From: Minisyncoccota bacterium
Lineage (GTDB): Bacteria > Patescibacteriota > Minisyncoccia > JAHIHE01 > JAGLIN01
NCBI GenBank assembly: GCA_023142995.1
Contig: JAGLIM010000009.1
Location: 1 to 35,214 of the forward strand
Length of the DNA: 35,214 bases
Direction of reading: 5' to 3'
Below the pieces are notes generated by a model that saw only the letters and a program-made list of their open reading frames with translations, made no database searches and had not been told where the DNA came from. Below, piece by piece: positions 1-35,214 of this stretch; positions within the stretch are counted from its first letter, which is position 1; every line of letters begins with the position of its first letter. The translations under genes were made by a program, and so were the position numbers.

Positions 1-2
1 TA

Positions 3-854
3 GAGATTACTATTACTAATAATCAAAATGAACCAATTTATATTTCTCCATATAATTTTTCTTCATTATTGAACTACTCAATAAGTAAATTTGAAAATGA
101 TAGTTGGAAGCTCACAAGTCAAGACCGTGTATTACGATCTTCATGTTATAATAATACTTTAATGCGTATTTCTATTATTCCCCCCGCTTATATTTCTGAG
201 TTCAAAAGTCCGCAGGTGGATAAATGGGAGCAAACAGAATGTTTTTTTAAGGAACAAATGTGTGGTGATGAATTATATTCTGCGGTTGTCAAAGAACAGG
301 TTGAAACTGGAAAATATAAGATTCGTTTTTGCTATTGGAATGAAGAGGATGTGGATTTAGTAGTGGATTATATAGCGCAAGATGACAAAAAGAAATGTAT
401 TGAAAGCGAATTCACAATCAAAGAAAAATCAGTTCTTGATTCAAGGTGTAGTGAGAAGGTAAAAGGAATCGGAATATGTGATAGATATAACAAAGGATAT
501 GCGTATGAATTTGATTCAGAGATAGGAAAGTGTGTTGAAGAAGACAGAGTGACAGGTTGTTCATTTGAGATACCTTTTAGAACTTTAAAAGAATGTCAGA
601 AGGTTTGTGAGAAAAGAGAATGTGCAGAGAAAGGTGAATTTATAAATTATCCACAGGGAACTAATGAAAATTTGCAGGATGTTTGCTGTGAGAGACTGAA
701 AGGATTATTGGGCTATAGAATGGAAAATGGAAAATGTGAAATACTTTTAGGTGGGCCATTTTTAACTTGTATGCCTTGCGGAAATGGGATTTGTGAAACA
801 ATGGATAATTTTAATGAAAACGAATGTAATTGTCCTGAAGATTGCGAGAATTAA
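3..854 (+). CDS. Exported Ig-like / Kunitz-like cysteine-rich protein (5' end cut off)
   Basis: The reading frame is already open at the left edge of the window, so the start and any membrane anchor lie outside it. A TTG at 69 is in frame but lies inside a domain. The residues before it (ITITNNQNEPIY) match the Ig-like, BsuPI-like domain of the proteins at 3529, 7401 and 14240. Numbering from 69, that domain runs to about residue 122. It is followed by six cysteines (127, 137, 155, 164, 176, 180) with Kunitz/BPTI spacing, including the Y-x-F-D and P-F-x5-C positions. A cysteine-rich tail follows and ends in CGNGICET...NCPEDC, a motif often seen in CPR secreted proteins. It is probably an extracellular binding or inhibitory protein; the function is unknown. 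Domain calls are by eye. Confidence 0.85.
   Translation, partial: EITITNNQNEPIYISPYNFSSLLNYSISKFENDSWKLTSQDRVLRSSCYNNTLMRISIIPPAYISEFKSPQVDKWEQTECFFKEQMCGDELYSAVVKEQVETGKYKIRFCYWNEEDVDLVVDYIAQDDKKKCIESEFTIKEKSVLDSRCSEKVKGIGICDRYNKGYAYEFDSEIGKCVEEDRVTGCSFEIPFRTLKECQKVCEKRECAEKGEFINYPQGTNENLQDVCCERLKGLLGYRMENGKCEILLGGPFLTCMPCGNGICETMDNFNENECNCPEDCEN
447..608 (+). other. Kunitz/BPTI-like domain, copy 1
   Basis: Six cysteines have gaps of 9, 17, 8, 11 and 3 residues, against 8, 15, 7, 12 and 3 in BPTI. A glycine precedes the fourth cysteine, an aromatic-x-Phe-Asp stretch lies before the third, and a Phe sits six residues before the fifth, as in BPTI. The residue after the second cysteine (P1) is Asp, so classical trypsin inhibition is unlikely. 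Confidence 0.65.
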
Positions 855-931
855 AAAATATCTTCAAATGAATGACTTCGCAGCAAGCTGGCGAGGTATC
901 AAGAGGAAAAAATTTCTTTTGACAACTCCAA

Positions 932-947
932 CCGATGCAAGCATCGG
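932..947 (+). terminator. Small hairpin between genes
   Basis: A perfect 6 bp stem (ccgatg/catcgg) with a CAAG loop is followed by the T-rich stretch agaattttatt. It lies between the stop at 854 and the start at 996. The tail is short, so it is a weak terminator candidate. A second, bulged hairpin (tcgcagcaagctggcga) lies just upstream, near 883-899. Confidence 0.4.
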
Positions 948-995
948 AGAATTTTATTGATTAAAATAATAAATTTTATTTTTAAAAACAAAAAC

Positions 996-3464
996 ATGAA
1001 AACAAAAGATTTAATTGGCGCTGTTTTATTTGCGTTTGTGGTAGTAGCAGGAGCAACGATTTTAGCTGATTATTTCAGGAAAGCCCCGCTCCGAATTTTT
1101 GAGACCAAACAAGAACAAGGCATTCTAAAAACAGAACCAATCAATTTATCAAATATTAAAACAGAAAAATTAGCTTTTGCGAAATATTATTTTTTAGATC
1201 CATTAGATATAGAATTACAAACAGCGCAATATAGTTTACCTTTAAAAACTTCTCAGATTTCAAATTATCAAGATTTTTCTGAAAAGATTCCTTTAGGTGA
1301 TAAGGCATTAAGTTCATTAAATAAAAACGGATTTGCTGTTATTGATAATCTATTTAATCCAAGCGAAGAGGATATTACAAATCCATATAAAACTTTAAAA
1401 GATAAAGAAATTCCTGTTTTTATTACTTCTGATTCGCTTTTGCATTTGTATCATATTCAATTTGACGAGACTTTGAGGCAGATTGAGGAGAGGGAGTTTT
1501 ATGATGGGATTTGGGAGATTAGTAAGGAGTTATTAGATGAGTCAGTAAAATCATCTAGGGAAATACATACAGAACTGTTACACGCAACGTATAAAGACAC
1601 AACAAAAGAGAAATATGAGCAAATAGAAGAACTTCTAGAAGCATATAAAAGAAATATTATTTATTTATCTGTTGGATTGGAATTGTTGAAACCAGAAAAT
1701 AATCAAATAAAAAAAGAATGCCATGAGAAAAATCATTGGGAATGTGAAATGCAGGATCCAACAGCATATTTCACACGAGAAGAATTAAATAAATACGCTT
1801 TTGAAACTCCTGATTTTGTGAAAGAAGAAGTCCAAAAAGAATTAGCGTTAATAGAAAAACACGAGGGATTTTCAAATTCTCCACTTTTTATTTATAAAGA
1901 GGATTATTCGCAGTATGTTCCACGGGGACATTATACTAGATCAGAAAAACTGAAAAATTATTTCAAAACGATGATGTGGTATGGCAGGACTTCAATGCTT
2001 TTGAAAGGTAGTTCAGACATTCCTAAAGGGCAGACAGATTCTTTTGATAAAAAGGGGATGATTTCTGTTTATGACGCAAGAATACAAACCATGCAAGCAA
2101 GTCTGCTTGCTGCTAAGTTCTCTGGTCTTGAAAAATTAAAAAATAAATGGGACAGAATTTATGGAGTTACTGTTTTCTATGTTGGGCTTTCTGACGATCT
2201 TGGACCTTATGAATATTTGGAAGCGATAAATTTTGTATTTGGAGATGAATTTATTTTAAACGATTTAACGGAAGAAAATCTTGGAAAACTAAAAGCGAAA
2301 TTAGCGGAATATAGAGGACCAGAAATATACGGCGGAACAGGAGAATTGGGAATGTTGCCACCATTTACACCAGAAAAAGCAGGCACTCTTTTGGAGAATA
2401 CAAAAGGATTTCGTTTAATGGGGCAAAGATTTATTCCCGATTCTTATTTATTTTCTAATTTAGTTTCTCCTTATGTTGGAATGTATGACGGGGATGATTG
2501 CAGTAAAACATTTACTTGTGAATTTTCAGATGGCGGACCAATCAGAGCACTCCCAAGAGGACTTGATGTGATGTCTTTATTAGGATCAAAAAGAGCGGGA
2601 GAGATTTTGATTGAATCAGGAGATACAAACTATAAAGGTAAAGATAAAGAAGGAAATATAATAACTTATGAAACTCAGTTTAATAAACTTAAAGAAGAGT
2701 TTGATAATTTCACAGAAGCAGACTGGCAGAAAAATATTTACTGGTCTTGGCTTGACGCATTAAAACAGTTATTAAAAGAATTTGATGATGGTTATCCGAC
2801 ATTTATGCAGACAGAAGCGTGGGAGGAAAAAGAACTGACTTCCGCGCTTGCTTCTTGGTCTGAGTTGCGACATGACACGATTTTATACGCTAAACAGAGT
2901 TATACGATGACAATCGAAGGTATAGCTCCTCCAGAGAAACTAGTCGTCGGCTACATTGAACCAGTTCCTGAATTCTACAATAAACTTTTAGCTCTCACAA
3001 GAATGACAAATAAAGGTTTAACTGAAATGGAAGTTTTGGATGATTCGGCTAAATATAGATTAGAAAATTTAAAGAAAGTATTAGAAAGATTGGTTGAATT
3101 GTCTAAAAAAGAATTAGAAAATAAAGAGCTTACGGAAGATGATTATGCTTTTATCAAAAACTTTGGTAAGGAATTAAATAATGTAATTAATAATGTTGAT
3201 GACAAAGCGAAGAAAACAACAATTATTGCTGATGTTCATACGGATCAAAACACAAAACAAGTTTTGGAAGAAGGGGTTGGTTATGTCAAAATGATCGTTG
3301 TCGCTTACAAAATTCCAGACGGAAGAATTTTAATCGGTGCTGGACCAGTGATGAGTTATTATGAATTCAAGCATCCGATGAAAGACAGATTGACTGATGA
3401 GAAGTGGCGGGAATTGTTGGAATCAGATCCGCCAGATGAGCCGGAGTGGGCGAGTGAAAAATAG
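996..3464 (+). CDS. DUF3160-family anchored protein
   Basis: This is a large exported protein of 822 aa. An N-terminal hydrophobic segment (about residues 6-25, GAVLFAFVVVAGATILADYF) anchors or exports it. The body resembles the DUF3160 family, with the stretch IPVFITSDSLLHLYHIQFDE and an all-helical, tyrosine- and aspartate-rich character. No enzymatic function is established for DUF3160 and no catalytic motif is evident here. The frame can be extended to a TTG at 957, but the ATG at 996 puts a typical short basic segment before the anchor. The same 'aaaacaaaa-c-ATGaaaa' context precedes the next gene at 3529. No SD is present. It lies among anchored cysteine-rich proteins but is itself cysteine-poor. 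Confidence 0.8.
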   Translation: MKTKDLIGAVLFAFVVVAGATILADYFRKAPLRIFETKQEQGILKTEPINLSNIKTEKLAFAKYYFLDPLDIELQTAQYSLPLKTSQISNYQDFSEKIPLGDKALSSLNKNGFAVIDNLFNPSEEDITNPYKTLKDKEIPVFITSDSLLHLYHIQFDETLRQIEEREFYDGIWEISKELLDESVKSSREIHTELLHATYKDTTKEKYEQIEELLEAYKRNIIYLSVGLELLKPENNQIKKECHEKNHWECEMQDPTAYFTREELNKYAFETPDFVKEEVQKELALIEKHEGFSNSPLFIYKEDYSQYVPRGHYTRSEKLKNYFKTMMWYGRTSMLLKGSSDIPKGQTDSFDKKGMISVYDARIQTMQASLLAAKFSGLEKLKNKWDRIYGVTVFYVGLSDDLGPYEYLEAINFVFGDEFILNDLTEENLGKLKAKLAEYRGPEIYGGTGELGMLPPFTPEKAGTLLENTKGFRLMGQRFIPDSYLFSNLVSPYVGMYDGDDCSKTFTCEFSDGGPIRALPRGLDVMSLLGSKRAGEILIESGDTNYKGKDKEGNIITYETQFNKLKEEFDNFTEADWQKNIYWSWLDALKQLLKEFDDGYPTFMQTEAWEEKELTSALASWSELRHDTILYAKQSYTMTIEGIAPPEKLVVGYIEPVPEFYNKLLALTRMTNKGLTEMEVLDDSAKYRLENLKKVLERLVELSKKELENKELTEDDYAFIKNFGKELNNVINNVDDKAKKTTIIADVHTDQNTKQVLEEGVGYVKMIVVAYKIPDGRILIGAGPVMSYYEFKHPMKDRLTDEKWRELLESDPPDEPEWASEK

Positions 3465-3528
3465 AAAATAGAATAAATATTTATTAATGACAATTCATAA
3501 ATTGAAATTAATTTCTAAAAACAAAACT

Positions 3529-5070
3529 ATGAAAAAGCAAACATTATTTGACTTAACTTCAATGCCAAAAATGATCTTGATTATTACTTTAGTTGTGATG
3601 TTGGGGACTTTATTTGGAGCAACAAGTTATTTGTTAAAAATATCTAAAACAGATTTGCCGATTGTAAATCCTGTTATTGAAACTCAATGTGAAGTTGATT
3701 CTGATTGTGAACTTATTTATACTGGTCATAGTACATGTTCACCTTGTGATACTTCAGTAGCGGATTATAAATGTTTTAATAAAGATGAAACTAAAAAGAT
3801 AAGAGATAAATGGGATAATAAAGTTAGTCATGTTGTGTGTAAGCCTTGTCAGGAGCCTCAGCATACTTGCAAATGCTCAAATGGGAAATGCGAGAAGGTT
3901 AAAATAAAGGAAGTTAAAGAAGTGGTTATTGCGACGGATAAAATGGAGTATGAAATAGGCGAAGAAGTGAAAATAACGATAGAAAATAATTCAAATGAGC
4001 AAAAAATGAGCTACCCATCTTATGTTATTGAAATGTTTGAAAATAATATTTGGACACATATAAAACAAATACGGCGTCCTTGCGTGATGGTTTATGAAGA
4101 AATAGGGTTTATAACCATTAAATCTGGAGATAAATTAGAATACGAATGGAATCAAGAAGAAACTGAATGTAGCGAGCCAGTGGATCAGTTTTCTTCTAAA
4201 ATGATCTCTAATCAAGTTTCTGCTGGGAAATATAGAGTAAGTAGTAGAATATTTGGCAGTAGATTATTAGATGGTAATATTATTTATTCCAACGAATTCA
4301 TAATAAAAGAAAAATCGGTGGTTGATGCGAGGTGTGTGGAGAAATCTCAATTGCTCAGCGACTGTCAGACATTTTCTAGAAAAATTGGATATGAGTTTGA
4401 TTCTAATATAGGGAAATGTATTGAAAGATTTGTCGAAGGCAACGGATGCGATATAATATGTCCTTTTGAAAGTTTGGAAGAATGTCAGGAGGTTTGTGAG
4501 GAAAGCAAAATTGATTCCCAAGATATTCTATCTGATGAAAAAGTTTATGAAATTTTGAAAAATTTTGCTATTAAACAAAATGTAGCAAATATAAGCGATG
4601 ATAATATTTTATTAGATGCCATTGAATTTCAGAATGGAGATATAAAAGAACGATTAAAAAAAGTAGAGTATGATTTAGATGAAACAGGAAAGGGTCTCGC
4701 TGATTCCATAGACTGGAGAGGTTATGTTAATGCAACAACAAAAGTTTGCATAGCAAGAAGTATTATTTATAATAATCTTAAACATACTTGTGATCTTAAA
4801 CATGATTCTATTCTGTCCTTAGAGGATGTTGATGATCTTTTAGCCACCGAAGAAATTATTCCATATTTTCTTGTTGGCTTCACTTATTTCAAAAGTGGAG
4901 ATTATACTAAAACAAGTTATTATTTGGATCAAATAATATTGCATCGCCAAGCGGAAATAGATCGTTGGGGAGAATCGTATTTTATTAATGCAAGTGGAGA
5001 GATTTATAAAAAGATTTATGAAAAGACAACGCAGGTGTTGAATGAAATTGAAATTGCAGTTAACGGCTAA
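3529..5070 (+). CDS. Anchored Cys-module / Ig-like / Kunitz-like protein
   Basis: A membrane-anchored extracellular protein of 513 aa from the ATG at 3529; an in-frame ATG at 3487 would add 14 residues before the anchor. Numbering from 3487, the order is: hydrophobic anchor about 29-50; cysteine module 68-135 starting CEVDSDC and ending CKCSNGKC; Ig-like BsuPI-type domain about 145-274 (EYEIGEEVKITIEN); Kunitz-like domain 283-337; then a helical C-terminal domain of about 185 residues with possible TPR-like helices (YFKSGDYTKTSYYLDQII). The Ig and Kunitz parts closely parallel the truncated gene at the left edge, including the linker EFIIKEKSVVDARC against EFTIKEKSVLDSRC, so the two are paralogues. 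Function is unknown; protease inhibition or ligand binding at the surface is possible. Confidence 0.85.
   Translation: MKKQTLFDLTSMPKMILIITLVVMLGTLFGATSYLLKISKTDLPIVNPVIETQCEVDSDCELIYTGHSTCSPCDTSVADYKCFNKDETKKIRDKWDNKVSHVVCKPCQEPQHTCKCSNGKCEKVKIKEVKEVVIATDKMEYEIGEEVKITIENNSNEQKMSYPSYVIEMFENNIWTHIKQIRRPCVMVYEEIGFITIKSGDKLEYEWNQEETECSEPVDQFSSKMISNQVSAGKYRVSSRIFGSRLLDGNIIYSNEFIIKEKSVVDARCVEKSQLLSDCQTFSRKIGYEFDSNIGKCIERFVEGNGCDIICPFESLEECQEVCEESKIDSQDILSDEKVYEILKNFAIKQNVANISDDNILLDAIEFQNGDIKERLKKVEYDLDETGKGLADSIDWRGYVNATTKVCIARSIIYNNLKHTCDLKHDSILSLEDVDDLLATEEIIPYFLVGFTYFKSGDYTKTSYYLDQIILHRQAEIDRWGESYFINASGEIYKKIYEKTTQVLNEIEIAVNG
4333..4497 (+). other. Kunitz/BPTI-like domain, copy 2
   Basis: The cysteines are at residues 283, 293, 311, 321, 333 and 337 (numbered from 3487), with gaps 9, 17, 9, 11 and 3, plus one extra cysteine at 325. 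IGYEFDSNIGKC matches the Kunitz core strand before the third cysteine, and PFESLEEC matches the Phe-x5-Cys position. P1 is Gln, not basic. Confidence 0.65.
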
Positions 5071-5163
5071 TTTTACTAAAAGATTTAGGATGAATTTATA
5101 ATTAAAAATAAACTAAAACTCAATATTAAAAATAATAAGAAATATTCTTATAATTGAAAAATT

Positions 5164-5463
5164 ATGAAAAAGAAATATAAATCACTTATATTGATTGCTA
5201 TTATTGCTTTGATCTTGCCTTCGATTTTACAGTCATTTGTCTATTTATTCTCTGGAGCGTGTGGCGGTTCATTCGGATTGCGTCCCACAGCGCATCTTTG
5301 TGTTGGTGTTGAAATTGATTCTGAAAAAACAATAAGAAAATTACCTAGTGCTGATATAGATTTTCATATTTTATTTTTCCATTTTGGCTATAGAGTAGAT
5401 GAAAAAAATGCAGATTGGTCAGAAGGCTTTTGTCTAGGACAAGATATCTGGTACGGAGAATGA
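5164..5463 (+). CDS. Small membrane-anchored protein, unknown
   Basis: A 99 aa protein with a lysine-rich start (MKKKYKS) and one hydrophobic segment, about residues 8-31, followed by a short domain with three cysteines (ACGGSFG, HLCVGVE, GFCLGQ). The segment could be an uncleaved anchor or a signal peptide. I do not recognise a family. The 93 bp gap upstream holds a 7 bp hairpin (5135-5151, ataagaa/ttcttat) but no SD. It lies between two anchored cysteine-rich proteins in the same orientation, so it is probably also exported. The antisense frame over its 3' end is a shadow. Confidence 0.6.
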   Translation: MKKKYKSLILIAIIALILPSILQSFVYLFSGACGGSFGLRPTAHLCVGVEIDSEKTIRKLPSADIDFHILFFHFGYRVDEKNADWSEGFCLGQDIWYGE

Positions 5464-5524
5464 TGTTAAAATCTCTTAAATTTATGTTTTCAAAAGTGAA
5501 TTCCATTTTTCTAAAACTGGAGTT

Positions 5525-5538
5525 CACACTTTAGTGTG
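5525..5538 (+). repeat. Short inverted repeat cacact/agtgtg
   Basis: The sequence cacacttt-agtgtg, with 6 bp arms and a 2 nt spacer, lies between the genes ending at 5463 and starting at 5607, and is followed by taaaaagacagtcttt. It could be a weak terminator or a small dispersed repeat. There is no T-run on the + strand, so its role is uncertain. Confidence 0.35.
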
Positions 5539-5606
5539 TAAAAAGACAGTCTTTAATTCGCTAGCTGTTAGTATGAATAAAATAATTTATTTTAATTTAA
5601 GATATA

Positions 5607-7367
5607 ATGCAAAATAAAATGAAAGATCTAAATCAAAATTTAGAGCAAATCAAAAATCAAAAACAATCTTCTAAGAAAGAACCTTTTTCTTTAATAATAG
5701 TCAAAACATTCCTAGCGATTTTACTATTCACAGGAATGGGAGTGATTGTTATTGGCGGGGTATATATTATCGGCGGGCATTATAAGATATCACATAATCA
5801 GCCAACAGGAAATATTTCATTTGAGGTTAAAGGATTAGATCATTGTGAGAAAGATGATGATTGTATAGCTTATTTTTCCAATTGCTATTGTCAATATCGT
5901 TGTATTAATAAAGATGCAAGAATGAAAGATTGTTCCAAAAAATGTCCTGCAAGAGGAGCAGCTTCTGAATGTGTTTGCGAGAATAATAAATGTGTTGATA
6001 AAACTTTTGATACTTCCGACTGGCAGACTTATCGGAATGATGAGCTTGGGCTTGAGGTAAAGTATCCAGAATATTATTTTGAGGATAGATATGATTTAGA
6101 AAATATGACAGATTTGGACTACAAAAGGATACATTTTTTTAGAGATATGAATAATAGTGAATTAGATGATTTTAAAGAGCATTATATTACTTCTTTTTAT
6201 GAAGAAGGTACTCATTCAGGCACGATAAATATTAAGTCATACAATGAAAATGAATTAAAAGCTTGGTATGCGATTGATTCGTTTAATGATCTTAAACTTA
6301 AAGAATACAGTAATTTTAAAGTATATATATTAGAAATTAGAGAGGTTGGATTTTATTATATAATTCCACATAATAATGTAGATAATTTATATTTTGTATT
6401 CTCTATTCCCACGTTTTTACAGAATAATTTTGAAAATAATTGGTTTAGCACTTTCAAATTCACAAACCAAAACACAAACATTGCAGATATTATCAAAGAA
6501 GACGAAAAGATAGAATATCTTAAAGATTTTGAATTTCAAAATCTACCAGATTATGTTTTTTCCGAACAAAAAGGCGCGACTTATAAATTAGAAAATTATA
6601 TCTTTCAATTTATAAGTCAACCGAATTTAAATATTCCTTTATCAATTTCAAGCAGTGATATTAAATACAAAGGCGTGCTGTATAGTAAAGATAATGGATC
6701 AAGCTGGAATGATCTTTTTGTTATTGATAATCCGAAAGACTATAAAGGCAATGAAGTAAAATACAATCCAGTGGGTATGTTCGTAAAAGATAATAAATTA
6801 TATCTTGATATTAGCGATGACAGAGGGGCTGGTAGTGGAGAGGGGAATTTGCTTAGATATTCCACTGAAGATGGGAAAATATGGACAAGAGACAGTTGCC
6901 TTTATTTAATGCCTGAACTTTATTTTAATGGGAGTGACGGAATAGAGCCATTTGTTATAACAGGAAATAGCGACTGTATCTATTCTCCTGTATCGCTTTG
7001 TACTGATGAATCTTTTGGAACGGCTATTGGTAGTGATGTTTATCCGATAAATCCAAAATATAAAAACCTTCATTTTTTAGGTCAGCTGTTTACGGCAGCT
7101 GATTGTGGTCCAGAAAGATTAAGTCAAATTTGGGGAGTTGACGGAGAAAATTATACTCTTGGTCCAAGAATTATTTTAAAAAATAATCCAAGCAAAGAGC
7201 TTATTGATGTTTTTAAGTCAATTGGTTTTGATTGTTGCGACAAAGTTTCTGATAGTAAGTGTAAGCAGTGGTCTCATGACAATTATTCAATTAAAATAAG
7301 TGAGTTGCTAAAATTAGAGCCATATCATAATGATTTTAGTAGTGATGATTGCGCAAATTGTGGATAG
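5607..7367 (+). CDS. Anchored protein with Cys module and PsbP-like domain
   Basis: A 586 aa protein. An N-terminal cytoplasmic stretch is followed by an anchor, about residues 27-56, very like that of the next gene (KEPF-L---KT-LAIL-FT...GG-YII). The cysteine module spans 80-129, opening CEKDDDC and ending CVCENNKC. From about 138 there is a region opening SDWQTYRNDELGLEVKYPEYY, the entry to a PsbP/MOG1-like domain common in CPR anchored proteins. The rest (about 300-586) contains one BNR-like stretch (YSKDNGSSWNDLF), which suggests a beta-propeller fragment. Start: MQNK is shared with the paralogue at 7401, which supports the ATG at 5607 over the ATG at 5619. No SD. Function unknown; it is likely extracellular. 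Confidence 0.8.
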   Translation: MQNKMKDLNQNLEQIKNQKQSSKKEPFSLIIVKTFLAILLFTGMGVIVIGGVYIIGGHYKISHNQPTGNISFEVKGLDHCEKDDDCIAYFSNCYCQYRCINKDARMKDCSKKCPARGAASECVCENNKCVDKTFDTSDWQTYRNDELGLEVKYPEYYFEDRYDLENMTDLDYKRIHFFRDMNNSELDDFKEHYITSFYEEGTHSGTINIKSYNENELKAWYAIDSFNDLKLKEYSNFKVYILEIREVGFYYIIPHNNVDNLYFVFSIPTFLQNNFENNWFSTFKFTNQNTNIADIIKEDEKIEYLKDFEFQNLPDYVFSEQKGATYKLENYIFQFISQPNLNIPLSISSSDIKYKGVLYSKDNGSSWNDLFVIDNPKDYKGNEVKYNPVGMFVKDNKLYLDISDDRGAGSGEGNLLRYSTEDGKIWTRDSCLYLMPELYFNGSDGIEPFVITGNSDCIYSPVSLCTDESFGTAIGSDVYPINPKYKNLHFLGQLFTAADCGPERLSQIWGVDGENYTLGPRIILKNNPSKELIDVFKSIGFDCCDKVSDSKCKQWSHDNYSIKISELLKLEPYHNDFSSDDCANCG

Positions 7368-7377
7368 TTAGATTTTC

Positions 7378-7397
7378 TTTAATTTTTAAAAATTAAA
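7378..7397 (+). repeat. 20 bp perfect palindrome before the 7401 gene
   Basis: tttaattttt is followed immediately by its exact reverse complement, three bases before the ATG at 7401. It could fold as a weak hairpin ending the upstream transcript or covering the next start. It is pure A/T, so it may also be a chance effect of base composition. Confidence 0.3.
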
Positions 7398-7400
7398 TCT

Positions 7401-8999
7401 ATGCAAAATAAAACACAAAATCCAAATCAAAGCAAAAACCAATTTTTTAAAAAAGAGCCGTTCTTTTTAATGACTATAAAAACGCTTTTAGCAATTTTAA
7501 TTTTTACAGCATTACTGACGATAATTATTGGCGGGGGATATATAATTTGGGAGTATTCTAAAACATCATCTAATAATCAGCCAGTTTTATTTGAAAAACA
7601 AGTTGTTTTAATAATCGACAAAACAGAATACCAAATAGGCGAGAAAGTAAAATTGACAGTTAAGAATAATTTAGATGATGAAATAGAATTTTATACCGTT
7701 GCTGTTGAAAAATTTAATAATAAAGAATGGCAACAAATTAGATTTGATATTGAGTGTCTTGGGTTGTGTACAAAAATACAAACCGTGATAAATTCTAAAA
7801 ATAACAAAAGTTTTTTATGGGATCAAAAAGATAATATTGGATTACAAATAATGGGAGGAAAATTTAGATTTATAATTGGGCTATGGGATAATGATTGGAA
7901 TGGTAGTGGATTGCCTTTAATGTTTAATTATTATTCCAATGAATTTAAAATAAAAGATTCTGTTATTGGTCCGTCACCAGGCAATATGGTTTGTGGCCAA
8001 GATTCTGATTGTGAAATAAACTATGCGAATTATTGTTGTGGGAAATGGGAGGGATGTTTTAATAAATATGATAATCCAGGAACTATAGGAGATTTAAATG
8101 ATCCTAATTGTAAATGTATTAAAAAGGAGCCAATTAAAGAATGCAGGTGTGTTAATAATATATGCCAGCCAGTATATGAAAGTAGTAAAGAGACAAAAAA
8201 CAGTGATAAGATTATCAAAAATTTAATCCAACAAATGGGAGACGACAATATCTCTCAAGAAACAAAAAACGCAATTCCAGGAAAACTCTACGATTACGGC
8301 AAAGAAGCAATCTCTTATTTAATTGAAGCATTGGATGATGAACGAGTTTTTGATAATTGCTATATGGGGTTAAGTGGTATTAAAAGATCGCCAAACGATA
8401 AATGTAATCAGTGTTTAGTTAAGCAAAAATGTAAAAATATTCTATACACCATAGTTAATCCAAAACCAATTTTGTATAAACATTTGCAATATATGAATTA
8501 TAATGTAGATTGGCAACAATGGTGGGATAAAAATCAAGACAAATCCTTAAACGAAATCAGAAAAATGGTTCGGGATTGGTACAGGGCAGAGGAAGAAAAA
8601 AATAATTATTCAACAATGGGTTATCGCGGGGAAGAATATGATTATTTGGATTTTACAGGGGATTTAAGTCATGATGATTTTCTTTTGAAATTTAAAGAAG
8701 TTTGCACAGGTTTTGATAATCTTAAACAAGTTGACTATTTAAAATGGCCAATTAGCTGTGGATGTTTGAGCGTTGATAGACATAGCTGCTATCGACATTT
8801 TGCCGAGTATAATAAAGATGCTTCTGTTTGTGATAAAATAACATGGGATGTTTTTGGGAGAGATAGCTGCTATTGGGCAGTAGCAGTTGAATTAAACAAG
8901 GTTGGTATGAATGATAAAATTGATTTTTGCAGCAAGATAGAAGATGCGCATATTGAAAATCATGCAAGGCAAAAAGCGTGTTTTGAATTAGCTAAATAA
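7401..8999 (+). CDS. Anchored Ig-like / Cys-module protein with Cys-rich C-terminus
   Basis: A 532 aa paralogue of its upstream neighbour at the N-terminus: MQNK start and anchor about residues 20-50. An Ig-like BsuPI-type domain follows at about 66-186 (EYQIGEKVKLTVKN ... YYSNEFKIKD), then a cysteine module at 198-255 opening CGQDSDC and closing CRCVNNIC. Residues about 265-400 are helical and resemble a HEAT-like segment (YGKEAISYLIEALDDERVF). The C-terminal hundred residues carry regularly spaced cysteines (CGCLSVDRHSCYRHFAEY, RDSCYWAVA, DFCSKIEDA, KACFELA), a pattern seen in CPR exported proteins. It differs from the 3529 protein in domain order (Ig before Cys module) and lacks the Kunitz-like domain. 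Confidence 0.8.
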   Translation: MQNKTQNPNQSKNQFFKKEPFFLMTIKTLLAILIFTALLTIIIGGGYIIWEYSKTSSNNQPVLFEKQVVLIIDKTEYQIGEKVKLTVKNNLDDEIEFYTVAVEKFNNKEWQQIRFDIECLGLCTKIQTVINSKNNKSFLWDQKDNIGLQIMGGKFRFIIGLWDNDWNGSGLPLMFNYYSNEFKIKDSVIGPSPGNMVCGQDSDCEINYANYCCGKWEGCFNKYDNPGTIGDLNDPNCKCIKKEPIKECRCVNNICQPVYESSKETKNSDKIIKNLIQQMGDDNISQETKNAIPGKLYDYGKEAISYLIEALDDERVFDNCYMGLSGIKRSPNDKCNQCLVKQKCKNILYTIVNPKPILYKHLQYMNYNVDWQQWWDKNQDKSLNEIRKMVRDWYRAEEEKNNYSTMGYRGEEYDYLDFTGDLSHDDFLLKFKEVCTGFDNLKQVDYLKWPISCGCLSVDRHSCYRHFAEYNKDASVCDKITWDVFGRDSCYWAVAVELNKVGMNDKIDFCSKIEDAHIENHARQKACFELAK

Positions 9000-9014
9000 T
9001 CATAATTTAAAAAT

Positions 9015-9797
9015 ATGGAACAATTAACTAATCAAAATCAAGAGAAGCCAAAGAATTTTTGGCAGAGATTAAAAACGTGGCAGAAGATAGGGTTTATTAT
9101 TTTAGGATTGTTTTTAATTTATATTATTATAAGTTCATTTTTATGTTTAAGGTCTGGTTCTGATTTTACTAAAGATTCGGAGTATATTACTTGTGAGAAT
9201 GATCACGACTGTGTTTCTGAAAAGTGTGGTTGCTTAAATAAAAAAGGATCTAGGAACTTTAATTTATGGACAACTTTTTGCGTGAGAAACTTAAAATGTA
9301 TGATTCCATCATCCTGTAATTGTCAAAATGGAAGGTGTATTAGTAATTACAATTATAACAACGAAAAGTTTTATAAAAAAACGGATGAAGAAAAAATAAA
9401 AATTCTTTTTGGCACCTTTCTCTTGGCAGAGAAAAATTGTGATATTAATTTAGCAAATGCTGTTTTAACTGAAAAATCAAAAGAGATTATGCATTATACT
9501 TGTTCTAATATGTCAGCGGAATATAAGTGTTATAAAGATATTACTGATAATGATTATGGAATATACGTAAAAAACGATAAAGCGATCTTACATTTTAATT
9601 CTTTTAGTCATAAAGAAGGCTGGCCGTTTTTCTTTGAAAAAGAAAATGGCGAGTGGAAAATAGATTTTCATAAAATGGCTTTTGGCATTTCAATGGGAGG
9701 TAGCGGTTGCGCTACTGGTTGGGGATGGAGAAGCGAGGAAATAATGAAAGAATTCTGCAGTTATTTCAAAAAGGGAGAATGTCCCGAAAAACAATAA
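9015..9797 (+). CDS. Anchored Cys-module protein with NTF2-like C-terminus
   Basis: A 260 aa protein. The N-terminus has FWQRLKTWQKI, a common lead-in to anchors in CPR proteins, then a hydrophobic segment at about 25-44. The cysteine module is at 60-108, opening CENDHDC and ending CNCQNGRC. The C-terminal half (about 120-250: DEEKIKILFGTFLLAEKNCDI ... WPFFFEKENGEWKIDF) resembles NTF2-like or DUF4878-type lipoprotein domains, with the final strand 'ENGEWKIDF'. No SD; the ATG is preceded by tttaaaaat. It closes the run of anchored cysteine-module proteins and stops only 4 bp before the DUF6498-like gene, so the two are probably co-transcribed. Confidence 0.75.
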   Translation: MEQLTNQNQEKPKNFWQRLKTWQKIGFIILGLFLIYIIISSFLCLRSGSDFTKDSEYITCENDHDCVSEKCGCLNKKGSRNFNLWTTFCVRNLKCMIPSSCNCQNGRCISNYNYNNEKFYKKTDEEKIKILFGTFLLAEKNCDINLANAVLTEKSKEIMHYTCSNMSAEYKCYKDITDNDYGIYVKNDKAILHFNSFSHKEGWPFFFEKENGEWKIDFHKMAFGISMGGSGCATGWGWRSEEIMKEFCSYFKKGECPEKQ

Positions 9798-9801
9798 AAA
9801 T

Positions 9802-10482
9802 ATGAATAAAAAAACAATCAAATTTATAAATTCAGTCAAAAAAGATAGATCAGCAATGATTCTCTTGCTGTCGAATATTTTGACGATCATTTTTGCCTTA
9901 ACGGGGCAGTGGGATTTGCTGATCATTATGTCTGGGTATTGGCTGCAAAGCGTTATTATTGGTTTTTTTAATTTTTTGAGAATTATCAATCTAAAAGATT
10001 TTTCTGTTAAGGATTTCGAAATAAATGACAGACCAACTAAGGCTGTGAAAAACACAAAAATATTCGTTGCTTTTTTCTTTGCTTTCCATTATGGACTTTT
10101 TCATTTTGGCTATTTGTCTTCCTTAATAGCTTTTATGGAGGAAAGGGGAATAAATATTACAAACGAGATTTATCCTCTTGCGTTAATAGGAATAATTTTT
10201 TTCCTTAACCATTTGTTCTCTTTCTGGTATAATAGAAAAGAGTTTGAAGGGAAAAAGCCAAATATTGGCAAAATAATGTTTTTTCCTTATGCTAGAATAA
10301 TTCCAATGCATCTTGCTATTATGACTTATGGAGCTTTTGTTATTTTTAGTGGAATAATAGGATATGAACTGTATTTTATGCCACTTGTTCTGTTTTTAGT
10401 TCTCAAAACATTTTCTGATCTAATTATGCATATTGTCGAGCATAATAAATTCAAAGACATTGATTCTGTTACAGAGATTTAA
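9802..10482 (+). CDS. DUF6498-like multi-spanning membrane protein
   Basis: An integral membrane protein of 226 aa with about six hydrophobic segments. The features SGYWLQSVIIGFFNFLRI near residue 45 and FFFAFHYGLFHFGYL near residue 90 recall the DUF6498 family, whose function is unknown. The gene starts 4 bp after the upstream stop. It is followed by a 332 bp gap with a hairpin-bearing repeat and a terminator-like structure. I assign the family from motif memory only. Confidence 0.7.
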   Translation: MNKKTIKFINSVKKDRSAMILLLSNILTIIFALTGQWDLLIIMSGYWLQSVIIGFFNFLRIINLKDFSVKDFEINDRPTKAVKNTKIFVAFFFAFHYGLFHFGYLSSLIAFMEERGINITNEIYPLALIGIIFFLNHLFSFWYNRKEFEGKKPNIGKIMFFPYARIIPMHLAIMTYGAFVIFSGIIGYELYFMPLVLFLVLKTFSDLIMHIVEHNKFKDIDSVTEI

Positions 10483-10489
10483 AGAATTT

Positions 10490-10605
10490 GGAGTCCTTAC
10501 GAAAGTAAGGGAGAAATATCATAATGCTTTAGAAACTCACTAGTCTTAATGAAACTTCATCCTCGCTGGAGTTTATACTTGAATTCAGTTCAGTGCAAGG
10601 AGTCC
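10490..10605 (+). repeat. ~115 bp intergenic repeat, copy 1 (with GAAA-loop hairpin)
   Basis: It begins ggagtccttac and ends gtgcaaggagtcc, so the ends are imperfect inverted repeats. At its 5' end a 6 bp stem (ccttac/gtaagg, 10495-10510) is closed by a GAAA loop. The second copy, in opposite orientation, is at 30536-30650; the two align over their whole length with scattered differences. It sits just after the stop of the membrane protein at 10482. It could be a MITE-like element or a repeated structured RNA. Confidence 0.75.
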
Positions 10606-10663
10606 GGTCTTGCATTTTGTTGTTTTAATAATTGATTTTTAAATATAACTTTCAACTTTATTC

Positions 10664-10721
10664 ACCCTATTAAATTGCTTCGCACTTCACTTTGGTGAAG
10701 ATTTAACAGGGTAAACTTTTT
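10664..10721 (+). terminator. Hairpin terminator after the 9802 gene
   Basis: The outer arms accctattaaat (10664-10675) and atttaacagggt (10701-10712) pair with one mismatch. An inner stem, cttcac/gtgaag, stacks directly on them. The structure is followed by aaacttttta. The rest of this 332 bp gap (10483-10814) holds the repeat copy at 10490-10605, an 8 bp hairpin (10748-10766, ggttgtca/tgacagcc), and a tandem acctaaa run (about 10775-10795). I see no gene in it. Confidence 0.55.
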
Positions 10722-10814
10722 AGTATAACGTTAGGGGCTAGGTTAGTGGTTGTCAAGATGACAGCCATAAAAGTACCTAAAACCTAAAACCTAATTCTTA
10801 ATTCCTAATTTTCT

Positions 10815-11243
10815 ATGTCACACATTTGTAAGAATCTTTTAATCCGTTGTATGGATTTTCGATTAAATAAAGAAACTAAAAAATGGATTCAAGAGTCAGA
10901 TTTTTCTGAAGGTGGATTTGATGTTATTTCTTTGGCGGGTGCGAGTAAAGATATTATTGATGGTAATGAAGAAATAAAGAACAATTTTCTAAAACATATT
11001 GGTGTTTCTGTTAATTTGCATCAAGCAGAAAAAATTATTATTTTCCATCACAGTAATTGTGGTGCTTATGCGCTTGATTATAAATTTGGTTCAGTTCAAG
11101 AAGAAAAAGAAAAACAATTTGCAGATATGAAAAAATCAAAAGAGATCATTCTAGAAAGATATCCAGAAGTAGAAATTGTTTTTGTTTGGGGAGAGCTAAA
11201 AGATAAGAATGGAGAGGAGATTGAGTTTAAGATAATTTCTTAG
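10815..11243 (+). CDS. Small beta-carbonic anhydrase-like protein
   Basis: A 142 aa protein resembling beta-class carbonic anhydrases, which interconvert CO2 and bicarbonate at a zinc held by Cys-His-Cys. The C-x-D-x-R motif is present (C12, D14, R16) and so is H-x-x-C (H79, C82), giving the expected zinc ligands and the Asp-Arg dyad. It is shorter than the usual 180-220 aa because the C-terminal helices are reduced, so activity is not certain. Cytosolic; no signal peptide. It stops 7 bp before pgk and is probably in the same operon. A metal-binding relative with another role is the main alternative. Confidence 0.75.
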   Translation: MSHICKNLLIRCMDFRLNKETKKWIQESDFSEGGFDVISLAGASKDIIDGNEEIKNNFLKHIGVSVNLHQAEKIIIFHHSNCGAYALDYKFGSVQEEKEKQFADMKKSKEIILERYPEVEIVFVWGELKDKNGEEIEFKIIS

Positions 11244-11250
11244 TAAAAAT

Positions 11251-12444
11251 ATGAAAACAATAAAAGAGATCAAAAATTTAAAAAATAAAAAAGTTCTCAT
11301 GAGAGTTGGTTTTAATGTGCCAATTGGGGACAGTGGAATTGTTAATGAAAAAGAAGATTGGAGAATAAGAGCAGCATTACCAATGATAGAATATTTATTG
11401 GAAAAAGAAGCAAAGATCATTTTGATGGGTCATTTAGGGAGACCGGAACTTAGTCAAAAGCCCATAAAGTCAAAAGCCCATAAAGTCAAAAGTCAAAAGC
11501 ATAGCTTAAGACCAGTGGCGCGGAGATTGGGAGAATTATTAGATCGTGAGATAAAATTTGTTGATGATTGTGTTGGTAATGAAGCCAAGGACGTTGCTTT
11601 GAAAATGCAAGCGGGAGATATTGTTTTATTGGAAAATTTACGATTTTATAAACAAGAAGAAGAGAATGATGAAGAATTTGCTAAAAATCTAGCGGAACTT
11701 GCTGATATTTATGTGAACAATGCATTTTCTGTTTCTCATCGCGCGCATGCTAGTGTTTGCGCGGTTACAAAATTTTTGCCATCATATGCGGGGTTGCTTT
11801 TGGAAAAAGAGATAAAATTACTTTCTGAGGCAATTCATAATTCCAAAAGACCATCTACAATTATTATCGGGGGAGCTAAAGCTAAAACAAAGCTTCCTGT
11901 AGTTAAATTTGTAATGGACAAATTTGATCACATTCTTGTGGGAGGAGTTGTAGCAAATGTGATACTTAAAGCTAAAGGAATTGATACAGGGAAATCATTG
12001 CTTGGAGATGTGGACCTCGAAGAAGCAAAAAAAATAGATCTTGATAATAATAAGTTGTATATTCCATTTGACGTAATAGTTTGCAATTCAAGGATTAAAA
12101 GAGCTGAGCTTTCTCCTGTCGGCAAAATTGGAGATGAAAGAATATTAGATATAGGTCCTGATACAGAAGAATTATTTTCAAAAATAATAGCAGACTCAGA
12201 AACGATTATCTGGAATGGTCCTATGGGCAAATTTGAAAATGAAAACTTTTTGTCAGGGACCAAAAAAGTTGCTGAAGCTGTTGTGAAATCAAAGGGATAC
12301 AAGATAGTTGGAGGAGGAGATACAATAACAGCTCTTGATCAGCTTGGATATCTTGATGATATAGACTATGTTTGTACAGGCGGAGGTGCTATGCTAGTGT
12401 TTTTAGCTGGAAAAAAATTACCAGGAATTGAAGCATTAAATTAA
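11251..12444 (+). CDS. pgk: Phosphoglycerate kinase
   Basis: This enzyme transfers a phosphate from 1,3-bisphosphoglycerate to ADP, making ATP and 3-phosphoglycerate in the cytosol. The 397 aa length is normal. Visible landmarks are GHLGRP in the N-domain, LLENLRFYKQEEENDEEFA, NNAFSVSHRAHAS, GGAKAKTKLPVV, WNGPMGKFE, and the C-domain nucleotide loop GGGDTITA. Two oddities stand out. The usual RVDFNVP reads RVGFNVP, so the conserved substrate-loop Asp is Gly20. A 16 bp tandem repeat lies in the coding sequence just after GHLGRP. The gene follows the carbonic anhydrase-like gene by 7 bp and leads a run of tightly spaced genes that ends with eno. Confidence 0.97.
   Translation: MKTIKEIKNLKNKKVLMRVGFNVPIGDSGIVNEKEDWRIRAALPMIEYLLEKEAKIILMGHLGRPELSQKPIKSKAHKVKSQKHSLRPVARRLGELLDREIKFVDDCVGNEAKDVALKMQAGDIVLLENLRFYKQEEENDEEFAKNLAELADIYVNNAFSVSHRAHASVCAVTKFLPSYAGLLLEKEIKLLSEAIHNSKRPSTIIIGGAKAKTKLPVVKFVMDKFDHILVGGVVANVILKAKGIDTGKSLLGDVDLEEAKKIDLDNNKLYIPFDVIVCNSRIKRAELSPVGKIGDERILDIGPDTEELFSKIIADSETIIWNGPMGKFENENFLSGTKKVAEAVVKSKGYKIVGGGDTITALDQLGYLDDIDYVCTGGGAMLVFLAGKKLPGIEALN
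11452..11500 (+). repeat. 16 bp tandem repeat inside pgk
   Basis: The unit agtcaaaagcccataa occurs twice in full (11452-11467 and 11468-11483). A third, partial unit agtcaaaag runs to 11492, and tcaaaag follows. The unit length is not a multiple of three, so the copies are read in different frames, giving a lysine- and serine-rich loop after GHLGRPE. Confidence 0.85.
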
Positions 12445-12465
12445 TTTGCTAAATAATGTTATAAT
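12436..12465 (+). promoter_or_regulatory. Possible leaderless promoter before the 12472 gene
   Basis: A perfect TATAAT (12460-12465) ends six bases before the ATG at 12472, which would place transcription start at or beside the start codon. The -35 region (ttaaat, 12436-12441) is poor. In such AT-rich DNA a chance match is quite possible. Confidence 0.35.
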
Positions 12466-12471
12466 AAAAAT

Positions 12472-13044
12472 ATGGAGAATAATATTATTAAAAACAGAAA
12501 AAGAAAACCTAGCAGAATATTGATTGTTCTACTTGTTTTATTGCCAATTTTGACAATTTATTTACTTAAAGATGACATCATTTCTGTTTTAGATATTAGT
12601 TTGGATACCAAAAGTGATATCCAACAAGAAGAGAATGAAAACGAAAACGAAAATATTGAGAATGAAGATGAAAGTATTGGAAAAGAACATACTGAAATGG
12701 CAGATTTTGTATTAGATAAGTTTGCAAAATCTAATGATTTGGTAAGAAAAGCTAATCTAAGAGATATAAAAAATGCACTTGTATTATATTCAAATGCAAA
12801 TAACGGAAATTATCCTTTGAGCATTGAAGGAACTAGATTGTTTGATCAAGATTCAGAAGTCAGTAAAGAACTTTTGAATTTTACAAATAAGGAAAATTTA
12901 AAAGATCCTAAAGATCCAGAATATTATTACACTTATCAATCTTCTGACGGTATAAATTTTAAATTAACAGCAAGACTTGAAAACATAAAAGATTTAGACT
13001 GTGAAATAATAGGAGATATATGTATTTATAAAATTACAAATTAA
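12472..13044 (+). CDS. Anchored protein with pseudopilin-like C-terminal domain
   Basis: A 190 aa protein with a basic N-terminus (KNRKRKPSR), one hydrophobic segment at about 15-32, and an acidic linker (EENENENENIENEDE). A C-terminal domain follows, opening RKANLRDIKNALVLYSNANNGNYP. That opening and the 'KDPKDPEYYYTYQSSDG' stretch recall the GspG/type II pseudopilin globular domain as used in many CPR proteins. No prepilin peptidase site (GFxxxE) precedes the hydrophobic segment, so it probably does not assemble as a pilin. It is a paralogue of the first half of the next gene, 11 bp downstream. Function unknown; extracytoplasmic. Confidence 0.7.
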   Translation: MENNIIKNRKRKPSRILIVLLVLLPILTIYLLKDDIISVLDISLDTKSDIQQEENENENENIENEDESIGKEHTEMADFVLDKFAKSNDLVRKANLRDIKNALVLYSNANNGNYPLSIEGTRLFDQDSEVSKELLNFTNKENLKDPKDPEYYYTYQSSDGINFKLTARLENIKDLDCEIIGDICIYKITN

Positions 13045-13055
13045 AAGATCTACAA

Positions 13056-14213
13056 ATGAGGCAGTTGAGTATTAATGAAAAACCAAATATCAAAAAGAAA
13101 ATATTAAGTATATTTATTTTAATTATTGTTTTAGTTGTGTCCCTTATTTTCATATTATATAAGAATAATATTTTATTTTCTGAAAGTATAAGTTATGAAT
13201 CATCTGATAGTTTGCAAGACAAAGACATTGTAAATAATAATATTATAAAAGATAGCGATCAAGAAAGAAAGGATGATCTATTCAAAATAGAGTTGGCGTT
13301 AGAAAAATATTATAATGAAAACAATTTATATCCTGTAAGTGAAAACGGTGTAAGATTAGATGATAAAGATTCTAAAATATATGAAGCTATGATAGAATAT
13401 GTTCAAGGCAATGATCTTCAGGATCCAGATGATGGTTATTACTATGAATATATATCTGATGGTTTATATTTTGAATTATCAGCTAGACTTGGTAATTTAG
13501 ATGATGAAGATTGTGAAATAATGGATGAAAACATTTGTATTTATAAAAAAAGAACTTATGGAAAAATTGTAAAAGTATTGACACAAAACGAGAAAGGTAG
13601 TGACTTTTTAGAAAAAATAATTTCGATTGATACAGATGATACAATAATTGTGAGCGGAAACTATTTAAATGATAATAATCAAAAAGTTATTAAGATATTA
13701 GATCCTCCTGAAAATATAAAAATAAAAAAAGTGAAAGAAATTACTGAGACAGAAAGAAAAACAAATAATTTAATATTAATTGGCAATGTAGATTCTAATG
13801 ATCTAATTTCTAATGTTTATAAGAAAAAGATAGTTATTGAAAATCTTAATTTAGTCGATGAGAATAATTTATACATAGCAACACTAAAAAGCTCTCAAAG
13901 TCCATGGAACAGGGAAAAAGATATTTTTATAATTGAGACTGGATGTTTAAATGGTGAAATTTCCAAGGAAATTGGCAATGTTTCAGTAGAAAAGATAGAT
14001 GAAGATTATTATCACATATTATTAACTGCAGATAGTGATAAATTTACACTAGTTAAAAGTAGCAAATATAGAGACGAGCAATCGTTTTTAAAACGTATAC
14101 TAGAACTTGATGGAAAGGATGTTGAAATTTATGGTTATAAGAAGGTGTGTGATTTTGAAAAAATTATCTTAACAGATAGTATTGCAGTAGTAAACATAGA
14201 TGAAATTAAATAA
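13056..14213 (+). CDS. Anchored protein: pseudopilin-like plus second domain
   Basis: A 385 aa protein with a hydrophobic anchor at about residues 15-37. A pseudopilin-like domain spans about 70-166 (KIELALEKYYNENNLYPVSENG ... DPDDGYYYEYISDG ... CEIMDENICIY), matching the preceding 190 aa protein nearly end to end. A further region of about 220 residues (TYGKIVKVLTQNEKGSDFLE ... KRILELDGKDVEIYGYKKVCDF) is beta-rich and could be an OB-like fold, but I do not recognise it. It looks like a tandem duplicate of the neighbour with an added domain. No prepilin cleavage motif and no SD. Both lie inside the pgk-eno run. Confidence 0.65.
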   Translation: MRQLSINEKPNIKKKILSIFILIIVLVVSLIFILYKNNILFSESISYESSDSLQDKDIVNNNIIKDSDQERKDDLFKIELALEKYYNENNLYPVSENGVRLDDKDSKIYEAMIEYVQGNDLQDPDDGYYYEYISDGLYFELSARLGNLDDEDCEIMDENICIYKKRTYGKIVKVLTQNEKGSDFLEKIISIDTDDTIIVSGNYLNDNNQKVIKILDPPENIKIKKVKEITETERKTNNLILIGNVDSNDLISNVYKKKIVIENLNLVDENNLYIATLKSSQSPWNREKDIFIIETGCLNGEISKEIGNVSVEKIDEDYYHILLTADSDKFTLVKSSKYRDEQSFLKRILELDGKDVEIYGYKKVCDFEKIILTDSIAVVNIDEIK

Positions 14214-14239
14214 TCTATATTATATTTTAATCTAAATTT

Positions 14240-15088
14240 ATGAAACAAAAAAATAGCAAAAGAACAAATAAAAAAAATATTAGTATTAATGTTTTTTTAG
14301 GAGTGATCTTAACGACAATACTTGTGTTGTTATTTTCTTTTTTAGTTTTGTTATTTTTTTCAAAAAATAAAAATATTTCATATAATATTAAAGATGACAC
14401 GCAAGAAATTATAATAACTACAGATAAAGAACATTATAGTATTGGAGAAAATATAGAACTTTATGTGAAAAATAGATCAACAAATTCTATATATTTTGAA
14501 CCATGTGAATATTTAGACAGATTTGAAAAAAAGATAGATGGAGAATGGAAAGAATCTTCTAACTATAGAGGAGAAAACATCTATGATGAATCTGGATTTA
14601 AAAGAGAAGATAATATTACAAATTGCGAAATTCAATTACCGAAAGATGGTGTAGGAATATATAGAGCTGTTGTTCAGATATATTATGAGTGTAAAAGTCC
14701 AGGAAAAAATATGTGTGCTAATTCAAAGATATTTTATTCGAATTCGTTTGAAATAAAAAACGATGATAGTTTTTGTGAAGATAAAGTTTTGGAAAATTGT
14801 GATGGCAAAAGAGTTTCTATCATAGGTACTTTTATAACCTCAAAAGCTCATTTTTTAAGTAATATAGAAAATAGAATTGTTGAACATCAATGGGCTGGCG
14901 GAATATTAATTCATGGCCATGGTGAAATGGAAGAAGGTAAAAAGTATAATGTTGTTGGCGTAATTAGAAAAGGAGGTTATCGTTGTGGAACGAATAATGA
15001 AAATGAACAATGTATGTTAGATGAAAAAGGTATGATACTTCCTTATCCAACTAAAATAGAAGTAGAAAAAAATTATCCTGTTAAATAA
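14240..15088 (+). CDS. Anchored Ig-like / OB-like protein
   Basis: A 282 aa protein with a lysine-rich N-terminus and a strong hydrophobic segment at about 17-40. An Ig-like BsuPI-type domain spans about 58-173 (HYSIGENIELYVKNRSTNSIYF ... YSNSFEIKN), the same module as in the 3529 and 7401 proteins. The C-terminal part opens CEDKVLENCDGKRVSIIGTFI and continues GGILIHGHGEMEEGKKYNVVGVIR, which has the look of an OB-fold strand pattern. Six cysteines suggest disulphides outside the cell. It starts 26 bp after the previous stop and ends 10 bp before eno. Function unknown. Confidence 0.7.
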   Translation: MKQKNSKRTNKKNISINVFLGVILTTILVLLFSFLVLLFFSKNKNISYNIKDDTQEIIITTDKEHYSIGENIELYVKNRSTNSIYFEPCEYLDRFEKKIDGEWKESSNYRGENIYDESGFKREDNITNCEIQLPKDGVGIYRAVVQIYYECKSPGKNMCANSKIFYSNSFEIKNDDSFCEDKVLENCDGKRVSIIGTFITSKAHFLSNIENRIVEHQWAGGILIHGHGEMEEGKKYNVVGVIRKGGYRCGTNNENEQCMLDEKGMILPYPTKIEVEKNYPVK

Positions 15089-15098
15089 TAAAATATAT

Positions 15099-16370
15099 AT
15101 GACAAATAAAATTAAAAAGATCCAAGCTTTAGAAATTCTTGATTCTCGTGGTAATCCTACTATTAGAGTTAAAGTTACTTTAGAAAATAATATAAACGCA
15201 CTTGCGGCTGTGCCGTCTGGTGCTTCAACGGGAGAATTTGAAGCTTTGGAATTGCGTGATGGGGATGCGAATAGATATGGCGGTAAAGGAGTTTTGCAAG
15301 CTTGTGAAAATATTAACACAAAAATAAATAAAGCATTAAAAGGAGAGGTTGTGACTGATCAGAAAAGAATTGATAGAATTATGCTTGATCTTGATGGTAC
15401 TGAAAATAAATCAAATTTAGGAGCAAATGCGATTTTGGGAGTTTCTCTCGCTTGTGCCAGGGCTGGAGCGAAAGCAAAGAATAAACCTCTCTATAAATAT
15501 CTAGGATCAACTTATGGTTTTAAGGTAAAAGATTTCAGCTCGCCAGTTCCGATGTTTAATATCATAAATGGCGGCAAACATGCTGACAGCGGTCTTTCAA
15601 TTCAGGAATTTATGATTTTGCCAGTTGGGATTAATGGGTCAGCCGAGAGGATAAGAGTGGGAAGTAAAATTTTTCATACATTAAAAACAATTCTTTCTAC
15701 TAAAGGCTATTCAACTGGAGTCGGGGATGAAGGAGGCTTTGCTCCGGAACTTAATAGTCATGCGCAGGCATTTGAGCTGATCATAAAAGCTATAGAAGAG
15801 TCTGGATATAAAGTTGGTGAGGATATTGTATTTGCCATTGATGCTGCGGCAAATTCATTTTGTGATTCTCAAAGCAATGAATATATATTAAAACCTGAAA
15901 ATATTTCTTTGGATTACAACCAATTGATTGCGTTGTATCTAGAATGGATTAAAAAATATCCGTTGTTTTCAATCGAAGATGGTTTAAACGAAGAAGACTG
16001 GGATGAGTGGAAAGAGATGAAACAAAAATTAATTTCTGAGAATAAAAATTTAATGATTGTAACTGATGATTTAACAGTAACGAATACAAAAAGATTGCAA
16101 AAAGCAATTGATAGTAATTGCGCTAATGCGATTATAATTAAACCTAATCAAATCGGATCATTATCTGAAACAATTGAATGCGTTAAAACGGCACAAAAAG
16201 CTGGATGGAAAATTATTGTCTCTCACAGATCTGGTGAAACTTGCGACGATTTCATTGCAGATTTAGCGGTTGCAGTTGGTGCTGATTTTCTTAAGGCTGG
16301 ATCATTGTCGCGAGGGGAGAGATTGGCAAAATATAATCGGTTGATGAAGATTGAAGATGAACTTAAATAG
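15099..16370 (+). CDS. eno: Enolase
   Basis: Converts 2-phosphoglycerate to phosphoenolpyruvate, a Mg-dependent cytosolic step. The 423 aa length is typical. The N-terminal landmarks are EILDSRGNPT and PSGASTGEFEALELRD. The barrel has GVGDEGGFAPEL (catalytic Glu region), FSIEDGLNEEDWDEW (metal ligands), TDDLTVTN, KPNQIGSLSE (catalytic Lys), and IIVSHRSGETCDDFIADLAVA. The last motif reads KAGSLSRGERLAKYN where KTGAPSRSER is usual, a mild variation. It sits 10 bp after the Ig/OB-like gene and shares the operon with pgk in this lineage-specific arrangement. Confidence 0.97.
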   Translation: MTNKIKKIQALEILDSRGNPTIRVKVTLENNINALAAVPSGASTGEFEALELRDGDANRYGGKGVLQACENINTKINKALKGEVVTDQKRIDRIMLDLDGTENKSNLGANAILGVSLACARAGAKAKNKPLYKYLGSTYGFKVKDFSSPVPMFNIINGGKHADSGLSIQEFMILPVGINGSAERIRVGSKIFHTLKTILSTKGYSTGVGDEGGFAPELNSHAQAFELIIKAIEESGYKVGEDIVFAIDAAANSFCDSQSNEYILKPENISLDYNQLIALYLEWIKKYPLFSIEDGLNEEDWDEWKEMKQKLISENKNLMIVTDDLTVTNTKRLQKAIDSNCANAIIIKPNQIGSLSETIECVKTAQKAGWKIIVSHRSGETCDDFIADLAVAVGADFLKAGSLSRGERLAKYNRLMKIEDELK

Positions 16371-16374
16371 CTAT

Positions 16375-16403
16375 TGTCATTCCTGCGGAGGCAGGAATCC
16401 AGA
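16375..16403 (+). repeat. Palindromic intergenic repeat, copy A
   Basis: The sequence gtcattcctgcggaggcaggaatccag forms a 7 bp stem (ttcctgc/gcaggaa) with a GGAG loop. It is of the widespread 'gtcattcctgc...gcaggaatccag' type. It starts 5 bp after the eno stop. Copy B lies in inverted orientation at 16821-16850, so the two bracket the GIY-YIG gene. Confidence 0.85.
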
Positions 16404-16469
16404 TGAAATATCATTAAAACATTATTTTAAAATAAAGATTTTTAAAAAACAATAATCCTTTTATAAAAA

Positions 16470-16766
16470 ATGAAAGCACAAAAAACATATTGTGTTTATA
16501 TTACAGCAAGCAAAAGAAATGGCACTTTATATATAGGCGTAACGTCCAATCTCAAAAAAAGAATTTATGAACATAAAGAAAGTCTGATAGATGGATTTAC
16601 AAAGAAATACAAAGCTAATAAACTTGTTTATTTTGAAATGACAAATGATATTAATTGCGCTATTCAAAGAGAAAAACAATTGAAGAAGTGGAAAAGAGAA
16701 TGGAAGATAAAAATGATTGAAAAAGAAAATCCTTGTTGGATAGATTTATATTATAATTTGGAATAA
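16470..16766 (+). CDS. GIY-YIG nuclease family protein
   Basis: A 98 aa single-domain GIY-YIG protein of the short UPF0213/UvrC-N-like type. It has the paired strands YCVYIT and LYIGVT (the GIY...YIG equivalents), the Arg-containing helix NLKKRIYEHK, and QREKQLKKWKREWKIKMIEKEN, in which a Glu would bind metal. Such proteins are predicted DNA nucleases; the short ones have no firmly known target. The gene is enclosed by inverted copies of a short palindromic repeat (16375-16403 and 16821-16850), an arrangement I associate with CPR genomes and other bacteria. No SD. Confidence 0.9.
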   Translation: MKAQKTYCVYITASKRNGTLYIGVTSNLKKRIYEHKESLIDGFTKKYKANKLVYFEMTNDINCAIQREKQLKKWKREWKIKMIEKENPCWIDLYYNLE

Positions 16767-16820
16767 CGGTCTTTGATGTTGTTAATAATTGTTGATAATA
16801 TAGAACTATGCGATTTTATG

Positions 16821-16850
16821 TCTGGATTCCTGCCTTCGCAGGAATGACAT
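16821..16850 (-). repeat. Palindromic intergenic repeat, copy B
   Basis: On the - strand this reads gtcattcctgcgaaggcaggaatccaga, identical to copy A except in the loop (GAAG against GGAG). The 7 bp stem is conserved. It lies 54 bp after the GIY-YIG stop and 16 bp before the next gene. Confidence 0.85.
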
Positions 16851-16866
16851 CTTTAATTTTATAACT

Positions 16867-17226
16867 ATGTACGAGATAGAAAAGTGTCAGAAAATAAAAA
16901 TTGATCAGGGATATTTCTATCTTGGTCTGTCTGATAAAGAGAAAAGTGTAGGTTATCTAGAATTAAATTCAAAAACATCCTTGGCGTTGCATAATAGAAC
17001 TGCTGGAATTGAAAGATTAACACAAGTAAAAGAAAGTTGCAGTATGATAATATATGATTCAGACGAAGGTAGGATAGTTAAATTAAATGAGAAAGATGAA
17101 CTAGAAATAAAACCTGCTGGAATTTGGCATATCCATTGTAATCCTTATGATAAAATTTCTTTAACTTATTGGGACTTTTCTGGTGATATTAGAAATATAA
17201 TAGATGCTATTAGAAAAAGTAGTTAA
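16867..17226 (+). CDS. Cupin-like small protein
   Basis: A 119 aa soluble protein. The stretches SKTSLALHNRTAGIERLTQV, SMIIYD, and LEIKPAGIWHIHCNPYDKISLTYW fit the strand order of a single cupin barrel, and the two His residues in the last motif could bind metal. Members like this are often sugar- or polyol-binding, but no substrate can be read here. It starts 16 bp after repeat copy B and ends 11 bp before the membrane protein gene. No SD. Confidence 0.6.
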   Translation: MYEIEKCQKIKIDQGYFYLGLSDKEKSVGYLELNSKTSLALHNRTAGIERLTQVKESCSMIIYDSDEGRIVKLNEKDELEIKPAGIWHIHCNPYDKISLTYWDFSGDIRNIIDAIRKSS

Positions 17227-17237
17227 TTTTTATAAAT

Positions 17238-17738
17238 ATGAGAACTTTAAAACTCAAAAACAAATTAAACTTCATAATGATTGTTCTTTTCGGATTAATT
17301 TTATCAATTCATTCTGCCGTGGCTGTTATTTTAGACGATTATAATAAATATAGTCCAGAGGAATTAATAATTAATGATATTATTGGGAATGTTTTCATAT
17401 GTCTTCTTTTAATATCTGTTCCAATGTTTATTTTTGGGATTATTAGAGATTCTAGAAATAAAAAAAACAAAAAGAATTTTAGTATGATTATTTTTATGGG
17501 TTTAGCTGTTATGTGCTTTTTCTTCATGTTTATTGTCATAGCAATATTAAGTGAACTTTTTATGAGTTATATCTACTATCTTTATCCTCATTATTTGACA
17601 TATATAGGTATTGGAATATTTTTATTTATACTTTATTTACTTGCTAGAATTTCTACAAAGATATTAAATGCTGATATATATGTTATAATTTCACTAATTA
17701 TAATAATTTCATTTTCTTTTATTGCAATAATGATTTGA
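17238..17738 (+). CDS. Small multi-spanning membrane protein, unknown
   Basis: A 166 aa protein with about five hydrophobic segments: roughly 12-33, 51-69, 80-108, 118-138 and 147-166. No family is recognised. The second loop carries the basic run RDSRNKKNKKN, probably cytoplasmic. It ends in TGA 23 bp before gpmI, whose ATG has no SD, so they may be co-transcribed. Confidence 0.6.
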   Translation: MRTLKLKNKLNFIMIVLFGLILSIHSAVAVILDDYNKYSPEELIINDIIGNVFICLLLISVPMFIFGIIRDSRNKKNKKNFSMIIFMGLAVMCFFFMFIVIAILSELFMSYIYYLYPHYLTYIGIGIFLFILYLLARISTKILNADIYVIISLIIIISFSFIAIMI

Positions 17739-17761
17739 AATAATCTTAATTTTATAAACTT

Positions 17762-19315
17762 ATGCTTGAAAAACCAACAAATATTCTTATAATCCTTGAT
17801 GGATGGGGAGTTGCTTCAAAAAATAAGGGCAATGCCATTGAACTTGCTAAGAAGCCTTTTTATAATGATTTGATAAAAAAATATCCATACACAACTTTAA
17901 ACGCTACTGGACTTGCGGTTGGTTTATCTGAAAATGAAAGAAGCGGAAGTGAATCAGGTCATATAAATATTGGCGCGGGTAGAATCATAAAACAAGATTC
18001 TCAAATTATTCGAGAGGATATTGAGTCTGGAAAATTTTTTAAGAATCATGCTCTTATAAAAACAATGAATCATGCTTTAGCTAAAAAGTCTGATTTACAT
18101 TTTATAGGTCTTCTCTCTGAACTTGATAGCCCACATAGCGATCCTGATCATCTTTATGCTCTTTTGAAATTAGCAAAACAAAAAAAGATCAAACAAGTTT
18201 ATCTTCATCTTTTTACTGACGGAAGAGATACTTATAGAAAAAAAGCCCCTCTTTTTTTGAAAGATCTGAATAAACAAATTGAAAAAATAGGAATTGGGAA
18301 AATTGCTACAATAGGAGGAAGATACTATGGTATGGACAGGGTTAAACATTGGAACAGGCTTCAAAGGGCATATGATGCGATGGTTTTTGGTGAGGGTGCA
18401 AAAAGCAAATTTGCTGAAGAAGCGGTTGAAAATTCATATAAACAAGGCTTAACAGACGAATTTGTTGCTCCAACAGTTATAGTTGACAAGAAAAATAAAC
18501 CTATAGCAAAAATAAAAGATAATGATGTAATTATCCATTTTAACATAAGAGGCGACAGAGCTAGACAGTTTATGAAACTATTTGTTTTAAATGATATTAT
18601 TGGATATGAGAATAAGCCACATAAGCTAAAAGATGTCTATGCTTGTTCACTGTCTGATTTCGGTCCAGATCTTCCAGTACAAATAGCATATCCTTCTCAA
18701 GTTATTGAAAATACTTTACCTTTTATTTTGAAAAAATATAAACAGCTTTATATTGCCGAAGCGGAAAAATATCCGCATGTAACTTATTTTTTTAATGGTG
18801 GATACAAAGATCCTATTGGAGGAGAAAACAGAGAAAAAATTATGTCTCAAAATGTTTTTTCTTATGATCAAAAACCAGAAATGTCTGCTGGAGATATAAC
18901 AGATGTTATACTTTCGAATATAGAACATAGTGTTTATGATTTTATTGTTGTTAATTTTGCAAATGCTGATATGGTTGGGCATACGGGAAATCTGAAAGCA
19001 ACGATTCTAGCGATTGAATTTCTTGATAAATGTTTGCAACATGTTATTGAAAAAATAATTGAAAGTGGTGGAACAGCGATTATTACAGCAGACCACGGGA
19101 ACGCGGATGAAATGGTTGATCTGAAAACAGGAGAAACTATGACAATGCACAGCAAAAATCCAGTTCCTTTTATTATTGCAAGAGAGAAATGTGACAATAA
19201 AAAATGCAAATTAAAAAACAACGGAGTCCTTGGAAATATATCTCCAACTATATTAGATCTTCTTAATATAAAAAAACCAAAAGATGTAGTTTTGGGGAGT
19301 TTGATTGAGAAATAA
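17762..19315 (+). CDS. gpmI: 2,3-bisphosphoglycerate-independent phosphoglycerate mutase
   Basis: Interconverts 3- and 2-phosphoglycerate through a phosphoserine in an alkaline-phosphatase-like fold with two Mn ions. The 517 aa length is normal. Landmarks are ILDGWG (metal ligand D13), the catalytic-serine motif SGSESGHINIGAGR (S63, with Val to Ser in the usual SEVGH), HLFTDGRDT, GGRYYGMDRVKHW, NIRGDRARQ, VVNFANADMVGHTGN, TADHGNADEM and TMHSKNPVP. It completes the pgk-gpmI-eno set in this window. The start is the ATG at 17762; no SD. Confidence 0.97.
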   Translation: MLEKPTNILIILDGWGVASKNKGNAIELAKKPFYNDLIKKYPYTTLNATGLAVGLSENERSGSESGHINIGAGRIIKQDSQIIREDIESGKFFKNHALIKTMNHALAKKSDLHFIGLLSELDSPHSDPDHLYALLKLAKQKKIKQVYLHLFTDGRDTYRKKAPLFLKDLNKQIEKIGIGKIATIGGRYYGMDRVKHWNRLQRAYDAMVFGEGAKSKFAEEAVENSYKQGLTDEFVAPTVIVDKKNKPIAKIKDNDVIIHFNIRGDRARQFMKLFVLNDIIGYENKPHKLKDVYACSLSDFGPDLPVQIAYPSQVIENTLPFILKKYKQLYIAEAEKYPHVTYFFNGGYKDPIGGENREKIMSQNVFSYDQKPEMSAGDITDVILSNIEHSVYDFIVVNFANADMVGHTGNLKATILAIEFLDKCLQHVIEKIIESGGTAIITADHGNADEMVDLKTGETMTMHSKNPVPFIIAREKCDNKKCKLKNNGVLGNISPTILDLLNIKKPKDVVLGSLIEK

Positions 19316-19411
19316 GTATCAAATTGTTAAATTGTTATATTGCTGTATTGTTTAAATAACTTGTTGTTTTTGGGCATAGAAAGAAATTTATAAATATAAA
19401 AAAGCATAATT

Positions 19412-19753
19412 ATGGAAGCAAAAAAAGATAAAATCATTTTAAAAGGAACGGGAGCAAGTGTTGGGGAAGCTGAAGGTATAGTGAAAATAATTACTAAAAA
19501 AGAGAATCTTCTTTCTTTTAAAAAAGGGGAAATATTAGTTGCCAAAATTACAGATCCTTCTTATGTGATGATAATGACAAAATCTTCCGCAATTATAACT
19601 GATACAGGAGGTTTGATGAGTCATCCTTCAATTGTAGCGCGTGAACTTGGGGTTCCTTGTGTTGTAGCTACCAAGTATGCTACCAGTGTTTTAAAAAATG
19701 GACAAAAAGTCAAAGTTGATGGTACTAATGGAATTATTTATGAGTCTAAATAA
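19412..19753 (+). CDS. Free-standing PEP-utilising enzyme mobile domain
   Basis: A 113 aa protein made of just the swivelling phosphohistidine domain (PEP-utilisers, PF00391) found in PEP synthase, PPDK and enzyme I. The domain signature is ITDTGGLMSHPSIVARELGVPCVV, with phospho-acceptor His71, preceded by GTGASVGEAEGIVKII and followed by GQKVKVDGTNGIIY. The ATP-grasp and PEP/pyruvate domains of the full enzymes are missing, and the neighbouring genes do not supply them. The next gene overlaps its last 14 bases, so the two products are probably made in step and may act together. It may be a phosphate carrier or a non-catalytic relative. Confidence 0.88.
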   Translation: MEAKKDKIILKGTGASVGEAEGIVKIITKKENLLSFKKGEILVAKITDPSYVMIMTKSSAIITDTGGLMSHPSIVARELGVPCVVATKYATSVLKNGQKVKVDGTNGIIYESK

Positions 19754-20837
19754 AAAAAATAAGATTGATCAATATCTTGATTCTTTGTCTTCTGTTTTTG
19801 ACAAAAATTCTATTTCAAGAGAATTTTGGCCTCTTAAGCCTGCGCAGATGACTGCTTGTTTTGATGATTCATTAGCAGTTGATATTTATAAAAGAATTGA
19901 TTTATTAAAAAAACAAAAAGTTCCACTTGAAAAAGTTGCGAAAATGTTTGATTCGCCATCTATGTTGAGAAACTTTTTAGAAAATTTTGCTAGTATTGGT
20001 TTAAAAGTAGCGCATAATGTTGGGTGGTTTAAAATAAGCTTCAAAGAAAGGGAAGTTTTTTTTAATTATCTTTTTAGAGTATTAAAAAAAATGTCAAAAA
20101 ATGATATTTTTATTAGAGATGGAAAGCAAATTATTTTAAGTACCACAGAATTAAAAAATATTTCTCCAAAAAAATTTATTAAGACGGACGATAAAAATAG
20201 TAAAATTATAAAAATATTTAATTTATCATTGTTTGGGTTGGTTTGGGCTATGTACTTTGACACTTTTTATTATACAGGCTTTAGTACTCATGGACCCTAT
20301 AGAGTGTCAAAGAAGTTTGGAATAAAGAATGGAGTCTTGGTTATTAGTGATTACTTTAATCTTCGTCCAGTAGGGATTTGGAGTATTACAAAAAAAGTTC
20401 CATTTGAAAAAGTTCGTATCTATAGTGTCTATGAAAACGCAGATTGGAGTATAAATTTTTTTGAGAGAACTAATGCCAGTGTCGATTTGAGCAATAGACT
20501 TGTTTTTTTTGAGGTTGAAATAGATGGAAAAATAATAAAAGATTTAGAAAAAATTGAAAAATTAACTCAGCAGATTTTTGAAATTAATCAAAAACAAACA
20601 GATGCTGTAAATAGTTTATCTAATTTAGAAAAAATCAAAAAAGCATCTGAAATTTCTTATTACGGACTGCGAGGAGTTTTTGATCATTTTAATGAAAGCT
20701 GGAATCCTCCAAAAGAGATTGATGAGGTTATTCGGAAAAATGGAGAAGATTTTATAAAAAAGTTTGATTATGATTTGACTGATTATTCTTCGTCAAAAAT
20801 TCGGAAGTTGTTTGATCCTAGGAATAATTGGTATTAA
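19740..20837 (+). CDS. Unknown protein coupled to the PEP mobile domain
   Basis: 365 aa from the ATG at 19740 (MSLNKKNKIDQYLDSLSSVF). Longer frames exist upstream, but they would read deep into the previous gene. The chosen start overlaps that gene's stop at 19751-19753 by 14 nt, which suggests translational coupling. I recognise no family. The protein is soluble-looking, lacks a signal peptide, and mixes helical parts with a beta-rich middle (residues about 160-260: FSTHGPYRVSKKFGIKNGV, LRPVGIWSI, RLVFFEVEIDG). The C-terminus is charged (YYGLRGVFDHFNESWNPPKE). No nucleotide-binding motif (P-loop, ATP-grasp) is evident by eye. It could be the partner or substrate-binding half of a split phosphotransfer enzyme, but that is inference. 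Confidence 0.75.
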   Translation: MSLNKKNKIDQYLDSLSSVFDKNSISREFWPLKPAQMTACFDDSLAVDIYKRIDLLKKQKVPLEKVAKMFDSPSMLRNFLENFASIGLKVAHNVGWFKISFKEREVFFNYLFRVLKKMSKNDIFIRDGKQIILSTTELKNISPKKFIKTDDKNSKIIKIFNLSLFGLVWAMYFDTFYYTGFSTHGPYRVSKKFGIKNGVLVISDYFNLRPVGIWSITKKVPFEKVRIYSVYENADWSINFFERTNASVDLSNRLVFFEVEIDGKIIKDLEKIEKLTQQIFEINQKQTDAVNSLSNLEKIKKASEISYYGLRGVFDHFNESWNPPKEIDEVIRKNGEDFIKKFDYDLTDYSSSKIRKLFDPRNNWY

Positions 20838-20890
20838 AAAAAATAAACTCGAAAGATTGCTAAGTTTCAAAAACTTAATTATCTTCCGAG
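20836..20890 (-). terminator. Terminator of the - strand histidine phosphatase gene
   Basis: On the - strand a long imperfect stem (ctcggaagat.../...atctttcgag, 20848-20890) is followed by tttattttttttaa, the expected hairpin plus T-run. It lies just past the - strand stop at 20911 and meets the end of the + strand gene at 20837. Confidence 0.7.
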
Positions 20891-20892
20891 TG

Positions 20893-20914
20893 TTGAAAGC
20901 ATTAATGCTTTCAA
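20893..20914. repeat. 22 bp perfect palindrome between convergent genes
   Basis: ttgaaagcatt is directly followed by its exact reverse complement aatgctttcaa. It overlaps the stop codon of the - strand gene (20911-20913). With the neighbouring terminator hairpin it may help end transcription from both sides, but it could also be a binding site. Confidence 0.6.
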
Positions 20915-21489
20915 TGTGCGAAAAGGAAAGACTTCACTCCTCCTTTTTCAAGAGTTTCTGGAGTTTTATTCCAGTCCTTATTGAGTGCTGATTTAAACGC
21001 CTCTATTAAAGGAGAATGGGACACGATGATAATCGCATCTCCGTCTTTAATCTCTTTTAGCTTGTCTTTCACATTCTTTAAGAGATTACACCCTTCTTCC
21101 TGTAAAAGGGGTTTTGACGGGGAACCATCCTTATACATGGCTTTGACACTCGCTATAGAATGATACTCTTCGATTGTATTCAGCTTTTCCCACTTATCTA
21201 TTTGAGGGTCAAGTTTTTCTGAAAAAATAACACTTGGTCTTTCCCCGCTTACTTCTATTGCGTTAGCAAGTTTAATTGCTGTTTGTCTCGCTCTGAGTAT
21301 AGTTGTGGAACACACATCTTTCAGTGTATATCCATCATTTTGATCAAGAAGTTTTTGTATTTGATCAATCGTTTCTTTAACGTCGAATTTCTCAACGTCT
21401 AATTTTCCATATTCTTGCCAAAAACTTTTCCCATCTTTGGGATTAAATAAGTATGGCCCGTGCCGTACGACAATTATTAGTTTACTCAA
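20911..21489 (-). CDS. Histidine phosphatase family protein
   Basis: A cytosolic phosphatase- or mutase-type protein of the RHG superfamily, which acts through a phosphohistidine. From the chosen start it begins MSKLIIVVRHGPY, with catalytic His10. The second half of the active site is IIIVSHSPLIEAFKSAL, and ILRARQTA matches the usual SxLxRARQTA helix. The frame is open to a TTG at 21522, but the TTG at 21489 has an SD (gaggtg, - strand of 21496-21501) 6 bases away and puts the RHG motif at the usual position. Length is 192 aa. It is one of few - strand genes. The substrate is unknown; a cofactor-dependent PGM role is unlikely since gpmI is present. Confidence 0.85.
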   Translation of the reverse strand: MSKLIIVVRHGPYLFNPKDGKSFWQEYGKLDVEKFDVKETIDQIQKLLDQNDGYTLKDVCSTTILRARQTAIKLANAIEVSGERPSVIFSEKLDPQIDKWEKLNTIEEYHSIASVKAMYKDGSPSKPLLQEEGCNLLKNVKDKLKEIKDGDAIIIVSHSPLIEAFKSALNKDWNKTPETLEKGGVKSFLFAH

Positions 21490-21541
21490 ATTTCTCACCT
21501 CACGAATTTCTCCTCTAAACAAAATTGTATTTAGAGAATAT

Positions 21542-21573
21542 ATTATAGTAAAATAGAAATATATCTATTCAAC
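21542..21573 (-). promoter_or_regulatory. Possible promoter of the - strand phosphatase gene
   Basis: On the - strand TATAAT (21542-21547) is preceded by TTGAAT (21568-21573), with a 19 bp spacer, longer than ideal. It lies 53 bp upstream of the chosen start. Confidence 0.4.
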
Positions 21574-21710
21574 CAAAATCTATCCTCTAAATAGGTAAGT
21601 GATAAGTATTTTTGTTTAATTTTTAAAAGAGCAACAGTTCATTATATACTAAAAAGTAAAATATGTCAATAGTTGCGTTAGTTGCGTTAGTACCGGTGTT
21701 AATTTCTATA

Positions 21711-21879
21711 TAGTTAGGCTCTGCTGATTTTCATCTAATTTTTATAAAAAGAAACAAAAATTTATAATCTTAAAAAGGTAATTTAGCTATTCTTCAAACC
21801 CCCTAACCCTCCGTTCGGCTATCACTCAGGACAGGCTCTTATCAGGGGGAACCGAGAGTAAATCAGCAACCCTTAGTTA
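21711..21879. repeat. 169 bp region bounded by imperfect inverted repeats
   Basis: The left end tagttaggctctgctgattt matches the reverse complement of the right end (aaatcagcaacccttagtta) at 13 of 20 positions, including a perfect 9 bp block (tgctgattt/aaatcagca). Inside, ccccct (21799-21804) can pair with aggggg (21844-21849) around a GC-rich stretch unlike its surroundings. It could be a small mobile element or a structured RNA. No gene is seen in 21523-21943; the rest of that gap is AT-rich, with a direct repeat gttgcgtta x2 at 21672-21689. Confidence 0.45.
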
Positions 21880-21881
21880 GA

Positions 21882-21910
21882 TTGACATGTTTTTCTTTTT
21901 GAATTATTAT
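21882..21910 (+). promoter_or_regulatory. Sigma70-type promoter for the 21944 gene
   Basis: A perfect TTGACA (21882-21887), a 17 bp spacer, and TATTAT (21905-21910). Transcription would start near 21917, leaving a leader of about 27 nt with the SD. This is one of the two best promoters in the window. Confidence 0.8.
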
Positions 21911-21943
21911 AGAGATGTTAAAATATTAGGAGGTAGATATAAG

Positions 21944-22300
21944 ATGAAAATATCTAAAGGTTTGCTATATACTAAAAGATGTATTAAGCAAGAAATAGAA
22001 TGGTTTATTGTTGGTGCTAAAACAATTATGGTAGTTAGTGCTGAAATAGATGATGTTTTTGTTGAAGTCTTCAATAGAAGCGGAATAGAAACAAAAACAT
22101 TTTGTTGCAGAGATAAAACATTTCCAAACATAGGTATTGTCATGGTCGATAGCAAAGAAGCCCTGATCGTTTTTGGGAAACTAACTATTGAACCACAAAA
22201 CCAGTATGTTTTTCTGGAAAAAATAGAAGGTAAAGAGCTGAAAGCTCTTTTATTAGATTTAAAAGTTCTGTTTTCTCTAGATTGTGAGTTTAAAGGGTAG
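21944..22300 (+). CDS. Small protein of unknown function with strong SD
   Basis: 118 aa from the ATG at 21944, chosen because AGGAGGT lies at 21928-21934, 9 bases upstream; the longer frame from 21887 would run through the promoter and SD. The protein (MKISKGLLYTKRCIKQEIEWF ... VVSAEIDDVFVEVF ... GKELKALLLDLKVLFSLDCEF) is mixed alpha/beta, has four cysteines and no membrane segment. No family is recognised. It is a single-gene unit with its own promoter upstream and a hairpin terminator downstream, next to a possible inverted-repeat element. Its expression signals differ from most + strand genes here, so it may be an acquired gene. Confidence 0.75.
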   Translation: MKISKGLLYTKRCIKQEIEWFIVGAKTIMVVSAEIDDVFVEVFNRSGIETKTFCCRDKTFPNIGIVMVDSKEALIVFGKLTIEPQNQYVFLEKIEGKELKALLLDLKVLFSLDCEFKG

Positions 22301-22403
22301 AAATATTTATAGATTTCATCCTTTTTTTATTAAAGAAAAAAGGAATGGACGTTATGGATTGTTTTGCTGTTTTTAACAAAAAATAAATTACAAATTATTT
22401 TTC

Positions 22404-22439
22404 AAAACAGACACATTATTTTGATAATGTGTTTGTTTT
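22404..22439 (+). terminator. Strong hairpin terminator after the 21944 gene
   Basis: A 16 bp stem (aaaacagacacattat/ataatgtgtttgtttt, one G-T pair) with a TTTG loop. The distal 3' arm, tttgtttt, doubles as the U-tract. The A-rich 5' arm would let it work in both directions. A weaker hairpin (cctttttt.../...aaaaaagg, about 22320-22343) precedes it. Confidence 0.65.
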
Positions 22440-22508
22440 GGAAATTTGAAAAAATATCAAAAATAGGTTAAAATAAAGGTATAAATACTTATAATTAAAA
22501 TAAAAGCT

Positions 22509-23516
22509 ATGTATGATATTATAACAATTGGTGGGGCAACTCGTGATATAACTTTTTTAACGGATAAAGGAAAAGTCATTCAAACGCCAGAAAATCTGAC
22601 AGAGCAGGCACTTCTTGGGTTTGAATATGGAGCAAAAATAAGTAGTGAAGAGGTATCTTTTAATTTTGGCGGAGGAGCTTGTAATACAGCGGCTACATTT
22701 TCAAAATTAGGGTTAAATGTAGCAGTTAATTCTCGCGTGGGAAAAGATAACAATGGTGAATCTATGATCAAAAATTTAAAAGAATTAGGAATAAACACGG
22801 ATTTAATTCAAATTGATGAAGATAAAAAAACTGGATTTTCAATGGTGGTAGTGGATAAGATAGGAGGTGACAGGGTAATTTTCAAATATAAAGGTGCCAG
22901 TGATCTTTTTGAAGTTAAAGAAAGTGAAATTAGTAAGACAAAATGGATATATCTTACATCTCTTGCCGGGAATTGGGAAGAGGATTTAAATGAAATAAAC
23001 GAAGTTATCAAAAGCAGTGATGTAAAATTAGCTTGGAATCCGGGAGCGATGCAGATTTGTGCGGGTAAAAAAGGATTAGAAAGTGTTTTGAAAAATACAG
23101 AAATATTGATCATTAACAAGGATGAAGCAATTGAACTTGTTCAAAGCGATAAAAAAATTAAACTTGATTTCAACGAGATAACTGACTCCAAAGTTCTTTT
23201 AAGTATCATTAAAAAATGGGGTCCAAAAATTGTGATCATAACTGACGGACCGGAAGGTGCTTATGTATATGATGGAGAAAGCATATTGTATTCTCCAGCC
23301 ACATCAAAGATCAAAGTTGATTCAACTGGCGCAGGTGATTCGTTTGGAAGTGCTTTGGTTGGTGGATATATCATAACTGGAGACATAGAAAAAGCATTAA
23401 GGTTTGGCATTATAAACAGTGGTAATGTCGTTTCTATAAATGGTGCTCAAAATGGGATTTTGAGTAAGGATGAGATTGAAAAGAGGTTGGGAGATGTGAA
23501 TGTGAGTTATTTGTAA
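22509..23516 (+). CDS. PfkB-family carbohydrate/nucleoside kinase
   Basis: A ribokinase-fold ATP-dependent kinase of 335 aa. The start MYDIITIGGATRDITF, the substrate-side motif NFGGGACNTAATFSKLGL, GRVGKD-like SRVGKDNNGE, and the C-terminal signature DSTGAGDSFGSALVGG (anion hole and catalytic Asp277) are all present. The substrate cannot be fixed from sequence: adenosine kinase-like, sugar kinase and 6-phosphofructokinase-like members share these motifs. It is preceded by a terminator and followed by its own, so it is probably transcribed alone. No SD. Confidence 0.9.
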   Translation: MYDIITIGGATRDITFLTDKGKVIQTPENLTEQALLGFEYGAKISSEEVSFNFGGGACNTAATFSKLGLNVAVNSRVGKDNNGESMIKNLKELGINTDLIQIDEDKKTGFSMVVVDKIGGDRVIFKYKGASDLFEVKESEISKTKWIYLTSLAGNWEEDLNEINEVIKSSDVKLAWNPGAMQICAGKKGLESVLKNTEILIINKDEAIELVQSDKKIKLDFNEITDSKVLLSIIKKWGPKIVIITDGPEGAYVYDGESILYSPATSKIKVDSTGAGDSFGSALVGGYIITGDIEKALRFGIINSGNVVSINGAQNGILSKDEIEKRLGDVNVSYL

Positions 23517-23528
23517 AAAATAAAAAGC

Positions 23529-23542
23529 CCTCTGATAAGAGG
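23529..23542. other. Small GATA-loop hairpin after the PfkB gene
   Basis: cctct-gata-agagg, a 5 bp stem starting 13 bases after the stop at 23516. On the + strand it follows an A-run; on the - strand it would be followed by gctttttattttttac and look like a terminator, although no - strand gene points at it. Confidence 0.4.
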
Positions 23543-23584
23543 AAAGCTAGAAAGTTCCCACTGATAATGAGGTTAGGGAGTTTG

Positions 23585-23634
23585 AAGATTCATCTGATTT
23601 AAATATTAGGGTATGTGAATTCAGATGAGTTTTT
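23585..23634 (+). terminator. Terminator after the PfkB gene
   Basis: tcatctga (23590-23597) pairs with tcagatga (23621-23628), and the stem extends outward with A-T and G-T pairs. It is followed by gttttta. Loop of about 23 nt. Confidence 0.6.
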
Positions 23635-23692
23635 ACAAAAGGTCATGGTCAGGCTTGTCCGCAAAATCGTGTTTTATTTATAATTTTAAATT

Positions 23693-24433
23693 ATGCAAAA
23701 GCAAAAAACAAAAAAATATATAAGAAATTTTTTTTATGTCACATTTATTTATTTATTACTAGTTAATTTATGCTATATAATTTTTATTAAATATATTGTG
23801 GTTAACATTTTACCTGATGAATTTCAATATCATTCAGAAGTTGCTTATCTATTTTTTCATATTCCAGTATTATTTTTATTTATAATAACAGATTTCTTTT
23901 TTTATGATATTTTATATTTATCAGAAAAAAGTAAATATTTAAAAATTGTTTTATTTGTTTTATTTTTACAAATTATATTTTATTTTGCATTAGACGAAAA
24001 AGATCTATTATATTTAAATTCAATAAATTTAATTATTATCAGTGTTTTAATACCATTATTATTCTTATTAGCAGAAATTGTTTCTATAAAATTAATACCC
24101 ATTCGCAAGAAAAGATTATTAATGCTTAGTATACTGCTAATATTTATTATTTTTATAGATTTTATAGTTTGTCCTTTTATAATAAGCAACGATTATAAAA
24201 AAGTTTATTATCAAATTACTGGCAAAATAGTAAATAAACAAATAACAGTAAGAGAACCTGCGCTAAGCTTTGAAAAATTATGTTTAAATAATATGCCAAG
24301 TGAAAAATGTGAGCTTATTTATGTGTCTTCGTCTAAGCGTCCTTACTATACAAACGGGTGGACATGTTGGAGTTGTTTCGAATATGTCATTGATTGTAAT
24401 TATGGGTGCCCAAAAAATTTTGAAAGTGATTAA
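23693..24433 (+). CDS. Multi-spanning membrane protein, unknown
   Basis: A 246 aa protein with about five hydrophobic segments (roughly 12-35, 48-71, 80-98, 107-131, 141-164). A C-terminal soluble tail of about 80 residues carries a cysteine cluster (CLNNMPSEKCEL, WTCWSCFEYVIDCNYGCP). The clustered cysteines could form disulphides outside the cell or bind metal. No family is recognised. It lies between a terminator and the glycosyltransferase gene, 26 bp from the longer frame of the latter. Confidence 0.65.
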   Translation: MQKQKTKKYIRNFFYVTFIYLLLVNLCYIIFIKYIVVNILPDEFQYHSEVAYLFFHIPVLFLFIITDFFFYDILYLSEKSKYLKIVLFVLFLQIIFYFALDEKDLLYLNSINLIIISVLIPLLFLLAEIVSIKLIPIRKKRLLMLSILLIFIIFIDFIVCPFIISNDYKKVYYQITGKIVNKQITVREPALSFEKLCLNNMPSEKCELIYVSSSKRPYYTNGWTCWSCFEYVIDCNYGCPKNFESD

Positions 24434-24480
24434 AATTTTGAAGAGCTAATATTTAAAGGTTGATTAACAAAAAACTTAAA

Positions 24481-25563
24481 ATGAAAAAACTTAAAATTGC
24501 ATTTTATTCTACAAATGAATTTTCCTGTCCTTTACCCGAAGAGATAATTTATGCTCCGATGGGTTTAGCGCAAAAAGTTGTAACAGAATTAGAAAACAGA
24601 GGGCATAATGTGACACTTTATACTTCAGAAGATTCAAAGATAAAAATAAAAAAAGTAACTGACGGGCTTGTCTCGTATTACAAACTCAAAGATAAAGCGA
24701 TGAGTGGTGGATTTCACGATCAACTGCAAATGACTTTATATGAGCAGCTTTTGGCGTCAAGAATGTATGAGGATTCTCAAAAAGGAAAATATGATATTAT
24801 TCATGCCTTTCATCTTGTGCCGAAAATTTTGCCTTTTGTGAATCTCACAAAGACACCGACAGTTTTTACATTGCACGATCCCATGGATGCCAGTTGGAAT
24901 AAGATAATTAAATATTGCAAATGGAAAAATGAGGCAAACTATGTTTCTATAAGCAATAATCAAAGAAAAGGTATGCCTGATTTGAATTATGTCAAAACAG
25001 TATATAATGGCTTGGATATAAAAAAGTTTAAATTTCAAAAAAAGCATAAAAACTATCTAGCTTTTTTGGGCAGATTTTCTTTTGAAAAGGGAGTTGATAC
25101 GGCTGTGAAAGTTGCTGTAAAATCTGGCGAAAAGATCAAAATTGCTGGAAATATCTGGGGCAGTGGATTCTATGATGAAAAAGTGAAACCATATTTGAAA
25201 AAAGGAGAAATTGAAAATGTCGGACTTTTAGACGAAGATAAATTATCAGATTTTCTTGGTGGCGCGAAAGCTCTTCTATTTCCAATTCGCTGGGAAGAGC
25301 CGTTTGGATTAGTAATGATCGAGGCTATGGCTTGTGGTGTTCCTGTTATCGCTTTTAACATGGGTTCAGCTCCTGAAGTTGTAAAACATGGGAAAACTGG
25401 TTTTATTGTTGAAAACGAAGAAGAAATGATTGAAGCTATAAAGAATATTGATAAGATCAATCGTGAAGATTGTCGAAAGCACGTTGAAGAGAACTTTACT
25501 GTTGAAAAAATGGTTGATGGGTATGAGGAGATCTATAAGAAAGTAATTTTAAAAACAAATTAA
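24481..25563 (+). CDS. GT4-family glycosyltransferase
   Basis: A 360 aa GT-B-fold glycosyltransferase that would move a sugar from a nucleotide donor to an unknown acceptor in envelope or glycan synthesis. The N-terminal acceptor domain begins MKKLKIAFYSTNEF and has APMGLAQKVVTELENRGHNV. The C-terminal donor domain has YLAFLGRFSFEKGVD, IKIAGN and the family-4 signature RWEEPFGLVMIEAMACGVPVIA, with GSAPEVVKHGKTGFIV. The frame is open back to 24460 (TTG), but the ATG at 24481 matches the usual family start. A diverged copy of its last codons (MVDGYEE-YKKV) recurs at 27838. Confidence 0.9.
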   Translation: MKKLKIAFYSTNEFSCPLPEEIIYAPMGLAQKVVTELENRGHNVTLYTSEDSKIKIKKVTDGLVSYYKLKDKAMSGGFHDQLQMTLYEQLLASRMYEDSQKGKYDIIHAFHLVPKILPFVNLTKTPTVFTLHDPMDASWNKIIKYCKWKNEANYVSISNNQRKGMPDLNYVKTVYNGLDIKKFKFQKKHKNYLAFLGRFSFEKGVDTAVKVAVKSGEKIKIAGNIWGSGFYDEKVKPYLKKGEIENVGLLDEDKLSDFLGGAKALLFPIRWEEPFGLVMIEAMACGVPVIAFNMGSAPEVVKHGKTGFIVENEEEMIEAIKNIDKINREDCRKHVEENFTVEKMVDGYEEIYKKVILKTN

Positions 25564-25593
25564 GAATATCTATTTTAATACTAACAAACAAAT

Positions 25594-25884
25594 ATGACAT
25601 CATCCTTCGGTTCAGAATTTATAAATAAAAAATATCCAGAAGTGCCTAAATCAGATCAGGTTAATTCTTCTGTTGACGGTTTTGATGAAGCTAGAAAACC
25701 AATAAAAATAATACCGGAGATGACAAAAAATGAAAAAACTGATTATTGGTTAGAGGCTACAGAAAACTTTCATAAACGTCAACAAGACAATCCAGAATCA
25801 ATGGAATATATCAGAAACGCTTTTCATAATGAATATGTAATCAAACCAGAAAACATTCCAGAAAGCTATTTTAAAAACCAATAA
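25594..25884 (+). CDS. 5' part of a broken PcfJ-like/LRR gene
   Basis: A 96 aa N-terminal piece (MTSSFGSEFINKKYPEVPKSD ... VIKPENIPESYFKNQ) ending in an in-frame TAA at 25882-25884. The same frame continues without another stop to 27804. The residues directly after the stop (RLARELGHGDVEVTDETREQ) look like the natural continuation of this family, whose CPR members I recall as one long protein. A sense codon has therefore probably become TAA, by mutation, sequencing error or, less likely, readthrough. It starts at an ATG 30 bp after the glycosyltransferase stop. Confidence 0.7.
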   Translation: MTSSFGSEFINKKYPEVPKSDQVNSSVDGFDEARKPIKIIPEMTKNEKTDYWLEATENFHKRQQDNPESMEYIRNAFHNEYVIKPENIPESYFKNQ

Positions 25885-26061
25885 AGACTAGCTAGAGAAC
25901 TAGGACATGGAGATGTTGAAGTTACAGATGAAACAAGAGAACAAGGCACAGAAATTATCATCAATGATCAAAAAACTACATTAGATAAGTGGACAAACTA
26001 TCTTTTATCCAAAGATGCTGACATCTATCCAATATTCGCTAAATACTGGACATTTCGCAGT

Positions 26062-27804
26062 ATGACTAAACTTTCAAGCTATGACAAAGAGAAGAAATCT
26101 TTTGGAAATCGTAGAAAAGATACAGTTTCCCCGTTTCCAGATTTAAATCGTGAAGCATTTTCTTATGTAATTGATATTATTGTTAAAAAAGCAAACAAAG
26201 AAAAGATAGAAATTCAAGAAGATAACCCAGAACTACAAAAACTAATTCAAAGCGAAAACTTTGGAAAACTCTATGCTTATGCCATAGAAAAGGTTACTCC
26301 AGCAGAAGAAAATGAATTACTGACAATCGAAGGGGAATGGATGAAATACGATAAAGATTCTGACCATATGCCATTAGTAGAATCATTACAGGGTCATGGA
26401 ACAGGTTGGTGTACAGTAGGAGAATCAACAGCAGAAGCACAACTTAAAGAAGGAGATTTCTATGTCTATTACTCAAATGATAAAGACAATAACCCAACAA
26501 TCCCAAGAGTGGCAATTCGTATGGAAGGAGATCAAATCGGAGAAGTTCGTGGAATAGCCCCAGACCAAAATCTTGATAATGAAATTCAAGATGTATTAGA
26601 TGAAAAGCTATCTGAATTTACAGATAAAGAAAAATATGAAAAGAAAACAGCTGATATGAAATTTCTTACTGAAATAGAAAAAAAGATCAGTAAAAACGAA
26701 GAATTAAAAATAGATGATCTCAAATTCCTTTATGAAATTGACTCTAAAATTGAAGGATTTGGTCATGAGGACGATCCGAGGATTGGGGAGATTACAGAAG
26801 AAAGGGATATTAAAAAAGATCTTTCTGTGATCTTTCAATGTCAGGCAGATCAAGTCGCGCTTTCAACAGACAAATTAAATGAAACTACAATTGTTCTTAA
26901 AGATAATATGAATTCTTATGAGAGTGAATACGCAAATTTTCCAGATAGTTTGACTTATATTGTTGGAAGCTTAAGTTTTGAAGGTAGTGATTTAGAAGAG
27001 TTAAATTTTAATTTATCATCAATTAGTGGGGATTTAAGTTTTCGGAATAGTCAAATCAAAAAATTGCCTTCAAATTTAACTTCAATCGGTGGAGAACTAG
27101 ATATTTCTGATAGCCAGATAAAAGAACTTTCTTCAAAATTAGCTAGAATTGGTGGAAGTGTTTTTTTACGAGGGAGTCAGATAGAAGAACTTCCTGATAG
27201 TCTAATTTCAATCGGTGAATATATAAATCTTGAAAATAGCAAACTAAAAAAGTTTCCTCCAAATCTGATTTTAAATAATACAAAGTTTGATCTTACAAAC
27301 AGCCAGATCAAAGAACTTCCTGACAATCTAACTTCAATCGGTGGAAATTTACATCTTTATAAAAGTCAAATCAAAGAACTTCCTAAAAATTTAACATCAA
27401 TTAATGGAAGTTTACATCTTTATGATAGTCAAATAGAAAAGCTTCCCGACAATTTAGTTTCAATTAGTGGAAATTTGTATATTGGAGATAGTGAATTAAA
27501 AGAATTGCCTTCAGGCTTAACTTCAATTGGTGGAAATTTAGATCTTACAAATAATAAATTAGAAGAATTTCCCAATAGTTTAATCTCAGTCGGTGGTAGT
27601 GTGCTTCTTGGATATAGTCATCTTAAAGAATTTCCTAAAAATCTAACTTCAATCGGCGGATCTTTGGATATCAAAAATAGCAAACTGAAAGAATTTCCTA
27701 AAAACCTAACTTTAATCGGCGGAAGCCTATATCTTGACGAGGATCAGGTTAAAAATTTGCCATCAAATATAAAAGATATAGTCAAAGGAGAAATTTCAAG
27801 TTAA
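26062..27804 (+). CDS. PcfJ-like/LRR protein (3' part of the broken gene)
   Basis: 580 aa from the first ATG after the TAA at 25882, in the same frame as the 25594 piece. Residues 1-50 (YDKEKKSFGNRRKDTVSPFPDLNR) continue the upstream domain. Residues about 92-180 resemble the PcfJ-like core, with GTGWCTVGESTA (W116, C117), GDFYVYYS and IGEVRGIAPDQNLD. From about 295 to 575 there are about 13 leucine-rich repeats of 21 residues (consensus LTSIGGNLxLxxSQIKELPxN), fairly uniform at the DNA level (63 bp), so they expanded recently or are homogenised. No signal peptide. The function of such proteins in CPR is unknown; LRRs suggest protein binding. Whether this part is translated alone is uncertain. 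Confidence 0.75.
   Translation: MTKLSSYDKEKKSFGNRRKDTVSPFPDLNREAFSYVIDIIVKKANKEKIEIQEDNPELQKLIQSENFGKLYAYAIEKVTPAEENELLTIEGEWMKYDKDSDHMPLVESLQGHGTGWCTVGESTAEAQLKEGDFYVYYSNDKDNNPTIPRVAIRMEGDQIGEVRGIAPDQNLDNEIQDVLDEKLSEFTDKEKYEKKTADMKFLTEIEKKISKNEELKIDDLKFLYEIDSKIEGFGHEDDPRIGEITEERDIKKDLSVIFQCQADQVALSTDKLNETTIVLKDNMNSYESEYANFPDSLTYIVGSLSFEGSDLEELNFNLSSISGDLSFRNSQIKKLPSNLTSIGGELDISDSQIKELSSKLARIGGSVFLRGSQIEELPDSLISIGEYINLENSKLKKFPPNLILNNTKFDLTNSQIKELPDNLTSIGGNLHLYKSQIKELPKNLTSINGSLHLYDSQIEKLPDNLVSISGNLYIGDSELKELPSGLTSIGGNLDLTNNKLEEFPNSLISVGGSVLLGYSHLKEFPKNLTSIGGSLDIKNSKLKEFPKNLTLIGGSLYLDEDQVKNLPSNIKDIVKGEISS
26952..27770 (+). repeat. 63 bp tandem LRR-coding repeats
   Basis: About 13 in-frame units of 63 bp encode 21-residue leucine-rich repeats. 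Recurrent blocks are 'aacttcaatcggtgga' and 'agtcaaatcaaagaactt'. The units differ mostly by point changes, and the repeats fill the 3' half of the gene. Confidence 0.85.
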
Positions 27805-27837
27805 AATTATAATTATTATATAGTGTAATTTAGGACA

Positions 27838-27873
27838 ATGGTCGATGGATATGAGGAAACTTATAAAAAAGTA
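27838..27873 (+). pseudogene. Remnant of a glycosyltransferase 3' end
   Basis: The codons atg-gtc-gat-gga-tat-gag-gaa (MVDGYEETYKKV) match the last codons of the GT4 gene (MVDGYEEIYKKV, from 25510) at 31 of 37 bases, and most differences are synonymous. The match starts abruptly, 33 bp after the LRR gene, and the frame continues for about 40 unrelated codons. It looks like the tail of a related glycosyltransferase gene left after a deletion or insertion. The rest of the gap 27805-28064 is AT-rich with two TATAAT-like matches but no clear gene. Confidence 0.7.
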
Positions 27874-28000
27874 TTAAGCATTAAACAACCTTTGCATAAA
27901 ATTTTCTTTTTTAAAGATAAAGTTTTATGCTATAATGTAAATATTCCTAAAATTAGATGTTTTTGTGGTATAATAAAGTTTAAATATTGTTTAAATTTAA

Positions 28001-28046
28001 AATAAAAAAATACTATTACTGTCTAAATAAATTGACTGTAATAGTA
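28001..28046 (-). terminator. Terminator of the small - strand gene
   Basis: The arms tactattactgtc (28011-28023) and gactgtaatagta (28034-28046) pair with one mismatch. On the - strand the stem is followed by tttttttatt. It lies just past the stop of the 28065-28265 gene. Confidence 0.7.
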
Positions 28047-28064
28047 ATTATCTGTTATTATTAT

Positions 28065-28265
28065 TTATTTTTTAGTAATAGCAACAAGATATATCATACT
28101 ATTTATAGAGCCACGATGAGAATGACTCTGTGCTGAATTCTTAAAGCTAGAAATTTCATAGTCTTTTTTTTCAAGATCTTGATAAAATCTATCTTCTTCC
28201 GAAGCTTTAACCTTGTATACATTGGCTCCTAAATGTTCAGAACCTTCAATTTTTGGGTAAATCAT
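28065..28265 (-). CDS. Small protein of unknown function
   Basis: A 66 aa protein (MIYPKIEGSEHLGANVYKVKA ... HSHRGSINSMIYLVAITKK) with no recognised family and no membrane segment. It is convincing as a gene because it has its own signals: an SD (aaggaga, - strand of 28273-28279) 7 bases from the ATG, a promoter at 28296-28324, and a terminator after the stop. The sequence suggests a compact alpha/beta fold. It is one of two - strand genes in the window. Confidence 0.7.
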   Translation of the reverse strand: MIYPKIEGSEHLGANVYKVKASEEDRFYQDLEKKDYEISSFKNSAQSHSHRGSINSMIYLVAITKK

Positions 28266-28295
28266 TCTTTTATCTCCTTTGTGTTAGTAACAATT

Positions 28296-28324
28296 AATCT
28301 ATCACAATATTTTTGAAAAGTCAA
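28296..28324 (-). promoter_or_regulatory. Sigma70-type promoter for the small - strand gene
   Basis: On the - strand TTGACT (28319-28324), a 17 bp spacer, and TAGATT (28296-28301). Transcription would start about 25 bases upstream of the ATG at 28265, leaving room for the SD. Confidence 0.65.
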
Positions 28325-28426
28325 ATATATATGGATGAAATCTGAAACTGTATTTGAATTTCAATATGATGTAAAATATATGAAATTTGATTTGCAAAAT
28401 ATTTTTTAAAATATAAATCAATCAAA

Positions 28427-30475
28427 ATGCTAAATAATTTTTTCAATCCTAAATCAATTGCTGTTATTGGCGCATCGTCTAATAGAGAAAAGCTAGGATA
28501 TGGGATGTTAAGGAACATTCTTGATCATAGTTATTGCGGGAAAGTTTATCCAGTGAATCTAAAATATAATAAAGTTCAGGGGATAAAAGCTTATCCAAGC
28601 GTTTTAGACATAAAACAAAAAATTGATTTAGCTGTTATCGTTATACCTGCGCGAGCAGTTAACTTTGTTTTGACTGAATGCGGAGAGGCAAAGATCAAAA
28701 ATGTTATAATTATAAGCGCTGGATTTAAAGAAATAGGAAAAGAGGGAAATGTTCTTGAGCGAAAAATGAAAGAAATTGCAAAAAAATATAAGATCAATGT
28801 TCTTGGTCCGAATTGTCTTGGAATTTTAGATTCAACAAACAATTTAAATGCTTCTTTCGCCGAAGGAATGGTTCAAAAAGGTTCAATTGGATTTATTTCT
28901 CAATCAGGGGCGATATGTACCGGAATGCTTGATTGGGCAAATTTGAATAATGTAGGATTTTCAAGATTTGTGAGTATGGGAAATAAGGCAATGATCTCTG
29001 AGATAGAGCTATTAGAATTTTTTAAGACTGACAAGAAGACAAAAGTAGTCTTGGCTTACTTAGAAAGTATTGAAAGAGGAAAAGAATTTATGAAAGTTGC
29101 TGCGGAGCTTGCGAAGACCAAGCCTCTTTTTATAATTAAACCTGGAACAAGTAAAGCCTCATGTGATGCGATGAAATCTCATACTGGAGCGCTTGCTAAT
29201 AGTGAAGAAGCGATTAAAGTTGCTTTTTCTCAAGCTGGTATTGTCCGTGTGAATAATCTTGAAGAACTATTCAATGTTGCAAAGTTGCTTTCTCGTTATG
29301 ATAGTCTAAGTAGCAATAGGATCGCTATTATCACAAATGCTGGTGGTCCAGGAGTGATCTCTACTGATGAAGTAGAAGAGAATGGTTTTAAAATGGCAGC
29401 TTTTAGAAAAGAAACAACGAATATTTTGAAAAAAGGATTACCGCCTACAGCAAATATACATAATCCAGTCGATGTGATTGGTGATGCTAAAGCTGATAGA
29501 TATGAAGTTGCGATCAAAGCGTTGTTAGCTGATAAGAATGTTAGTGGAATAATTTCTATTTTAACTCCGCAGAAAACAACTGAAATAAAAAAGACAGCAG
29601 ATGTTCTTGTAAAAAATTCAAAAAAAAGTTCAAAGCCAGTTCTGGCAAGTTTTATTGGAGGAGTTTCAATTGAAAATGAGGTTAAGATGCTTAATGAAAG
29701 TTCTTTAGCCTGTTATAACTATCCTTCGCAAGCAGCATTTTCGTTGGGAAAACTTTGGCAATATAAAAAGGCAAAGAAAAATGCTGCAAATTATTTAAGA
29801 ATGTTAAATAACAATAGAAGTAATTTAGATAATAAAGAAGTGTTAGATGATAGTCTGGATTTTATCCAATCACTTAATATTTTAAAGTCTTATAAAATTC
29901 CAATAGTAAAATCTCTCTTAGCAAAGAATTATTTTGAAGCTGTTAGTCTTGCTAAAAAAATAGGATATCCAGTTGCCTTGAAGATATCTTCAAATAAGAT
30001 CAGTCATAAGACTGAAGTTGGAGGAGTAAAAATAAACATAAATAGTGATTTGGAAGTTAAGGAATATTTTGATCAAGCCAGTAAAAAACTTGGTGACAAA
30101 CTAGATGGAATAATTATTCAACCTATGGTCAAAGGAGCAGAAATAATTTTAGGAGTAAAAAAAGATGAAAATTTTGGACATTTGATAATGTTTGGTCTTG
30201 GAGGAATTTTTACAGAAATTACGAAAGATGTTTCTTTTAGATTTGCGCCAATTGATAAAACAGAAGCATTAAAAATGATAAAAGAAATAAAGTCATTTAA
30301 GATTCTGGATGGATATCGAAATTTGCCTAAAGTAAATTTGGATTCTATCGCAGATGCTTTAGTTGGTTTATCTAATCTAATATCTGAACATAAAGAAGTT
30401 AAAGAATTAGATATAAATCCTTTAATTGTAACAGAAAAAGAGTGCTTCGCAGTTGATGTTCGGATTGAAATATGA
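28427..30475 (+). CDS. ADP-forming acyl-CoA (acetyl-CoA) synthetase, fused subunits
   Basis: Makes ATP from ADP and phosphate while cleaving acetyl-CoA or a related acyl-CoA (acetate-forming energy conservation), through a phosphohistidine. The 682 aa cover the full alpha-beta fusion: CoA-binding domain (NPKSIAVIGASSNREKLGY), succinyl-CoA-ligase-like domains (GPNCLGILDSTN, GFISQSGAICTGMLDW, SMGNKAMISEIELLEF), the phospho-His loop KSHTGALA (His252), ITNAGGPGVISTDE, and a C-terminal ATP-grasp part (GYPVALKISSNKISHKTEVGGV, MFGLGGIFTEITKDVSFR, ELDINPLIV). Starts at an ATG without SD; probably its own transcript, as the neighbour upstream is on the - strand. Confidence 0.93.
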   Translation: MLNNFFNPKSIAVIGASSNREKLGYGMLRNILDHSYCGKVYPVNLKYNKVQGIKAYPSVLDIKQKIDLAVIVIPARAVNFVLTECGEAKIKNVIIISAGFKEIGKEGNVLERKMKEIAKKYKINVLGPNCLGILDSTNNLNASFAEGMVQKGSIGFISQSGAICTGMLDWANLNNVGFSRFVSMGNKAMISEIELLEFFKTDKKTKVVLAYLESIERGKEFMKVAAELAKTKPLFIIKPGTSKASCDAMKSHTGALANSEEAIKVAFSQAGIVRVNNLEELFNVAKLLSRYDSLSSNRIAIITNAGGPGVISTDEVEENGFKMAAFRKETTNILKKGLPPTANIHNPVDVIGDAKADRYEVAIKALLADKNVSGIISILTPQKTTEIKKTADVLVKNSKKSSKPVLASFIGGVSIENEVKMLNESSLACYNYPSQAAFSLGKLWQYKKAKKNAANYLRMLNNNRSNLDNKEVLDDSLDFIQSLNILKSYKIPIVKSLLAKNYFEAVSLAKKIGYPVALKISSNKISHKTEVGGVKININSDLEVKEYFDQASKKLGDKLDGIIIQPMVKGAEIILGVKKDENFGHLIMFGLGGIFTEITKDVSFRFAPIDKTEALKMIKEIKSFKILDGYRNLPKVNLDSIADALVGLSNLISEHKEVKELDINPLIVTEKECFAVDVRIEI

Positions 30476-30535
30476 TATGAATGATTTTAATTTGATATTT
30501 CAACGATTTACAATATATTTTAGATAGATTTCTAA

Positions 30536-30650
30536 CGGAGTCCTTGCACTGAAATAAATTCAGCATAAATTTCACAATGGAGAAGCTTCATAAGATTAAT
30601 GAAGTTCGTAAGAGTTATGATATTTCACCCTTGCTTTCGCAAGGACTCCA
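30536..30650 (-). repeat. ~115 bp intergenic repeat, copy 2 (inverted)
   Basis: Read on the - strand it begins ggagtccttgcgaaagcaagg and ends cagtgcaaggactccg, aligning along its length with the copy at 10490-10605. Its first stem is ccttgc/gcaagg (30629-30644 on the + strand) with the same GAAA loop. It lies in the 204 bp gap between the acyl-CoA synthetase stop and the giant exported protein start. Confidence 0.75.
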
Positions 30651-30679
30651 TAAAAGGATTTTATTTTAATTTAATCTCT

Positions 30680-33600
30680 ATGTCCCAAAAAACCAAAGCA
30701 AAGATTAAAAAAACATCTCTCATTTCAATAGCGTTTTCTTTAAGCGTTGCGATGGTTATTGCTGTAGCCTCTTTTTTAAACATTTCTTTTTTTCCTCCAA
30801 AGATAGATATTCCCCAAACCCAAGCTTCAGGAGAAATACCAATCTACCGTTCCGTAGGTAATACATCAGATAATCTTAATACTAACAACAGAACTGTTAC
30901 TATTTCAGGAACAACTGCTACTTTTTCAGACACAATGCCAGATAACATTGGAGTAGGAGATGTCTTGCAATATCAAGTATCAAGCACATACCACATTGCC
31001 TTTATTTCGGGGAGAACAAGCTCTACTATTTATACTATCCAATCAAGAGACGGAACAACACCTCCAACAACTTGCATAACAGGAACAACTGTTAATATCT
31101 ACAGAGCCCATCTTCATCTTGATGATTGGGAAGATCAAGTAATAGAAGATGTTAATCCCAGTATTCACGATAATGTAGATCAAGATGTTTTAATGCCAAA
31201 CACAGATCTTACCGCTAACAACTCAATCGCAATGGTTCCTTGCTATGCCGCAATAAGTGTTGATAACCTAGCAGTTACTATTGAAGGTTGGACTACTGAT
31301 GTTGATAGTTATATTAAGGTTTATACTCCTGTGGCGAGTAGTGAGGTTGGGGTTAGTCAGAGGCATGATGGAACCGCAGGAACAGGATATAGGCTTATCA
31401 GAACCTCAGGTACTTGGGCTAGAGTATTATATATTCAAGAAGATTATGTCAGAATAGAAGGTTTGTCTATCTCTTCAGATACAAGTTACAACAAAATACT
31501 TGAATATGACGGAGTAGGCGAGTTGAGGATATCCCATAGTTTGCTTCATAATAATTCTACATATAATATATTGATTATTAATAGCGGTTCAGTAATTAAA
31601 ATATGGAATAATATTATATATAATGCAGGAAGTCGTGAAGGTATAAAATGTCATCTTTCTGCTGTTGATGCTAAAGCGTATATTTATAACAACACTATTG
31701 TTGACTGTGGTCAGGCTGGTATGTATGGTGCTATTAAAGTTTTCTATGCAGACTATCTTTATTTAAAAAATAATATAGTTCAGGATGAAAGTAGTAGTTT
31801 GTGTTATTATATTTCAGATATTGGAACATTTATCCATTCAAACAATATTTCTGAAGATGACAGATCTCCTGATAATGATTATGATAATAAAGTCGTTACT
31901 TTTGTAGACGAAGCTAACGATAATTTTCATCTTTCAGTTAATGATACTTCCGCCAAAGATTCTGGAGCTGATTTATCCGCAGACGCAAATTTATCTTTTT
32001 CTGATGATATTGATGGAACTCCAAGACCTCAAAATACAGTTTGGGATATTGGAGCGGATGAGCATATCATTGTAAATGATATTACCATTTCTGATCTTTC
32101 TGCTTCAGCTATAACCACTACTGGTTTTAATACTTCAATTAATTTCACAGATGATGATAATTCCAACGCAGTTGTTACTCTTTATTATTGCGATAACACG
32201 GCTTTGTCTGGTTGCAATCCTGAAGCAGGAATTTCAGCTGTAATGTCCAGAGGTTCAACTACTTATACAACTACAGTATCAGGATTGCCAGAAAACACTC
32301 CTGGACATGAATACAACTTAAGAGTAATTGCCACAGACGCAGATGGAACAACAGGTTCTCCTTTAAACACTACTGTTGCTTTAGAGACTCCAGACATTAC
32401 TGCTCCTGCTATGATCTCTGATTTAAACTTTTCTTATTCAACTTCAGATAGTATTAAACTAACATGGACAGCTCCAGGAGATGATGGAAATTCAGGCACA
32501 GCTACTTTGTATGATGTTAGATATTCTGCTACTGCTATTGCCAATGATACTGATTTTAATAATGCTACCGAAGCAACAGGAGAACCAAGTCCAAGTGTTG
32601 CTGGTTTAAGCGAGAATTTAATAATTACAGGATTAATTCCTGAAACTCCTTATTATTTTGCTATTAAAACGAGTGATGAAATTCCTAATGTAAGCGAGTT
32701 GAGTAATGTATTAAATAATGCTACTCCTAACGCTACTACTGTTAATGTTGGGAATTGCGAATATGTGGATGTTAATACAGCGGTTGGCGTGGCGAGTTCT
32801 GGAGATACAGTTGTTGTGTCTGCTGGAAACTGCACTTGGACTTCTCATATTTCTATCCCTGACGACAAAAAAATTATATTGCAAGGAGCAGGAATGGATT
32901 CAACTGTAATTACAAGAAATGGAACGGCAATCAGGATGAATCAGTCAGGTTCTCGTGTTACGGGTTTTGGTTTTATATTATCAAGCGGGGACAGTATAAT
33001 TGGTGTTAAAGGTAAAAGTTGGCGTATAGATCATTGCCGATTTAACAATACTGCTGAAGTTTTTAAGGTTGCAATTACTGCAGATGGATATAATGTTTCA
33101 CAATATCCAACTGGATTAATAGATAATTGTATTTTTATTAATAGCAGAGTGTTAGTTAATGGGGGTGGTACCTTTGAGCAAATGTCTGGTATTTGGGATG
33201 ATCCTCTTGATCTTGGAACAGATGACGCGGTGTATGTTGAAGATTGTATTTTCCCACACTCTGTATTTTCAAATGCTATGGATGGAAATAGAGGTGCAAA
33301 AAGTGTTATTCGATTTAATAGTATTACGAATACTTATTTAGAATTTCATTCGTTACAAGGTGATGATACAAGAGCGTATAGAAAATGGGAAATCTATGGG
33401 AATACTATCCACTCAGATACATCAAGCGTATATCTTCCAATACGCATAATAGCTGGCACTGGTGTAGTTTTTAACAATGCAATATCAGGAGATTGGAACG
33501 GAAGAGTTATAAATTTTTACAACAGGCGTTGTTATGATTCAATCGGTGTTGCTGGTTTCTGTGATGGCAGTTCAACTTGGGATGGAAATCAAGAGGCGAA

Positions 33601-35214
33601 TGGATGGCCGTGCCGTGATCAGATAGGACGCTCTACTGATGCTTATCTATTTGACAAAGATAATTTACCATACCCTTCCCAAGAATCTGTACCAGCATAT
33701 TTATGGTTAAATAGAGACCTAGGATTTGATGGAAATAGTTCAGATATAGCTGGTGTTTTAGTCAATAATAGTTCTGGAGATCATATCCAAGCAAACAGAG
33801 ACTACTACAACGAAACTCTAACCTTCAACGGCACCACCGGTGTCGGCACTGGCCTCTACGCAAATATGCCAACAACCTGCACCACCAATGTAGCCTACTG
33901 GGCAACAGACAGAGGAGACTGGAATTCAGAAAATGTAGGAGCAGACGGGCAATTATACAAATGTACTTCAACAAATAATTGGGAATTGTATTACACTCCC
34001 TATACCTACCCCCATCCTCTCCGAACAGGAATAACTCCTCCAGATACCACCGCTCCTTTCCGTTCTGCAGGTTCTCCATCAGGCGCTCTTGCCTCAAGCA
34101 CAACCCAAACAAACATCTCACTAACAACCAACGAATCAGCCACTTGTAAATATTCCACAACCCCAAACACAGCCTACGCTTCAATGACCAACACCTTTAC
34201 AACCACAGGAGCAACAACCCATTCTCAAACAATCACAGGATTAACAGATGGAAACACATATAACTATTACATCAGATGTACAGATACATTAAATAATATT
34301 AATACAAATGATTATCTAATAACATTCTCAGTAGATATGCCGGCAGATATAACTCCACCGATAATATCAAATATTGAAATATTGAATATTACTTCTAACT
34401 CAGTTCAGATTAATTTCAACACAGATGAAAACACAACTTCATATATTGAATACGGTTTAACAACTTCTTATGGATCTCAAACAGAAACAAACACGATAGG
34501 AATTATGAATTATGAATTAGAAATCACGGGACTCTCTGACAACACCACCTACAATTTTAAAATCACTTCCACAGACGAAGCAAGCAACACCACCCAATCC
34601 ACAAATCAAACATTCACCACAACCCAATCATCAACCCCCGACATAACCCCACCATCAAACATCACAAACCTCACATCATCAAACATCACCCAAACCTCAG
34701 TAAGTCTCAACTGGACATCCCCAGGAGATGATAACAACACAGGAACAGCATCAACATATGATCTCAGATATTCAACATCAAATATTACAAACGATACAGA
34801 CTTCAATAGTGCTACCCCATTAGAAGGAGAACCAATCCCCCAAACAGCAGGAACAAACCAATCACTATACATAGCAGTAGGATTATCTCCAAACACAACA
34901 TATTACTTCTCAATTAAAACATCAGATGAAGTTCCCAATATTTCTAATCTATCCAACATAGAAACAATAACAACTCTATCAGAATCAACTCCTCCAAGTG
35001 GAGGAGGAACATACTCAGACACAACTCCTCCATCTATTCCAGATGATTTCACAGCTACCCCTGCAGACTCACAAATCACTCTTACTTGGAATAACCCTAC
35101 AAACTCAGACTTTGTCAGAGTTAAACTATTAAGAAAAGAAAACAATCTTCCCACCTCACACAACGATGAAACAGCAACAATCATCTACGAAGGAACAAAC
35201 GAAGAATACACAGA
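30680..35214 (+). CDS. Giant exported beta-helix / fibronectin III protein (3' end cut off)
   Basis: The frame is open from the ATG at 30680 to the right edge, 1511 codons with no stop, so the protein is longer. An N-terminal hydrophobic segment (about residues 13-34, LISIAFSLSVAMVIAVASFL) exports it. In order: a right-handed beta-helix region (about 230-440) closing with NTVWDIGADEH, a choice-of-anchor-Q-like end; an FN3-like stretch; a canonical FN3 domain (PAMISDLNFSYS ... WTAPGDD ... YYFAIKTSDE); a second pectate-lyase-like beta-helix (VNVGNCEYVDVNTAV, KIILQGAGMDST) ending near residue 1040; then several FN3 domains (PPIISNIEI ... SYIEYGLTTSYGS; PPSNITNLTSS ... WTSPGDD). Probably a surface adhesin or glycan-binding protein. 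From about 33780 the + strand turns C-rich and very G-poor. Confidence 0.9.
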   Translation, partial: MSQKTKAKIKKTSLISIAFSLSVAMVIAVASFLNISFFPPKIDIPQTQASGEIPIYRSVGNTSDNLNTNNRTVTISGTTATFSDTMPDNIGVGDVLQYQVSSTYHIAFISGRTSSTIYTIQSRDGTTPPTTCITGTTVNIYRAHLHLDDWEDQVIEDVNPSIHDNVDQDVLMPNTDLTANNSIAMVPCYAAISVDNLAVTIEGWTTDVDSYIKVYTPVASSEVGVSQRHDGTAGTGYRLIRTSGTWARVLYIQEDYVRIEGLSISSDTSYNKILEYDGVGELRISHSLLHNNSTYNILIINSGSVIKIWNNIIYNAGSREGIKCHLSAVDAKAYIYNNTIVDCGQAGMYGAIKVFYADYLYLKNNIVQDESSSLCYYISDIGTFIHSNNISEDDRSPDNDYDNKVVTFVDEANDNFHLSVNDTSAKDSGADLSADANLSFSDDIDGTPRPQNTVWDIGADEHIIVNDITISDLSASAITTTGFNTSINFTDDDNSNAVVTLYYCDNTALSGCNPEAGISAVMSRGSTTYTTTVSGLPENTPGHEYNLRVIATDADGTTGSPLNTTVALETPDITAPAMISDLNFSYSTSDSIKLTWTAPGDDGNSGTATLYDVRYSATAIANDTDFNNATEATGEPSPSVAGLSENLIITGLIPETPYYFAIKTSDEIPNVSELSNVLNNATPNATTVNVGNCEYVDVNTAVGVASSGDTVVVSAGNCTWTSHISIPDDKKIILQGAGMDSTVITRNGTAIRMNQSGSRVTGFGFILSSGDSIIGVKGKSWRIDHCRFNNTAEVFKVAITADGYNVSQYPTGLIDNCIFINSRVLVNGGGTFEQMSGIWDDPLDLGTDDAVYVEDCIFPHSVFSNAMDGNRGAKSVIRFNSITNTYLEFHSLQGDDTRAYRKWEIYGNTIHSDTSSVYLPIRIIAGTGVVFNNAISGDWNGRVINFYNRRCYDSIGVAGFCDGSSTWDGNQEANGWPCRDQIGRSTDAYLFDKDNLPYPSQESVPAYLWLNRDLGFDGNSSDIAGVLVNNSSGDHIQANRDYYNETLTFNGTTGVGTGLYANMPTTCTTNVAYWATDRGDWNSENVGADGQLYKCTSTNNWELYYTPYTYPHPLRTGITPPDTTAPFRSAGSPSGALASSTTQTNISLTTNESATCKYSTTPNTAYASMTNTFTTTGATTHSQTITGLTDGNTYNYYIRCTDTLNNINTNDYLITFSVDMPADITPPIISNIEILNITSNSVQINFNTDENTTSYIEYGLTTSYGSQTETNTIGIMNYELEITGLSDNTTYNFKITSTDEASNTTQSTNQTFTTTQSSTPDITPPSNITNLTSSNITQTSVSLNWTSPGDDNNTGTASTYDLRYSTSNITNDTDFNSATPLEGEPIPQTAGTNQSLYIAVGLSPNTTYYFSIKTSDEVPNISNLSNIETITTLSESTPPSGGGTYSDTTPPSIPDDFTATPADSQITLTWNNPTNSDFVRVKLLRKENNLPTSHNDETATIIYEGTNEEYT

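Follow-up and report, generated by a model that had tools for sequence, protein, structure and literature searches.

Divergent Kunitz (BPTI-type) domains in a family of putative surface proteins of Patescibacteria

Kunitz domains are best known from textbooks as protease inhibitors of animals. The locus described here, from a Minisyncoccota bacterium, encodes two proteins with a six-cysteine block of similar spacing, and it raises the questions of whether these blocks are genuine Kunitz domains and what such domains might do in a bacterium. The window, by which we mean the whole analyzed stretch of 35,214 nucleotides, starts at base 1 of contig JAGLIM010000009.1 in a genome of 1.48 Mb in 95 contigs (assembly GCA_023142995.1), and all features described below lie on its forward strand.

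Two paralogous genes with six-cysteine blocks

The first gene (3–854) is an open reading frame that is still open at the contig start, and its 5′ end is missing. It encodes an Ig-like part, a linker KEKSVLDSR (420–446) that joins this part to the Kunitz domain and is nearly invariant in relatives, Kunitz copy 1 from C1 to C6 (447–608; spacing 9-17-8-11-3), and a C-terminal Cys-rich tail (609–851; CMPCGNGICE...CNCPEDC), which is one of many alternative tails and is common to relatives L008, L027, and L033. The second gene (open reading frame 3487–5070) encodes, as read from its sequence, a hydrophobic N-terminal membrane anchor (3565–3639; MPKMILIITLVVMLGTLFGATSYLL) and a Cys-rich segment also common to relatives (3688–3897; CEVDSDCELIY...CKCSNGKCEK), followed by an Ig-like domain (3916–4311; Pfam Big_14 over residues 144–224, E 1.9e-5), the linker KEKSVVDAR, conserved in relatives (4306–4332), Kunitz copy 2 (4333–4497; spacing 9-17-9-11-3), and a tail (4498–5067) with no relation to that of the first gene.

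A sequence-only reading of the window had placed both blocks at these positions, with these spacings, and had described a Y-x-F-D strand, a Gly before Cys4, and a Phe six residues before Cys5; we found the blocks there, within long open reading frames, and each of these features in both copies. The proteins are indeed paralogous, with 33% identity over 205 amino acids (E 9e-22) across their Ig and Kunitz parts, and both window copies have the linker FxIKEKSVxDxRC in common. A loose version of the spacing pattern had exactly two matches in the window, compared with 0.003 expected from residue shuffling; for the strict pattern, the number expected was 0. The same reading had both blocks follow an Ig-like domain through an almost identical linker. 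The linker part of this claim stands, while Pfam names an Ig domain in gene 2 only, and there at 25 bits, just under the 27-bit cut-off of Big_14 (PF20251). That cut-off is exceeded by relative L024 and by the open reading frame at 7401–8999, and the Ig-like part of gene 1 is defined by its BLAST alignment with gene 2.

The product of the neighboring frame 7401–8999 is a paralogue (30% identity, E 3e-12) with a membrane anchor and the same Ig-like domain (Big_14, E 9e-7), after which it lacks a Kunitz domain. The gene at 5607–7367 encodes a Cys-rich protein with an anchor; farther downstream, this protein resembles in sequence the tail of the first gene of the Kunitz-bearing relative L033. A DUF3160 protein (E 1e-206) is encoded at 957–3464, between the two Kunitz genes. 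Farther along, the product of 26062–27804 has about 10 leucine-rich-repeat-like units (LTSIGGNLxLxxSQIKELPxN), and a large protein of at least 1538 amino acids, cut by the window end (30599–35212), appears, from what look like parallel-helix and fibronectin-type repeats, to be a surface protein.

Kunitz identity of the divergent domains

According to the sequence-only reading, the Kunitz assignment would fail if PF00014 or the predicted fold did not match, and one half of this is literally what we found: PF00014 matched neither the full-length window proteins nor anything in their own genome. We attribute this miss to the divergence of the window sequences, because relatives pass the cut-off. 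As isolated domains, copies 1 and 2 scored 11.2 and 9.6 bits, below the curated cut-off of 21 bits, which is an annotation threshold and not a structural criterion. The relatives L033b (25.7 bits) and L028 (22.9 bits), likewise scored as isolated domains, exceed it, and these relatives share 53%–56% identity with copy 1. Of 16 family domains compared individually, 13 have a match to PF00014 (best E 1.3e-5). PHROGs and NCBIfam yielded nothing useful.

Comparisons with sequences of known structure point in the same direction. A phmmer search of the PDB with copy 1 found 14 sequences, all of them Kunitz domains (best E 0.0055). We then used a family profile of 13 members, comprising the window copies and order-level relatives without any textbook Kunitz domain; L014 and L015, both of which pass PF00014, were left out on purpose. 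This profile found 86 PDB sequences at E up to 1 (best E 8e-7), and the best 60 of these 86 matches are all Kunitz domains. We considered that the blocks might be convergent six-cysteine domains that merely resemble Kunitz domains, since short Cys-rich domains converge easily and the window copies score under the PF00014 cut-off. However, with two control profiles in which the cysteines were fixed and the other columns shuffled, the Kunitz matches vanished: one control found a single ribosomal protein in the PDB and the other found nothing. We reject convergence through the cysteine pattern alone on the strength of the shuffled controls.

Nor are the window copies isolated from ordinary Kunitz domains. 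The spacing 9-15-7-11-3 occurs in relatives L003, L004, and L015. The sequence of L015 (21.3 bits) is close to that of the window family and also to that of ordinary Kunitz domains, and L014 is an ordinary Kunitz domain (54–56 bits) with the canonical loop GPCKAY. As judged from sequence, these two form a ladder that connects textbook Kunitz domains stepwise to the window copies. This ladder, the relatives above the PF00014 cut-off, and the structure comparison described next all argue against convergence, which we regard as very improbable.

AlphaFold predicted, at pLDDT 77 for copy 1 and at pLDDT 83 for copy 2 modeled together with its Ig domain, a helix, a long hairpin, a short strand, and a C-terminal helix in each case, and the fold predicted for the window copies is that of Kunitz domains. 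Among the matches listed for the copy 1 model against the PDB, the best 50 are all Kunitz structures, with probabilities of 0.89–1.00 and TM scores of about 0.5–0.7; the Foldseek E-values of this short chain are modest (best 0.014, none <0.001). The search with the Ig plus Kunitz model of copy 2 returned mostly Ig folds and is of little help for the Kunitz part.

The pattern of cysteine loss bears on the disulphide order. Cys2 and Cys4 are disulphide partners in BPTI. Both are absent in L008 and L011, which come from the same genome (G010) and may represent one or two loss events, and none of the other aligned domains lacks just one of the two; in L056, C1 alone is lost. Joint loss of Cys2 and Cys4 would be consistent with the BPTI order of disulphides, as would the superposition on Kunitz structures, and the window copies, which retain all six cysteines, presumably form such bonds. 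We found no VKOR in their own genome, and this search brought no oxidase for the disulphides to light.

Since Kunitz domains are mostly found in animals, we also weighed eukaryotic contamination of the assembly. The contig also holds the DUF3160 gene and genes that, by our reading of their sequences, we take to be pgk-, eno-, and gpmI-like. Relatives occur in other genomes of the window's order, and in a second genome a homologous carbonic-anhydrase-like gene lies near a Kunitz gene. Contamination is effectively refuted by the recurrence of the family in several bacterial genomes, and we give it a negligible probability. Profiles, shuffled controls, and structure comparison agree, and we conclude with high confidence that both window blocks are, as the first reading had proposed, genuine although divergent Kunitz (BPTI-type) domains.

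A domain-shuffling family and its distribution

Relatives of the window proteins follow a common layout. A hydrophobic anchor at the N terminus is followed by a Cys-rich segment and a Big_14-like Ig domain; next come a nearly invariant linker (FTIKEKSALDxRC) and the Kunitz domain, and the protein ends in a C-terminal tail. N-terminal to the linker, 120 of 153 pairs show similarity, whereas among the tails only 13 of 171 pairs do. The window family is a domain-shuffling family of putative surface proteins, in which the Kunitz proteins would be exposed on the outside of the cell.

We found relatives in eight of 18 genomes of the window's order, with up to four copies per genome and, on one contig, three consecutive copies. 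In a second order, that of genome G063, 16 of 20 genomes have one copy, and in a phylum-wide sample a relative is present in 4 of 380 genomes. Thus, the earlier statement that Kunitz domains are uncommon in bacteria is correct in general and does not apply to these two orders of Patescibacteria. We found no relatives among viral contigs. The records that hold relatives are labeled Parcubacteria, Paceibacterota, or Moraniibacteriota; two others (L026 and L035) are labeled Aenigmatarchaeota and Euryarchaeota, which likely reflects misbinning or recent transfer, because their linker and domain are very close to those of Parcubacteria copies.

Other architectures carry the domain as well. In the G063 order, it in most cases forms the C-terminal domain of a small lipoprotein (L015/L039, L041, and L043–L056), in which a lipobox is followed by an IGFBP-like cysteine block, a Kazal-like block (matched by Kazal_2 only at E 0.05–0.09), and then the Kunitz domain; one bacterial lipoprotein here seems to combine two inhibitor modules of animal type. 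Another Kunitz lipoprotein, L071, comes from the same class as G063 and is open only if TGA is read as glycine (code 25). Because L071 reads through with this code, the result suggests that the class is Gracilibacteria. Kunitz-like segments without Cys6 occur in other families of the class (L064, L065, and L066), and two of these segments belong to very large proteins, with open frames of 1703 and 1449 amino acids. The gene with the trypsin-inhibitor loop, L014 (1330–1737 of its own record), encodes an anchored protein of 136 residues in a Patescibacterium and sits between genes that, from reading the sequence, we take to be ftsZ- and ileS-like. Finally, in L009 and L035, the Kunitz domain is directly followed by PrcB_C (PF14343; E 9e-15 and 6e-12). 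PrcB is part of a surface-protease complex of treponemes.

Variation on the contact face, possible function, and known systems

To describe variation in the family, we defined a protease-contact set (BPTI numbering 11–13, 15–19, 34–37, and 39); both this set and that of the exposed positions are assumed from BPTI complexes. With the qualification that the sequences are not independent, mean entropy was 2.21 bits at contact positions, compared with 1.07 bits at the rest (P = 0.0002) and with 1.23 bits at other exposed positions (P = 0.0014). In the lipoproteins of the G063 order, the contact face shows no such focus (P = 0.5). Between paralogues, contact codons have a pN roughly three times as high as other codons do, while the orthologous pair L029/L033b has kept its loop (contact pN 0.07 at pS 0.45). 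Because the loops are kept in this pair and divergent between paralogues, they look paralogue-specific and maintained, as far as codon comparisons can tell.

By a counting method, dN/dS was 0.62 at contact codons compared with 0.32 elsewhere, with distances near saturation. With such a ratio and such distances, we do not claim positive selection, and part of the loop variability may reflect relaxed constraint. The main rival to a binding function builds on this: the Kunitz domain might be a structural spacer, a small, disulphide-locked, protease-resistant knob between the Ig stalk and the swappable tail, in which the loop is unused and its constraint relaxed. A contact-codon ratio that does not exceed 1 would fit with this idea, as would the constant linker and Kunitz domain standing before many unrelated tails, and the loss of the loop-supporting Cys pair in L008 and L011. 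However, a spacer does not explain why the loops are kept between orthologues, why contact positions vary more than other exposed positions, or why the lipoprotein family of another order lacks the same focus, and we consider it unlikely.

The identity of the P1 residue bears on what kind of binding might be involved. As had been read from the sequence, P1 is Asp in copy 1 and Gln in copy 2; P1/P1′ are Asp-Arg and Gln-Thr, not the Lys/Arg plus small residue of a canonical trypsin-type inhibitor, and the loop of the window copies is two residues longer. Because of these P1 residues, trypsin inhibition by the window copies seems unlikely. In relatives, P1 is Lys, Glu, Pro, His, Ser, Ala, or Leu, and this variety, together with the Asp and Gln of the window, argues against a common role as trypsin inhibitors. 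The earlier suggestion of binding rather than trypsin inhibition appears reasonable, and the variable contact face would strengthen it.

We favor, with modest confidence, the explanation that these are membrane-anchored surface proteins in which the Kunitz domain acts as a binding and inhibitor head with a paralogue-specific loop and a protease as its likely partner. The N-terminal segment would anchor the protein in the membrane, the Cys-rich segment and Ig-like stalk would raise the Kunitz domain above it, and a swappable C-terminal module would follow. Outside the cell, the canonical and secondary loops of the head would contact a partner; the most plausible one is a protease that belongs to a host cell, a competitor, or the cell itself. 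The loop that differs between paralogues would determine specificity. Several observations do not sit easily with this explanation: textbook inhibitors do not have an acidic residue or Gln at P1, a non-canonical P1′, or loops of this length; two copies (L008 and L011) lack the loop-supporting disulphide; and the dN/dS ratio at contact codons, the missing VKOR, and the modest Foldseek E-values count against it as well.

A narrower form of the binding and inhibitor-head explanation is that the proteins are true protease inhibitors of unusual specificity and standard mechanism, which shield the surface from proteases of a host, a predator, or the cell itself. Acidic-P1 forms, for example, would act on Glu/Asp-specific peptidases, and His, Lys, or Phe forms on others. 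By analogy, a Kunitz fold with a diversified contact face would resemble inhibitor families, and the pairing with PrcB_C in L009 and L035, the adjacent Kazal-like block in the other order, and the canonical loop of L014 are in line with inhibition. The window's own genome also encodes two S8 and three Trypsin_2 proteases, possible serine proteases of the cell itself; neither these genes nor the PrcB_C fusions prove a target. A P1 of Pro, Gln, or Asp and long loops are, however, unusual for standard-mechanism inhibitors, and this narrower form is possible without being probable. A rather doubtful alternative is that Patescibacteria display diversified Kunitz domains on their surface for recognition: anchor, Ig stalk, and Kunitz scaffold would be constant, the binding loops specific to each paralogue, and the C-terminal modules interchangeable, and the targets would be proteases or surface proteins on the cells that these bacteria inhabit.

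The domains described here have in common with the Kunitz/BPTI family (PF00014; MEROPS I2) the order of the six cysteines, the Y-x-F/Y strand, residues equivalent to Gly37 and Phe45, and the predicted fold, and they show significant profile similarity to domains of TFPI, ShPI-1, boophilin, and APP. They differ in having one more residue before Cys2, one fewer between Cys4 and Cys5, and, in many copies, 1–3 extra residues in the Cys2–Cys3 loop, as well as Pro-Phe in place of Asn-Phe, non-canonical P1/P1′, an anchored Ig stalk, and swapped tails. Conkunitzin-S1, a two-disulphide Kunitz peptide of animal venom, is among the best fold matches of the copy 1 model. It lacks the Cys2–Cys4 bridge, as L008 and L011 lack these cysteines, unlike the window copies. 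For the Ig plus Kunitz model, the Ig-like inhibitor IPI/BsuPI of Bacillus subtilis (PF12690, 3isy; PMC3901451) ranked 18th; this is a general Ig-fold resemblance without a sequence match, and it is no evidence that the stalk inhibits.

Bacterial Kunitz domains have already been published, although they are rare. F6W77_19310 of Acinetobacter baumannii is described as a secreted tandem protein with five Kunitz domains, three of them with Arg at P1, that inhibits FXIa and FXa; in the part of the description available to us, no Ig stalk or membrane anchor is mentioned (PMC11511053). Among open-licence papers, a scope that makes absence weak evidence, we found no report of Kunitz domains in Patescibacteria, and a search for Kunitz domains in the Candidate Phyla Radiation led only to a paper on pacifastin (PMC13388995). 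The family and its architecture thus appear to be undescribed so far. We find a divergent Kunitz family in at least three lineages and architectures of Patescibacteria, with variation centered on the protease-gripping face. It offers a testable entry to how these mostly uncultured, probably episymbiotic bacteria handle the proteases or surfaces of other cells, and is relevant to the question of whether the Kunitz fold arose in animals or is older and shared. The pacifastin-like domains reported in myxobacteria and CPR genomes (PMC13388995) provide a parallel, in that they too are small, disulphide-rich inhibitors of animal type in CPR genomes, from a different inhibitor family.

Follow-up and report, generated by a model that had tools for sequence, protein, structure and literature searches.

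The question raised by this locus is what a free-standing phosphohistidine swivel domain, encoded next to a protein without a known family, does in a Patescibacteria genome. In the window, by which we mean the whole 35,214-nucleotide stretch analyzed (contig JAGLIM010000009.1 of Minisyncoccota assembly GCA_023142995.1), both genes lie on the forward strand, at positions 19412 to 19753 (P1, 113 amino acids) and 19740 to 20837 (P2, 365 amino acids). The ATG of P2 at 19740 falls inside P1, and the 14-nt overlap (19740 to 19753, forward strand; ATGAGTCTAAATAA) suggests that the two are translationally coupled. The gpmI gene ends at 19315, 97 nt upstream of P1.

Judged by its sequence, P1 is a true PF00391 domain (E value, 6.9e-26). 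In a Pfam profile search its residues 36 to 107 cover the full profile (1 to 72 of 72), and in the PDB it comes closest to the central swivel domain of PEP synthases (1.7e-26; 9dae_A). The predicted phospho-acceptor, His71 (codon at 19622 to 19624, forward strand), is part of an S-H-P motif (TDTGGLMSH71PSIVAREL); its GGLMSH fits the GGxxxH pattern of the catalytic histidine, which is kept in 14 of 14 P1 proteins. The preliminary description of this DNA was correct on these points: the domain stands in the window with His71 intact and with no ATP-grasp or PEP-binding domain adjoining it, and the next gene begins within it. SHP occupies the active site of 13 of the 14 P1 proteins found at P2 loci and of none of the 51 swivel domains from other groups (X-His, PpsA, and RPH-like) with which they were compared; the stand-alone swivels thus have SHP in place of (S/C)H(A/G/S). 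In the window P1, a Met lies two residues before the His, where PEP synthase has a Thr that is a regulatory phosphorylation site (PMC12167813). In a tree built from 107 columns, 13 of the 14 P1 proteins group together with modest support (94/77), and the P1 of L116 is placed beside X-His proteins. At L115 (4081 to 5028), P1 is fused in frame to an LMW protein-phosphatase domain (LMWPc; 5.5e-23) and P2 starts at the end of the fusion, while the P1 of L110, from the same genus, has no such fusion. Matches from Proteus and Verrucomicrobia (L009 and L014), examined as possible stand-alone swivels outside Patescibacteria, were found to be long RPH-like proteins.

The partner was described at the outset as belonging to no recognised family, and it still does. 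P2 had nothing over the cut-off in Pfam (the best, DUF3958, scored 21.6 bits where the cut-off was 26.3) or NCBIfam, nothing significant among PDB sequences, and no meaningful match in PADLOC, PHROGs, plasmids, phages, or IMG/VR. DUF3958, Nrf2, and Crp were rejected as relatives, the matches being weak and either below the cut-off or marginal. Members of the P2 family share 17 to 33% identity with the window P2 (n = 16), and their alignment revealed a core motif, Y172-x-D174 ... G185-P186-Y187 (20253 to 20300, forward strand). Residues G185, P186, Y187, W214, W321, and P323 are invariant in 16 of 16 members, and Y172 and D174 are altered only in that of L109 (genome G506), one of the two members without P1. 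The 16 members share an invariant Tyr and a near-invariant Asp, and no invariant His.

An AlphaFold model of P2 made from the 16 sequences (pLDDT, 91.2; pTM, 0.90) predicts a helical N-terminal half, a beta-sheet region at residues 181 to 266, and C-terminal helices. Foldseek found no match to this model at an E value of ≤0.001 in the PDB or among viral models (BFVD), which is what is meant here by no known fold; as a control, the same search readily matched an X-His model to RPH. The search for a kinase or PEP-binding fold that the preliminary description had recommended came back empty by sequence and by Foldseek against the PDB and BFVD: neither in sequence nor in fold does P2 resemble the barrel of the PEP/pyruvate-binding domain, and it matches none of the solved kinase folds. 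The reading of P2 as an X/RPH substrate domain that has diverged was also rejected, the hhalign probability being about 1% and the Foldseek result pointing the same way. P2 thus resembles no substrate domain by profile and no solved fold, and it is from its genomic context that we infer its role as a putative acceptor-binding or effector module.

That context was assembled by searches for P2 that covered the family (14 genomes) and the order (18 genomes) and sampled the class (384 genomes) and the phylum (380 genomes). P2 is sporadic: we count 16 loci, spread over 15 genomes and at least eleven families of Patescibacteria, excluding two weak matches, G337 (5.9e-4) and G471 (2.4e-4), the former of which falls within an apparent methyltransferase gene. 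The comparative data show that the two genes are linked. At 13 of the 16 loci, P1 overlaps P2 or lies directly next to it (window, L021, L022, L086, L108, and each of L110 to L117). At L087, P1 lies 2.9 kb downstream of P2, within a span of 4.3 kb and beside PPDK_N, the ATP-grasp half considered below, and at L107 (G468) and L109 (G506) P1 is absent, with no stand-alone swivel domain anywhere in either genome. Since P1 and P2 are neighbors at 12 other Patescibacteria loci, the arrangement in the window is not due to chance. The distances among P1 proteins also track those among P2 proteins (r = 0.72, a value that none of 10,000 permutations reached), partly owing to shared phylogeny.

Conservation of this kind bears directly on whether P1 is merely what remains of a decayed PEP synthase, with an unrelated gene next to it. 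Lone swivel domains may resemble fragments, and the assembly is a draft MAG; against decay, many families keep both genes whole and side by side, the active-site His is present in all 14 P1 proteins, and P1 is usually kept even though the two P1-less loci indicate that it can be lost. We consider gene decay extremely improbable. The P1-less loci raise a further alternative: P2 could be an enzyme in its own right, perhaps one that carries out nucleotide chemistry of its own, and P1 a subunit with an accessory or regulatory role. The P2 of G468 keeps the core motifs without P1 or a stand-alone PPDK_N, and a protein with no fold match could represent a new catalytic fold. However, P1 adjoins P2 at nearly all loci, the P1-less member of G506 has lost Y172 and D174, and both P1-less members fall inside the clade of the window in the P2 tree (100/100 for the five). 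Because of this nesting, loss of P1 in G468 and G506 would be the simplest reading, and an independent enzyme appears unlikely. Because neither genome has a stand-alone P1 or PPDK_N, P2 may there act alone or with PpsA.

Other genes near P2 were noted by eye. Candidate regulators of a similar helix-turn-helix, TrmB-like type are encoded at five loci, no more than about 5.5 kb from P2 (L110, 7505 to 8263; L112, 2955 to 3710; L113, 8298 to 9053; L115, 2243 to 2986; L117, 10256 to 10900), and a 569-amino-acid serine recombinase-like protein is encoded about 1.4 kb from the P2 of G115 (L087, 1725 to 3434), a hint of possible mobility. In the window, a 98-amino-acid GIY-YIG-like protein (16470 to 16766) is encoded between enolase and gpmI, as is a GIY-YIG-like gene in G005 (L021, 9810 to 10109). 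The window also encodes large proteins at 7401 to 8999 and 26062 to 27804, with Ig-like Big_14 (9.2e-7) and leucine-rich repeat LRR_5 (5.3e-10) matches, which are likely surface proteins.

The position behind gpmI had led to the proposal that the pair is linked to PEP, the product of that pathway. Under such a scheme, P1 and P2 would form a PEP-driven split PEP synthase, or a PTS tied to glycolysis, with PEP from the gpmI/enolase pathway charging His71, and the positions of gpmI and eno, shortly upstream of the pair in the window, in G005, and in G009, are consistent with it. These three genomes all belong to family f1, however, and at the loci examined outside that family P2 has no gpmI next to it and its neighbors are unrelated genes; moreover, P2 is unlike the PEP/pyruvate-binding barrel, the PPDK_N association indicates ATP as the donor, and the genome of the window encodes a complete PpsA elsewhere, away from P1-P2. 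With gpmI adjacency confined to f1, no PEP-binding fold in P2, and an ATP-grasp donor domain at hand, the PEP reading fails, and we regard it as highly improbable. Of the phosphotransfer proposal, the part that stands is the split or novel system, upheld by a conserved and adjacent pair and a separate PPDK_N.

The genome of the window contains a stand-alone 319-amino-acid PPDK_N (G000:C32), on another contig and beside an X-His gene. As the comparative data show, stand-alone PPDK_N co-occurs with P2, being present in 12 of 15 P2 genomes, whereas among 80 genomes of the phylum that lack P2 it is present in 5 to 7 (5 cases are clear, 2 partial; Fisher P values of 4e-9 to 3e-8, uncorrected for phylogeny). 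It is missing from G468, G506, and G716, the last of which has the P1-P2 pair. In five genomes (G372, G409, G105, G115, and G005) PPDK_N is physically near P1-P2. The gene order is PPDK_N, P1, P2 at L086; P1, P2, PPDK_N at L111; P2, P1, X-His, PPDK_N at L116; and P2, two genes, PPDK_N, P1 at L087; at L021, PPDK_N is 2.2 kb from P2. The simplest inventories are those of G005 and G009, where PF00391 domains occur in PpsA and P1 alone, and PPDK_N domains in PpsA and a single stand-alone protein. Since neither genome has another unpaired PF00391 or PPDK_N domain, the gene content makes it most likely that the lone PPDK_N and the lone P1 serve each other.

The X-His genes of P2 genomes encode proteins of about 345 to 530 amino acids with a C-terminal swivel domain and occur singly or in arrays; in L119 eight of them lie beside PPDK_N, and L120 has eight and L121 five. 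The arrays (L119, 2807 to 16919; L120, 2802 to 14271; L121, 2610 to 12283; and L123) consist of genes that each fuse a different N-terminal domain to the swivel; one PPDK_N adjoins the array in L119 and in L121, and some arrays enclose a histidine-phosphatase relative. The model of the X-His protein from the genome of the window (479 amino acids; pLDDT, 87) matches RPH with a Foldseek E value of 1.8e-13 over 564 columns, more than the swivel domain by itself would account for. Because the match extends beyond the swivel, PPDK_N together with X-His looks like a two-component dikinase of the HpeHI/PpsAB/CreHI kind.

In our best reading, P1 and P2 supply two of the three chains of a dikinase, an RPH/HpeHI-like enzyme that has been taken apart. 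A separate PPDK_N would move phosphate from ATP to His71 of P1 (in the genome of the window, the ATP-grasp partner would be the PPDK_N at G000:C32), P1 would dock on P2 and pass the phosphate to a P2-bound acceptor, most likely a small molecule, and a co-encoded histidine phosphatase would hydrolyze the phosphohistidine or the phosphorylated product. We judge this course of events to have a roughly even chance of being right. In its favor, RPH-like fusions of substrate and swivel domains lie beside PPDK_N in the same clusters; against it, the PPDK_N of the window genome is on a different contig from P1-P2, and the genes neighboring P1-P2 give no hint of a substrate.

The phosphatase enters this scheme from the gene convergent with P2 (20911 to 21522, reverse strand), which encodes a divergent histidine-phosphatase-superfamily protein of 203 amino acids (PF00300 E value, 9.7e-6; 25.8 bits against a cut-off of 21.7) with the RHG motif in VVRHGPY, and which we propose as the putative phosphatase of the P1-P2 system. 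The comparative data show HMM-related proteins adjoining nine P1-P2 loci (window, L021, L022, L108, L111, L113 [in two pieces], L114, L116, and L117), a count that describes a shared family and is not independent discovery, as six of the nine loci contributed to the eight divergent RHG/RHS-motif proteins, the window protein included, that seeded the HMM. By chance, the 15 genomes together should have about 0.3 PF00300 genes near P2, a figure that understates the background because PF00300 misses several of these divergent proteins. Other R-H-motif proteins near P1 at L110, L112, and L115 have no Pfam match and are excluded from the nine. At L113 (6349 to 7241), the relative spans two overlapping frames, through a frameshift, a pseudogene, or an assembly error.

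These neighbors also count in favor of the main rival, a regulatory phosphorelay in which a phosphohistidine charged by PPDK_N and P1 governs P2 through phosphorylation or binding, a SixA-like histidine phosphatase resets the signal, and no small-molecule product is made. Phosphatase relatives also occur in X-His clusters and, because the X-His substrate domains differ, the element shared by the two kinds of cluster would be the swivel/PPDK_N part. The LMWPc fusion of the L115 P1 and the two genomes carrying P2 without P1 fit a relay as well, and there are precedents: SixA dephosphorylates the phosphocarrier NPr (PMC7948535), and the PPDK-derived VadK acts as a regulatory histidine kinase (PMC13400623). 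On the other hand, the RPH-like substrate domains in the same PPDK_N clusters indicate small molecules, P2 has no invariant His to receive the phosphate, though it does have an invariant Tyr and a near-invariant Asp, and the phosphatases could equally target a phosphorylated metabolite. A regulatory phosphorelay is thus a real possibility, although a doubtful one. Tentatively, PPDK_N, P1-P2, and a dedicated histidine phosphatase might constitute a phosphohistidine relay distinct from both PTS and two-component signalling, in which P2 is a target or effector with a new fold and which runs alongside up to eight RPH-like acceptor modules served by one shared ATP-grasp kinase.

If the three-chain dikinase is right, the swivel would be able to act as a diffusible carrier linking an ATP-grasp kinase with a partner of a new kind, whereas apart from P1 the dikinase-family swivel was seen here always within larger enzymes, and P2, a family with a confident model and no known fold, would gain a testable function. 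The arrays would then also point to large modular phosphotransferase families in Patescibacteria, with one PPDK_N and up to eight X-His genes; a limited literature search found no description of such families or of a stand-alone swivel/partner pair.

Among known systems, PEP synthase and PPDK have a central swivel domain homologous to P1; they differ in their PEP/pyruvate-binding domain, which P1 and P2 lack, and in their His motif, (C/S)HA in contrast to SHP. RPH (PMC4844700) likewise combines ATP-grasp and swivel families with a variable substrate domain, but in one chain, and its RIF-binding domain is unrelated to P2 by the tests used here. PTS-Ntr with SixA (PMC7948535) resembles the locus in having a phosphohistidine carrier and a histidine-phosphatase-superfamily gene nearby, although no EI, NPr, or EIIA component came to light here and the phosphatase and its target are proposed from gene context, and VadK (PMC13400623) resembles it in its derivation from PPDK. 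The closest comparison is with HpeHI, PpsAB, and CreHI, experimentally established two-component kinases with ATP-grasp and substrate/swivel chains in which the swivel His is essential (PMC12167813). As in these, the ATP-grasp domain is on its own chain (G000:C32, and in 12 of 15 P2 genomes) and the swivel His is conserved. The X-His genes beside PPDK_N share the HpeHI layout and have an RPH-like model, and in the X-His control, as in HpeH, the swivel is fused to an RPH-like substrate domain; P1, in contrast, stands alone, and P2 is unlike HpeH/RPH or any solved fold in the PDB or BFVD. P1-P2 is therefore not an HpeHI-type two-component kinase as defined, but it may work like one.
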